Assembly: GCA_001829875.1 (NCBI GenBank)
Contig: MICN01000062.1
Coordinates: 1-35,611, forward strand
Source: Syntrophus sp. GWC2_56_31
Lineage (GTDB): Bacteria > Desulfobacterota > Syntrophia > Syntrophales > UBA5619
Reading direction: 5' to 3'
DNA: 35,611 nt
Below, piece after piece: positions 1 to 35,611 of the stretch. Positions within the stretch are counted from its first letter, which is position 1. Each line of letters opens with the position of its first letter. The notes below the pieces were generated by a model. The model was not told where the DNA came from. It ran no database searches and was given only the letters and a program-made list of their open reading frames with translations. The position numbers and the translations under genes are program-made.

Positions 1-330
1 CTCCAGCGCCATTCGCCCGATCACGCCCGCTATACCGGAAGGACTCTCCAGAGGAGCGCATTTGATCCAGGGAAGGGACGCCTGCTGCCCGCAGGTGGTC
101 GTGATGCGGAAGGGAACAGGGACCTTGGCCCACTTAACGATGCGATACGCAAAACCGATGAGAAACGTTGCAAAAGCCGCGTAAGGAAAGACCACCGTCA
201 GCAGAGTGGATAGGTTGGCGCTAACGGTAATTCCTATGGCAAGCAGGGTCAGGATCAGGACGGCGATCAGGGAGGCAATAATGTTCATGATGGATGTTCC
301 GCCTGTAACGTTTGTGATGCTTGTCTTCAT
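1..330 (-). CDS. dsrM: DsrM, N-terminal part (runs off left edge)
   Basis: This is the first 110 codons of DsrM, the membrane cytochrome b subunit (NarI/HdrE family) of the DsrMKJOP complex, which passes menaquinol electrons to the DsrC trisulfide in sulfite reduction. Two hydrophobic helices are visible at about residues 17-40 and 44-65. They are followed by the family hallmark VPVPFRITTTCGQQASLPWI at about 70-90, close to the usual DsrM text. The frame is open to base 1, so the C-terminal part and dsrKJOP would lie beyond the edge. An alternative start is the ATG at 288 (MNIIASL), which gives the more usual N-terminus; neither start has a strong ribosome site. It is transcribed away from the truncated rhodanese gene, and a good promoter lies at 371-399. 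Confidence 0.85.
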   Translation of the reverse strand, partial: MKTSITNVTGGTSIMNIIASLIAVLILTLLAIGITVSANLSTLLTVVFPYAAFATFLIGFAYRIVKWAKVPVPFRITTTCGQQASLPWIKCAPLESPSGIAGVIGRMALE

Positions 331-370
331 CCGAACGATCCATCCCGCTGGTAGCCGGACGAGGTACACG

Positions 371-399
371 CGTATACACATTTGCAGATATGTTGTCAA
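371..399 (-). promoter_or_regulatory. Promoter of dsrM with possible GntR-type site
   Basis: On the minus strand a perfect -35 TTGACA (394-399) is followed by a 17-base spacer and TATACG (371-376) as -10. The -10 overlaps GTGTATAC (372-379), which fits the GT-N-TA-N-AC core of HutC-type GntR sites, but it lacks the second half of the element found before dsrA, so common control is only possible. The stop codon of the rhodanese remnant lies inside the -35 box, as if a deletion had brought the remnant up to this promoter. Confidence 0.55.
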
Positions 400-1016
400 G
401 ATATAGAATGGTTCCGATCGACGGCCCGCTCGTCGCAGATCCCAGCGGACCGCTGACGCGTATCGACGATGTGCGCCTTGCCGATTTTTTTCAGGACGTA
501 CGCCTTCGCCTCAAAGAGGGCTTTATTGGCCTTCCCCTGATAGGTTCCCGCCTTGGGTTTCGCCACCTCGGTGGGAATGGTCTTTTTGGCTCCCTTCCAC
601 GCATTAAGCCCGCCATCGAGGATGGCGACATTTTCAACGCCTCTGTAAAGGAGCGTCCAGGCCACCCGCGTAAGGTTCGCCTGATCGGTCGTCGAATCGG
701 TGTTGCCGACGACAACCACGTGAGAGGCGGCCGTGATCCCCGCCGATCCGATCGCGTCGAAGAGGTCGTCATCTTCGGGGAGTTCATTGTCGAGGCCCTG
801 TTTCTTCACGTCCCAGGTCCCATAGAATATGTTGATGGAATTCGGAATATTTCCCTCCTTGTACTCCTCCACCTTGCGGATATCGATGATGACGAGCTTG
901 GAGTCGTTGAGGTTTTTCTCCAGCCACTCGCCCGAAACGACCGGCGCGATATCTCTCGCCAGTGCGCAAAGCGGCAATGCAAACACAAACGATAGCACCA
1001 GGTACATCAGTTTCAT
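396..1016 (-). CDS. Exported rhodanese, C-terminally truncated
   Basis: The start MKLMYLVLSFVFALPLCALA is a clear Sec signal peptide, so the product would be periplasmic. A rhodanese domain follows, with VSGEWLEKNLNDSKLVIIDI, the AGI-HVVVVG strand and the ILDGGLNAWKG motif at about residues 30-165. Two-domain thiosulfate sulfurtransferases carry the catalytic Cys in a second domain. Here the second domain stops just after HIVDTRQ, with an unrelated tail of about 18 residues, so roughly 100 residues including the active-site Cys loop are missing. The first domain has NTDST where a Cys could sit. The product is probably inactive. I chose the ATG at 1016 for its signal peptide; upstream ATGs in the frame give an implausible leader. 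Confidence 0.65.
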   Translation of the reverse strand: MKLMYLVLSFVFALPLCALARDIAPVVSGEWLEKNLNDSKLVIIDIRKVEEYKEGNIPNSINIFYGTWDVKKQGLDNELPEDDDLFDAIGSAGITAASHVVVVGNTDSTTDQANLTRVAWTLLYRGVENVAILDGGLNAWKGAKKTIPTEVAKPKAGTYQGKANKALFEAKAYVLKKIGKAHIVDTRQRSAGICDERAVDRNHSIS

Positions 1017-1116
1017 AAAAAAACGACTGCAGCTATGAACGCTGTGTACTGCCCACCCCTCGGTCAAAAACATTCCAGGGGGAACAAGATGCATTGGTTA
1101 TCGTGCACCTCCCGAT

Positions 1117-2391
1117 TCAGTGATCGCAGATATTGCTTCCCGTCTTCAGAGCACAGGTGAGGTAATCGGCAACCACCTTCGCAGGGACCTCCTGCGAGGC
1201 GCCTGTGACCACACGAATGCCCTTGCCGAGGAAAAGTTCCTGCGCCCGCGAACCCATGCCGCCGGCGATGATCACATCGGCCCCCTGCTCCTGCAGCCAG
1301 GTAGGCAGGAGGCCGGGCTCATGGGGCGGCGGGACAAGCATCGTCGTTTTCAGGATCGTTTTGTTGTCCGTATCCACATCGAATAAGGCGAACTGCTCGC
1401 AATGGCCAAAGTGCGCACACAAACTGCCTGCTGCCGTGGGAACGGCAATCTTCAATGATTTCATATTTCCCTCCGTTATCGGTTGGGCCGACTGGGTCCC
1501 GGGCTTTCCAAGAGGTTCCCTTCCCTCCTGCAACTGTAAAACCGGCTTGATCGCACGGATAAAGGCCTCGGCGGATTCTCCCTGCCTCGTGTGATAGACA
1601 AACGGTTTCCCTTCGTCGGACGTCCCGACGATCTGTGGATCCATCGGGATCCGGCCGAGGAAGGGGACACCCATCTGCCGGGCCATGGTCTCCCCGCCAC
1701 CGCTCTTGAAGACCTCGATCACTGTCCCGCAGTGCGGGCAGACCAGACCGCTCATATTCTCAAGAACCCCCAGGACGGGGATCTTGAGCTGGCGACAGAA
1801 ATTGATGGACTTCCGCACGTCCTGAAGGGAGAGGTCCTGGGGCGTCGTGACAATCACGGCGCCGTCGCTGTCAGGGATGAGCTGCGCGACCGACAGGGGT
1901 TCATCGCCCGTCCCCGGCGGAAAGTCGACCACCAGATAGTCCAGTTCGCCCCATTGCACGTCCGCCAGAAGCTGCTTGATGACACCCATCTTCATCGGCC
2001 CCCTCCAGATGACCGCCTCGTCGGCATAGCCGAGGGCAAAACCGAGGGAAATGACCTTGACACCGTAGGGGCTCTCCAGGGGGAGGATCCCATCCCGGTC
2101 CCCCGCTTTCAAAAGCTCCCCTTTCATGTTCAGGAGCATCGGCACACTGGGGCCGTGAAAATCGACGTCCAGAAGCCCCGTCTTCCAGCCTTCCATGGCC
2201 AAGGCCACGGCAAGATTTACGGCGACGGTGCTCTTCCCCACTCCGCCTTTTCCCGACAGAACCAGGATCTTGCGTTTGATCCTGGAGAGGCGACGGACCA
2301 GCGCCTCATCCTCAGTGAACATCTTGAGTCTCTTATCGGCTGCCTGCCCACCGGCCGCGTCGCAACTGCTCTTTGTTTCGCCACAATTCAT
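1117..2391 (-). CDS. Mrp/NBP35-type ATPase fused to a NifX-like domain
   Basis: This is a 424-residue cytosolic P-loop protein of the Mrp/ApbC/Nbp35 family, which carries Fe-S or related metal clusters. It has an N-terminal Cys pair (MNCGETKSSC), the deviant Walker A SGKGGVGKST at about residues 45-55, DVDFHGPSVP, a Walker B-like VVDFPPGTGD, and the bridging CPHC motif typical of Mrp proteins. The last 110 residues (from about 310) form a dinitrogenase iron-molybdenum cofactor (NifX/NafY) domain beginning KIAVPTAAGSLCAHFGHCEQ. Fusions like this accompany Orange Protein clusters (the DVU2109 type), and such a cluster occupies 6115-11489 here. I prefer the ATG at 2391 over 2409 because it gives the usual Cys-rich N-terminus and has GGAAGAGAG upstream. 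Confidence 0.85.
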   Translation of the reverse strand: MNCGETKSSCDAAGGQAADKRLKMFTEDEALVRRLSRIKRKILVLSGKGGVGKSTVAVNLAVALAMEGWKTGLLDVDFHGPSVPMLLNMKGELLKAGDRDGILPLESPYGVKVISLGFALGYADEAVIWRGPMKMGVIKQLLADVQWGELDYLVVDFPPGTGDEPLSVAQLIPDSDGAVIVTTPQDLSLQDVRKSINFCRQLKIPVLGVLENMSGLVCPHCGTVIEVFKSGGGETMARQMGVPFLGRIPMDPQIVGTSDEGKPFVYHTRQGESAEAFIRAIKPVLQLQEGREPLGKPGTQSAQPITEGNMKSLKIAVPTAAGSLCAHFGHCEQFALFDVDTDNKTILKTTMLVPPPHEPGLLPTWLQEQGADVIIAGGMGSRAQELFLGKGIRVVTGASQEVPAKVVADYLTCALKTGSNICDH

Positions 2392-2826
2392 CTCTCTTCC
2401 AGCCTCCACAGTGTTATATGATACCTGATCCGCCGTCGATCATGGCGTCGTTAGAATAAATAGCGCCGGAGGCGGAGACAATCCCGCACTCACGGGTGAA
2501 TAATCATAATCCATGCCAGGAAAGCATTGCCGGGGGGAAACATGTAATCTTCATTGAATACGGATAGATGAGAAAAAAACGGCTTGGCTGAAGAAACACA
2601 AAAGAGCATTTATGCAACCCTCAGCACTGGATTTCGTCGCAGAAATACGACGAGGATGGGAACATCGATCGTTTATAGACGTTCATAGGTGTGGTATGCA
2701 GTTACGGGTTATCAAACGGCAATTGCGATGTTTCCGCTCAAACGGCGCCGTCTGTGACGAACTGTCCTATTTCGTCCAAATCAATGGTTTGGGATTAGCG
2801 CTGTTTGTTCGGATAAATTCTTCGCT
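2392..2826. other. Gene-free stretch between MFS gene and Mrp gene
   Basis: These 435 bases hold no convincing gene; the plus-strand frame over 2612-3106 is a shadow of the MFS gene. On the minus strand a weak promoter candidate for the Mrp gene is TTGTCT (2476-2481), a 17-base spacer and TATTCT (2453-2458). A small hairpin (CGTCG/CGACG at 2635-2652) lies after the MFS stop but lacks a T-run. No repeat or attachment site was seen. The base composition is less GC-rich than that of the neighbouring genes. Confidence 0.35.
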
Positions 2827-4119
2827 TCACCGCACCGTTTCCCTCTCCGCTTTTGATTTGAAATGGACATGCAGAGTTTCGGGAATGCTGATCAGCAGGG
2901 GCATCCGGATAAGCAGGTCGATGCCCACAAAGAAGATGAAGATGTACTGCGGTCCGATTTTGTCCCAGATGATCCCCGCGAAGAGCGCCAAAACGGCGCT
3001 TGTAACCATCTTGAAAAACCGGGTGATGCCGATCCATCTTCCCATCTGTTCGGGAGGGACCATCTCTCTTTCTATGGCGCCCCCGATCGGTCCACCGATG
3101 AAGTAAAAGCCCTGCAGGATGCCGGCGATGACCAGCAGCAACGGCGACGGCGCCAGAATAAGCATCAGGTTGGAAAGCCAAAAGAGCGGGATGGTGATGT
3201 AGAGAACCCTCTTTCTGCCAACCCGATCCGCCAGCCGGCCCAACGGAATGGCGAAGAGGATGGATGACAGCGCCGACCCGGTCACCATTGCCCCCAGGAT
3301 GAATTCGTTTCCTCCTTTGATCTGGTGGGCGAATACCTGGGTGAACGGGAAGACCATCCCCAGCGGCAACTGGGAGACGGAGGCAATGACCAGCCATTTC
3401 TTCAGATCCTTGCTGCCCTTGAGCACTTGCGAGATATCCTTCAACAGGTGTGGCCTATGGCTGCCCGCCTTCACCCACTTTTGTTCCGACAACCGTGTCA
3501 TCACAATCACGAACGTGCCGATTGTAACCAGGAGACCTAAAAAGAATAATGGCCGGATGCCGCCTGTGTTGACGCCGCCGTAGAGGGTGACCAACCACAC
3601 GGCGAGCATCGGTCCAGCCATTCCCAGAAGGCCCGCTGCGACCGTTTCACAGATCATCATGCCGGTGGCCCGGTCCCGGTTGACCAGGCAGTTGCCGCAG
3701 ATGGTGGCGCAACTGTGGATGCTGGTCGAAGATCCCAGCCAGTATCCCGCCATGGCAAAGATGGTCACCTCCCAGCTCTGCGCCAATCCGTAGGTCAGGT
3801 AGGAGACGGCCAGAAAACCGATGCCGATGAGGTAGATCCGTTTCGGTCCGATGCGGTCGATGAACCAGCCGGTAAAAGGTCCGCAGAAACCGGCGATGAT
3901 CATGCCGATGCTGTTGACGATGCCCAACTGGGTCCCGGTCGCTCCGAGCGCCACGATATAGATGGACAGGTAGGGAAAGACCATCTGGTAGGCGAGCTTG
4001 TCGAGCGAGGTGCGTAAAACGGTGATTTTCCAGTCCGGGTGCTGCCGTTTCAGAAAGGCAAGGCCGCTGCCAAGAACGGCCGGCAGCGACCCGGCCGTTG
4101 GTTTAGTATGATCGTTCAA
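2827..4119 (-). CDS. MFS transporter
   Basis: This is a 430-residue major facilitator protein with about twelve hydrophobic helices. The loop GPFTGWFIDRIGPKRIYLIG matches the MFS motif A after helix 2, and the equivalent second-half loop IPLGRLADRVGRKRV is also present. The start is a TTG at 4119 that overlaps the TGA stop of modC, with AAAGGAA upstream, so it is probably translationally coupled to the mod operon. The substrate cannot be told from sequence. Its position after modABC could mean an oxyanion-related role, but that is inference only. Confidence 0.8.
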   Translation of the reverse strand: MNDHTKPTAGSLPAVLGSGLAFLKRQHPDWKITVLRTSLDKLAYQMVFPYLSIYIVALGATGTQLGIVNSIGMIIAGFCGPFTGWFIDRIGPKRIYLIGIGFLAVSYLTYGLAQSWEVTIFAMAGYWLGSSTSIHSCATICGNCLVNRDRATGMMICETVAAGLLGMAGPMLAVWLVTLYGGVNTGGIRPLFFLGLLVTIGTFVIVMTRLSEQKWVKAGSHRPHLLKDISQVLKGSKDLKKWLVIASVSQLPLGMVFPFTQVFAHQIKGGNEFILGAMVTGSALSSILFAIPLGRLADRVGRKRVLYITIPLFWLSNLMLILAPSPLLLVIAGILQGFYFIGGPIGGAIEREMVPPEQMGRWIGITRFFKMVTSAVLALFAGIIWDKIGPQYIFIFFVGIDLLIRMPLLISIPETLHVHFKSKAERETVR

Positions 4120-4574
4120 TAGATATTCCTTTCATCGTATGCAATAAGATTTGAAACATAAATGTTTGCAGGGCTGTTCTTAATTCTTTCGGGTGAATCG
4201 ATCTGAGCGATTTTGCCCTGTTCGTAGACGATGATTTTGTCTGAGATCGCGACTGCTTTAGGAAGAATTGCAGCACCATAAAGAATGTTCTGCAAGACCG
4301 TCATGTGGGGAAAAAGCGCCAGATCTTGAAACACGTAACCGAAAGGCCGCTCCTGCGGAGGAAGATTCGTGCCGGTAGAACTGTCAAAGTACACGCTGTC
4401 ATCGAGACTCAATTGTCCGTTATCGGGCTTTAACAGACCGGCGATCAACTGGAGGGTCATGGATTTGCCCGCACCCGAAAAACCAAAGAGGACAGCCAGT
4501 TCGTTGCCGATCTGCCACTCTATATCAAGGGCAAAGCCATTGACCTTCTTATGAAGCCTTACACGCAGCCCCAT
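4116..4574 (-). CDS. modC: ModC-like ABC ATPase with internal deletion
   Basis: This is the ATPase of a molybdate/tungstate ABC importer. Residues 1-95 carry the normal N-terminal half: Walker A GFSGAGKS and a Q-loop region YVFQDLALFPHMTV. After NILYGA the protein jumps directly to AISDKIIVYEQGKIAQ, which normally lies beyond the H-loop. About 80 residues are missing in frame, including the ABC signature (LSGGQ), Walker B and H-loop, so the product (152 residues) cannot hydrolyse ATP as a normal ABC protein. The start ATG overlaps the modB stop as TGATG. Either this is a real deletion or an assembly join. The identity is clear; function is doubtful. Confidence 0.75.
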   Translation of the reverse strand: MGLRVRLHKKVNGFALDIEWQIGNELAVLFGFSGAGKSMTLQLIAGLLKPDNGQLSLDDSVYFDSSTGTNLPPQERPFGYVFQDLALFPHMTVLQNILYGAAILPKAVAISDKIIVYEQGKIAQIDSPERIKNSPANIYVSNLIAYDERNIY

Positions 4575-5239
4575 CAGATAATCCTTTTTGTGTACCGGTT
4601 TGCGATGTATAAAAAGGCGCCGGACATCGCGGTCATCAGGAGAACCATCAAATGGGCCTGCGACCAATCGCCGCTGCCGGCGAGGCTATAAATCGCAAGG
4701 GGCATCGTGTCGGTCCGGCCCGGCAGATTCCCCGCAAGCATGAGCGTTGCACCAAATTCACCCATTGCACGGGCAAATGACAGCACCGTACCTGCAACAA
4801 TACCGCGCTTTGCGAGAGGAAGAATGACTTTCAATGCCGTATCGAAATCGGAATGCCCAAGGGTGTAAGAGGCGTTGATAAGGTTCTTGTCAACAGACTC
4901 AATGGCAGTCCTGGTGGTTTTTATCATCAGAGGAAGGGCCACTATATAGGAAGCAAGGACGGCCGCATACCAGGTAAACATGATGCTCCACCCTGTCCAT
5001 TCATAGATAAGCCCGCCGATGAAGCCGTTTCTGCCGAAGAGCAGGATAAGATAGTAGCCTGTGACTGTGGGAGGAAGAACCAATGGCAGCGTGCAGAGCA
5101 CATCGAGCAGTTCCTTGCCCCTGAAGTCTCTTCGCGCAAGAAAATAAGCTACGGGTATCCCTGTAAGTATGATCAACGCTGTTGAGACAGCCGCTACCTG
5201 GAGCGAGAGACGCACCGAAAAAAGAACTGAGATTTCCAT
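4574..5239 (-). CDS. modB: Molybdate ABC transporter permease
   Basis: This is a full-length ModB of 221 residues with five to six membrane helices. The ABC-permease coupling loop is present as SVDKNLINASYTLGHSDFDT (about 120-140), followed by the ModB-typical ARAMGEFGATLMLAGN. The start MEISVLFSVRLSLQ was chosen because it opens the first amphipathic helix; upstream codons in the frame overlap the modA end. It is the only intact gene of this mod operon, since its partners ModA and ModC both have large deletions. Confidence 0.88.
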   Translation of the reverse strand: MEISVLFSVRLSLQVAAVSTALIILTGIPVAYFLARRDFRGKELLDVLCTLPLVLPPTVTGYYLILLFGRNGFIGGLIYEWTGWSIMFTWYAAVLASYIVALPLMIKTTRTAIESVDKNLINASYTLGHSDFDTALKVILPLAKRGIVAGTVLSFARAMGEFGATLMLAGNLPGRTDTMPLAIYSLAGSGDWSQAHLMVLLMTAMSGAFLYIANRYTKRII

Positions 5240-5246
5240 TGATGTC

Positions 5247-5687
5247 CTATTTGTTAGACCTAAAACCGTGCTTCTGTAAGATTTTCTTGCCTTCCGGCGA
5301 TAGCACCAGAGCAATGAAAGCTTTTGCGTCTGCCTCGCTCTTTGTCCTCTTGATGACGGCGATAGGGTAAAGAACCGGCTTATGGCTGGCTTCGGGAGCG
5401 ATGGTGATGATCTTTATTTCTTTTGATCTCGCGGCCGCATCCGTAGCATACACAACGCCGGCGTCCACTTCGCCCCGCGCAACGTAATCGAGCGCCTGCC
5501 TTACGTTTTTAAAGACGCACTTTGTTCCATATTTGGACTCGTAGAGTCCGCCTATATCCTCGAATGCATTCTTCAGGCTTATCGCCGCCGACACGGTAAT
5601 GTCTTTCGGCGCCCCGGCAAATGCACTGAGCGGGACAGCCAAACAAAGAAAAGCGGTAATCAAACAACGTCTGCCTGATTTTCTCAT
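5247..5687 (-). CDS. modA: Molybdate-binding protein with internal deletion
   Basis: The N-terminus MRKSGRRCLITAFLCLAVPL is a signal peptide, and DITVSAAISLKNAFEDI is the standard ModA start, including the Ser that binds oxyanion. After ESKYGTKC the sequence jumps to VFKNVRQALDYVARGEVDAG, which belongs near the end of lobe 2. About 110 residues are missing in frame, giving 146 residues instead of about 250. Lobe 1 is incomplete, so the binding cleft cannot form normally. The C-terminal part (VYATDAAARS, SHKPVLYPIAV) is well preserved, suggesting that the lesion is recent or is an assembly artefact. Confidence 0.75.
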   Translation of the reverse strand: MRKSGRRCLITAFLCLAVPLSAFAGAPKDITVSAAISLKNAFEDIGGLYESKYGTKCVFKNVRQALDYVARGEVDAGVVYATDAAARSKEIKIITIAPEASHKPVLYPIAVIKRTKSEADAKAFIALVLSPEGKKILQKHGFRSNK

Positions 5688-5698
5688 GACATATAGTC

Positions 5699-5814
5699 TA
5701 CAGTTTCTTATCGCCTCTCCGCAAATAACGGTTTTCGTTGGCTAACTGATTATATTCAGGGCACATTATTCTCCACCTTTGTCCCCGCAGATAAGCTTCG
5801 ACTTCTCGCATCAT
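5699..5814 (-). CDS. Possible small protein upstream of modA
   Basis: This is an uncertain 38-residue frame starting MMREVEAYLRGQRWRIMCPE and ending RRGDKKL just before modA. It is rich in charged and aromatic residues and looks more protein-like than chance, but it has no clear ribosome site and I recognise no family. It could be a leader peptide, a remnant, or noise in the modA leader. The same leader shows GTTAT and ATAAG half-sites around 5710-5732, which only vaguely resemble a ModE site. Confidence 0.2.
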
Positions 5815-5845
5815 ATTGTTACTGCATAGGGGTCAGAATGCAGGT

Positions 5846-6094
5846 CTACTTACAACAGGTCCCCGGCGCATTACACGGCGGGCTCCCGTCACGCTCCTCC
5901 CGACCGCAGCAGGTCTTTCCGCCCCGATCCCCGATAATTCCCTCCAGCCGGGACGTCACTCCTTTCGACAGGACCCTCTTCAGCGAAGCACCGCCACAGT
6001 TCTTGCACATCCTGTCCGACGCCCCGCCGTAAATTCCTTCGATAAATTCGGACAGGCGTCCACAACTCAGACATTCATATTCGTAGATAGGCAT
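5846..6094 (-). CDS. FmdB-type zinc-ribbon protein
   Basis: This 82-residue protein starts MPIYEYECLSCGR, the hallmark of the FmdB/CxxC_CxxC_SSSS family. It has a second CxxC pair (CKNCGG at about 30-35) and a tail with a CC pair and other Cys residues. FmdB proteins are small metal-binding proteins often found near molybdenum-enzyme genes; the molecular role is unsettled. GGGGAG precedes the ATG. It sits between the ATPase pair and the mod operon, on the same strand as both. Confidence 0.8.
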   Translation of the reverse strand: MPIYEYECLSCGRLSEFIEGIYGGASDRMCKNCGGASLKRVLSKGVTSRLEGIIGDRGGKTCCGREERDGSPPCNAPGTCCK

Positions 6095-6114
6095 TTTTCT
6101 CCCCTTTTCTTCTT

Positions 6115-6372
6115 CTATTTTTTATGCTTCTTGGCCGCCTCGACGATGTCGAGGATCGTTGTCATCCGGTCCTTCGGGGTTTGACAGGAGAAGCGCTCCC
6201 ATGCCTCCGGCATCAGGGTTTTGCGCAGGTATTCCTCAACCGGAAAGCCGGCATGCCAGCAGCGGACGACCTGACGGCAGGGGAGATCCCCGGCCTCCCG
6301 TTCGCAGTAGGAAAACGGCACCTCCCCGCCCAAACGCGGGCACCTCATGGTCCATTCACGATAGGGTTTCAT
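6115..6372 (-). CDS. Small Cys-containing protein of unknown function
   Basis: This is an 85-residue cytosolic protein starting MKPYREWTMRCPRLGGEVPF, with five Cys (CPRLG, YCERE, PCRQVVRCW and FSCQTP). The spacing suggests metal or Fe-S binding. The start at 6372 was chosen for GGGAG seven bases upstream; the longer frame starts at 6408. It follows the two ferredoxin-ATPases by 84 bases and precedes fmdB by 20 bases, so it probably belongs to the same transcript. I do not recognise a named family. Confidence 0.6.
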   Translation of the reverse strand: MKPYREWTMRCPRLGGEVPFSYCEREAGDLPCRQVVRCWHAGFPVEEYLRKTLMPEAWERFSCQTPKDRMTTILDIVEAAKKHKK

Positions 6373-6456
6373 CTTTTCTCCCGCCGATCCTTTCTCCGCA
6401 GCCGTCAATATTTATTTCGCATCTGTTTATATATCGTGTTTAACGATCGAATACAA

Positions 6457-7341
6457 TCAGCCGAGGGCATAGATCACATTTCTCCATACGGCCCGGATGT
6501 CGACGGAAATCGCGCCGCCGGTATACTCCACCACCGTGGTTTTCATGATCTGTGCCCTTGTCACCGCCGGATCATACCGGATCCTTCCGACCATTCGGAC
6601 GCCCCGCTGCGCGGTTTCCCATTCGATCCGGTCGGCCATTTCGGGGTTGATATCCCACTTGTTGATACAGAGCATCAGAGGGATTCGGAAATGATCGGTG
6701 AGATCCACGACGCGCTGTACATCGTGAAGACCCGAACAGGTCGGCTCAGTCACCGCGACCACGAGATCGGCCCCTGTAATGGAGGCGATGACGGGGCACC
6801 CGATGCCGGGGGAACCGTCGGCGATCAGCAGATTGAATCCCTCTTTTTCCGCGATGCCTCGCGCCTCGCGGCGCAACAGGCTGACCAGCTTCCCGCTGTT
6901 GGCCTGGGCGATGCCGAGGCGCGCATGGACCATGGGCCCGTAGATCGTCGACGATATGAACCATTGTCCGCTGACGACCGGTTCAAATCGGATCGCCTCC
7001 GCCGGGCAGAGGCGGGCGCAAAGGCCGCAACCCTCGCAGGAAATCGGATCCACCGCAAACCGGCTTTGCCCATCGGAACCGGCAAAAGACGACACCGCTG
7101 CGAAGCGGCACACCTCCTGACATTTGCCGCATCCGGTGCACAGATCATCCAGGATGGCGGCCTTTTTTCCCCCGGAGAACTCCTCCCGGCGATCGATCCG
7201 CGGATTGAGCACCAGGTGCAGATCCGCCGCATCCACATCGCAGTCAATCAGGATCTTCCGTTCGGCCAGCGCAGCAAAAGCCGCGACCAGACTGGTCTTT
7301 CCCGTACCGCCCTTGCCGCTGATTACAACAACCTCTTTCAT
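6457..7341 (-). CDS. MinD/ParA ATPase with inserted 2[4Fe-4S] ferredoxin (second copy)
   Basis: This is a 294-residue P-loop protein. It has the deviant Walker A SGKGGTGKTS at residues 8-17, then an inserted dicluster ferredoxin domain (CTGCGKCQEVCRF, CEGCGLCARLCP) at about 65-110, and the switch II region ADGSPGIGCP. Proteins of this architecture come in pairs in Orange Protein (ORP) operons, the DVU2103/DVU2104 type. The ATG overlaps the stop of the preceding copy as ATGA, so the two are translationally coupled and probably work as a heterodimer. The upstream MACC codons are less likely to be translated. Confidence 0.88.
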   Translation of the reverse strand: MKEVVVISGKGGTGKTSLVAAFAALAERKILIDCDVDAADLHLVLNPRIDRREEFSGGKKAAILDDLCTGCGKCQEVCRFAAVSSFAGSDGQSRFAVDPISCEGCGLCARLCPAEAIRFEPVVSGQWFISSTIYGPMVHARLGIAQANSGKLVSLLRREARGIAEKEGFNLLIADGSPGIGCPVIASITGADLVVAVTEPTCSGLHDVQRVVDLTDHFRIPLMLCINKWDINPEMADRIEWETAQRGVRMVGRIRYDPAVTRAQIMKTTVVEYTGGAISVDIRAVWRNVIYALG

Positions 7342-8228
7342 GCAGCACGCCACCTGTTTCCCTGATCCGCCCTGTCCCGCCCTTCGTTAACCAGGGCCGC
7401 GATGCGCCGGTAACATCGATCGAACATCTCCCGGTACCCCGGCAGCTTCGAGAGGTCGATATCTCCCCGGGCATAGCTCTCCGCAATCCGCCGGTCATCG
7501 GGAATGGACAACAGTATCTCGATCCTCTCGCGTTCACAGTAGGAACGGACCCCCTCGTCTCCCGCGTCGCAACGGTTCAAGGCCACGGAGAAGGGCCTCG
7601 CAAGCGCCCGCACCATCTCGACCGCCAGCGTCAGGTCATTGAGGCCGAAGGGAGTCGGCTCCGTCACCAGCATGACAAAGTCCGTCCCCCGGACCGACTC
7701 CACAACGGGGCAGGACGTCCCCGGCGGCGAATCGATGATGCAGACGCCCGTGGTTTCACCCTGCACCCGCACCTGGCGGATGACTGCCGGGGTCATTACC
7801 TCGCTCACATTCAACCGTCCCTGAACAAAACGGATGCCTTGGCTGACACTCTCTTCAACCAACCCGATCGGATGCTCCTCCTCGACAATCGCCTTTTCCG
7901 GACATAACAGAAAGCAGGCGCCGCAGCCGTGACAGAGCTCATTGAAGACCAGGACCCACCCCCCCATCACGGTCAGTGCATGATATTCACAAACATCGGC
8001 GCAGACGCCGCAACCGTTGCACCATTGCTCGAGCACCTTTGGCTGGGGAATGGTCACCGGACGAGATCCGGTGATTTCCGGCTTGAGGAAAAGGTGGCAG
8101 TTCGGCTCCTCGACGTCGCAATCGAGGAGGGTGACCGGTTGACCCAAAGATACGATGGTCAGGGCAAGATTGACGGCAATCGTCGTCTTCCCCGTCCCGC
8201 CCTTTCCGCTGGCAACGGCGATCTTCAA
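7338..8228 (-). CDS. MinD/ParA ATPase with inserted 2[4Fe-4S] ferredoxin (first copy)
   Basis: This is a 296-residue partner of the following ATPase. Walker A SGKGGTGKTT lies at residues 7-16, the ferredoxin insert (CNGCGVCADVCEYH and CHGCGACFLLCPEKA) at about 68-110, and the switch II region IDSPPGTSCP at about 165-175. The start codon is TTG at 8228 with AAGGAG seven bases upstream. Its leader carries a strong terminator-like hairpin (8241-8305), so expression relative to the upstream small genes may be set by read-through. By family knowledge these ATPases act with NifX-type (ORP) proteins in metal-cluster handling, possibly linked to cell division. Confidence 0.88.
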   Translation of the reverse strand: MKIAVASGKGGTGKTTIAVNLALTIVSLGQPVTLLDCDVEEPNCHLFLKPEITGSRPVTIPQPKVLEQWCNGCGVCADVCEYHALTVMGGWVLVFNELCHGCGACFLLCPEKAIVEEEHPIGLVEESVSQGIRFVQGRLNVSEVMTPAVIRQVRVQGETTGVCIIDSPPGTSCPVVESVRGTDFVMLVTEPTPFGLNDLTLAVEMVRALARPFSVALNRCDAGDEGVRSYCERERIEILLSIPDDRRIAESYARGDIDLSKLPGYREMFDRCYRRIAALVNEGRDRADQGNRWRAA

Positions 8229-8240
8229 CGCACACTCCTT

Positions 8241-8305
8241 TTATTGAAAAAGAAGCGCCGGCAAGGGGATGAAAGGGGGTTACGCATAACCCTTGCCGGC
8301 GTTTC
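8241..8305 (-). terminator. Intrinsic terminator or attenuator before the ATPase pair
   Basis: A 12-base perfect stem (CGCCGGCAAGGG at 8256-8267 with CCCTTGCCGGCG at 8290-8301), extendable to 16 pairs with one wobble, has a 22-base loop. Read on the minus strand it is followed by CTTCTTTTTC. It stands between the DUF5320-like gene (stop at 8318) and the TTG start at 8228. The likely effect is partial termination, lowering ATPase expression relative to the genes upstream. Confidence 0.7.
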
Positions 8306-8317
8306 AACGGGTTCCTA

Positions 8318-8677
8318 CTACTCGGATTTATTCCCCGACGCCAGGGTTTCCATACGCGCCTGAAGTTCTTTCAGGCCGTTTTCCAGATATTGAGCCTGTC
8401 CCTTTAAGACATCCAATTCATTCTGCGGCGTCTCCGGCTGCGCGGAAAAGGGCATCCCGACGGGAATCGGATTCCCGGCAAACCACTGCCACCCCGGGAT
8501 GCCGGTTGCAAAGAAGCGGTTGCGCCGCCCCCGGCCGCCGCGCCCCCCGAAAACAGCGACGCCCGCGCCGTAACCGGGATTCGAAAATGCCGGCACCCCA
8601 TATCCGGCGCAGAAACCCGCGCCCCAACCTGTCCTGGGCCCCATTCCCATGGGACCTGTTCTATCTCCACCTGGCAT
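8318..8677 (-). CDS. DUF5320-like Gly/Arg-rich small protein
   Basis: This 119-residue protein begins MPGGDRTGPMGMGPRTGWGA, the recurrent N-terminus of DUF5320 proteins found beside NifX and ORP genes. It has a Gly/Arg/Phe-rich middle, then a heptad-like C-terminal helix (about residues 85-112, ELDVLKGQAQYLENGLKELQ) that could form a coiled coil. A strong AAGGAGG site precedes the ATG. The function is unknown. It is the second of two tandem proteins with similar starts. Confidence 0.75.
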   Translation of the reverse strand: MPGGDRTGPMGMGPRTGWGAGFCAGYGVPAFSNPGYGAGVAVFGGRGGRGRRNRFFATGIPGWQWFAGNPIPVGMPFSAQPETPQNELDVLKGQAQYLENGLKELQARMETLASGNKSE

Positions 8678-8681
8678 AGTA

Positions 8682-8975
8682 CTAACCTCCTTTACTGCTT
8701 TTATACGTTTTCAGAAGTTGCAGCGCCATTGCCGCCGGCGCCAACAATGAGAAGAACACATCCCACATTGTCACGCCATTTCCTTTGCCGCGACCTGTCC
8801 GCCGGCCTTCCGAATCCGATCCGGCATCCACGATCCTCTGCAGAAATCCGGCACCGCGATCCTGCGACACGCCCGATTCTCTTGCCGCACCTGCTCTTCT
8901 CATTGTGCGGCCACCCAAACCGCGTCCTGTCCCAGGTCCCATTCCCCGGGGACCCATCCCATCGCCTCTTGGCAT
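8682..8975 (-). CDS. DUF5320-like small protein with C-terminal hydrophobic segment
   Basis: This 97-residue protein starts MPRGDGMGPRGMGPGTGRGL, similar to the following gene, so the two are probably diverged duplicates. Unlike its neighbour it ends in a hydrophobic stretch (MWDVFFSLLAPAAMALQLL, about 70-90) that could sit in the membrane. GGGAGGTGATC before the ATG is a strong ribosome site. The spacing to the next gene is four bases. The function is unknown; it co-occurs with NifX-family genes. Confidence 0.7.
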   Translation of the reverse strand: MPRGDGMGPRGMGPGTGRGLGGRTMRRAGAARESGVSQDRGAGFLQRIVDAGSDSEGRRTGRGKGNGVTMWDVFFSLLAPAAMALQLLKTYKSSKGG

Positions 8976-8999
8976 TCGATCACCTCCCTATCTCGTCCC

Positions 9000-9032
9000 C
9001 CACAAACAGGAAGATTCTGAACCTGCTTGTGG
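9000..9032 (-). repeat. Inverted repeat between NifX gene and small genes
   Basis: The arms CCACAAACAGG (9000-9010) and CCTGCTTGTGG (9022-9032) pair with one mismatch around an 11-base loop. It stands 32 bases after the NifX stop and ahead of the strong ribosome site of the next gene. There is no T-run after it on the minus strand, so an RNA processing or stabilising hairpin is more likely than a terminator. Confidence 0.45.
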
Positions 9033-9063
9033 ATGACCGCTTCAGGGATTCAAATCCCCTGGT

Positions 9064-9432
9064 TTAAAACCCATGTCCCTTGGCCGTAGGCGCCTTCACT
9101 TCCTGCAGGCGCCCCTCCTTCCACGCAGTCAATGCATCGCGGACCGTCAGGGTGTCGCCCCCGAACTGAAAAACCCGTATGGAAACCGCCTCCAAAGCCC
9201 TAAATGCGTTGGGTCCCACATTGCCGGTCAGGAGGATATCAACGGACTTATTGGCCATCTGTCGCGCCGCTTGAATACCAGCCCCCTGAGCCGCGTTCAT
9301 ATTCTGACTGTTTTCCAAAACTTCCACATTCGTCTCCTCCGTATCCGTGATCACAAAATACCTTGCCCTGCCAAAAACGCGGTCGACCGGACTGTTGAGA
9401 TCCTCTCCACTGGCTGTAATCGCTACTCTCAT
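9064..9432 (-). CDS. NifX/ORP-type iron-molybdenum cofactor-binding protein
   Basis: This is a complete 122-residue NifX/NafY/MTH1175-family protein. It has the N-terminal strand MRVAITASG, the ligand-loop region DSPVD-like LNSPVDRVFGRARYF at about 11-26, and the conserved ILLTGNVGPNAFRAL at about 66-80. Members bind FeMo-co precursors or, in Orange Protein, a mixed Mo-Cu sulfide cluster. It lies in the ORP-like cluster with two ferredoxin ATPases and a sigma-54 activator. Which metal it carries cannot be read from sequence. Confidence 0.82.
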   Translation of the reverse strand: MRVAITASGEDLNSPVDRVFGRARYFVITDTEETNVEVLENSQNMNAAQGAGIQAARQMANKSVDILLTGNVGPNAFRALEAVSIRVFQFGGDTLTVRDALTAWKEGRLQEVKAPTAKGHGF

Positions 9433-9509
9433 CTTTTACCGTCCTTTTCCTTTGGTTTGCTGTCTCAAAGAAGGCTTGAATCACCCTCGTCCTCCCCCAT
9501 CGTCGCCCT

Positions 9510-9917
9510 TCACCTTGTCGGGCAATCGGCAGACGCGCCGCCGCGCCGCCACCTTTTCCTGCCCCGCACGCGGCTCGCCCCCGGGCCAAAACCGGGCAGA
9601 ATGAAGCGGGCATCGGAAAGGCTGCCGTCCAGATAAGCCCCGATAACCTCTTCGATGGACCCGCGCAGACAGGGGATCACCTTCACACCGGATGCTCGAA
9701 TCATCCTTTCCAGGGGCCGGGAAATGGCGCCGCACAACAGCACCTCGACCCCAAGCGCTTCGAGTTGATTCACCCTCTCCGGCAAAATTCGTGTTTCAAA
9801 GGGCATGAACGATCTGTTTTTAACCTCATCCCCCATCACATTAAAAACCAGAAGACGACTGGAGAAATCGCAAACCGTTGAAACCGTATTTTCCCAGACT
9901 GTCACCGCGACTTTCAT
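9510..9917 (-). CDS. NifX-family protein, divergent
   Basis: This is a 135-residue NifX-like protein starting MKVAVTVWENTVSTVCDFSS. Its core strand ends in EVLLCGAISRPLERMI (about 58-73), where a Cys replaces the usual Thr-Gly. A Cys also occurs in VIPCLRG. The C-terminal tail is Arg/Gly-rich. It is the first gene after a sigma-54-type promoter (9941-9956) and so probably opens the ORP-like transcript. It is paralogous to the next gene and could form the heteromeric partner. Confidence 0.75.
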   Translation of the reverse strand: MKVAVTVWENTVSTVCDFSSRLLVFNVMGDEVKNRSFMPFETRILPERVNQLEALGVEVLLCGAISRPLERMIRASGVKVIPCLRGSIEEVIGAYLDGSLSDARFILPGFGPGASRVRGRKRWRRGGASADCPTR

Positions 9918-9940
9918 GATCCACCCTCTGCTGCTCTCAT

Positions 9941-9956
9941 ATCAAGAATAGTGCCA
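9941..9956 (-). promoter_or_regulatory. Sigma-54-type promoter for the NifX-ATPase cluster
   Basis: On the minus strand TGGCAC (9951-9956), five bases, then TTGAT (9941-9945) matches the -24/-12 element, except for GA instead of GC in the -12 box. It lies 24 bases before the ATG of the first NifX gene. The sigma-54 activator gene is immediately upstream on the same strand, which makes this the expected target. Confidence 0.5.
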
Positions 9957-10159
9957 AAAGCCCGTGAACAGGCCGGAAAGATCATATCAACAATTATAAT
10001 GGTATCTTACATGCTTTGAAAAGAAAAAATGACCGGCGGCGTGGTCGCAAATGACAACAGCGGCGGCAGATGAGAGGATGCAATTATGCGACTCCCTCGG
10101 AGGAAATCTACCAAGACGGCAGCGCTAATAAATGCGTATGAATATAAATATTATTGGTT

Positions 10160-10183
10160 ATTCCTCCGGCTAAGCCGGAATTT
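10160..10183 (-). terminator. Hairpin over the stop codon of the sigma-54 activator gene
   Basis: TCCGGC (10165-10170) and GCCGGA (10174-10179) form a tight stem with a three-base loop; flanking A/T bases can extend it. The TAG stop of the activator lies in and next to the loop. No long T-run follows on the minus strand, only an A/T-rich tract, so termination would be modest. Confidence 0.35.
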
Positions 10184-11489
10184 TGATGTTCAATGCTTTG
10201 ATCTTGCGGAAGAGGGTGCTCTTGTGAATGCCGAGGGCCTTCGCCGTTTTGATGCGGTTCCATTGGTGCCGACGCAGCATGTTCGTGATGAAGACCGCTT
10301 CCAGGTCTTTCATGTTCATGGTCTCGTTTCTGCCGGAGGACTCCATGCCGCGGTACAGGCAAAGGTTTTCCGGCAGGTGATGCGGCTCGATCAACCCCGA
10401 TTTGCAGAGGATAAAGGCGTGCTCGATAACATTCTGAAGTTCCCGGACATTCCCCGGGTAGTCATAGGAGACGAGACAGGCCAGGGCCTCGCCGGACAAT
10501 CCGGCGATCACCTTTTTTTGCAGCACATTGAAATGGTGGATGAAATGGTCCGCCAGCAACGGGATGTCCTCCATCCGGTCCCGCAGCGGCGGCAATTCCA
10601 TTCGGATCACATGGATGCGGTAATAGAGGTCTTCGCGGAATTTTCCCTCTTTGACGAGTTCCTGCAGACGCCTGTTGGTCGCGGCGATGATCCGGACATC
10701 GGACGGGACGGTCTCCACCGAACCCAGCGGTTCGTAGGTCTTTTCCTGGAGCACCCGTAGCAGCCGGACCTGGAGGGCCGGTGATATATCCCCGATTTCA
10801 TCCAGGAAGAGGGTCCCCCGTTCGGCCAGCCGGAAGCGACCCGGCTTGTCCTTCTTGGCATCCGTAAAGGCCCCGGCCTTGTAACCGAAAAGCTCGGATT
10901 CCAGCAACGTATCCGGAAGGGCTCCGCAATTCACTGCGATGAACGGCTGTTTCTTTCGCGGACTCAAATGATGGATGGCCCGGGCGAACAGCTCCTTGCC
11001 GGTGCCGCTTTCCCCCTCCAGAAGAACCGTACTGGCGCTGCCGGCCACATCGGGCAGGATGTCGAACAATTGATGCATTCGGTGGTTCTTCGAGATGATG
11101 TCTTCGAAGGAGTACCGTTCGGCAATCGCCTTCCGGAGTTTCTCCTCGACGCTGATGTCCCGGAACGTCTCCACAGCCCCGATGATCCGGCCTTGCTCAT
11201 CTTTGAGAAGAGCCGTGGAAATGCTGATCGGAAGGCGACTTCCTGCGGCATCCACAATATGGACGGTCCGGTTGACGATGGATTTTCCCGATTGAATGGT
11301 TTTGCGGAGTATGCAGCCTTTTTCGCAGACATCCGCCTTGAGCACGTCCTTGCAGTGCTGGCCGACCGCATCTTCGCGGAGGACGCCGGTAATCTGCTCT
11401 GCCGCCCGGTTGAAAGAGGTGATGCGCCAGTTGTCGTCGATGGTAAATACGCCGTCGGCAATCGAATCCAGGATGATGTCTTTTTCCAT
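10170..11489 (-). CDS. PAS-AAA sigma-54-dependent activator
   Basis: This is a complete 439-residue bacterial enhancer-binding protein. An N-terminal PAS domain (about 1-118) carries the Cys-containing insert KADVCEKGCILRKTI, typical of redox-related PAS sensors. The AAA+ domain (about 135-365) has Walker A EGESGTGKE, the sigma-54 contact loop as GAFTDA rather than GAFTGA, Walker B GTLFLDEIGD and the R-finger region. A Fis-type helix-turn-helix closes it (WNRIKTAKALGIHKSTLFRK). By its position it should drive the sigma-54-type promoter at 9941-9956 and hence the NifX/ATPase genes, as DVU2106 does for ORP genes in Desulfovibrio. Confidence 0.93.
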   Translation of the reverse strand: MEKDIILDSIADGVFTIDDNWRITSFNRAAEQITGVLREDAVGQHCKDVLKADVCEKGCILRKTIQSGKSIVNRTVHIVDAAGSRLPISISTALLKDEQGRIIGAVETFRDISVEEKLRKAIAERYSFEDIISKNHRMHQLFDILPDVAGSASTVLLEGESGTGKELFARAIHHLSPRKKQPFIAVNCGALPDTLLESELFGYKAGAFTDAKKDKPGRFRLAERGTLFLDEIGDISPALQVRLLRVLQEKTYEPLGSVETVPSDVRIIAATNRRLQELVKEGKFREDLYYRIHVIRMELPPLRDRMEDIPLLADHFIHHFNVLQKKVIAGLSGEALACLVSYDYPGNVRELQNVIEHAFILCKSGLIEPHHLPENLCLYRGMESSGRNETMNMKDLEAVFITNMLRRHQWNRIKTAKALGIHKSTLFRKIKALNIKIPA

Positions 11490-11663
11490 ACGGCCTTTAT
11501 AACATATTTACCCGCCAACTTGAAATGCAAACCTCGGTGGGAATAGCACACCGGTCACCATCCATGTTCACCGGCAATGTTTTTTATAGTACCGGTGATG
11601 GAAACCGCACGTTCTCTTCACCCGGCTAATTCCCCCGCGGGTACGGCCAGGGCGGCGCCTTCG

Positions 11664-12606
11664 CTACTCCGGAGTTCCCGGGTGGAATCTTCCCTCCGGC
11701 GGCCGGCCGCGTTTGCCGGCGGCCAGACGGATCGACCCCGTCGGACAGACCTCGATGCAGGTTCCGCAGGCGAAGCAGTCCGGAATCATCCTGTCCCGTT
11801 TCAGAATCGCCCCCATCACCGTCGATGGGCAGGCCTTTTCGCAGGAGCGACAACCGATGCATGTCTCGTGATTCACGACGATCCTGAACAGGCTGACTTT
11901 CTCTATGAGCCAGCCGACGAGTCCGAATGGGCAGAAGAACTGACACCAGGGACGGTAAACGAAGAGTGCGGCGATCAGAATAAGGCCGAGAAATATCCCC
12001 CCTCCGATGCCGATTGCCGCCGGTTTGTAGATCTTGAAGGGATCGATCTGCTCGATCAGATCGGTCGCCCAGACAAAGGCGGCCATGGTAAAGATCAAAA
12101 AAATGCGATCCGGATCGCATTGGTCCAGAGGAACGGCGGGCGGTATTGCCTCATGATTCCCCCCGTATCGCGGTGATTTCGATTCAGGCGGAAGATCAGG
12201 TCCTGGAGCGTTCCCGCCTGGCATCCCCAGGAGCAGATGAATTTATTGGCGAGAAAGACCAGCAGAAGGAAAATCATCAAGGCGATCATCCGGGGCGGGA
12301 AGATGACCCCCTTGGCGCCGAAAAGGACAATGGCATCCTTGATCGTTCCCATGGGGCCGGGATCCGATCCGAGGATGACCCCGAAGAGTACAGCGGCGGC
12401 GAGATAGAGCCTCCTGCGCAGGCCAGGGGTGATCTTTCTGCGGCGCATCAGCACAAAGACGCCGACAAGAAAGAGAACCCACAGGCCGAACTTCAGAGGG
12501 ATCTTCACCCAGTTTTTCGATTCGTATTCCGCTTCCAGCGTCCAGCCAGTTCGATCCAGTCGTGGCGCACCACCCGGTTTTTCTCCGTTATAATCCGTTC
12601 AGACAT
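11664..12606 (-). pseudogene. NapH/YccM-like 4Fe-4S membrane protein, frameshifted
   Basis: This is a polytopic membrane protein with CxxxC on a cytoplasmic loop (FICSWGCQAGTLQDLIF) and a second copy of it (YRPWCQFFCPFGLVGW). A 2[4Fe-4S] tail follows (CIGCRSCEKACP, CFACGTCIEVCP). It is broken into frames. The gene should start at ATG 12606 (strong GGAGGAGG site, MSERIITEKNRVVRHDWIEL). That frame stops after 34 codons, and the protein continues in another frame from about 12545. A second break lies at a run of seven A (12097-12103, T on the coding strand), where FLWTNAIRIAFF ends and LIFTMAAFVWATD continues in another frame. Such proteins hand quinol electrons to periplasmic or cytosolic Fe-S partners. 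Real decay or sequencing error are both possible. Confidence 0.7.
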
Positions 12607-12609
12607 GGT

Positions 12610-13449
12610 CTATTCCTCCTCCTTGCCGTAGAGATGCCCCCCGATCATTTTCGCAAGCGTTTCGGCCTTCGCAAGGATCTCCTTCCGGGGGCCGATCGAC
12701 ATCGCCTTCCGGGGGCAGGCCTCGATGCAGGCCGGCGTCTTGTTCTCATTCAGCAGATCGTTGCAGAGGTCGCATTTGTACATGACGCCGTTTCCCACCA
12801 GGGTCGGGAGGACCTTGAGATAAACCCCGACGCCCGACTGGCGCTGGGGGATCTCCCAGGGGCAAACCGTCTTGCACTTGGCGCCGCCGAAACAGGCCTC
12901 CTGATCGATGACAACGGCCCCGTTCTCAAACTTGTGGTTCGCGGCGAACGGGCAGAGAGTCGCGCAGGCGGGATTGTCGCAGTGCATGCACCTTCTCGGA
13001 ATGAATACGGTCTTCTTCTGTCCTTCGACATCGGCCTCCGCCTTCTGGACGAAGATCAGGTTATAGGGAGTCAGGCGGTTGAAAACCCCCTTCTTGCTTT
13101 TGCCGCAGCCGGGGCTCAATGCCCGTCGGCAGCGCGGACACCGGATCGGTTTTTCCGCCTTCATCGAAACATAACCGCCTTCGATCTTCAGGATCTTCCC
13201 GTTGACGAGGACATCGGCGACCTTCCGGTGCGCCGCCTCGATGATCCTGCCGAACGTCTGCCGCGAAATGTTCATCCGGGAGGCCGCCTGCTCTTGGTAC
13301 AACCCTTCGAGGTCGGCCAGGCGGATTGCCTCGTGTTCGTCGAGGGTTAAAAGCACGACTCCGCAAGATGAAGGCGTCGCCCCCTCCGGCTGGAAACACG
13401 TCTTCCCCGGCATGGCGCCGATCTGTCGGCAGCACTTCGGTCTCGGCAT
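12610..13449 (-). CDS. DUF134 DNA-binding domain fused to a HybA-like ferredoxin
   Basis: This is a 279-residue fusion. Residues 1-105 are a DUF134 domain: MPRPKCCRQIG start, LTLDEHEAIRLADLEGLYQE, and a helix-turn-helix QEQAASRMNISRQTFGRI. From about residue 110 there is a CPRC zinc or metal pair, then an HybA/DmsB-type 4Fe-4S electron carrier with Cys groups CMHCDNPACATLCP, CFGGAKCKTVCP, CDLCNDLLNENKTPACIEACP. The ATG at 13449 has GGAGGGTGATT before it. It precedes the NapH-like gene by four bases, so the pair likely forms one electron-transfer unit. A DNA-binding head on a ferredoxin suggests a redox-sensing regulator. Confidence 0.85.
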   Translation of the reverse strand: MPRPKCCRQIGAMPGKTCFQPEGATPSSCGVVLLTLDEHEAIRLADLEGLYQEQAASRMNISRQTFGRIIEAAHRKVADVLVNGKILKIEGGYVSMKAEKPIRCPRCRRALSPGCGKSKKGVFNRLTPYNLIFVQKAEADVEGQKKTVFIPRRCMHCDNPACATLCPFAANHKFENGAVVIDQEACFGGAKCKTVCPWEIPQRQSGVGVYLKVLPTLVGNGVMYKCDLCNDLLNENKTPACIEACPRKAMSIGPRKEILAKAETLAKMIGGHLYGKEEE

Positions 13450-13470
13450 AATCACCCTCCACATCAGGTT

Positions 13471-13632
13471 TCAGGATGAGATGCCTTGTTCCGTTTCTAC
13501 CTCACAGTTCTCCCCCATCTGTTCGGCCATCGGGCAGGGTTTCTTCTTGAAAAACTCGAAGTAGAGCAGCGGCACGGCAATCAGGGTAAGAACGGTTGCC
13601 GCTACTGCCCTGAAAGCGTCACCGACGGTGTG
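13471..13632 (-). pseudogene. C-terminal remnant of an RND efflux pump
   Basis: A 53-codon frame without start codon reads VGDAFRAVAATVLTLIAVPL followed by LLYFEFFKKK. This matches the end of the last transmembrane segment of AcrB/CzcA-type RND permeases, followed by a Cys-containing tail. A TAA lies in the frame just upstream (13633-13635), and no other RND sequence is visible nearby. About 1000 residues are therefore missing, which makes it a relic of a large deletion between the HdrD gene and the DUF134 fusion gene. Confidence 0.6.
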
Positions 13633-13666
13633 TTATAAGGTGCGAAATATGGGATCAAGGCATCGT

Positions 13667-15280
13667 TCATGATCGCCAAGATGGTTCGTCTCCGAATCGA
13701 ATCATAGGTTTCTTCATATCGACCATGGCATTGACGATCAACTCGACCAGGCCGCCGTAATAGAGACGGCTGCGCTCCTCCGCATGATAGTAGTTGATGA
13801 TGTCCCGGATGGCGCCTTTGCAGTTCGAGCAGGGGGCGCAGACATATTTAGGTGCCTCCCGGGGTTCCCCTTCGAAGGCATTGAGGATCTGCAGGAACTT
13901 CTTGCGCGAGCCGACCAGATTTCTCCATTGTGCAAAATTGTATCCCGACATGATGGCAAAACCCGAACCGCCGCCGCAGCAGTAATTCTCCACCCCATGG
14001 GGCGTCATTTCCCGGAATCCCGGGGCGATCTTTCTGAGGATGCGCCTTTGAGGTTCCACGATTCCCATGGACCGTACCATGTTGCAGGGATCGTGCAGTG
14101 TTACGGGAAAATCGTTCCTGAGGGGATCAAACTGCAATTTTCCGCTCCGGACGATCTCCTCAAGCGTGACCATGGCCGATTCGCGCGGGAGATTGAGATC
14201 TCCCGTCAACAGCCGGTCGGCGATGACGGTCAACGCTTTATGCGCATGACCGCATTCGCCCATGACGATTTTTTTAACCTTCAGCCTTCGGGCGATGTCG
14301 GCATGCCTGACGGCGACGCGGGAAAATTGCACATCATCATACCATAACCCGTAGTTTACGGCATCGTAACCAACGGCCTCCGAGGACAAGGTCCAGGAAA
14401 GTCCGGCCGCTTGAAAAATGGTAGCAAAGGCTCCGACATTTTCCGGCCAGGCGAGCATCTCGCCTGCATTGTGGATCAGCAGGATATCCGCGCCTTCCAC
14501 GTCCCAGGGGATCTCGACTTTATAACCCGTGATCTCTTCCATCTCTTCCTGGATGAATTCGACGCTGTCCTTCGCGGCAAGGGGGTTCATGCCGGTAGAA
14601 GAGCCGACCCGCAGATGCTGAACCGTTCCTTTATCGTGGAGCTCCTTGGGGGCGATGCCCATTTCCTGAGAGAAGAGCTTGCGGATTTCGTGCGTGATGA
14701 GCCCATTGTCCACGCCGATGGGGCAGACCGTGGCGCATCGCCGGCAGAGCGTACAGCGATAGGACAGCTCGGCAAGACGGGCGATCGTCGTCCAGTTCAG
14801 ATCGATATCGCCGGTCAGTTTGGCGGTGATTTTTCCACCCGGCTTGAGATATTTTTTATAAATCCGCCGCAGGACCTCGGCCCGGAACATGGGTCGGTAG
14901 ATATCCTTCCGTCCGCTCATTTCATAGACGGGGCAGGCATTGGAACAGGTCTGGCATTTGGCGCAGTGTTCCATCGAAAGCATCAGGGGCTGAAGAAAGG
15001 TCCAGTTGTTTTCCTTTTCAAAGAGCTTTTTCAAGCCGGATAGAAACCGGAGAACCAACGCTTCCTCCTCTTCCTTGTTCGCAGGCTTGGGGATGCCGAT
15101 CGCAATCGTGTCGTCCAGCGAGGTTTCCAGGTGCTTGACCTTTTCCGGGTTCAGGGGGGGAATGGTCACCTGATTGAAATCCTCATAGGGTGCAGGCAAA
15201 GGCGAAAGTTCGCCCGGTTCGATGTGACACAAACAGTCGGACGGTTTGGACAGGTTGGATGGCTTCATTTGGTTGTTCAT
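13667..15280 (-). CDS. HdrD/DsrK-like Fe-S subunit of a membrane redox complex
   Basis: This is a 537-residue cytosolic protein of the HdrD/DsrK/TmcB family. It has two 4Fe-4S motifs (CAKCQTCSNACPVYE at about 107-121 and CTLCRRCATVCPIG at about 176-189) and two CCG domains (ECGHAHKAL, HDPCNMVRS; YCCGGGSGF, CAPCSNCKGA), which hold the noncubane 4Fe-4S centre for disulfide chemistry. It overlaps the NarI-like gene as ATGA, so the pair forms one complex that would exchange electrons between menaquinone and a thiol/disulfide carrier such as DsrC. DsrK, TmcB or a related paralogue cannot be told apart here. Real dsrM is at the left edge, so this is an additional module. Confidence 0.88.
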   Translation of the reverse strand: MNNQMKPSNLSKPSDCLCHIEPGELSPLPAPYEDFNQVTIPPLNPEKVKHLETSLDDTIAIGIPKPANKEEEEALVLRFLSGLKKLFEKENNWTFLQPLMLSMEHCAKCQTCSNACPVYEMSGRKDIYRPMFRAEVLRRIYKKYLKPGGKITAKLTGDIDLNWTTIARLAELSYRCTLCRRCATVCPIGVDNGLITHEIRKLFSQEMGIAPKELHDKGTVQHLRVGSSTGMNPLAAKDSVEFIQEEMEEITGYKVEIPWDVEGADILLIHNAGEMLAWPENVGAFATIFQAAGLSWTLSSEAVGYDAVNYGLWYDDVQFSRVAVRHADIARRLKVKKIVMGECGHAHKALTVIADRLLTGDLNLPRESAMVTLEEIVRSGKLQFDPLRNDFPVTLHDPCNMVRSMGIVEPQRRILRKIAPGFREMTPHGVENYCCGGGSGFAIMSGYNFAQWRNLVGSRKKFLQILNAFEGEPREAPKYVCAPCSNCKGAIRDIINYYHAEERSRLYYGGLVELIVNAMVDMKKPMIRFGDEPSWRS

Positions 15281-16218
15281 TTCTCCTTGGGTGCTGAAGA
15301 TGCGATGTCACGCCAGGATTTTCGTCCGTCCGCATCAACGTGATTTGCCCTCCAGGTCGGTTTCAGTTCCAGGTTCTCCATGATGGCGGCTTCGATCCTC
15401 CCGCCCCGGCGGTTCTGGGCGTCGTCCCATTTTACCTTGTGATAAAGGAAATATTTCATGAACATATGAGACATATGGGTCAGGGGGATATAGGCTGCCA
15501 GAAGCGAAGCCGACACGATGGCCACCCCGCCGGCGATGCTTTGACCCGGTGCGTAGCCGTTCAGTGGAAGTCCTCCCGTCAGCAGGCCGAACGCATAGGC
15601 CTTTGCGCCCACCAGAAGCGGATCGGTGAACACAGCGGCGGCAAGGGCGGAAACGAAAAAAAGGAAGATGAATAGAATATTGAAATAATCGGAGAAAGAC
15701 GAGTAATTTCGGAGTTCCGGTTCGGTCCACCGTTTGGAGAGAAGCCCCAGGCTGCCGATATTTCCCAGGACCAGACCGGTCCATCCCGTAACAACAATAA
15801 GCCCGTCCAGAAGGGACTTGATGGTGCCGCCGGGGGCAGCGGGGTAATCGCTCCCCAGAATGACAAGGGCGTGAACAACCAGTAAGCCGGAGGTGGCGAT
15901 CATCAGGTAAAGTCCGAAATGAAAGGGGAAGGAGATCCGCCAAAGGCTCCTGTTTTCTTTCCACAACCCCCTGATGAACAGAATTTCCGGCAGCATGTAG
16001 CGAAGCTCATTGAACAGCGATCGTTTGTGGGTCTTTTCCCACCAGTTCACCTCCTCCAGATAGGAGCCGCCGTAAGCCGCCCTGGCGGCCGTTTCGTGCT
16101 GAACAGGGTAGAGTTCCCAGCGGACATGAATGGGAAGGGTGATTTGCCGGTAGATGCGATAGGCGGTCGCAAGGATGAACACAAAAATGCACAGATAAGA
16201 CAATAGATAAAATCCCAT
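15277..16218 (-). CDS. NarI/DsrM-like membrane cytochrome b subunit
   Basis: This is a 313-residue membrane protein with about six helices, a large N-terminal soluble loop and His residues placed like haem b ligands (FPFHFGLYLMI at about 98-108, PLTHMSHMFMKYFLYHK at about 248-264). It is the menaquinol-side partner of the HdrD-like protein encoded by the overlapping next gene. The C-terminal tail (LKPTWRANHVDADGRKSWRD) resembles those of HdrE-type subunits. The ATG at 16218 opens the first membrane helix directly. It follows the stand-alone receiver gene by 13 bases in the same operon. Confidence 0.85.
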   Translation of the reverse strand: MGFYLLSYLCIFVFILATAYRIYRQITLPIHVRWELYPVQHETAARAAYGGSYLEEVNWWEKTHKRSLFNELRYMLPEILFIRGLWKENRSLWRISFPFHFGLYLMIATSGLLVVHALVILGSDYPAAPGGTIKSLLDGLIVVTGWTGLVLGNIGSLGLLSKRWTEPELRNYSSFSDYFNILFIFLFFVSALAAAVFTDPLLVGAKAYAFGLLTGGLPLNGYAPGQSIAGGVAIVSASLLAAYIPLTHMSHMFMKYFLYHKVKWDDAQNRRGGRIEAAIMENLELKPTWRANHVDADGRKSWRDIASSAPKEK

Positions 16219-16231
16219 AAAAAACGTTGCC

Positions 16232-16612
16232 TTATTTGATGAGCGAATGGACGAGGTTCATGATCTCTTCCTGGTTGATAGGCTTGGAAACAAACCCCTC
16301 CGGGGCCGGTACCTGATGGCGGGACGAGATGAATTTTTTAAAGTCCTCGGAGACCCCGGTGACAATAATGATCGGGATATGTTTCCACCGGTCGTCCGTT
16401 TTCATCTCGCGAAAAAACCTGATCCCGGATTTCTCAGGCATGGAGATATCCAGCGTAATCAGATCCGGAGGTCCTGCCTGCACCTTTTGCATCGCCTCCT
16501 CGCCATCCTTTGCCTGCAGGGTTTCGTACCCTTGATCTCCAAGCAATGTGGAAAGGTAGGTCCGAATATCCGGCTCGTCATCCACGATCAAAATCCGTTT
16601 CGGGTTGGGCAT
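16232..16612 (-). CDS. Stand-alone response regulator receiver
   Basis: This is a 126-residue single-domain receiver with no output domain. The acidic pair is in ILIVDDEPD, the phosphorylation Asp in LITLDISMPE, and the conserved Thr and Lys in VTG and SKPINQ. Between helix 4 and strand 5 it carries an unusual insert, SSRHQVPAPEGFVSKP. The same kind of insert is found in the receiver fused to the HdrD at 18084-19832, so the two are paralogues. The ATG at 16612 was chosen for AAGGAGG upstream. It follows the kinase gene by 14 bases and is its probable partner. With no DNA-binding domain, its output must be protein-protein. Confidence 0.9.
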   Translation of the reverse strand: MPNPKRILIVDDEPDIRTYLSTLLGDQGYETLQAKDGEEAMQKVQAGPPDLITLDISMPEKSGIRFFREMKTDDRWKHIPIIIVTGVSEDFKKFISSRHQVPAPEGFVSKPINQEEIMNLVHSLIK

Positions 16613-16626
16613 AAATCCCTCCTTGA

Positions 16627-18063
16627 TCAAACGTTGGGTGCTTTTGTCCCTGTAGTCGGAGGTTTCCGCGGAAGTTTTACGATCATGCGGGTCCCTTTAT
16701 TCAGTTCCGACTCTATTTTTATTTCCCCGCCATGGGCCTGGGCGATTTTATTGGAGATAAAAAGACCAAGTCCCGTTCCGCTTCCTCTTTTCGAAGAGAA
16801 AAAGAGGGTAAAGGCGCGTTCTCGGGTTTCCTGATCCATCCCGATGCCGTTGTCTTCCACTTCAAATTCGATGTACTCCGGATAGCCCTTCAAGCCAATT
16901 CGCACCTGATGGGCGTTTTTCTTCTTGTCCACCCGGCAGGCATCGATGGCGTTTTCAACGAGGTTGACCAGCAGGGACCGGATCGCTTTGGAATCGGCCT
17001 CGAAATCTCCAGGATTTCGGTCAATTTCCCAACGGAAGTCGATTCCTATTTCCGCTGCTTTGCCCCGCATCACTTCACAGACCTCTTCCGCCACCGCAAG
17101 AGCCGGAATCCTTTCCAAGTCCGGCACCCGGTCCTTGGCGTAATAGAGCAGGTCCAGCACCATCCGCCGAATCCGGGTAATATTCCGCTCCACCATCTTC
17201 CAACCTTGTTCGAAGCGCGCCCGATCGTTTTTCGCCAGTCCCGTATTGACCAGGTACACCCCGCCGTCGAGACTCGTCAGGAGCCCCTTGATTCCATGGG
17301 AGATGGAGCTAATGATCAACCCAAGAGAGGTAAGCTGTGATTGGAGCTGGCGAATCTGGGTGATGTTGGTGCCCATCTCGATGACGTTCTTGATCTGCCC
17401 TTCCGCATTGCGCACGGGGGCCGTATACACCAGAACGTTAACGTGGTCCCCTTTTTGGGAAGTCATCACTTCCTCGGACTGGTGGATCTGGCCGTCTCCA
17501 AAAGTTTGCTTCACAATGCAGGGAACGCACGGCTCCGTCCGGTGCATGTACGTTTGATGACATTTTGCCCCCGGCAAAGCCCCGAAATCTTCCCGGAGCC
17601 GCCGATTCGCTTCCACGATCCTTAGGTCGGAATCCTGAATCGAAATGTAACAGGGCACTTCTTCAAAAAGTTGGCGGTATCGTTCCCGGCTGTCCCGAAT
17701 TTGATTCTGCAGGAGTTTGATTTCGGTGATGTCCGTTGCCATTTTCATGACGTGGATTATTTCACCGGCTTCGTTGGTAATTGCTGTGGTGTATATGAGC
17801 AGGAAGATTTCATTTCCCAAGTGGTTGATGAATTTCTCTTCAATCCCGTGAGGTAACCCATCCCGGAAGGTGCGCTCCGCCGGACAGTGCTCGCAGCGCT
17901 CCGACCGGTGCTGATTGATCTGAAAGCAGTACCGCCCCTCACAATCTCCAAAGTCTTGGCGAAAGCGCTCGTTCGCCTCGACGATCCGAAGATCCCGATC
18001 CAGGATCGTCAGGTAGGCCGGCATCATTTCGAAGTAGTTTTTATAGGGATTATCGATCATCAA
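16627..18063 (-). CDS. Double-PAS histidine kinase with Cys-rich PAS domains
   Basis: This is a 478-residue soluble sensor kinase. It has two PAS domains (about 8-125 and 133-245), each with the same added Cys set: CEGRYCFQINQHRSERCEHC in the first, and the positions AKCHQTYMHRTEPCVPC in the second. This would suit an Fe-S cluster, haem or thiol switch. The H-box lies in SSISHGIKGLLTSLDGG at about 258-274. The N box (NLVENAIDA), G1 (VEDNGIGM) and G2 (GSGTGLGL) are intact. There is no membrane segment. It sits between the HdrD-receiver fusion and the lone receiver, so both receivers are candidate partners. The likely role is sensing the redox state of the neighbouring complexes. Confidence 0.9.
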   Translation of the reverse strand: MMIDNPYKNYFEMMPAYLTILDRDLRIVEANERFRQDFGDCEGRYCFQINQHRSERCEHCPAERTFRDGLPHGIEEKFINHLGNEIFLLIYTTAITNEAGEIIHVMKMATDITEIKLLQNQIRDSRERYRQLFEEVPCYISIQDSDLRIVEANRRLREDFGALPGAKCHQTYMHRTEPCVPCIVKQTFGDGQIHQSEEVMTSQKGDHVNVLVYTAPVRNAEGQIKNVIEMGTNITQIRQLQSQLTSLGLIISSISHGIKGLLTSLDGGVYLVNTGLAKNDRARFEQGWKMVERNITRIRRMVLDLLYYAKDRVPDLERIPALAVAEEVCEVMRGKAAEIGIDFRWEIDRNPGDFEADSKAIRSLLVNLVENAIDACRVDKKKNAHQVRIGLKGYPEYIEFEVEDNGIGMDQETRERAFTLFFSSKRGSGTGLGLFISNKIAQAHGGEIKIESELNKGTRMIVKLPRKPPTTGTKAPNV

Positions 18064-18083
18064 ACACCTTTTCCCCTGCGTCC

Positions 18084-19832
18084 TTACGCGTTCCCATGGG
18101 GATGTTTCAGCTCGAGAATCATCCGAACACTGGTCAACAGGGTATCTTCGTTGACCGGTTTATCCAAGTACCCTTCCGGCGGAGCGACGGGACGCTCGTA
18201 AATGAGGCGTCGCAACTCCGGCTTTCCCGTAATGATGCAGACTCTTGTGGAGGTGATCTCCGGATTGTTCCGGATCTCCTCGAATACGTACCCGCCGTTT
18301 CTCCCCGGCATTGACAGGTCGAGCGTCACCAGGTCGGGTTTTTCCCGGACCGTCAATGCCAGCGCCTGCTCGCCATCGACTGCCTGAATCACCGTAGCCC
18401 CCTGATCTTCCAAAACCGCGGCCAGGAAGGTCAGGATATCCGGCTCATCGTCCACCACCAGGATCTTGAATCCCGCCAGCGGCAGGGCGACCGCCGGGAT
18501 CGGCACTTCCACCGGAACGACCACCTTTTCCGGGATCATCATGGCATTGGCGGCCAGGTTGACCAGTTGGGTCACCTTCATGCCCAATTTGTAATGCCTG
18601 ATCACGTCGCTTAAACCGTCCACGCAATTGTGGCAGGAAGTGACCACCGTTTTGGCCTCCGTGGCCGTGAGTTGATCCGCCTTGATTTTGGCCGATTTCA
18701 GGCGCTGGGGGGTATATTCCGACATGGACATCGCCCCGCCCCCACCGGTGCAGCAAAAATTCTCCGCACAGTTCGGATACATCTCCCGAAAATCGGGCAC
18801 CAGGAGGTTCAACAGTTCCCGTGGTTCCTCATAGAACCCGCAGCTTCGGGCATTGTTGCAGGAATCGTGGAAGGTCACTACCTCCTTGTTTTTTGTTTTA
18901 TCCACCCGTATCCAGCCTTCTTTGATGTAACGGAGCATCGTCAGAACCGAGCTTTCGATCACAAAGGGCACCGCCTTTCCCGACCAGTTCGGCCCTTCAC
19001 ACCGGGTAGAGCGGTATCCGTGCCCGCATTCGGATAATACCAGTTTTTTACCCCGCAGTTTGATCACTCTGTCGTAGACCCGTTGAGCCACTGCCGCACC
19101 CAGCTCATCGTCACCCGAGAAGAGACCGAAATTGGTCATGTCCCATCCTTCGCTGGGCATGGTCCAATTCTCTCCGGCAATGTAGAAAATGCGGGCCGCA
19201 TCGGAAATCGTCCGGGGGTCGTATTTCACCTCCCGGGGATTGATCGCATAAACGATTTCGGCATCCATCTTATCGATGGGAATCCGGGCTGCGGGATCTT
19301 TGAATTCGTTCTCCAATTCGTCGGACAGCCATTCGAGGGTCTCCAGGTAGTCCTGGGGCAGAACCCCCATCTGGTTTCCCACTTCCCATTGGTCTTTGCT
19401 GACGATAGCCACGCCCTCCGGCATGATTCCGACGGAAACGAGCGCCCCCCGGGCCATTCGGTTGAGCGTGGCAAAATCAACCCCCATAGGACAATTCAAG
19501 GAACATCTTCGACAGTTGGTACATTTCCCGAAAACGATATCCTTCAGTTTTTCCAGGTCCGCATCGGTGCGGATGTCCTCGGCATGAACCCACCAGGGGA
19601 AAATCCTCCCCGTCCAGTCAAAGTTGCGCTTGAAAATCTTCCGAATCTGATCCGCCTTATGAGCCGGTGCATAGGTCGGATCGTCGGGGTTGGCAAGGAC
19701 GTAATGACATGAATCCGTGCACATGCCGCAATGAACGCAGCCAACCAGAGAACCCACCATCTGGCGGGTTAGCTTCCTGCCCATTCTCTCAACAACCTTG
19801 TCCGCTTTACGGGATCTTGCGTTTTGGGCCAT
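18084..19832 (-). CDS. HdrD/DsrK-like protein fused to a response-regulator receiver
   Basis: This is a 582-residue fusion. Residues 1-430 form an HdrD-like protein with 4Fe-4S motifs CVHCGMCTDSC and CTNCRRCSLNCPMG, and CCG groups ECGHGYRS, HDSCNNARSCG, FCCTGGGG and SCHNCVDG. After a Pro/Val linker a complete receiver follows at about 455-582, with VVDDEPD, phospho-Asp near 505 in TLDLSMPG, ITGK, and the DKP lysine. The ATG at 19832 is favoured over 19856 because AGGAG lies six bases before it. The partner NarI-like gene is directly upstream and the sensor kinase directly downstream. The receiver could gate electron flow or complex assembly by phosphorylation. This is an unusual architecture; the sequence shows one uninterrupted frame. 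Confidence 0.9.
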   Translation of the reverse strand: MAQNARSRKADKVVERMGRKLTRQMVGSLVGCVHCGMCTDSCHYVLANPDDPTYAPAHKADQIRKIFKRNFDWTGRIFPWWVHAEDIRTDADLEKLKDIVFGKCTNCRRCSLNCPMGVDFATLNRMARGALVSVGIMPEGVAIVSKDQWEVGNQMGVLPQDYLETLEWLSDELENEFKDPAARIPIDKMDAEIVYAINPREVKYDPRTISDAARIFYIAGENWTMPSEGWDMTNFGLFSGDDELGAAVAQRVYDRVIKLRGKKLVLSECGHGYRSTRCEGPNWSGKAVPFVIESSVLTMLRYIKEGWIRVDKTKNKEVVTFHDSCNNARSCGFYEEPRELLNLLVPDFREMYPNCAENFCCTGGGGAMSMSEYTPQRLKSAKIKADQLTATEAKTVVTSCHNCVDGLSDVIRHYKLGMKVTQLVNLAANAMMIPEKVVVPVEVPIPAVALPLAGFKILVVDDEPDILTFLAAVLEDQGATVIQAVDGEQALALTVREKPDLVTLDLSMPGRNGGYVFEEIRNNPEITSTRVCIITGKPELRRLIYERPVAPPEGYLDKPVNEDTLLTSVRMILELKHPHGNA

Positions 19833-19860
19833 CCGTGACTCCTGAATCAATTTCATTCTT

Positions 19861-20553
19861 TCATCTGTTGGTCGGTTTCGGCTGAGTAACCCGCTTCAGA
19901 GGATACACGCCGCGGTAACCCATGGTCCTCCCGAAATAGAAGCGGGTAAACGGATAATAGAGATAGTGGGAGATCTTACTGAAGGGTACATAGACCAAAA
20001 AGAAGGCGGTCATGATGAAATAGACCATCAACAGGCCTTCCCCCAGATCCGGGCGGTTCGGGGCTGCAAAGATGGAAACGAAACTCCAAACCGTCAGCAG
20101 GGCCAGGGAAAAATAGTCGTCCGGAGTACTGATCAGCCGCATCGCCGGATTACTGAGACGGCGGAACATTCGGTAGCAACCGATAGCGCATGCCGCTGCA
20201 AACAGGATCTGGAGAAGGCGGACAACGATCATGGGTCTAATCAGACCGGGTGCATACGGAATGACAATAGACATGCCGATATTGGCCGCCATAGTGAGAT
20301 GGAAGACCACGAATTGAATATAGAAAAAAGACATGCGGCGGGTGCTCTCCATGGACCAGGGCATGGCAATATTCGCCCAGGAATAGACAATCCCCTTGAA
20401 CGAAGAGGCATCCCTGTTTTCGGAAGGCGCCTGCCGATCCCGGGATGCTTTGAATTTCAACAGCCAACGGATACGCAAAATATAGACAAGAGCCATGAAG
20501 CTCATGGCCATCAACTGCAAATCATCGGAAACAAAACGAAGGGATTCGCTCAT
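19861..20553 (-). CDS. NarI/HdrE-like membrane cytochrome b subunit
   Basis: This is a 230-residue membrane protein with about five helices. His residues sit in FVVFHLTMAANIG (about 92) and in the closing PFSKISHYLYYPFTRFYFG, where NarI/HdrE/TmcC proteins bind haem b. It is shorter than the paralogue at 15277-16218 and lacks its long soluble loop. It starts one base after the macro-domain gene stop, with GAGAGGATAGG before the ATG, and precedes the HdrD-receiver fusion. It is the likely quinol-oxidising or quinone-reducing half of that complex. Confidence 0.83.
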   Translation of the reverse strand: MSESLRFVSDDLQLMAMSFMALVYILRIRWLLKFKASRDRQAPSENRDASSFKGIVYSWANIAMPWSMESTRRMSFFYIQFVVFHLTMAANIGMSIVIPYAPGLIRPMIVVRLLQILFAAACAIGCYRMFRRLSNPAMRLISTPDDYFSLALLTVWSFVSIFAAPNRPDLGEGLLMVYFIMTAFFLVYVPFSKISHYLYYPFTRFYFGRTMGYRGVYPLKRVTQPKPTNR

Positions 20554-20554
20554 C

Positions 20555-21091
20555 CTATCCTCTCATCTTCTGCAGATGTTCTTGGAAAACGTTCAATTCC
20601 CGGGAGTCGCGAAGGCAGAAAACAACCTCCTCAAGTTCGGCCGCTTTTTCCAAGAACTCCCTAACGGCGCCCATGGTGACGCGGGCGCAGACCTCCAGCG
20701 GAATCCCATAGAATCCCGCTCCCATGGCCGGAAAGGCGATTCTCCGCAGTTTATACTCTTCCGCCTTCCGGAGAGCGTTCAGCATGGTTTTCCTCAGTTT
20801 TTCCTCGCTATCCTCTTCCTGGAACCGGGGACCGACAGCGTGCAGGATGTACCGGGCTTTAAGGTTTTCCCCGCTGGTGGCGACGACATCGGTAACGTTG
20901 GCGCTGCCGAACTTTTTCAACGCCTCCTGTACTTTTGGCCCCCCCTGGGTGGAAATCGCCGTGCCGAATCCGGCTCCCAGTGTTAAATCCGGCCGGGCGT
21001 AATATGCGATCCCATCCATATTCTCTATGTCGGTGATGAATCCGACCATCAAGCGGATTATCTTCTCATTAACCCTTAATTCATTCGACAT
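20555..21091 (-). CDS. Macro-domain protein
   Basis: This is a 178-residue single macro domain (ADP-ribose or O-acetyl-ADP-ribose binding and hydrolysis). It begins with IRLMVGFITDIENMDGIAYY, where most family members have NADITxxxxDAIVN, and has the glycine-rich GAGFGTAISTQGG and the loop FPAMGAGFYGIPLEVCARV near 120-138. The usual adenosine-binding Asp appears as the D in FITDIENMD. The ATG at 21091 is preferred; the longer frame to 21157 adds a basic, unlikely leader. It lies between dsrC and the NarI-HdrD-receiver module on one strand, suggesting a link between the redox module and NAD-derived signals. Confidence 0.8.
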   Translation of the reverse strand: MSNELRVNEKIIRLMVGFITDIENMDGIAYYARPDLTLGAGFGTAISTQGGPKVQEALKKFGSANVTDVVATSGENLKARYILHAVGPRFQEEDSEEKLRKTMLNALRKAEEYKLRRIAFPAMGAGFYGIPLEVCARVTMGAVREFLEKAAELEEVVFCLRDSRELNVFQEHLQKMRG

Positions 21092-21259
21092 ACGCAAACT
21101 TTCTTTTTGCATCAATGAATCGCATGACCGCGAATGACAAGGATCACGGTCCCTCAATCCCGATCCCCTCTCGGTTACATTTCATTATGAGTCCAAGGGA
21201 TAGGATGTTTCCTTAAGTTTCCGGTTCCCCTGGTAGTATGACCGCGGACTTATAAAGGC

Positions 21260-21306
21260 GGCCGTGCGGAAGCCCCACTCTCGCTGGAGCCGGGCATCGC
21301 ACGGCC
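21260..21306 (-). repeat. Inverted repeat downstream of dsrC
   Basis: The arms GGCCGTGCG (21260-21268) and CGCACGGCC (21298-21306) pair perfectly around a 29-base loop, 27 bases after the dsrC stop. There is no T-run on the minus strand, so it is not a standard intrinsic terminator, but it may stabilise or end the dsr transcript. The 240 bases between dsrC and the macro gene hold no gene. Confidence 0.4.
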
Positions 21307-21332
21307 ATGTCTGTTGTGTTCGTAACGTCTCG

Positions 21333-21653
21333 TTAGACGCAGCCCGTCGGTTTCGCAAGGCCCGCGAGCTTGCACGCCCCCTTGGCCGGCCCCGTGGGGA
21401 AGAGCTCGTAGAGTTTCTTCATATCGACGCCGCAATCCTTGCAGATCTTGCGGATCATGGGTGCGATACCGAACTGCTGATAATAGTTGCGCAGATAGTT
21501 GATCAGCTTCCAGTGCTCCTCCGTCAACTGTCCTTCGATATCCTCCGCGCTTGCGTAGGCCTGGGCGAATTCTTCGCTCCACTTGTCCAGTTCCTGAAGG
21601 AATCCGTCTTCATCCACTTCGTACGTTTTGCCTGCCAATTCGATGATGGGCAT
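21333..21653 (-). CDS. dsrC: DsrC, sulfur carrier of dissimilatory sulfite reduction
   Basis: This is a complete 106-residue DsrC/TusE-family protein. The C-terminal arm CKLAGLAKPTGCV carries both functional cysteines, C94 and C105, eleven residues apart as in true DsrC, with the last Cys penultimate. DsrAB loads sulfite sulfur onto this arm as a trisulfide, which the membrane DsrMKJOP complex then reduces. Typical features EVDEDGFLQELDKWSEEFAQ and LTEEHWKLINYLRNYYQQFG are present. A GGAG site precedes the ATG. It lies 54 bases after dsrN in a dsrA-B-D-N-C run; in many sulfate reducers dsrC is elsewhere in the genome. Confidence 0.95.
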   Translation of the reverse strand: MPIIELAGKTYEVDEDGFLQELDKWSEEFAQAYASAEDIEGQLTEEHWKLINYLRNYYQQFGIAPMIRKICKDCGVDMKKLYELFPTGPAKGACKLAGLAKPTGCV

Positions 21654-21707
21654 TTTTCATTCTCCTTTACCGATTATTATTGTGTTACCCTTCCCTCAGC
21701 GAGGGGG

Positions 21708-23108
21708 TTAAGCTCGTTTTTGAGCATGATATCTCCTTGCTGCGCCAATCAAGGCCGGCGCCCATTGCGGCGTTCCTAAAGCGTGGACATGGGTGAAACC
21801 GGCAAGGATGTTCTTCCGGGTCATGCCCTCCCTTTTTCCGTCCAGACCCATTCCCCGCCTGACATGGAAGGCGGTCCGTTCGGCGCCCTCCCCGCGGGAG
21901 AGGATCCGGCAGTAGTGAAACTCATGACCGTTCAACCGCGTGCCGACGGGGTAAAAAGGGTTTTCCCCATCCACCTCCAGGACCGTGTACCCATGTCCCT
22001 GGGGGCGTTTTTCCACGCCGAACGAAACGCTCAGGGCGCCGACCATGGGGTAATTCGCTTCGCCGACGGTGAGGGATTCACCCAGATAGATGAAACCCCC
22101 GCATTCGGCATAGATCGGAAGGCCGCTTTCGGCGGCATCACGAAGAGAACGGCGGAAGCCTTCGTTTTCGGCGAGGCGTGCCGCCTGCGTCTCGGGAAAA
22201 CCGCCGCCGATGTACAGTGCATCGACGTCGGGAAAGTTTCTCTCCTCGAGGGCACTGATTTCTACAACCTCGGCGCCTCCCTCGGCCAGAGCCTCGATGT
22301 TTTCGTGATAGTAGAACTGAAAGGCCGCGTCCCGAATCACGCCGATCCGAACCCTTTCCGAGGCGATTGCGATTGTCGGGGTCGCATTTCGATCCGTTAC
22401 CATGCTCCAGGGCGGGGCTTCATGGGCGACACGCATCAGCCCGTCAATATCCAAAAACCTATCGGCAATATCGCCCGCCGCGTCCAGGGCCTTCCGGGCC
22501 CGGTCGTGTTCCTGGGGTGGAATCAGCCCCAGATGCCTCTCCGGAAAGGGGAGGTGTTCCATTCGCGGGACAACGCCCAGCACGGGGATATGACAGTATG
22601 CCTCGATGGACCTCTGCACCATTGCTGCATGGCGCTTGCCTCCCACGCGATTGAGTATCGTGCCCCGGATGTTCACCGCCGGATCGAGCGTTTGACACCC
22701 CAAAACCATCGCCCCCGTCGTCCGGGTGACCTTGTCACAGTCGACCACCAGAACGACGGGGGAGTGGAGCAGTTTTGCCAGCTCTGCCGTGCTGTACTCT
22801 CCCTCCGAATTCATCCCGTCATAGAGACCGCGGTTCCCCTCGATCAGGGAAAGGGAATCCTCCGGCGCCCGGCGTGAGAAAGAGCGAACCGCCGCTTCCC
22901 GGCCGATCAGGAAGGTGTCCAGGTTGTAACAGGGGGCTCCGGCCGCCAGGGAGAGCCAGGCGGCGTCGATATAGTCGGGCCCCTTCTTGAAGGTCACAAG
23001 ACCGACCCCCCGTCTGCGGAGGGCTACGGTCAAGGCCACGGAAATTGTGGTCTTCCCCGCGCCGCCCCGGAGGGCGGCCAGGACCAGACGGGGTCGTGTC
23101 GCATTCAT
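21708..23108 (-). CDS. dsrN: DsrN, CobB/CbiA-like siroheme amidase
   Basis: This is a 466-residue member of the cobyrinate a,c-diamide synthase family, called DsrN in dsr clusters, where it is thought to amidate the siroheme of DsrAB. The N-terminal synthetase half has the P-loop RGGAGKTT (14-21) and the KKGPDYIDAAW motif. The C-terminal class I glutamine amidotransferase half has the nucleophile in YAECGGFIYLG (about 334) and a late His in GHEFHYCRI. The position between dsrD and dsrC decides for DsrN over a cobalamin gene. The ATG at 23108 has only a weak ribosome site. Confidence 0.92.
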   Translation of the reverse strand: MNATRPRLVLAALRGGAGKTTISVALTVALRRRGVGLVTFKKGPDYIDAAWLSLAAGAPCYNLDTFLIGREAAVRSFSRRAPEDSLSLIEGNRGLYDGMNSEGEYSTAELAKLLHSPVVLVVDCDKVTRTTGAMVLGCQTLDPAVNIRGTILNRVGGKRHAAMVQRSIEAYCHIPVLGVVPRMEHLPFPERHLGLIPPQEHDRARKALDAAGDIADRFLDIDGLMRVAHEAPPWSMVTDRNATPTIAIASERVRIGVIRDAAFQFYYHENIEALAEGGAEVVEISALEERNFPDVDALYIGGGFPETQAARLAENEGFRRSLRDAAESGLPIYAECGGFIYLGESLTVGEANYPMVGALSVSFGVEKRPQGHGYTVLEVDGENPFYPVGTRLNGHEFHYCRILSRGEGAERTAFHVRRGMGLDGKREGMTRKNILAGFTHVHALGTPQWAPALIGAARRYHAQKRA

Positions 23109-23136
23109 CCGGCGACACCTGCGCAGAGCATGCCCC

Positions 23137-23361
23137 TCATTCCTTGGGAAAGAATTCCGCTAGCATGAGGTAGGTTGAACTGCCGCTCGACCAGTACCTG
23201 AGCACCTCATCATCGAGCAGCTCCTTGACGACGGTCTGTATCGCTTGCCGGTCCTCATCGGGGAACCACCGGACGACCTCCCTGATATAAAACATCTTCT
23301 TGTCGCCCATCGATTTCTGGCGGAATCCGTCCAGGACTTTCGCTTTCAAGTCATCGCTCAT
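23137..23361 (-). CDS. dsrD: DsrD, winged-helix activator of DsrAB
   Basis: This is a 74-residue DsrD (MSDDLKAKVLDGFRQKSMGD, then a winged-helix body KKMFYIREVVRWFPDEDRQA). DsrD raises the sulfite-reducing activity of DsrAB, and its presence marks a reductive rather than oxidative Dsr pathway. The ATG at 23361 with GGAG seven bases upstream is favoured. The alternative ATG at 23373 adds MELA and overlaps the end of dsrB. Confidence 0.93.
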   Translation of the reverse strand: MSDDLKAKVLDGFRQKSMGDKKMFYIREVVRWFPDEDRQAIQTVVKELLDDEVLRYWSSGSSTYLMLAEFFPKE

Positions 23362-23363
23362 GG

Positions 23364-24425
23364 CTAACTCCATTTGAACAGCGTCGATGAATGGAAGGAT
23401 TCCGTAGCCATATCGAAATCATCGATGTGCTTGTCCGTGAACGGGATGCCGGTCAGGGAGAAGAACCGTTCCCATCCGACCCGTTCGATCCATTCCCCGA
23501 CCCGTTCATGCTTCCTGGCGTGGCTGGCGTAGACCTCGATGATGTTCTTCACGGCATCGACGACTTCCGGCCAGCGCGGCGGGTTGTTCGGGAGGAAGGG
23601 GATCGCCAGTTTGGAAAACGAGGGTGCGCTGCGGGCGTTCGAGACCTTTCCCCCCACCCAGATGGAGATCCCATCGTTGTCGGGGTCGGCGAGGGGCATG
23701 GCCGGGCAGACGGTGTAACAGTTGCCGCAGTACATGCATTTCTCGTCGTTTACAGTGACGGTCTTGTTTTTCATATCCCCGCGAATGGCGCCCGTGGGGC
23801 AGGAGGCCACCGTGCTCGGTATTTCGCAGACGTTCGGAACACGCGTGTTGTCCACCTTGGGAACCGTCCGATGGATGCCGAGGATCGCGATGTCCGAGCA
23901 GTGGACGGCGCCGCACATATTCAGGCAGCAAGCCAGGGCGATCCGCACATGGTTGGGAAGTTTCATCGTGGTGAAATAGTCGTAGATCTCGTCCATCAGC
24001 GCCTTGACCGGCCCGGAGGCGTCCGTCGCCGGCGTATGGCAGTGCACCCATCCCTGGGTGTGGACGACATTCGAGATGGCGTGTCCCGTACCGCCGACGG
24101 GGTAGCCCTTGCTTTCGAGTTCGGCCAGCAGCGGGGCCACCTTGTCCTTGTCGGCCAGGAGAAACTCGATGTTGTGGCGGCTCGTGAAGCGCAGGTAGCC
24201 GTCGCAGTACTTTTCGGCGATCGCGCAGATCTCCCGGATATGATCGGTCGACACGAGGCGCGGCGAACCGGCGCGGACCGAATAGAGCTTCTCGCCCGAA
24301 TCCGCCGTGTGCACCAGGACGCCCGGTTGGGGGATTTCATGATAGCGCCATTTCCCGTAATTGCGGGCAATCACAGGGGGCAACATGGTTTTGTAATCGG
24401 GGGGGCCGATATCCGTCTTTGCCAT
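23364..24425 (-). CDS. dsrB: Dissimilatory sulfite reductase beta subunit
   Basis: This is a 353-residue DsrB, which carries the catalytic siroheme-[4Fe-4S] of the cytosolic DsrAB heterotetramer and reduces sulfite. The cofactor Cys cluster [14 protein letters not shown] lies at about 165-178. Basic sulfite-site residues fall in [10 protein letters not shown]. The ferredoxin domain [12 protein letters not shown] lies at 230-241. It starts one base after the dsrA stop and is followed directly by dsrD. It is slightly shorter than most DsrB proteins (about 380) but shows no gap in core motifs. Confidence 0.97.
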
Positions 24426-24426
24426 G

Positions 24427-25617
24427 TTACTTCACCTCCTTTTTGATATCTTCGGGCCAGAAGAAGACGTAGGGGTTTGTCCTCGGGGCCTTGACCATTT
24501 GCGGTACCGCGGGCAATCCCACCGCACGCAGGAAAACCCTCATCCCCAGACGCTTGATGAGCTCGCCGAGCCTCTCCCGCGATTTGCCGTATTCGTCCCA
24601 CCAGTCCTGGATCCGGAGGATCAGGTCTTTCAGCTCCTCATAGGGCGGCTCCAGCTTCATGAACGGTACGATGACCCAGGAAAGGAGAGCCCCCTGCAAA
24701 ATCGGCGCTTTGCCGCCGATAAGGATGGTAGCGCCCCTCTCTCCACCTTGCCGCAGTGCCTTCGACATCAGATTGATGCAGTGCATGCACCGGGTACAGT
24801 CCCCGTTGTCGATTTTCAGTCTTTTCCCGTCCCACTCCATGCACTTCGTGGGGCAGAGATCACAGACCTCCTTCTGGATATCGAGTCCGGATGCGGCGTA
24901 TGCTTCCACCTCTCCCTGGTCGATGCGGATATCCCCTTTCCAGGTGCCGATGACGGCAAAATCCGCGCGGGCGATGGAGGCGACACAGTCGTTCGGGCAG
25001 CCCGAAACCTTGATCTTGAATTTATACGGGAACATCGGGCGGTGCATCTTGTCCTGGTAAGTCATGGTGATGTCGTAACAGATATCGAGAGAGTCGACAC
25101 AGGCCCATTCGCACCGTCCCGGTCCCACGCAGGCGCTCGGAGTCCGCAGTGCGGAACCGGAGCCGCCGAGGTCGTAGCCGGCTTCTGTAAGATCGTCGAA
25201 ACAGGGCTGGATGTGATCTGTCGTTGTTCCCAAAAGGATGGCATCCCCGGTGGAGCCGTGCATGTTGGTCAGACCGCTGCCGTGCTTGTCCCAGACATCG
25301 CAAAGACGGCGGAGCGCATCGGTCTTATAGAACCAACCCGTGGGGTGGTTGACGCGCATCGTGTGGAAGGCCTGAACATTTGGGAACAGGTCGGGACGGT
25401 CCGAGTAGCGCCCGATCACGCCGGAACCGTAACCTTTGACACCGACAATGCCGCCGTGTTTCCAGTGACCGATCTTGTCTTTGTAGGAGAGCTCCAACTG
25501 TCCCAGCAGATCCTCCGCCATGGGATTTTTTTCGGCCGCCTCCTTCATGTCCTTGACGAAACTCGGCCATTTCCCCCTTTCCAGTTGATCCAGAAGGGGC
25601 GTCTCTCTCTTTGCCAT
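24427..25617 (-). CDS. dsrA: Dissimilatory sulfite reductase alpha subunit
   Basis: This is a 396-residue DsrA. Siroheme/Fe-S Cys are in [11 protein letters not shown] (163-173) and CPNDCVAS (207-214). [13 protein letters not shown] (113-125) is the usual highly conserved segment. The ferredoxin domain has CDLCPTKC and CTRCMHC (252-280). It is about 40 residues shorter than Desulfovibrio DsrA: the loop near residue 30-40, the insert before the ferredoxin domain and the C-terminal tail are reduced. The start [13 protein letters not shown] has a perfect AAGGAGGT site; the longer frame from 25659 would begin inside the promoter/operator. It heads dsrA-B-D-N-C and is controlled by the element at 25645-25687. 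Confidence 0.97.
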
Positions 25618-25644
25618 AAACCGTACCTCCTTATAGGATGAATT

Positions 25645-25687
25645 CAAACGTATAGACATGTATAGCAGAGGGTTTGTATTATAGCAA
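25645..25687 (-). promoter_or_regulatory. dsrA promoter with GntR/HutC-type operator
   Basis: On the minus strand TTGCTA (25682-25687), a 17-base spacer, then TATACA (25659-25664) form a -35/-10 pair. The -10 is part of TATACATGTCTATAC, which contains GTCTATAC (25650-25657), a fit to GT-N-TA-N-AC. Seen from the plus strand there are two GTATAG copies ten bases apart (25650 and 25660). A 24-base block (25645-25668) recurs exactly, inverted, at 29484-29507, and its core also stands before the cytochrome gene. An alternative -10, TATAAT, lies at 25678-25683. A repressor here would block dsrA transcription. Confidence 0.75.
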
Positions 25688-25724
25688 TGAAAAAATTAAA
25701 AATCTTTCCCGTGAATTGCCGGGA
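25688..25724 (-). terminator. Probable terminator of the four-gene operon
   Basis: TCCCG (25707-25711) and CGGGA (25720-25724) make a short stem with an eight-base loop. On the minus strand it is followed by an A/T-rich tract with two T-runs (25688-25706). It stands 56 bases after the radical SAM stop and just before the dsrA promoter, so it would separate the two transcripts. The stem is short, so some read-through into dsrA is likely. Confidence 0.5.
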
Positions 25725-25779
25725 GGCTTCTACCATACATCTTCTCTGTTGTAAAGCGGCCGGCCCGGTAAGGGCCCGG

Positions 25780-26883
25780 TTAGATTCCCAGGATTTTATG
25801 GCAGGATTTGCACGGTTCCGGAGGTTCCGGAAAGGCGCTCGCCTCGGGGCTTCTCAACCTTGGGCTGTCCAGGAGCGAGAAGTATAAATCCCTATAGGTC
25901 TTTTCTCGTTCCCGAAAACGGTTTCTAAACGCATCATAATTGCTGCCGTTCCATATCGTAGAGAAAGGTTCTCTGAAGATGTTTCCGAAACTGACCTGGT
26001 CCGTCCTGTATTCCTTCTCACAGAAGATACGTTTAAAAGGCGACGGCAGAGGCGGGTAGAGATAGACGCAGGGGGAAACCTCTCCCTCAGCGGAGATGTA
26101 AAGGCTTCCGAACGGGTTCTCGGCGCACACAGGCACATCGATGGCAGACAGGTTTGGTCTCTTGATGCGTATCTTCAACTTGCGCGCATTGATCTCCGCC
26201 TGCTTAACAAGCTCTTCATATTGGTTCCTGACATTCCCCCAGACAAAGACCCTCTGTGTTTCCTGCCAGATATTAATCGTATGACAAATATTGGTAAGAA
26301 TGACTTCCTCAAGGCCCGCTTCTTTCGTAAAAGAGGGAACCGAAGGAACCTCATGGATGTTGTCTTTGACCATGAGAAAGATGAGGTGCATTTTAGGTCT
26401 AAGGAGCCCTCGGTGTTTTTGCTCTTCCTGAAACAGACGAATGGCGTAAAGAACCTCTGGAAGGTGGGAGTTGACCCGGATGGCATCGTGCGTTTCCGGG
26501 GTTGTTCCCGCGATCGAGAAACCCACAAAATCTATGCCCGCTTCGATGAGTTCGGAGACGCGATTCTTTGTCAATCCCATGCCGCTGGTGACGAAACCCA
26601 CCTTGGACCCCTCCTTCTTGACCAGCCTGATGCATTCGGAAAGATCTTTATGGAGCAGGGATTCGCCCCAACCCTCGAGGACAACGGTTTCAACGTCCTT
26701 CAGGTGAGGAAGGATTTTTTTGAAATCCTCAAAAGGCATGTCCTGGAATTGCCAATCGGAATTTTCCGAGCGGATGCACATCTTGCACAGGAGAGGACAG
26801 CGGGTGGTCAATTCGATCTGCCATGTCGAGAAGGGTCTTCTTTTGCTTTTTTGCAGAAACCTGCCGAACAGTTTTTCTATCAT
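25780..26883 (-). CDS. Radical SAM protein with SPASM-like C-terminus
   Basis: This is a 367-residue protein. The radical SAM cluster motif is CPLLCKMC (C29, C33, C36), followed by VVLEGWGESLLHKDL, the usual SAM-binding GGE-like element. The C-terminal part has SPASM-type Cys groups: CAENPFGSLYISAEGEVSPC, a further C near ERIFCEKE, and the closing CKSCHKILG. SPASM proteins often modify peptides or other enzymes. The ATG at 26883 is chosen for GAGGTGA seven bases upstream, which overlaps the previous stop. It is the last gene of a four-gene unit with two GNAT-like genes and a TraB-like gene. No substrate or precursor peptide is obvious. Confidence 0.85.
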   Translation of the reverse strand: MIEKLFGRFLQKSKRRPFSTWQIELTTRCPLLCKMCIRSENSDWQFQDMPFEDFKKILPHLKDVETVVLEGWGESLLHKDLSECIRLVKKEGSKVGFVTSGMGLTKNRVSELIEAGIDFVGFSIAGTTPETHDAIRVNSHLPEVLYAIRLFQEEQKHRGLLRPKMHLIFLMVKDNIHEVPSVPSFTKEAGLEEVILTNICHTINIWQETQRVFVWGNVRNQYEELVKQAEINARKLKIRIKRPNLSAIDVPVCAENPFGSLYISAEGEVSPCVYLYPPLPSPFKRIFCEKEYRTDQVSFGNIFREPFSTIWNGSNYDAFRNRFREREKTYRDLYFSLLDSPRLRSPEASAFPEPPEPCKSCHKILGI

Positions 26884-26896
26884 GGCTTCAATCACC

Positions 26897-27736
26897 TCAT
26901 AGTCCGCGGAGAAGCATCTCCAGAAGTCCTTTTCTTGGCGGATGGTACAGGCAAAAGTCATGGGGGAGAAAGGCTTCGCCTCCCCACTTCGCTTTAAAGA
27001 ACGTGACCCCGGGGTTGACGCCCAGCCCCAGGTTGATATATTTTTTCCCCTCCGCGGCGGCCTGCCGCATGACAGCCGAAAGCAGAAGATCCGAGGCCCC
27101 CGGGATATAACGGGTTTCAGATCTGAAGTTAAACATGTACACGGCATAGTTCCTTGGCTTGAATTCGGCAACGTCGAAGGCAACGAGCCCCCCGTCGCCG
27201 GTTCTCGCCTCGAAGATCAATGCCGTCCTTGAGGACAAGAGATAGGCGTCGATTCTCTGAAAGATGAACCGGGTTGCCTCATCCAATCGATGTCCCTTCA
27301 GGAACCCCTCAATCATTTGTTTGTGTTCCCGATCAAAACTGTGGCTTTCCTTTACGGAAAGCTCTCTTCCCGCCCGCCTTAACATATTCTTCGATTTTTG
27401 CGAAACGGATACGGTCGACAGGTCCAGGCGATAGTAATGGTCTATGGGGGGATGAAGGTCATTTTGGAGGGAAGGGGGAATTGCAGGCGCGATCAGAGCG
27501 ACGCTTTCCGGGTTAAAACGTCTGACGGCATCGTCGAGGGCCTTTTCCAGACGTTTCTCTTCAAAGGATGCATTTAGAGGATATCCAACGAGAATGAGAT
27601 GCCCTTTCTTCGCATAAACGAGAAACTCTCCAAAGAGAAACGGTTCCGCCTGTGTAATCGGGGTGACGTATTGGGGAATATGTTCAGGCACATACGCGTG
27701 ATGTTCGATATAGTCCTCTTGCACGGTCGTGATCAT
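26897..27736 (-). CDS. GNAT-fold (DUF2156-like) protein, second copy
   Basis: This is a 279-residue protein starting MITTVQEDYIEHHAYVPEHI. It ends with a block typical of FemX/DUF2156-type GNAT folds: GGLVAFDVAEFKPRNYAVYM, then NLGLGVNPGVTFFKAKWGG. Such domains transfer amino-acyl or acyl groups, as in the C-terminal domain of phosphatidylglycerol lysyltransferase. It is clearly paralogous over its full length to the gene at 28554-29435 (shared VPEHI, LILVGYPL, NLGLGVN and KWGG blocks). Its ATG overlaps the TraB-like stop as ATGA. The longer frame from 27985 overlaps the TraB gene and is rejected. Confidence 0.72.
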   Translation of the reverse strand: MITTVQEDYIEHHAYVPEHIPQYVTPITQAEPFLFGEFLVYAKKGHLILVGYPLNASFEEKRLEKALDDAVRRFNPESVALIAPAIPPSLQNDLHPPIDHYYRLDLSTVSVSQKSKNMLRRAGRELSVKESHSFDREHKQMIEGFLKGHRLDEATRFIFQRIDAYLLSSRTALIFEARTGDGGLVAFDVAEFKPRNYAVYMFNFRSETRYIPGASDLLLSAVMRQAAAEGKKYINLGLGVNPGVTFFKAKWGGEAFLPHDFCLYHPPRKGLLEMLLRGL

Positions 27737-28557
27737 GGTTCTTCCTGAATCATCCTGTATCCCTCGGCGAGAAACATTTTTTTGATCCCGGGGATGTGGC
27801 CGACCCCTACAAAGGCGCTTGTTCGGCCTTTTTCGAAGGCGCTTTTTATTCCTCGGAAAAAAATGGGATCGCGCTTTCCGATGATGGACTCGCAGCGGGT
27901 CGGGAATTCTCCCGTAACCGAAAGGTATTTCTGTAAATGCCCTTCGAGGAAAATCTTTGAGAACCGCTCTCGGTGAGCGCTCCAATACTTGAATCGATTG
28001 AAGTAATTCACAATTCTTTCAAAAGGAATTCCATCCAGGGCTTCGAGCTGGTCCTCGATCGTTTCCAGGAATGCGATTTGTTTTCCTAGCTCACGGGCGA
28101 TATGAAAGGCTTCCACATCCATGGAATGTTTCCAGTTCAAAAAGGCGGACCACGTCGTGAAAAAAGCCATCCAGGGGCGGACTCCCCGTACGTGTTGTTC
28201 AAGAAAACCGGAAGTCTTTACATTCATGAGATCCAAAAAGGAACCCGCCATGGTGGCCTGTACCGATCGATCGGCCAGTTGCCGGTTGATCTCCCGGATG
28301 ACGGCGGGTTCAAGGGCATCGTATACAGAGGGAGTGCCCTCTCCACGCGCGCCGTACCGGGCAACCGTGGCCATGCTCTCCCGATCGAGAGGTCCCTCAA
28401 AAATGACGGTTTCGGACTCCTGGACCAGCCTGGTCAACGCCTTCCGGAAACTGATCGGGGAAAAGTGGGCCGTTCCGACGAGAAAGGAGTCCCTGCCGTT
28501 TTTCCCCACCCGCCAAACCGTCTGCAAGCGCTTTTCCTTCCAGGGGAATAGGTTCAT
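27733..28557 (-). CDS. TraB/GumN-family protein
   Basis: This is a 274-residue protein of the TraB/PrgY/GumN (Tiki-like) family. The signature VGTAHFS lies at 27-33, a Glu follows in TVIFEGPLD, and the closing VGVGHIPG lies near 249-258. These His/Glu positions are thought to form a metal site, and some relatives (Tiki) are metalloproteases. No signal peptide is visible, so it is probably cytosolic. The start MNLFPWKEKRLQ overlaps the previous stop as ATGA; the longer frame from 28683 is mostly shadow. It is sandwiched between two GNAT-like genes, so it may act on the same substrate. The function is unknown. Confidence 0.8.
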   Translation of the reverse strand: MNLFPWKEKRLQTVWRVGKNGRDSFLVGTAHFSPISFRKALTRLVQESETVIFEGPLDRESMATVARYGARGEGTPSVYDALEPAVIREINRQLADRSVQATMAGSFLDLMNVKTSGFLEQHVRGVRPWMAFFTTWSAFLNWKHSMDVEAFHIARELGKQIAFLETIEDQLEALDGIPFERIVNYFNRFKYWSAHRERFSKIFLEGHLQKYLSVTGEFPTRCESIIGKRDPIFFRGIKSAFEKGRTSAFVGVGHIPGIKKMFLAEGYRMIQEEP

Positions 28558-29435
28558 CGACCCCTCGCTACGTTTTTCGTATAGCCAAATGTGCCCATGA
28601 GTGCATCGGTCAGCGAGAACTTCCTCGCCGCCCCATATCGGCTCTCGCAGAACTCGTACGCGAGGAATGGCTTCCCGCCCCATTTCTCCTTGAATCTTCG
28701 GATTCCTTCATTCACTCCCAGTCCTAAATTGATCGTGTTTTTCCCGTGTTCCCGCGTCAAGTTGATCATTTCGAGAAAAAGCAGATCAGAGGCATGGGGC
28801 GCATAATGTTTTTTTGAATGCGAACCCAGGATGTAGGCGGAGAAATCCTTTGCCCCAAGTTCGACGACGGTGAAGGCGCAGAGTCTCCCCTTGTTATCAC
28901 GCGCGTTGAGCATCCAAGCGCTCGATGAGCGGCCGACATAATCGGGCATGGCGCGGTAGAGTTCTCTCACTCGATCGGGCAATTTTCCCCTCTTTATAAG
29001 TTCTGAGATCAGCGCCTCATGTTCCTTACCAATAGAGTGTCCCCTCTCGATGATCAATTTTTCTGAGGCTTTATCGACCGCCCGCTGGAGGGAAGGCTTA
29101 ATTTTGGTCTGCTCAATGTCGAGCGTATAGTATTGATCCGTTTGTCTTTCCTTGCAGGAGTCCGTGAGGGGAGAAGGTACCTCCGGTCCGATGAACCATA
29201 GGACCTCGGGTCGAAATGTCTCAACGGTCTGTTCTAAAATCCTCTCACACCTTCCCTGGGAAAAATTCCCTTCAAGCGGATATCCCACAAGAATGAGCCA
29301 GTTGTCCTTTACAAAACCAAGATAATCCTCTGCGAGGAAAGGATCGCCTTTCGAGATCAGGGTCATGAGGCTCACGATGTGCTCAGGAACATAAGCCTTT
29401 GTCAGGATATAGGCTTCCTCTGCAGAGGTTATCAT
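28554..29435 (-). CDS. GNAT-fold (DUF2156-like) protein, first copy
   Basis: This 293-residue protein opens the four-gene operon (MITSAEEAYILTKAYVPEHI). It has the same layout as its paralogue at 26897-27736: an N-terminal half with LILVGYPLEGNFSQG and VLWFIGPEVP, and a C-terminal GNAT-like block RLCAFTVVELGAKDFSAYI then NLGLGVNEGIRRFKEKWGG. It is predicted cytosolic with no membrane helix. GGGGGGAAA precedes the ATG. The leader contains a perfect 26-base palindrome (29455-29480) shared with the divergent YeiH promoter. The acyl donor and acceptor are unknown. Confidence 0.72.
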   Translation of the reverse strand: MITSAEEAYILTKAYVPEHIVSLMTLISKGDPFLAEDYLGFVKDNWLILVGYPLEGNFSQGRCERILEQTVETFRPEVLWFIGPEVPSPLTDSCKERQTDQYYTLDIEQTKIKPSLQRAVDKASEKLIIERGHSIGKEHEALISELIKRGKLPDRVRELYRAMPDYVGRSSSAWMLNARDNKGRLCAFTVVELGAKDFSAYILGSHSKKHYAPHASDLLFLEMINLTREHGKNTINLGLGVNEGIRRFKEKWGGKPFLAYEFCESRYGAARKFSLTDALMGTFGYTKNVARGR

Positions 29436-29454
29436 TTTCCCCCCTGTTACCCGT

Positions 29455-29480
29455 AATTTTTTTATTGCAATAAAAAAATT
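29455..29480. repeat. Perfect 26-base A/T-rich palindrome
   Basis: The half AATTTTTTTATTG (29455-29467) is followed without loop by its exact complement. It lies between the divergent four-gene operon and the YeiH gene. The centre TTGCAA doubles as the -35 box of the YeiH promoter (29465-29470). It could be a regulator site or the stem of a leader hairpin for the minus-strand operon. Confidence 0.7.
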
Positions 29481-29507
29481 GCCCTGCTATACATGTCTAT
29501 ACGTTTG
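29465..29507 (+). promoter_or_regulatory. YeiH-gene promoter with GntR/HutC-type operator
   Basis: TTGCAA (29465-29470), a 17-base spacer and TATACA (29488-29493) form the promoter. The -10 leads into TATACATGTCTATAC, the same operator arrangement as before dsrA; GTCTATAC is at 29495-29502. The 24 bases 29484-29507 are an exact inverted copy of 25645-25668. The start codon is 92 bases further on. The element may also influence the divergent GNAT-TraB-radical SAM operon. Confidence 0.78.
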
Positions 29508-29599
29508 GCAGTATACTCTATTCGATCAAGATATGCCACAACGTGTTTAAAGTTTCTATATTGCCGTAAAATCTTTTATTATGAAGGGAGGTATGGATT

Positions 29600-31138
29600 A
29601 TGGCAGAGAAAAATAACGGTATCAACTGGTCTGTTCTGTGGAAAAGCGACGATTGGATGTCCGTCTGGATCGGGTTTTTCATCCTGATTTTCTTCCTGGC
29701 GGGGGCGACGATGTCGCTGCCCAAATGGAAATGGGTCGGGGATGGGTCCTTCCAGGACAAGATCGCCGGGTATGCCAAAAAAGTGGATTCCGCAGCCATG
29801 GACGCCGAGGCGAAGGCTGAACCCGCTTTGAAGGAACAAGCAGTGGCGCTTAAAGCGGCCCTGGATGCCAAGGACCGCAAGGCGATCGGCGCAGCCGCCG
29901 GCAAAATGGAAGCGGCCGCGAAGGAGGTAAAGGACAAGGATTTCAAAAAGAAGGCCGCAAAGCTGTCTGCCGACATCAAGGGTGACGCAGGGGCGACCGT
30001 GGGAAAAGTCTTCGGAGGTGAAAACCTCATGAAGGTGCTCTACCTGTTTATCGGATTCGCGATCCTCGGCGTCATCGGTATGGCCTTCATGGGACTGCCG
30101 GTAGGCAAGTTTATCGCTGGTTTTCCCATCGTCTTTATCCTCTCGGCCCTTGCCTATTTCGTTTCCGAAAACGACATCGTCAAATATTACGGTCTGGAAG
30201 TCGTCTTCTGGTCCCTGATCTTCGGTCTTCTGATCAGCAACACCGTAGGCGTGCCCGCGTGGTTGAAAACGGCCATCAAGACGGAATATTTTATCAAGAT
30301 CGGTCTGGTCCTCCTCGGCGCCGAGGTCCTCTTCGGCACCATCGCCAAGGTGGGCGCCTATGGAATGGTTCAGTCCATTCTGGTTATCGGGCTCGTCTTC
30401 TACTTTTGTCTCTGGTTCGCCCGCAAAGTGGGTCTTGACGATGAGTTTGCGTCCATTATCGGAACATCCGTCTCGATCTGCGGCGTCTCGGCCGCAATCG
30501 CCGCCGGCGGCGCCGTCCAGGGCGATTCCAAGAAGGTCAGCCACACCATCTCCCTGGTTTTGCTGTGTGCTATTCCCATGTTGATCCTCATGCCCATTAT
30601 TGCCAAGTCTGTCGGTATGTCTCCGGCCGTTGCCGGGGCGTGGCTCGGCGGGACCATCGACACGACGGGTGCCGTTGTGGCCGCGGGCGCGATCGCCGGG
30701 CCCGAGGCTATGGGTGTGGCCGTCGTCGTCAAGATGGCCCAGAACGTCCTGATCGGTGTGGCCGCGTTCCTCCTGGCCCTCTGGTTTGCCTTCAAAGGGC
30801 AGGCGGCAGGGGGGGCGAAGCCGAGCCTCATGGATATCTGGACCCGTTTCCCCAAGTTCGTCCTCGGGTTCATCGTTGCTTCCATCGTCTTTTCCTTTTT
30901 CATGACTGAAGCTCAGGCGAAAGCCGTAACGGGGACTACCACGGGGCTCCGGGGCTGGTGGTTCACGCTGGCGTTCCTCTGCATCGGTCTGGAGACCAAA
31001 TTCAGCGAGCTCATTGCGATGGGCGGCGGAAAGCCGGCCTTTGTGTTTCTCACCGCCCAAGCGTTCAACATCGTCTTGACGCTCATCCTGGCCTACCTGA
31101 TCTTCGGAGGCGTCCTCTTCCCGGTGCCGACTTTCTGA
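29600..31138 (+). CDS. YeiH-type putative sulfate/sulfite exporter with N-terminal extension
   Basis: This is a 512-residue membrane protein. The C-terminal 350 residues are a Cons_hypoth698/YeiH core with about ten helices. They include SASVSICGVSAAIA-like TSVSICGVSAAIAAGGAVQG (about 290-310), GAWLGGTIDTTGAVVAAGAI (about 350-370) and KMAQNVLIGVAAFLLALWF. Members such as TauZ are proposed to export sulfate in sulfonate users. Unusually, it has an extra N-terminal helix (about 19-40), then a soluble Ala/Lys-rich coiled-coil-like segment (about 55-137), so it is about 160 residues longer than ordinary members. GGGAGG precedes the ATG. It is the only intact plus-strand gene in the window, and it shares its promoter type with dsrA, which suggests a role in sulfite or sulfate handling. 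Confidence 0.88.
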   Translation: MAEKNNGINWSVLWKSDDWMSVWIGFFILIFFLAGATMSLPKWKWVGDGSFQDKIAGYAKKVDSAAMDAEAKAEPALKEQAVALKAALDAKDRKAIGAAAGKMEAAAKEVKDKDFKKKAAKLSADIKGDAGATVGKVFGGENLMKVLYLFIGFAILGVIGMAFMGLPVGKFIAGFPIVFILSALAYFVSENDIVKYYGLEVVFWSLIFGLLISNTVGVPAWLKTAIKTEYFIKIGLVLLGAEVLFGTIAKVGAYGMVQSILVIGLVFYFCLWFARKVGLDDEFASIIGTSVSICGVSAAIAAGGAVQGDSKKVSHTISLVLLCAIPMLILMPIIAKSVGMSPAVAGAWLGGTIDTTGAVVAAGAIAGPEAMGVAVVVKMAQNVLIGVAAFLLALWFAFKGQAAGGAKPSLMDIWTRFPKFVLGFIVASIVFSFFMTEAQAKAVTGTTTGLRGWWFTLAFLCIGLETKFSELIAMGGGKPAFVFLTAQAFNIVLTLILAYLIFGGVLFPVPTF

Positions 31139-31166
31139 GCAGCGTAGGGAAGTGATCATACGGAAC

Positions 31167-31212
31167 GTGCCGGACCTTGTCGAAGGCTTTTGGCTTTCGA
31201 TAGGTCCGGCAC
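31167..31212 (+). terminator. Long hairpin after the YeiH gene
   Basis: GTGCCGGACCT (31167-31177) pairs with AGGTCCGGCAC (31202-31212), and inner bases TCGAA/TTCGA extend the stem. It starts 29 bases after the stop codon. No T-run follows on either strand, so it may be a weak or factor-assisted terminator, or an RNA-stabilising structure. Confidence 0.5.
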
Positions 31213-31262
31213 AGTGAATGTCTGACGGAAGCGTATCTACGACCGGGAGCGCAACCCGCAAG

Positions 31263-31281
31263 CCCCGCCTTGCAGGCGGGG
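31263..31281. repeat. GC-rich perfect hairpin
   Basis: CCCCGCCT (31263-31270) and AGGCGGGG (31274-31281) flank a three-base loop, between the converging YeiH and OsmC genes. It resembles the short GC-rich palindromes scattered between genes in many genomes. A second related block (GCCCCGCCCTG near 31323) lies 60 bases on. It has no T-run. Confidence 0.45.
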
Positions 31282-31367
31282 TTAAGGGGCGCAATAGAAG
31301 ACAGATCTCTTCCTTACCGGGAAGCCCCGCCCTGTGCGCGGCGAGCCTGAATTGTGACATCCGGAGT

Positions 31368-31847
31368 TTATTGGGGTGCGGATTCATCCTCGATGATATA
31401 TTGAATCTTCAGGTCGAGATCCGGGCGCAGGGAATTGTATACGGAGCAGTACTTCTCCCGGGAAAGGGCAATGGCGCGGTCGATCCGTTGGGGGTCCAGG
31501 TTGTGACCGGTCAGGTGGAGGGTCATCTCTACTGCCTTGAAGTACTGGGGCGGGTCGGGATTCCGCTCCCCCGTGATGTCGATCCGAAGACCTCTGATAT
31601 CCATCCGCATCTTCTTGAGAATCGATACGATGTCGATCGCCATGCAGCCGCCCAGGGACATCAGAAGGGCCTCCGTCGGCTTGCAGCCCCATTGGGAGTC
31701 GGCGTCGAAATCGAGCTCATAACCCTGCGGCGTCGTCCCTGAGAAGATCAGGTCTCGGCTCCAGATAAGCTGCGCTTTTGTCGAGGGGGTGATTTTCGCC
31801 TTGTACCCCTGGAGTTCTTCCTTCACACCATCCTTTTCATCCGACAT
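31368..31847 (-). CDS. OsmC-family peroxide/thiol protein
   Basis: This is a 159-residue OsmC/Ohr-fold protein. The two redox Cys are in LMSLGGCMAIDIVSILKK (about 64-81) and SREKYCSVYNSL (about 132-143), the classic pair for reduction of organic hydroperoxides or persulfides. The ATG at 31847 (MSDEKDGVKEE) overlaps the end of the DapA-like gene by 11 bases, so the two are co-translated. It is the third gene of the GntR-DapA-OsmC unit. Detoxification of reactive sulfur or sulfite-derived species would fit the context but is inference. Confidence 0.87.
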   Translation of the reverse strand: MSDEKDGVKEELQGYKAKITPSTKAQLIWSRDLIFSGTTPQGYELDFDADSQWGCKPTEALLMSLGGCMAIDIVSILKKMRMDIRGLRIDITGERNPDPPQYFKAVEMTLHLTGHNLDPQRIDRAIALSREKYCSVYNSLRPDLDLKIQYIIEDESAPQ

Positions 31848-32769
31848 GATGACCACCGTATCCTTTGAGCAGGCCGAGTTTGATCGCCTCTTCTTTCATG
31901 TAGCGCGCCTCCCGATCATTCGGTTCCCGCCAGGGGCGGCGAACGGTGCCGCAATCGATCCCTTTCAGCTTGAGAAAGGTGTAACATCCCGCCGGACGGA
32001 ATCCGCCGGCAGATTGAATCTTTCGCTCCGCAATGACTAGGTTTTGCAGCTCGCCGGACTTCTTCCAATCGTGGGCTTCCAGTGCCCGATAGAGGGCGAC
32101 GGTCAGCTCGGGAAAGGCGTTTGCGGTTCCCGAGATGCATCCCTTGATGCCGATATTGTATGCCGGCTGCATCAGCCCTACCGAACCGCTCATGCAGGCG
32201 AAGTCCGGATTCACACGGGTCGCCGCCTGATTGAACTCTCCGAGCAGCGTGAAGCTGCCGCTGGAATCCTTCATTCCAAGGACTCCGACCGCCACTAACT
32301 TGGCCAACAATTCGGATGTCAGAGTGTAGCCGCTTGTTCGTGGATTGTTATAGATGAAGGTAGGCACACGGACCGATGCTGCGATATCGGCGAAATGACG
32401 GACGATCTGGCTCTCATCGTATGCGTCCGCTCCGGAATAATAGTAGGGAGCAACGGCTGCCACCGCCGCCGAGCCGAGTTCCTCGGCGTGTTTTGCCAGC
32501 TCGATCGTCGCCCGCGTGGATGCTTCGCCGACATGGGTGATGATCGGGAGGCGGCCTTTCACCTCATCGTGGATGATTTCCGCCACCCTTTTCCTCTCTT
32601 CGATGGTCATCAGGACCGCGCTGCCGTAAGAGCCGTTTATGAAAAAGCCGTGGACCCTTTCGCTCATCAGGTAGCGGATCACATTGCGAATCCCTGTTTC
32701 ATAAACATCGCCCTCTTCCGTAAAGCTTGTGATGACCGGCGGGTAGATCCCTTCGAAACATTTGGTCAT
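31837..32769 (-). CDS. DapA/NanA-family (DHDPS-type) lyase or aldolase
   Basis: This is a 310-residue TIM-barrel protein. The Schiff-base Lys is in VLGMKDSSG (about 165), the catalytic Tyr in FIYNNPRTSGY (about 139), and the substrate carboxylate loop reads NGSYGSAVLM instead of the GTTGE of true dihydrodipicolinate synthase. It is therefore probably not a lysine-biosynthesis enzyme but a catabolic lyase/aldolase that makes or uses pyruvate-like 2-oxo acids. It is co-transcribed with a GntR regulator (13-base gap) and an OsmC gene. Given the linked dsrA and exporter operators, a substrate releasing sulfite or related to sulfonates can be proposed, without direct evidence. Confidence 0.85.
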   Translation of the reverse strand: MTKCFEGIYPPVITSFTEEGDVYETGIRNVIRYLMSERVHGFFINGSYGSAVLMTIEERKRVAEIIHDEVKGRLPIITHVGEASTRATIELAKHAEELGSAAVAAVAPYYYSGADAYDESQIVRHFADIAASVRVPTFIYNNPRTSGYTLTSELLAKLVAVGVLGMKDSSGSFTLLGEFNQAATRVNPDFACMSGSVGLMQPAYNIGIKGCISGTANAFPELTVALYRALEAHDWKKSGELQNLVIAERKIQSAGGFRPAGCYTFLKLKGIDCGTVRRPWREPNDREARYMKEEAIKLGLLKGYGGHHVG

Positions 32770-32782
32770 ATTGTTCCTTTAC

Positions 32783-33553
32783 TCAACCCAGCAGACTCGA
32801 ATAATCCAGTTCAAAGACCGCCGAGTCGCTGATCTTCAACCGTACCCGGTCCCCGCGAAAGATGCCGCGACTGAAGCGTACCGGTTTGCCGTTCTGGTCG
32901 AACGTCACACCTACAACGGCCAAAAAAAGGGGGACATGTGGATTCCCGAGCAGTTTCTTTTCTTTTTTGGAAATGATCGGAGCTTCGATCCAGATATCGC
33001 TTCGGGACAGGCGGATATCGCACTGCTCCTGAAACAAACGATTCAGGGATTGCGATTCGAGATCCTCTTTCATGAGGTTTTCGCAGAGGTTCGCGGGCAT
33101 GAAGGCGGTTTGCAGGACCATCGGCTCGCCTTTTACAATCCTCAACCGCTGGATCTTTAAAGCGCGGGCAGATTTGGCAAGCTTCAGGGCCGCAGCGACC
33201 TCCTCGCTGGGATCGATCAGCTCTTTCAGGATAAGTTTCGTCTCAACCTCCAGACCTTGCGCCTTCATTTTTTCTGTAAAGCTCAGAATCTGGGACGTTT
33301 GATGCAATATCTTCGGGAACGCTACGAAACTGCCTTTACCGGGCACACGAAAGATCCGTTCCCGATCCGCGAGCTGATCCATCGCTTTGCGCACCGTGCT
33401 CCGACTCGTCTGCCATTGCGCGCACAACTCTTTCTCCGAGGGGAGGCGATCATAAGGCTTCAGTTGATTCGCTTGAATCTGCGCAGTTAAAGCTTCAATG
33501 ATCTGGCGGTGCTTTGTGAGGTAACTATTTTCGGGGTATTCCATGGTCTTCAT
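32783..33553 (-). CDS. GntR-family regulator, HutC subfamily
   Basis: This is a 256-residue repressor-type protein. The N-terminal winged helix (about 10-80) has IQANQLKPYDRLPSEKELCA and WQTSRSTVRKAMDQLADRER, the standard GntR text. The C-terminal UTRA effector domain (about 95-250) has LKIQRLRIVKGEPMVLQTAF and ends RFSRGIFRGDRVRLKI, placing it in the HutC group. That group binds GT-N-TA-N-AC-type sites, which occur before dsrA, the YeiH gene and the cytochrome gene. It heads the GntR-DapA-OsmC operon. The effector may be the DapA-like enzyme's substrate. An internal start at 33544 is also possible. Confidence 0.92.
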   Translation of the reverse strand: MKTMEYPENSYLTKHRQIIEALTAQIQANQLKPYDRLPSEKELCAQWQTSRSTVRKAMDQLADRERIFRVPGKGSFVAFPKILHQTSQILSFTEKMKAQGLEVETKLILKELIDPSEEVAAALKLAKSARALKIQRLRIVKGEPMVLQTAFMPANLCENLMKEDLESQSLNRLFQEQCDIRLSRSDIWIEAPIISKKEKKLLGNPHVPLFLAVVGVTFDQNGKPVRFSRGIFRGDRVRLKISDSAVFELDYSSLLG

Positions 33554-33610
33554 CCTTGAATTCAGATTGTTGCCACCATCCCCAGCAGTGGCAAACTGTA
33601 TTTATTGGCA

Positions 33611-33640
33611 AATTTACCTATACGCAAGAGGGTTTGTCAA
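33611..33640 (-). promoter_or_regulatory. Promoter of the GntR-DapA-OsmC operon
   Basis: TTGACA (33635-33640), an 18-base spacer and TAAATT (33611-33616) on the minus strand. The spacer contains CTATACG (33618-33624 on the plus strand), one half of the operator found before dsrA, which suggests weak autoregulation. The gene start is about 60 bases downstream. Confidence 0.5.
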
Positions 33641-33740
33641 GGTGTTTTATGTTCGAAAAGGGTTGGATTGATTTCCTTGTATAGTGGATCATATGAAGTC
33701 CTGACGGTGTATGAGGATGCGGCAGTGTGTGTGATACACC

Positions 33741-33806
33741 CGAAGAGAAAAAAGACCCCCCGCAGCCCAAAATCAAAGGGTTTTAAGGGGATCTTTTTTC
33801 TCTTTT
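33741..33806 (-). terminator. Strong, probably bidirectional terminator after the cytochrome gene
   Basis: AAGAGAAAAAAGA followed by CCCC (33743-33759) pairs with GGGG and TCTTTTTTCTCTT (33787-33804), with about a 27-base loop. The T-run lies in the descending stem, so it works as an intrinsic terminator. On the minus strand it ends the split-Soret cytochrome transcript nine bases after its stop and separates it from the GntR operon promoter. Confidence 0.75.
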
Positions 33807-33814
33807 TCGGTGCC

Positions 33815-34624
33815 TTACATTTTCGGATGCACTTGTTTCATGGATGGAGTGAAGTGGCATCCGCCGCAATCGCTCATACCCCTCGTGTTTTCGAGCGTGC
33901 TCCCTTTATCGTGGCAGCTCCTGCAAGCCTGCGCGGCGGCCGAAAGGGGGTACGCCATCTTGAAGGCGCCGTCGGCATATTTGTTGAGCGCTTCCGCCGT
34001 GTGCTTTGCAACTGAAGCGGTGAGCCAGCCGCAACGCTCGGACCGCTCTTTGGAAAAGGATTTGAACTTTGACGCCTTGCACCATTTGGACACGGAAACG
34101 TGACAGAGATTGGAGCCGGAGACCGATTTGATAATCTCATATTTGGGATTCTTCGGTCTGTAATCCGGGAGCGCCGTCTGCTCATACCAAAGGAAGACAT
34201 CCTGGATGATGGCATAGGCCGCTTCCCTCGGTTTCTTATCCATGCCGCCCGTGACTAAAAATATGGCGCTGGCCGCCCCATTCAATGACCCGCACAGGGA
34301 TGCCACGTCTGCCACCCCTCCCTGCCCAACAACAAGCAAGGTCGAGGGCATCATCGTATAGGGAAAGCCGATCTCTTTCCTCAGCGGAGCGACAATCGAT
34401 TCGAATACCCCATAGGAACATGCCCCCTTGTAGAATCCGGCGTAAGCCGCTTCCGCCACTGCCGCCGGGTCGAGTTTTTTATAGGGCCAGGGAAGATCGG
34501 GTATTTTGGTCTGCTCCCCCGCACCGATGGCGCTGTTGGCCATGGAAAGAGTCAAACCGGCAAATCCGGTCCCCATCGCCGCCATTCCCGCTTTTTTCAT
34601 CAGATCTCTTCGTGATAATCCCAT
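33815..34624 (-). CDS. Tat-exported split-Soret-type multiheme cytochrome (C_GCAxxG_C_C family)
   Basis: This is a 269-residue exported protein. The N-terminus MGLSRRDLMKKAGMAAMGTG carries the twin-arginine motif SRRDLMK. The body has the C-GCAxxG-type text GACSYGVFESI and SLCGSLNGAASAIFLVTGG. Two c-type haem motifs, CRSCH and CGGCH, lie at the C-terminus, as in split-Soret cytochrome c. The start was chosen at 34624 because of GGAGG six bases upstream and the Tat motif; the longer frame runs into the operator. It is transcribed alone from a promoter carrying the same operator as dsrA. It is likely a periplasmic electron carrier or oxyanion-active haem protein of the same regulon; the exact reaction is unknown. 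Confidence 0.85.
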   Translation of the reverse strand: MGLSRRDLMKKAGMAAMGTGFAGLTLSMANSAIGAGEQTKIPDLPWPYKKLDPAAVAEAAYAGFYKGACSYGVFESIVAPLRKEIGFPYTMMPSTLLVVGQGGVADVASLCGSLNGAASAIFLVTGGMDKKPREAAYAIIQDVFLWYEQTALPDYRPKNPKYEIIKSVSGSNLCHVSVSKWCKASKFKSFSKERSERCGWLTASVAKHTAEALNKYADGAFKMAYPLSAAAQACRSCHDKGSTLENTRGMSDCGGCHFTPSMKQVHPKM

Positions 34625-34658
34625 TTTTTCCTCCTTAGGTGAAATAAGTGACGTACAT

Positions 34659-34696
34659 GTATAGACATGTATAGCATAGAAATTTTGCGGTTGCAA
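34659..34696 (-). promoter_or_regulatory. Cytochrome-gene promoter with GntR/HutC-type operator
   Basis: TTGCAA (34691-34696), a 17-base spacer and TATACA (34668-34673) on the minus strand, continuing into TATACATGTCTATAC with the core GTCTATAC (34659-34666 on the complementary strand as GTATAGAC). This is the same layout as at dsrA and the YeiH gene, with matching -35, spacing and -10/operator overlap. Confidence 0.78.
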
Positions 34697-34802
34697 GAAA
34701 AAAGAGCGGATATGATTTTGTTTGGAAAAAGGTAAAAAAATAGATATAGATTACTTCTTGGTTTTCCCTGACCTTTCATACAGGGAGAAATACGAAGACG
34801 GG

Positions 34803-35611
34803 GTGTCAGTGAACAACGGTCATACTTTTTGCGAGGCGGAAAAACTGCCGAAAAGACCCTGCGCCCTTCTCTGGGACGAATCGCTCCTCTGGGGGTTGAT
34901 GGCCTGGCGGGCGCTCAAGGAGGCGGGACTGCCCTTTGACCTCCTCCGGTCGGAGGATATCCGGGCGGGGGGGCTCGCCGATTACCGGATGATCTTTGTT
35001 CCGGGCGGCTGGGCGTCGAACAAGCTCAGCGCCCTCGGAGATGCGGGCATGGAGGAGATCCGCCGTTTTGTCGCAGGCGGCGGCGCTTACCTCGGGATCT
35101 GCGGCGGTGCGGGGATGGCCACGGAAAAAGGACTGGATCTCCTGCCGGTCAAGAGAAAGTCTTCAGGAGACAGGGTCCCCAGCTTCAGCGGCCCTATCCG
35201 TCTGTCCTGCGCCGACTACGAGATCTGGCGAGATATCCATACACCTGTTTTCTGTCTCTGGTGGCCGTCGCAGTTCCAGGTCGAGGATCCGAAGGTCGAG
35301 ATACTGGCCAGATATGAAGAAGCACAGGCGGACGCCTTCAGTGCGGATATCAATGTCGCCGACGGGGGGATCATCGGCTGGTCTGAGCTGGAGCAGCGCT
35401 ACGGGATTCTTTTAAACCCGGCGCGACTGCGCGGTGCGCCGGTGGTCGTAGAGGGGCGCTTCGGCCGCGGGAGGGTGATCCTGTCGCTGGTTCATTTCGA
35501 TACGCCCGGCGACCCAAACGGCGCCATCGTTTTGCGAAATCTCTGGGGTCCTCCATCTTCATGCCATCCTTCCGAGCCCCCACTGGGCATGAAGTGTCAG
35601 TCGCATCGGTT
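34803..35611 (+). CDS. BPL_N-type glutamine-amidotransferase-like protein, partial
   Basis: The frame is open from at least 34743 to the right edge, giving 269 codons from the GTG at 34803. It reads CALLWDESLLWGLMAWRALK, then FVPGGWASNKL and AYLGICGGAGMAT, the nucleophile-elbow text of the class I amidotransferase-like BPL_N (biotin-protein ligase N-terminal) domain, with the candidate Cys in GICGG at about residue 103. A closing GRFGRGRVILSLVHFDTPGD with a His fits the same fold. The true start is uncertain: no good ribosome site is seen. The gene continues outside the window. It is divergent from the cytochrome gene, and their 180-base gap holds the regulated promoter. Confidence 0.65.
   Translation, partial: MSVNNGHTFCEAEKLPKRPCALLWDESLLWGLMAWRALKEAGLPFDLLRSEDIRAGGLADYRMIFVPGGWASNKLSALGDAGMEEIRRFVAGGGAYLGICGGAGMATEKGLDLLPVKRKSSGDRVPSFSGPIRLSCADYEIWRDIHTPVFCLWWPSQFQVEDPKVEILARYEEAQADAFSADINVADGGIIGWSELEQRYGILLNPARLRGAPVVVEGRFGRGRVILSLVHFDTPGDPNGAIVLRNLWGPPSSCHPSEPPLGMKCQSHR

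Follow-up and report, generated by a model that had tools for sequence, protein, structure and literature searches.

An iron-sulfur electron-transfer subunit fused to a response-regulator receiver, and its probable partner kinase, in a dsr gene neighbourhood

What might a response-regulator receiver do at the end of an iron-sulfur electron-transfer protein? The question arises from a minus-strand gene (18084..19832) in a window of 35,611 nt, the whole stretch of DNA analysed here, which comes from a fragmented draft genome (136 contigs) of a sulfate/sulfite-reducing bacterium. The gene encodes an electron-transfer subunit with two [4Fe-4S] sites and a CCG domain, followed by a C-terminal receiver. 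Receivers on enzymes are already known (CheB, and GGDEF, EAL and HD-GYP proteins), and the usual view of how sulfate and sulfite respiration are controlled is one of transcription, or of DsrD acting allosterically on DsrAB. A full-text literature search, reaching mainly papers outside subscription journals, turned up no account of the fusion. Two papers, on Dsr evolution and on acidobacterial dsr clusters, discuss DsrMK paralogues with no mention of a response regulator, and the main text of a survey of response-regulator targets in D. vulgaris does not mention the Tmc genes.

The original prediction gave no strand. The fused protein occupies a single uninterrupted open frame (19856..18084, minus strand, 590 aa), and the plus strand across the 18084-19832 interval contains many stops. 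The longer frame starts at ATG 19856. A Shine-Dalgarno sequence (CAGGAG) stands in front of ATG 19832, close relatives have a stop just ahead of the equivalent of this ATG, and homologue alignments begin at residue 8. Because of the CAGGAG and the stop in relatives, the start at 19832 (582 aa) is the preferred gene model, which upholds the start and the phospho-acceptor D505 of the original prediction; residue numbers used here are those of the 590-aa frame, in which D505 is D513. Pfam matches on the protein are Fer4_8 (residues 39-126, 3.4e-10), CCG (327-411, 6.5e-10) and Response_reg (465-577, 3.8e-19), the last nearly full-length (profile positions 1-110 of 111). A predicted structural model, made from an alignment of 32 sequences, has a mean pLDDT of 85.8 and a confident core.

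A scan of one genome per species gave 80 related loci. Core and receiver share one uninterrupted frame in 72 sequences (about 68 distinct loci), a count that takes in the window and copies from related genomes, with a few duplicated via two collections. According to MAG taxonomy as deposited, the fused loci span over a dozen phyla, including Zixibacteria, Acidobacteriota, Myxococcota, Thermodesulfobacteriota, Calditrichota, Planctomycetota and Gemmatimonadota, as well as Electryoneota, LCP-89, Ignavibacteriota, Bacteroidota, Poribacteria, Hydrogenedentota and others. The fragmented state of the source draft might suggest that an assembly or binning error has fused two genes. However, about 68 distinct loci, drawn from many projects and phyla, show this open fusion, which makes a false join at the linker untenable, and two of the fused MAGs (L056 and L073) were deposited as whole chromosomes, so that we consider this explanation to have practically no chance of being correct. 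The fusion of CCG iron-sulfur subunit and receiver is real and evolutionarily conserved.

In a tree of receivers, the fused ones form one group with 2 label changes, the lone intruder (L103) being a copy split by a frame break. Thus, the fusion most likely arose once. In the core tree, unfused orthologues are placed both within and beside the fused group, a pattern that later receiver losses would fit, with the direction of change lying beyond what the tree can prove. Among 50 cassette genomes, many of them drafts, 43 encode a dsrA above the curated cut-off (37 of the 41 fused, 6 of the 9 unfused). The fused form is present in 9 genomes of a phylum sample numbering 297, and dsrA in 8 of those 9 versus 144 of all 297. 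On these counts, the module accompanies dissimilatory sulfite reduction and is carried by a small share of the dsrA-bearing genomes.

Residues 1-441 form the core, which belongs to the DsrK/TmcB/HmcF/HdrD superfamily and combines two [4Fe-4S] sites with a CCG domain. The [4Fe-4S] motifs are C40xxC43xxC46xxxC50 together with C112xxC115xxC118xxxC122 (19491..19739, minus strand; Pfam Fer4_8), and all eight of their cysteines are invariant among homologues. The CCG motif of the non-cubane [4Fe-4S] type, C333-x34-C368C369-x38-C408xxC411 (18624..18860, minus strand), is likewise invariant at its five cysteines in the 72 fused and 17 unfused homologues. The protein thereby has both features of the CCG superfamily, two CxxCxxCxxxC sites and Cx31-39CCx35-38CxxC. 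Among NCBIfam models, the top score is for HmcF (NF045711; 326.8 bits over 427 residues, cut-off 750), followed by TmcB (NF045724; 297.7 bits, cut-off 735; relatives' cores 304-321) and DsrK (NF045796; 231.6 bits, cut-off 400), and the cores of relatives behave like the query against these models. Judged by these scores, the core is nearest to TmcB/HmcF, yet under every curated cut-off. The HdrD/DsrK-like label of the original prediction thus stands for the superfamily and fails for canonical DsrK or HdrD, an identity that the NCBIfam scores rule out. The true DsrK of the source genome is on another contig (C111, 743 bits), and the window has a second DsrM/DsrK-like pair downstream of the fusion. 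Together with the sub-cut-off scores, these indicate that the fusion belongs to a third, distinct superfamily module in the genome, closer by sequence to Tmc/Hmc than to DsrK/HdrD. Since a canonical DsrK exists elsewhere in the genome, the fusion module is not by default the main DsrC-trisulfide reductase. The closest solved structure for the core is mycobacterial EtfD (PDB 9ojn; Foldseek 1.0e-13, phmmer 2.1e-12).

Core and receiver are joined by an Ala/Val/Glu/Pro-rich linker (residues 445-463; 18468..18524, minus strand), which agrees with the Pro/Val linker described originally. Its pLDDT falls below 50 at residues 445-456, a disordered stretch in the predicted model, and its length among homologues ranges from 11 to 56 residues with a composition rich in A, V, E and P, variation as expected for what is probably a flexible tether. 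The receiver (residues 464-582; 18111..18467, minus strand) has a complete (beta-alpha)5 fold, as indicated by the Response_reg match, the predicted model and PDB matches. The phospho-acceptor D513 (codon 18318..18320, minus strand) is an Asp in 72 of 72 fused homologues. Wherever homologues have sequence at the position (71-72 of 72), they keep the acid pair D469/D470, D513 and K566; residue 543 is a T in 61 and an S in 11. The domain therefore has the fold, acid pair, phospho-acceptor Asp, T/S and Lys that characterise response regulators, and a decayed receiver is ruled out by the retention of all active-site residues. With the single frame, the Pfam matches and the conserved cluster ligands, these residues bear out the claim that one chain combines a two-cluster plus CCG iron-sulfur protein with a receiver. 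Pfam identifies no DNA-binding domain on either the fused receiver or the lone receiver encoded nearby. The fused receiver has diverged more quickly than the core (62% vs 76% median identity), which, together with the variable linker, means that a fixed core-receiver interface is not implied.

In nearly all loci, across phyla, the fusion is part of a cassette with the order macro-domain protein, TmcC-like anchor, fusion, histidine kinase and lone receiver. In the window and in Syntrophaceae relatives, this cassette is placed after dsrAB, cbiA and dsrC. All genes of the window described here are on the minus strand. The dsrA-dsrB block (23137..25659; TIGR02064/TIGR02066 over cut-off) includes a small ORF where dsrD would be expected (23137-23373; 78 aa, 71% to a relative's copy), and dsrC (21333..21653; TIGR03342 2.8e-34) encodes a protein with C-terminal cysteines, a type proposed as the substrate. 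The constant first gene of the cassette encodes a macro-domain protein (20555..21157; Pfam Macro 1.1e-25; 75 homologous copies), which probably starts at M23 (21091). In this protein YYAR stands in place of the usual NAAN, and GAGFGTAI in place of the GGGVD loop, so it may keep binding rather than hydrolysis. The 230-aa anchor (19861..20553), a proposed quinone/haem b partner, has 5 hydrophobic helices and invariant H85 and H196, scores 52 bits for TmcC (cut-off 240) and 51 bits for HmcE (cut-off 275), and is equally conserved in loci with and without the fused receiver. The kinase (16627..18063) and a DVU0259-like single-domain response regulator (16232..16630; identified by Pfam, NCBIfam and homologues) directly follow the fusion, as had been noted, and do so on the same strand, with spacings of 20 bp and -4 bp. 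This lone receiver is nearly always retained (68 copies).

The second DsrMK module (13667..16218; Pfam, NCBIfam) consists of a DsrM-like/NarI protein (15277-16218) and a DsrK-like protein (13667-15280). DVU0259-like lone receivers adjoin a second DsrM2-DsrK2 pair in five other loci (L042, L068, L074, L078 and L080), which suggests a wider link between receivers and DsrMK modules. Further along the window, one chain (12610-13464) combines DUF134, putatively DNA-binding, with a Fer4_11-type 4Fe-4S ferredoxin domain, and a polyferredoxin-type membrane protein (Fer4_5 plus Fer4; 11664-12508) is split over overlapping frames (12095-12508 and 11664-12224) by a frameshift that either exists in the organism or belongs to the draft sequence. 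Unfused Nitrospirota loci and some others have DsrC/TusE-like genes adjoining the core or the macro gene (L097 and L101, about 9.3-9.4 kb; L056, 6.0 kb; L094), a hint that the partner of the module is a DsrC-type protein. In other phyla, genes for Rrf2, Cys-rich MerR-like and MerR regulators are found upstream of the macro gene (18, 15 and 9 loci, respectively; for instance L075, L083 and L051). With such regulators at the head of the operon, transcriptional control would come from elsewhere than the receiver, consistent with the receiver acting post-translationally.

Split versions of the module also exist. In three loci of the same phylum (L120-L122), the TmcC-like protein, core, receiver and kinase are encoded by four consecutive genes, with cores 44-45% identical to the query. 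In a sister clade with unfused cores of about 61% identity (L014, L118), the core is followed by genes for universal-stress-like, HEAT-repeat and DVU0259-like receiver proteins. In Desulfococcus multivorans, response regulator, histidine kinase and universal-stress genes flank the Tmc/Hmc genes, resembling D. vulgaris (PMC5109826). Given these split operons and the D. multivorans loci, a two-component module beside Tmc-like complexes is already known as a gene neighbourhood. The new element is the physical fusion of the receiver into the catalytic subunit.

Which kinase would act on the fused receiver? The neighbouring kinase has two PAS domains, an H-box histidine (H256, conserved in 62 of 62 homologues), N371, D404, the G-boxes and HATPase_c (3.1e-25), and no transmembrane segment. 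Each PAS domain contains C-x10-C-x2-C (C46/C57/C60 and C168/C179/C182), conserved in 60-62 of 62 homologues and found also in the kinases of the split versions; these cysteines could form an Fe-S, haem or zinc redox sensor. From them and the missing transmembrane segment we infer a cytoplasmic redox- or metal-dependent sensor. The kinase adjoins the core in 67 of 69 scorable fused cases and in 0 of 15 unfused orthologues. L071 and L114, the two fused cases that deviate, are very close copies and have a histidine kinase nearby on the opposite strand. An earlier count of kinase against fusion, covering only loci from genome contigs, gave a Fisher p of 6e-9. The rows in these counts are not independent, with 2 comparable pairs on supported branches and 6 on all branches, and a phylogeny-corrected test of co-loss, having 2 to 6 independent pairs, has too few for significance; the scored ones are in the expected direction.

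Distance matrices were compared over the 40 loci with all parts, the signal shared with core, anchor and macro protein being removed by partial correlation. The fused receiver correlates with the kinase at 0.64-0.71 (0.66 with the DHp domain, 0.71 with the catalytic domain) and with the core of its own chain at 0.39. Values are near zero between the lone receiver and the kinase DHp domain (0.06), the anchor and the DHp domain (0.04), and the fused receiver and the anchor (0.07). In rank versions, minus divergent rows or minus the Syntrophaceae group, the order is kept at smaller values (receiver-kinase 0.34-0.58). Co-evolution with the kinase is thus stronger for the fused receiver than for the lone one, and it also exceeds that between the fused receiver and its own core. 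This disfavours the lone receiver as the main partner of the kinase. On this evidence, we consider it very probable that the adjacent kinase pairs with the fused receiver.

With moderate confidence, we propose that the kinase phosphorylates the fused receiver and that the receiver would then directly control electron transfer. The fused protein would serve as the catalytic, cytoplasmic component of a third DsrMK/Tmc-like quinone-linked module, with the receiver as its on-board allosteric switch. Core and TmcC-like anchor would connect the menaquinone pool with a thiol/disulfide partner in the cytoplasm, carrying electrons between the two; that partner is most likely DsrC or a protein like it, a guess from neighbourhood and superfamily. 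The soluble kinase with its two Cys-containing PAS domains may sense the cytoplasmic redox state and, as linkage and co-evolution suggest, phosphorylate D513. Phosphorylation could then shift the contact of the receiver with core or anchor and turn the electron flux up or down. The lone receiver would probably be a second acceptor of the same kinase, serving as a phosphate sink or a link to other outputs. Overall, a two-component system would control respiration post-translationally.

In the main rival reading, information would flow in reverse, with the iron-sulfur core acting as the sensor whose redox or substrate state alters phosphate gain or loss at the receiver, and with the kinase and the lone receiver, then the true output, reporting the state of the respiratory chain to other proteins. 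The near-constant retention of the lone receiver would suit this, as would the C-terminal position of the fused receiver on a flexible linker and the response regulator kept in the operon of the unfused sister clade. Yet the supposed output co-evolves with the kinase far less than the fused receiver does, and the core retains every catalytic cluster ligand, as an enzyme would; we regard reverse flow as unlikely. A further reading makes the receiver a phosphorylation-controlled docking or dimerisation module that brings the soluble subunit onto the anchor or into a supercomplex, with no allosteric effect on catalysis. Soluble subunits of this superfamily have to be bound to a partner in the membrane, versions with a separate receiver exist, and the linker is long and variable; against this, the anchor is equally conserved with and without the receiver and does not co-evolve with it, so that docking seems to us a rather poor prospect. 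Fusion of neighbouring genes can also be neutral, and close unfused orthologues live without the receiver, as would be expected if it were a passive phosphate sink or a by-product that leaves the core unaffected. This is highly improbable given that the active-site residues are kept in essentially all copies across phyla and that the kinase is co-retained and co-evolving.

Allosteric control of the enzyme by its own receiver is thus the reading that we favour. The recurrence of the fusion in many phyla suggests that respiration is tuned by enzyme phosphorylation, beyond gene expression only. If true, a receiver inside a quinone-linked electron carrier would let a signal act directly on respiratory flux, in organisms with a central part in the sulfur cycle of sediments and wetlands. 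A redox oxidoreductase would join the enzymatic outputs of response regulators, with a named candidate kinase-substrate pair. More tentatively, and slightly more likely wrong than right, the fusion may represent a widespread, undescribed class of two-component output, in which phosphorylation switches an iron-sulfur respiratory electron-transfer enzyme. Enzyme, redox-sensing Cys-PAS kinase, lone receiver and ADP-ribose-type macro-domain protein would then make up a self-contained module through which many uncultured phyla exert feedback on their sulfite/sulfate respiration.

Compared with known systems, each component has relatives. EtfD carries its membrane domain within the same chain. In both fold and sequence this ETF:menaquinone oxidoreductase is nearest to the core, and it lacks a receiver. 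DsrK of DsrMKJOP belongs to the same superfamily and the fused gene is likewise in a dsrABC neighbourhood, with a score far below the DsrK cut-off. HmcF and HmcE (NF045711, NF045716) of the Hmc complex give the best core score and the second-best anchor score, whereas here the receiver is fused; HmcA, HmcB, HmcC and HmcD were not recognised among the neighbours of the fused gene. TmcB and TmcC (NF045724, NF045723) of the Tmc complex represent the same type of two-[4Fe-4S] plus CCG subunit and the same type of small membrane anchor. In contrast to Tmc, the receiver is fused and the cassette has a macro-domain gene, and the tetrahaem cytochrome TmcA was not found among the recognised neighbours in the window and the recurrent neighbours of related loci, using general rather than TmcA-specific models. 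The DVU0259 single-domain response regulators (NF045717) are the best named family for the fused receiver as well as for the lone one (75.5 and 110.6, respectively, cut-off 160); this model of 117 positions covers a receiver only, whereas here the receiver is fused to an enzyme. Given the separate-gene versions in Tmc-like operons, the complex itself may be the target of the orphan receivers encoded next to Tmc/Hmc in cultivated sulfate reducers.
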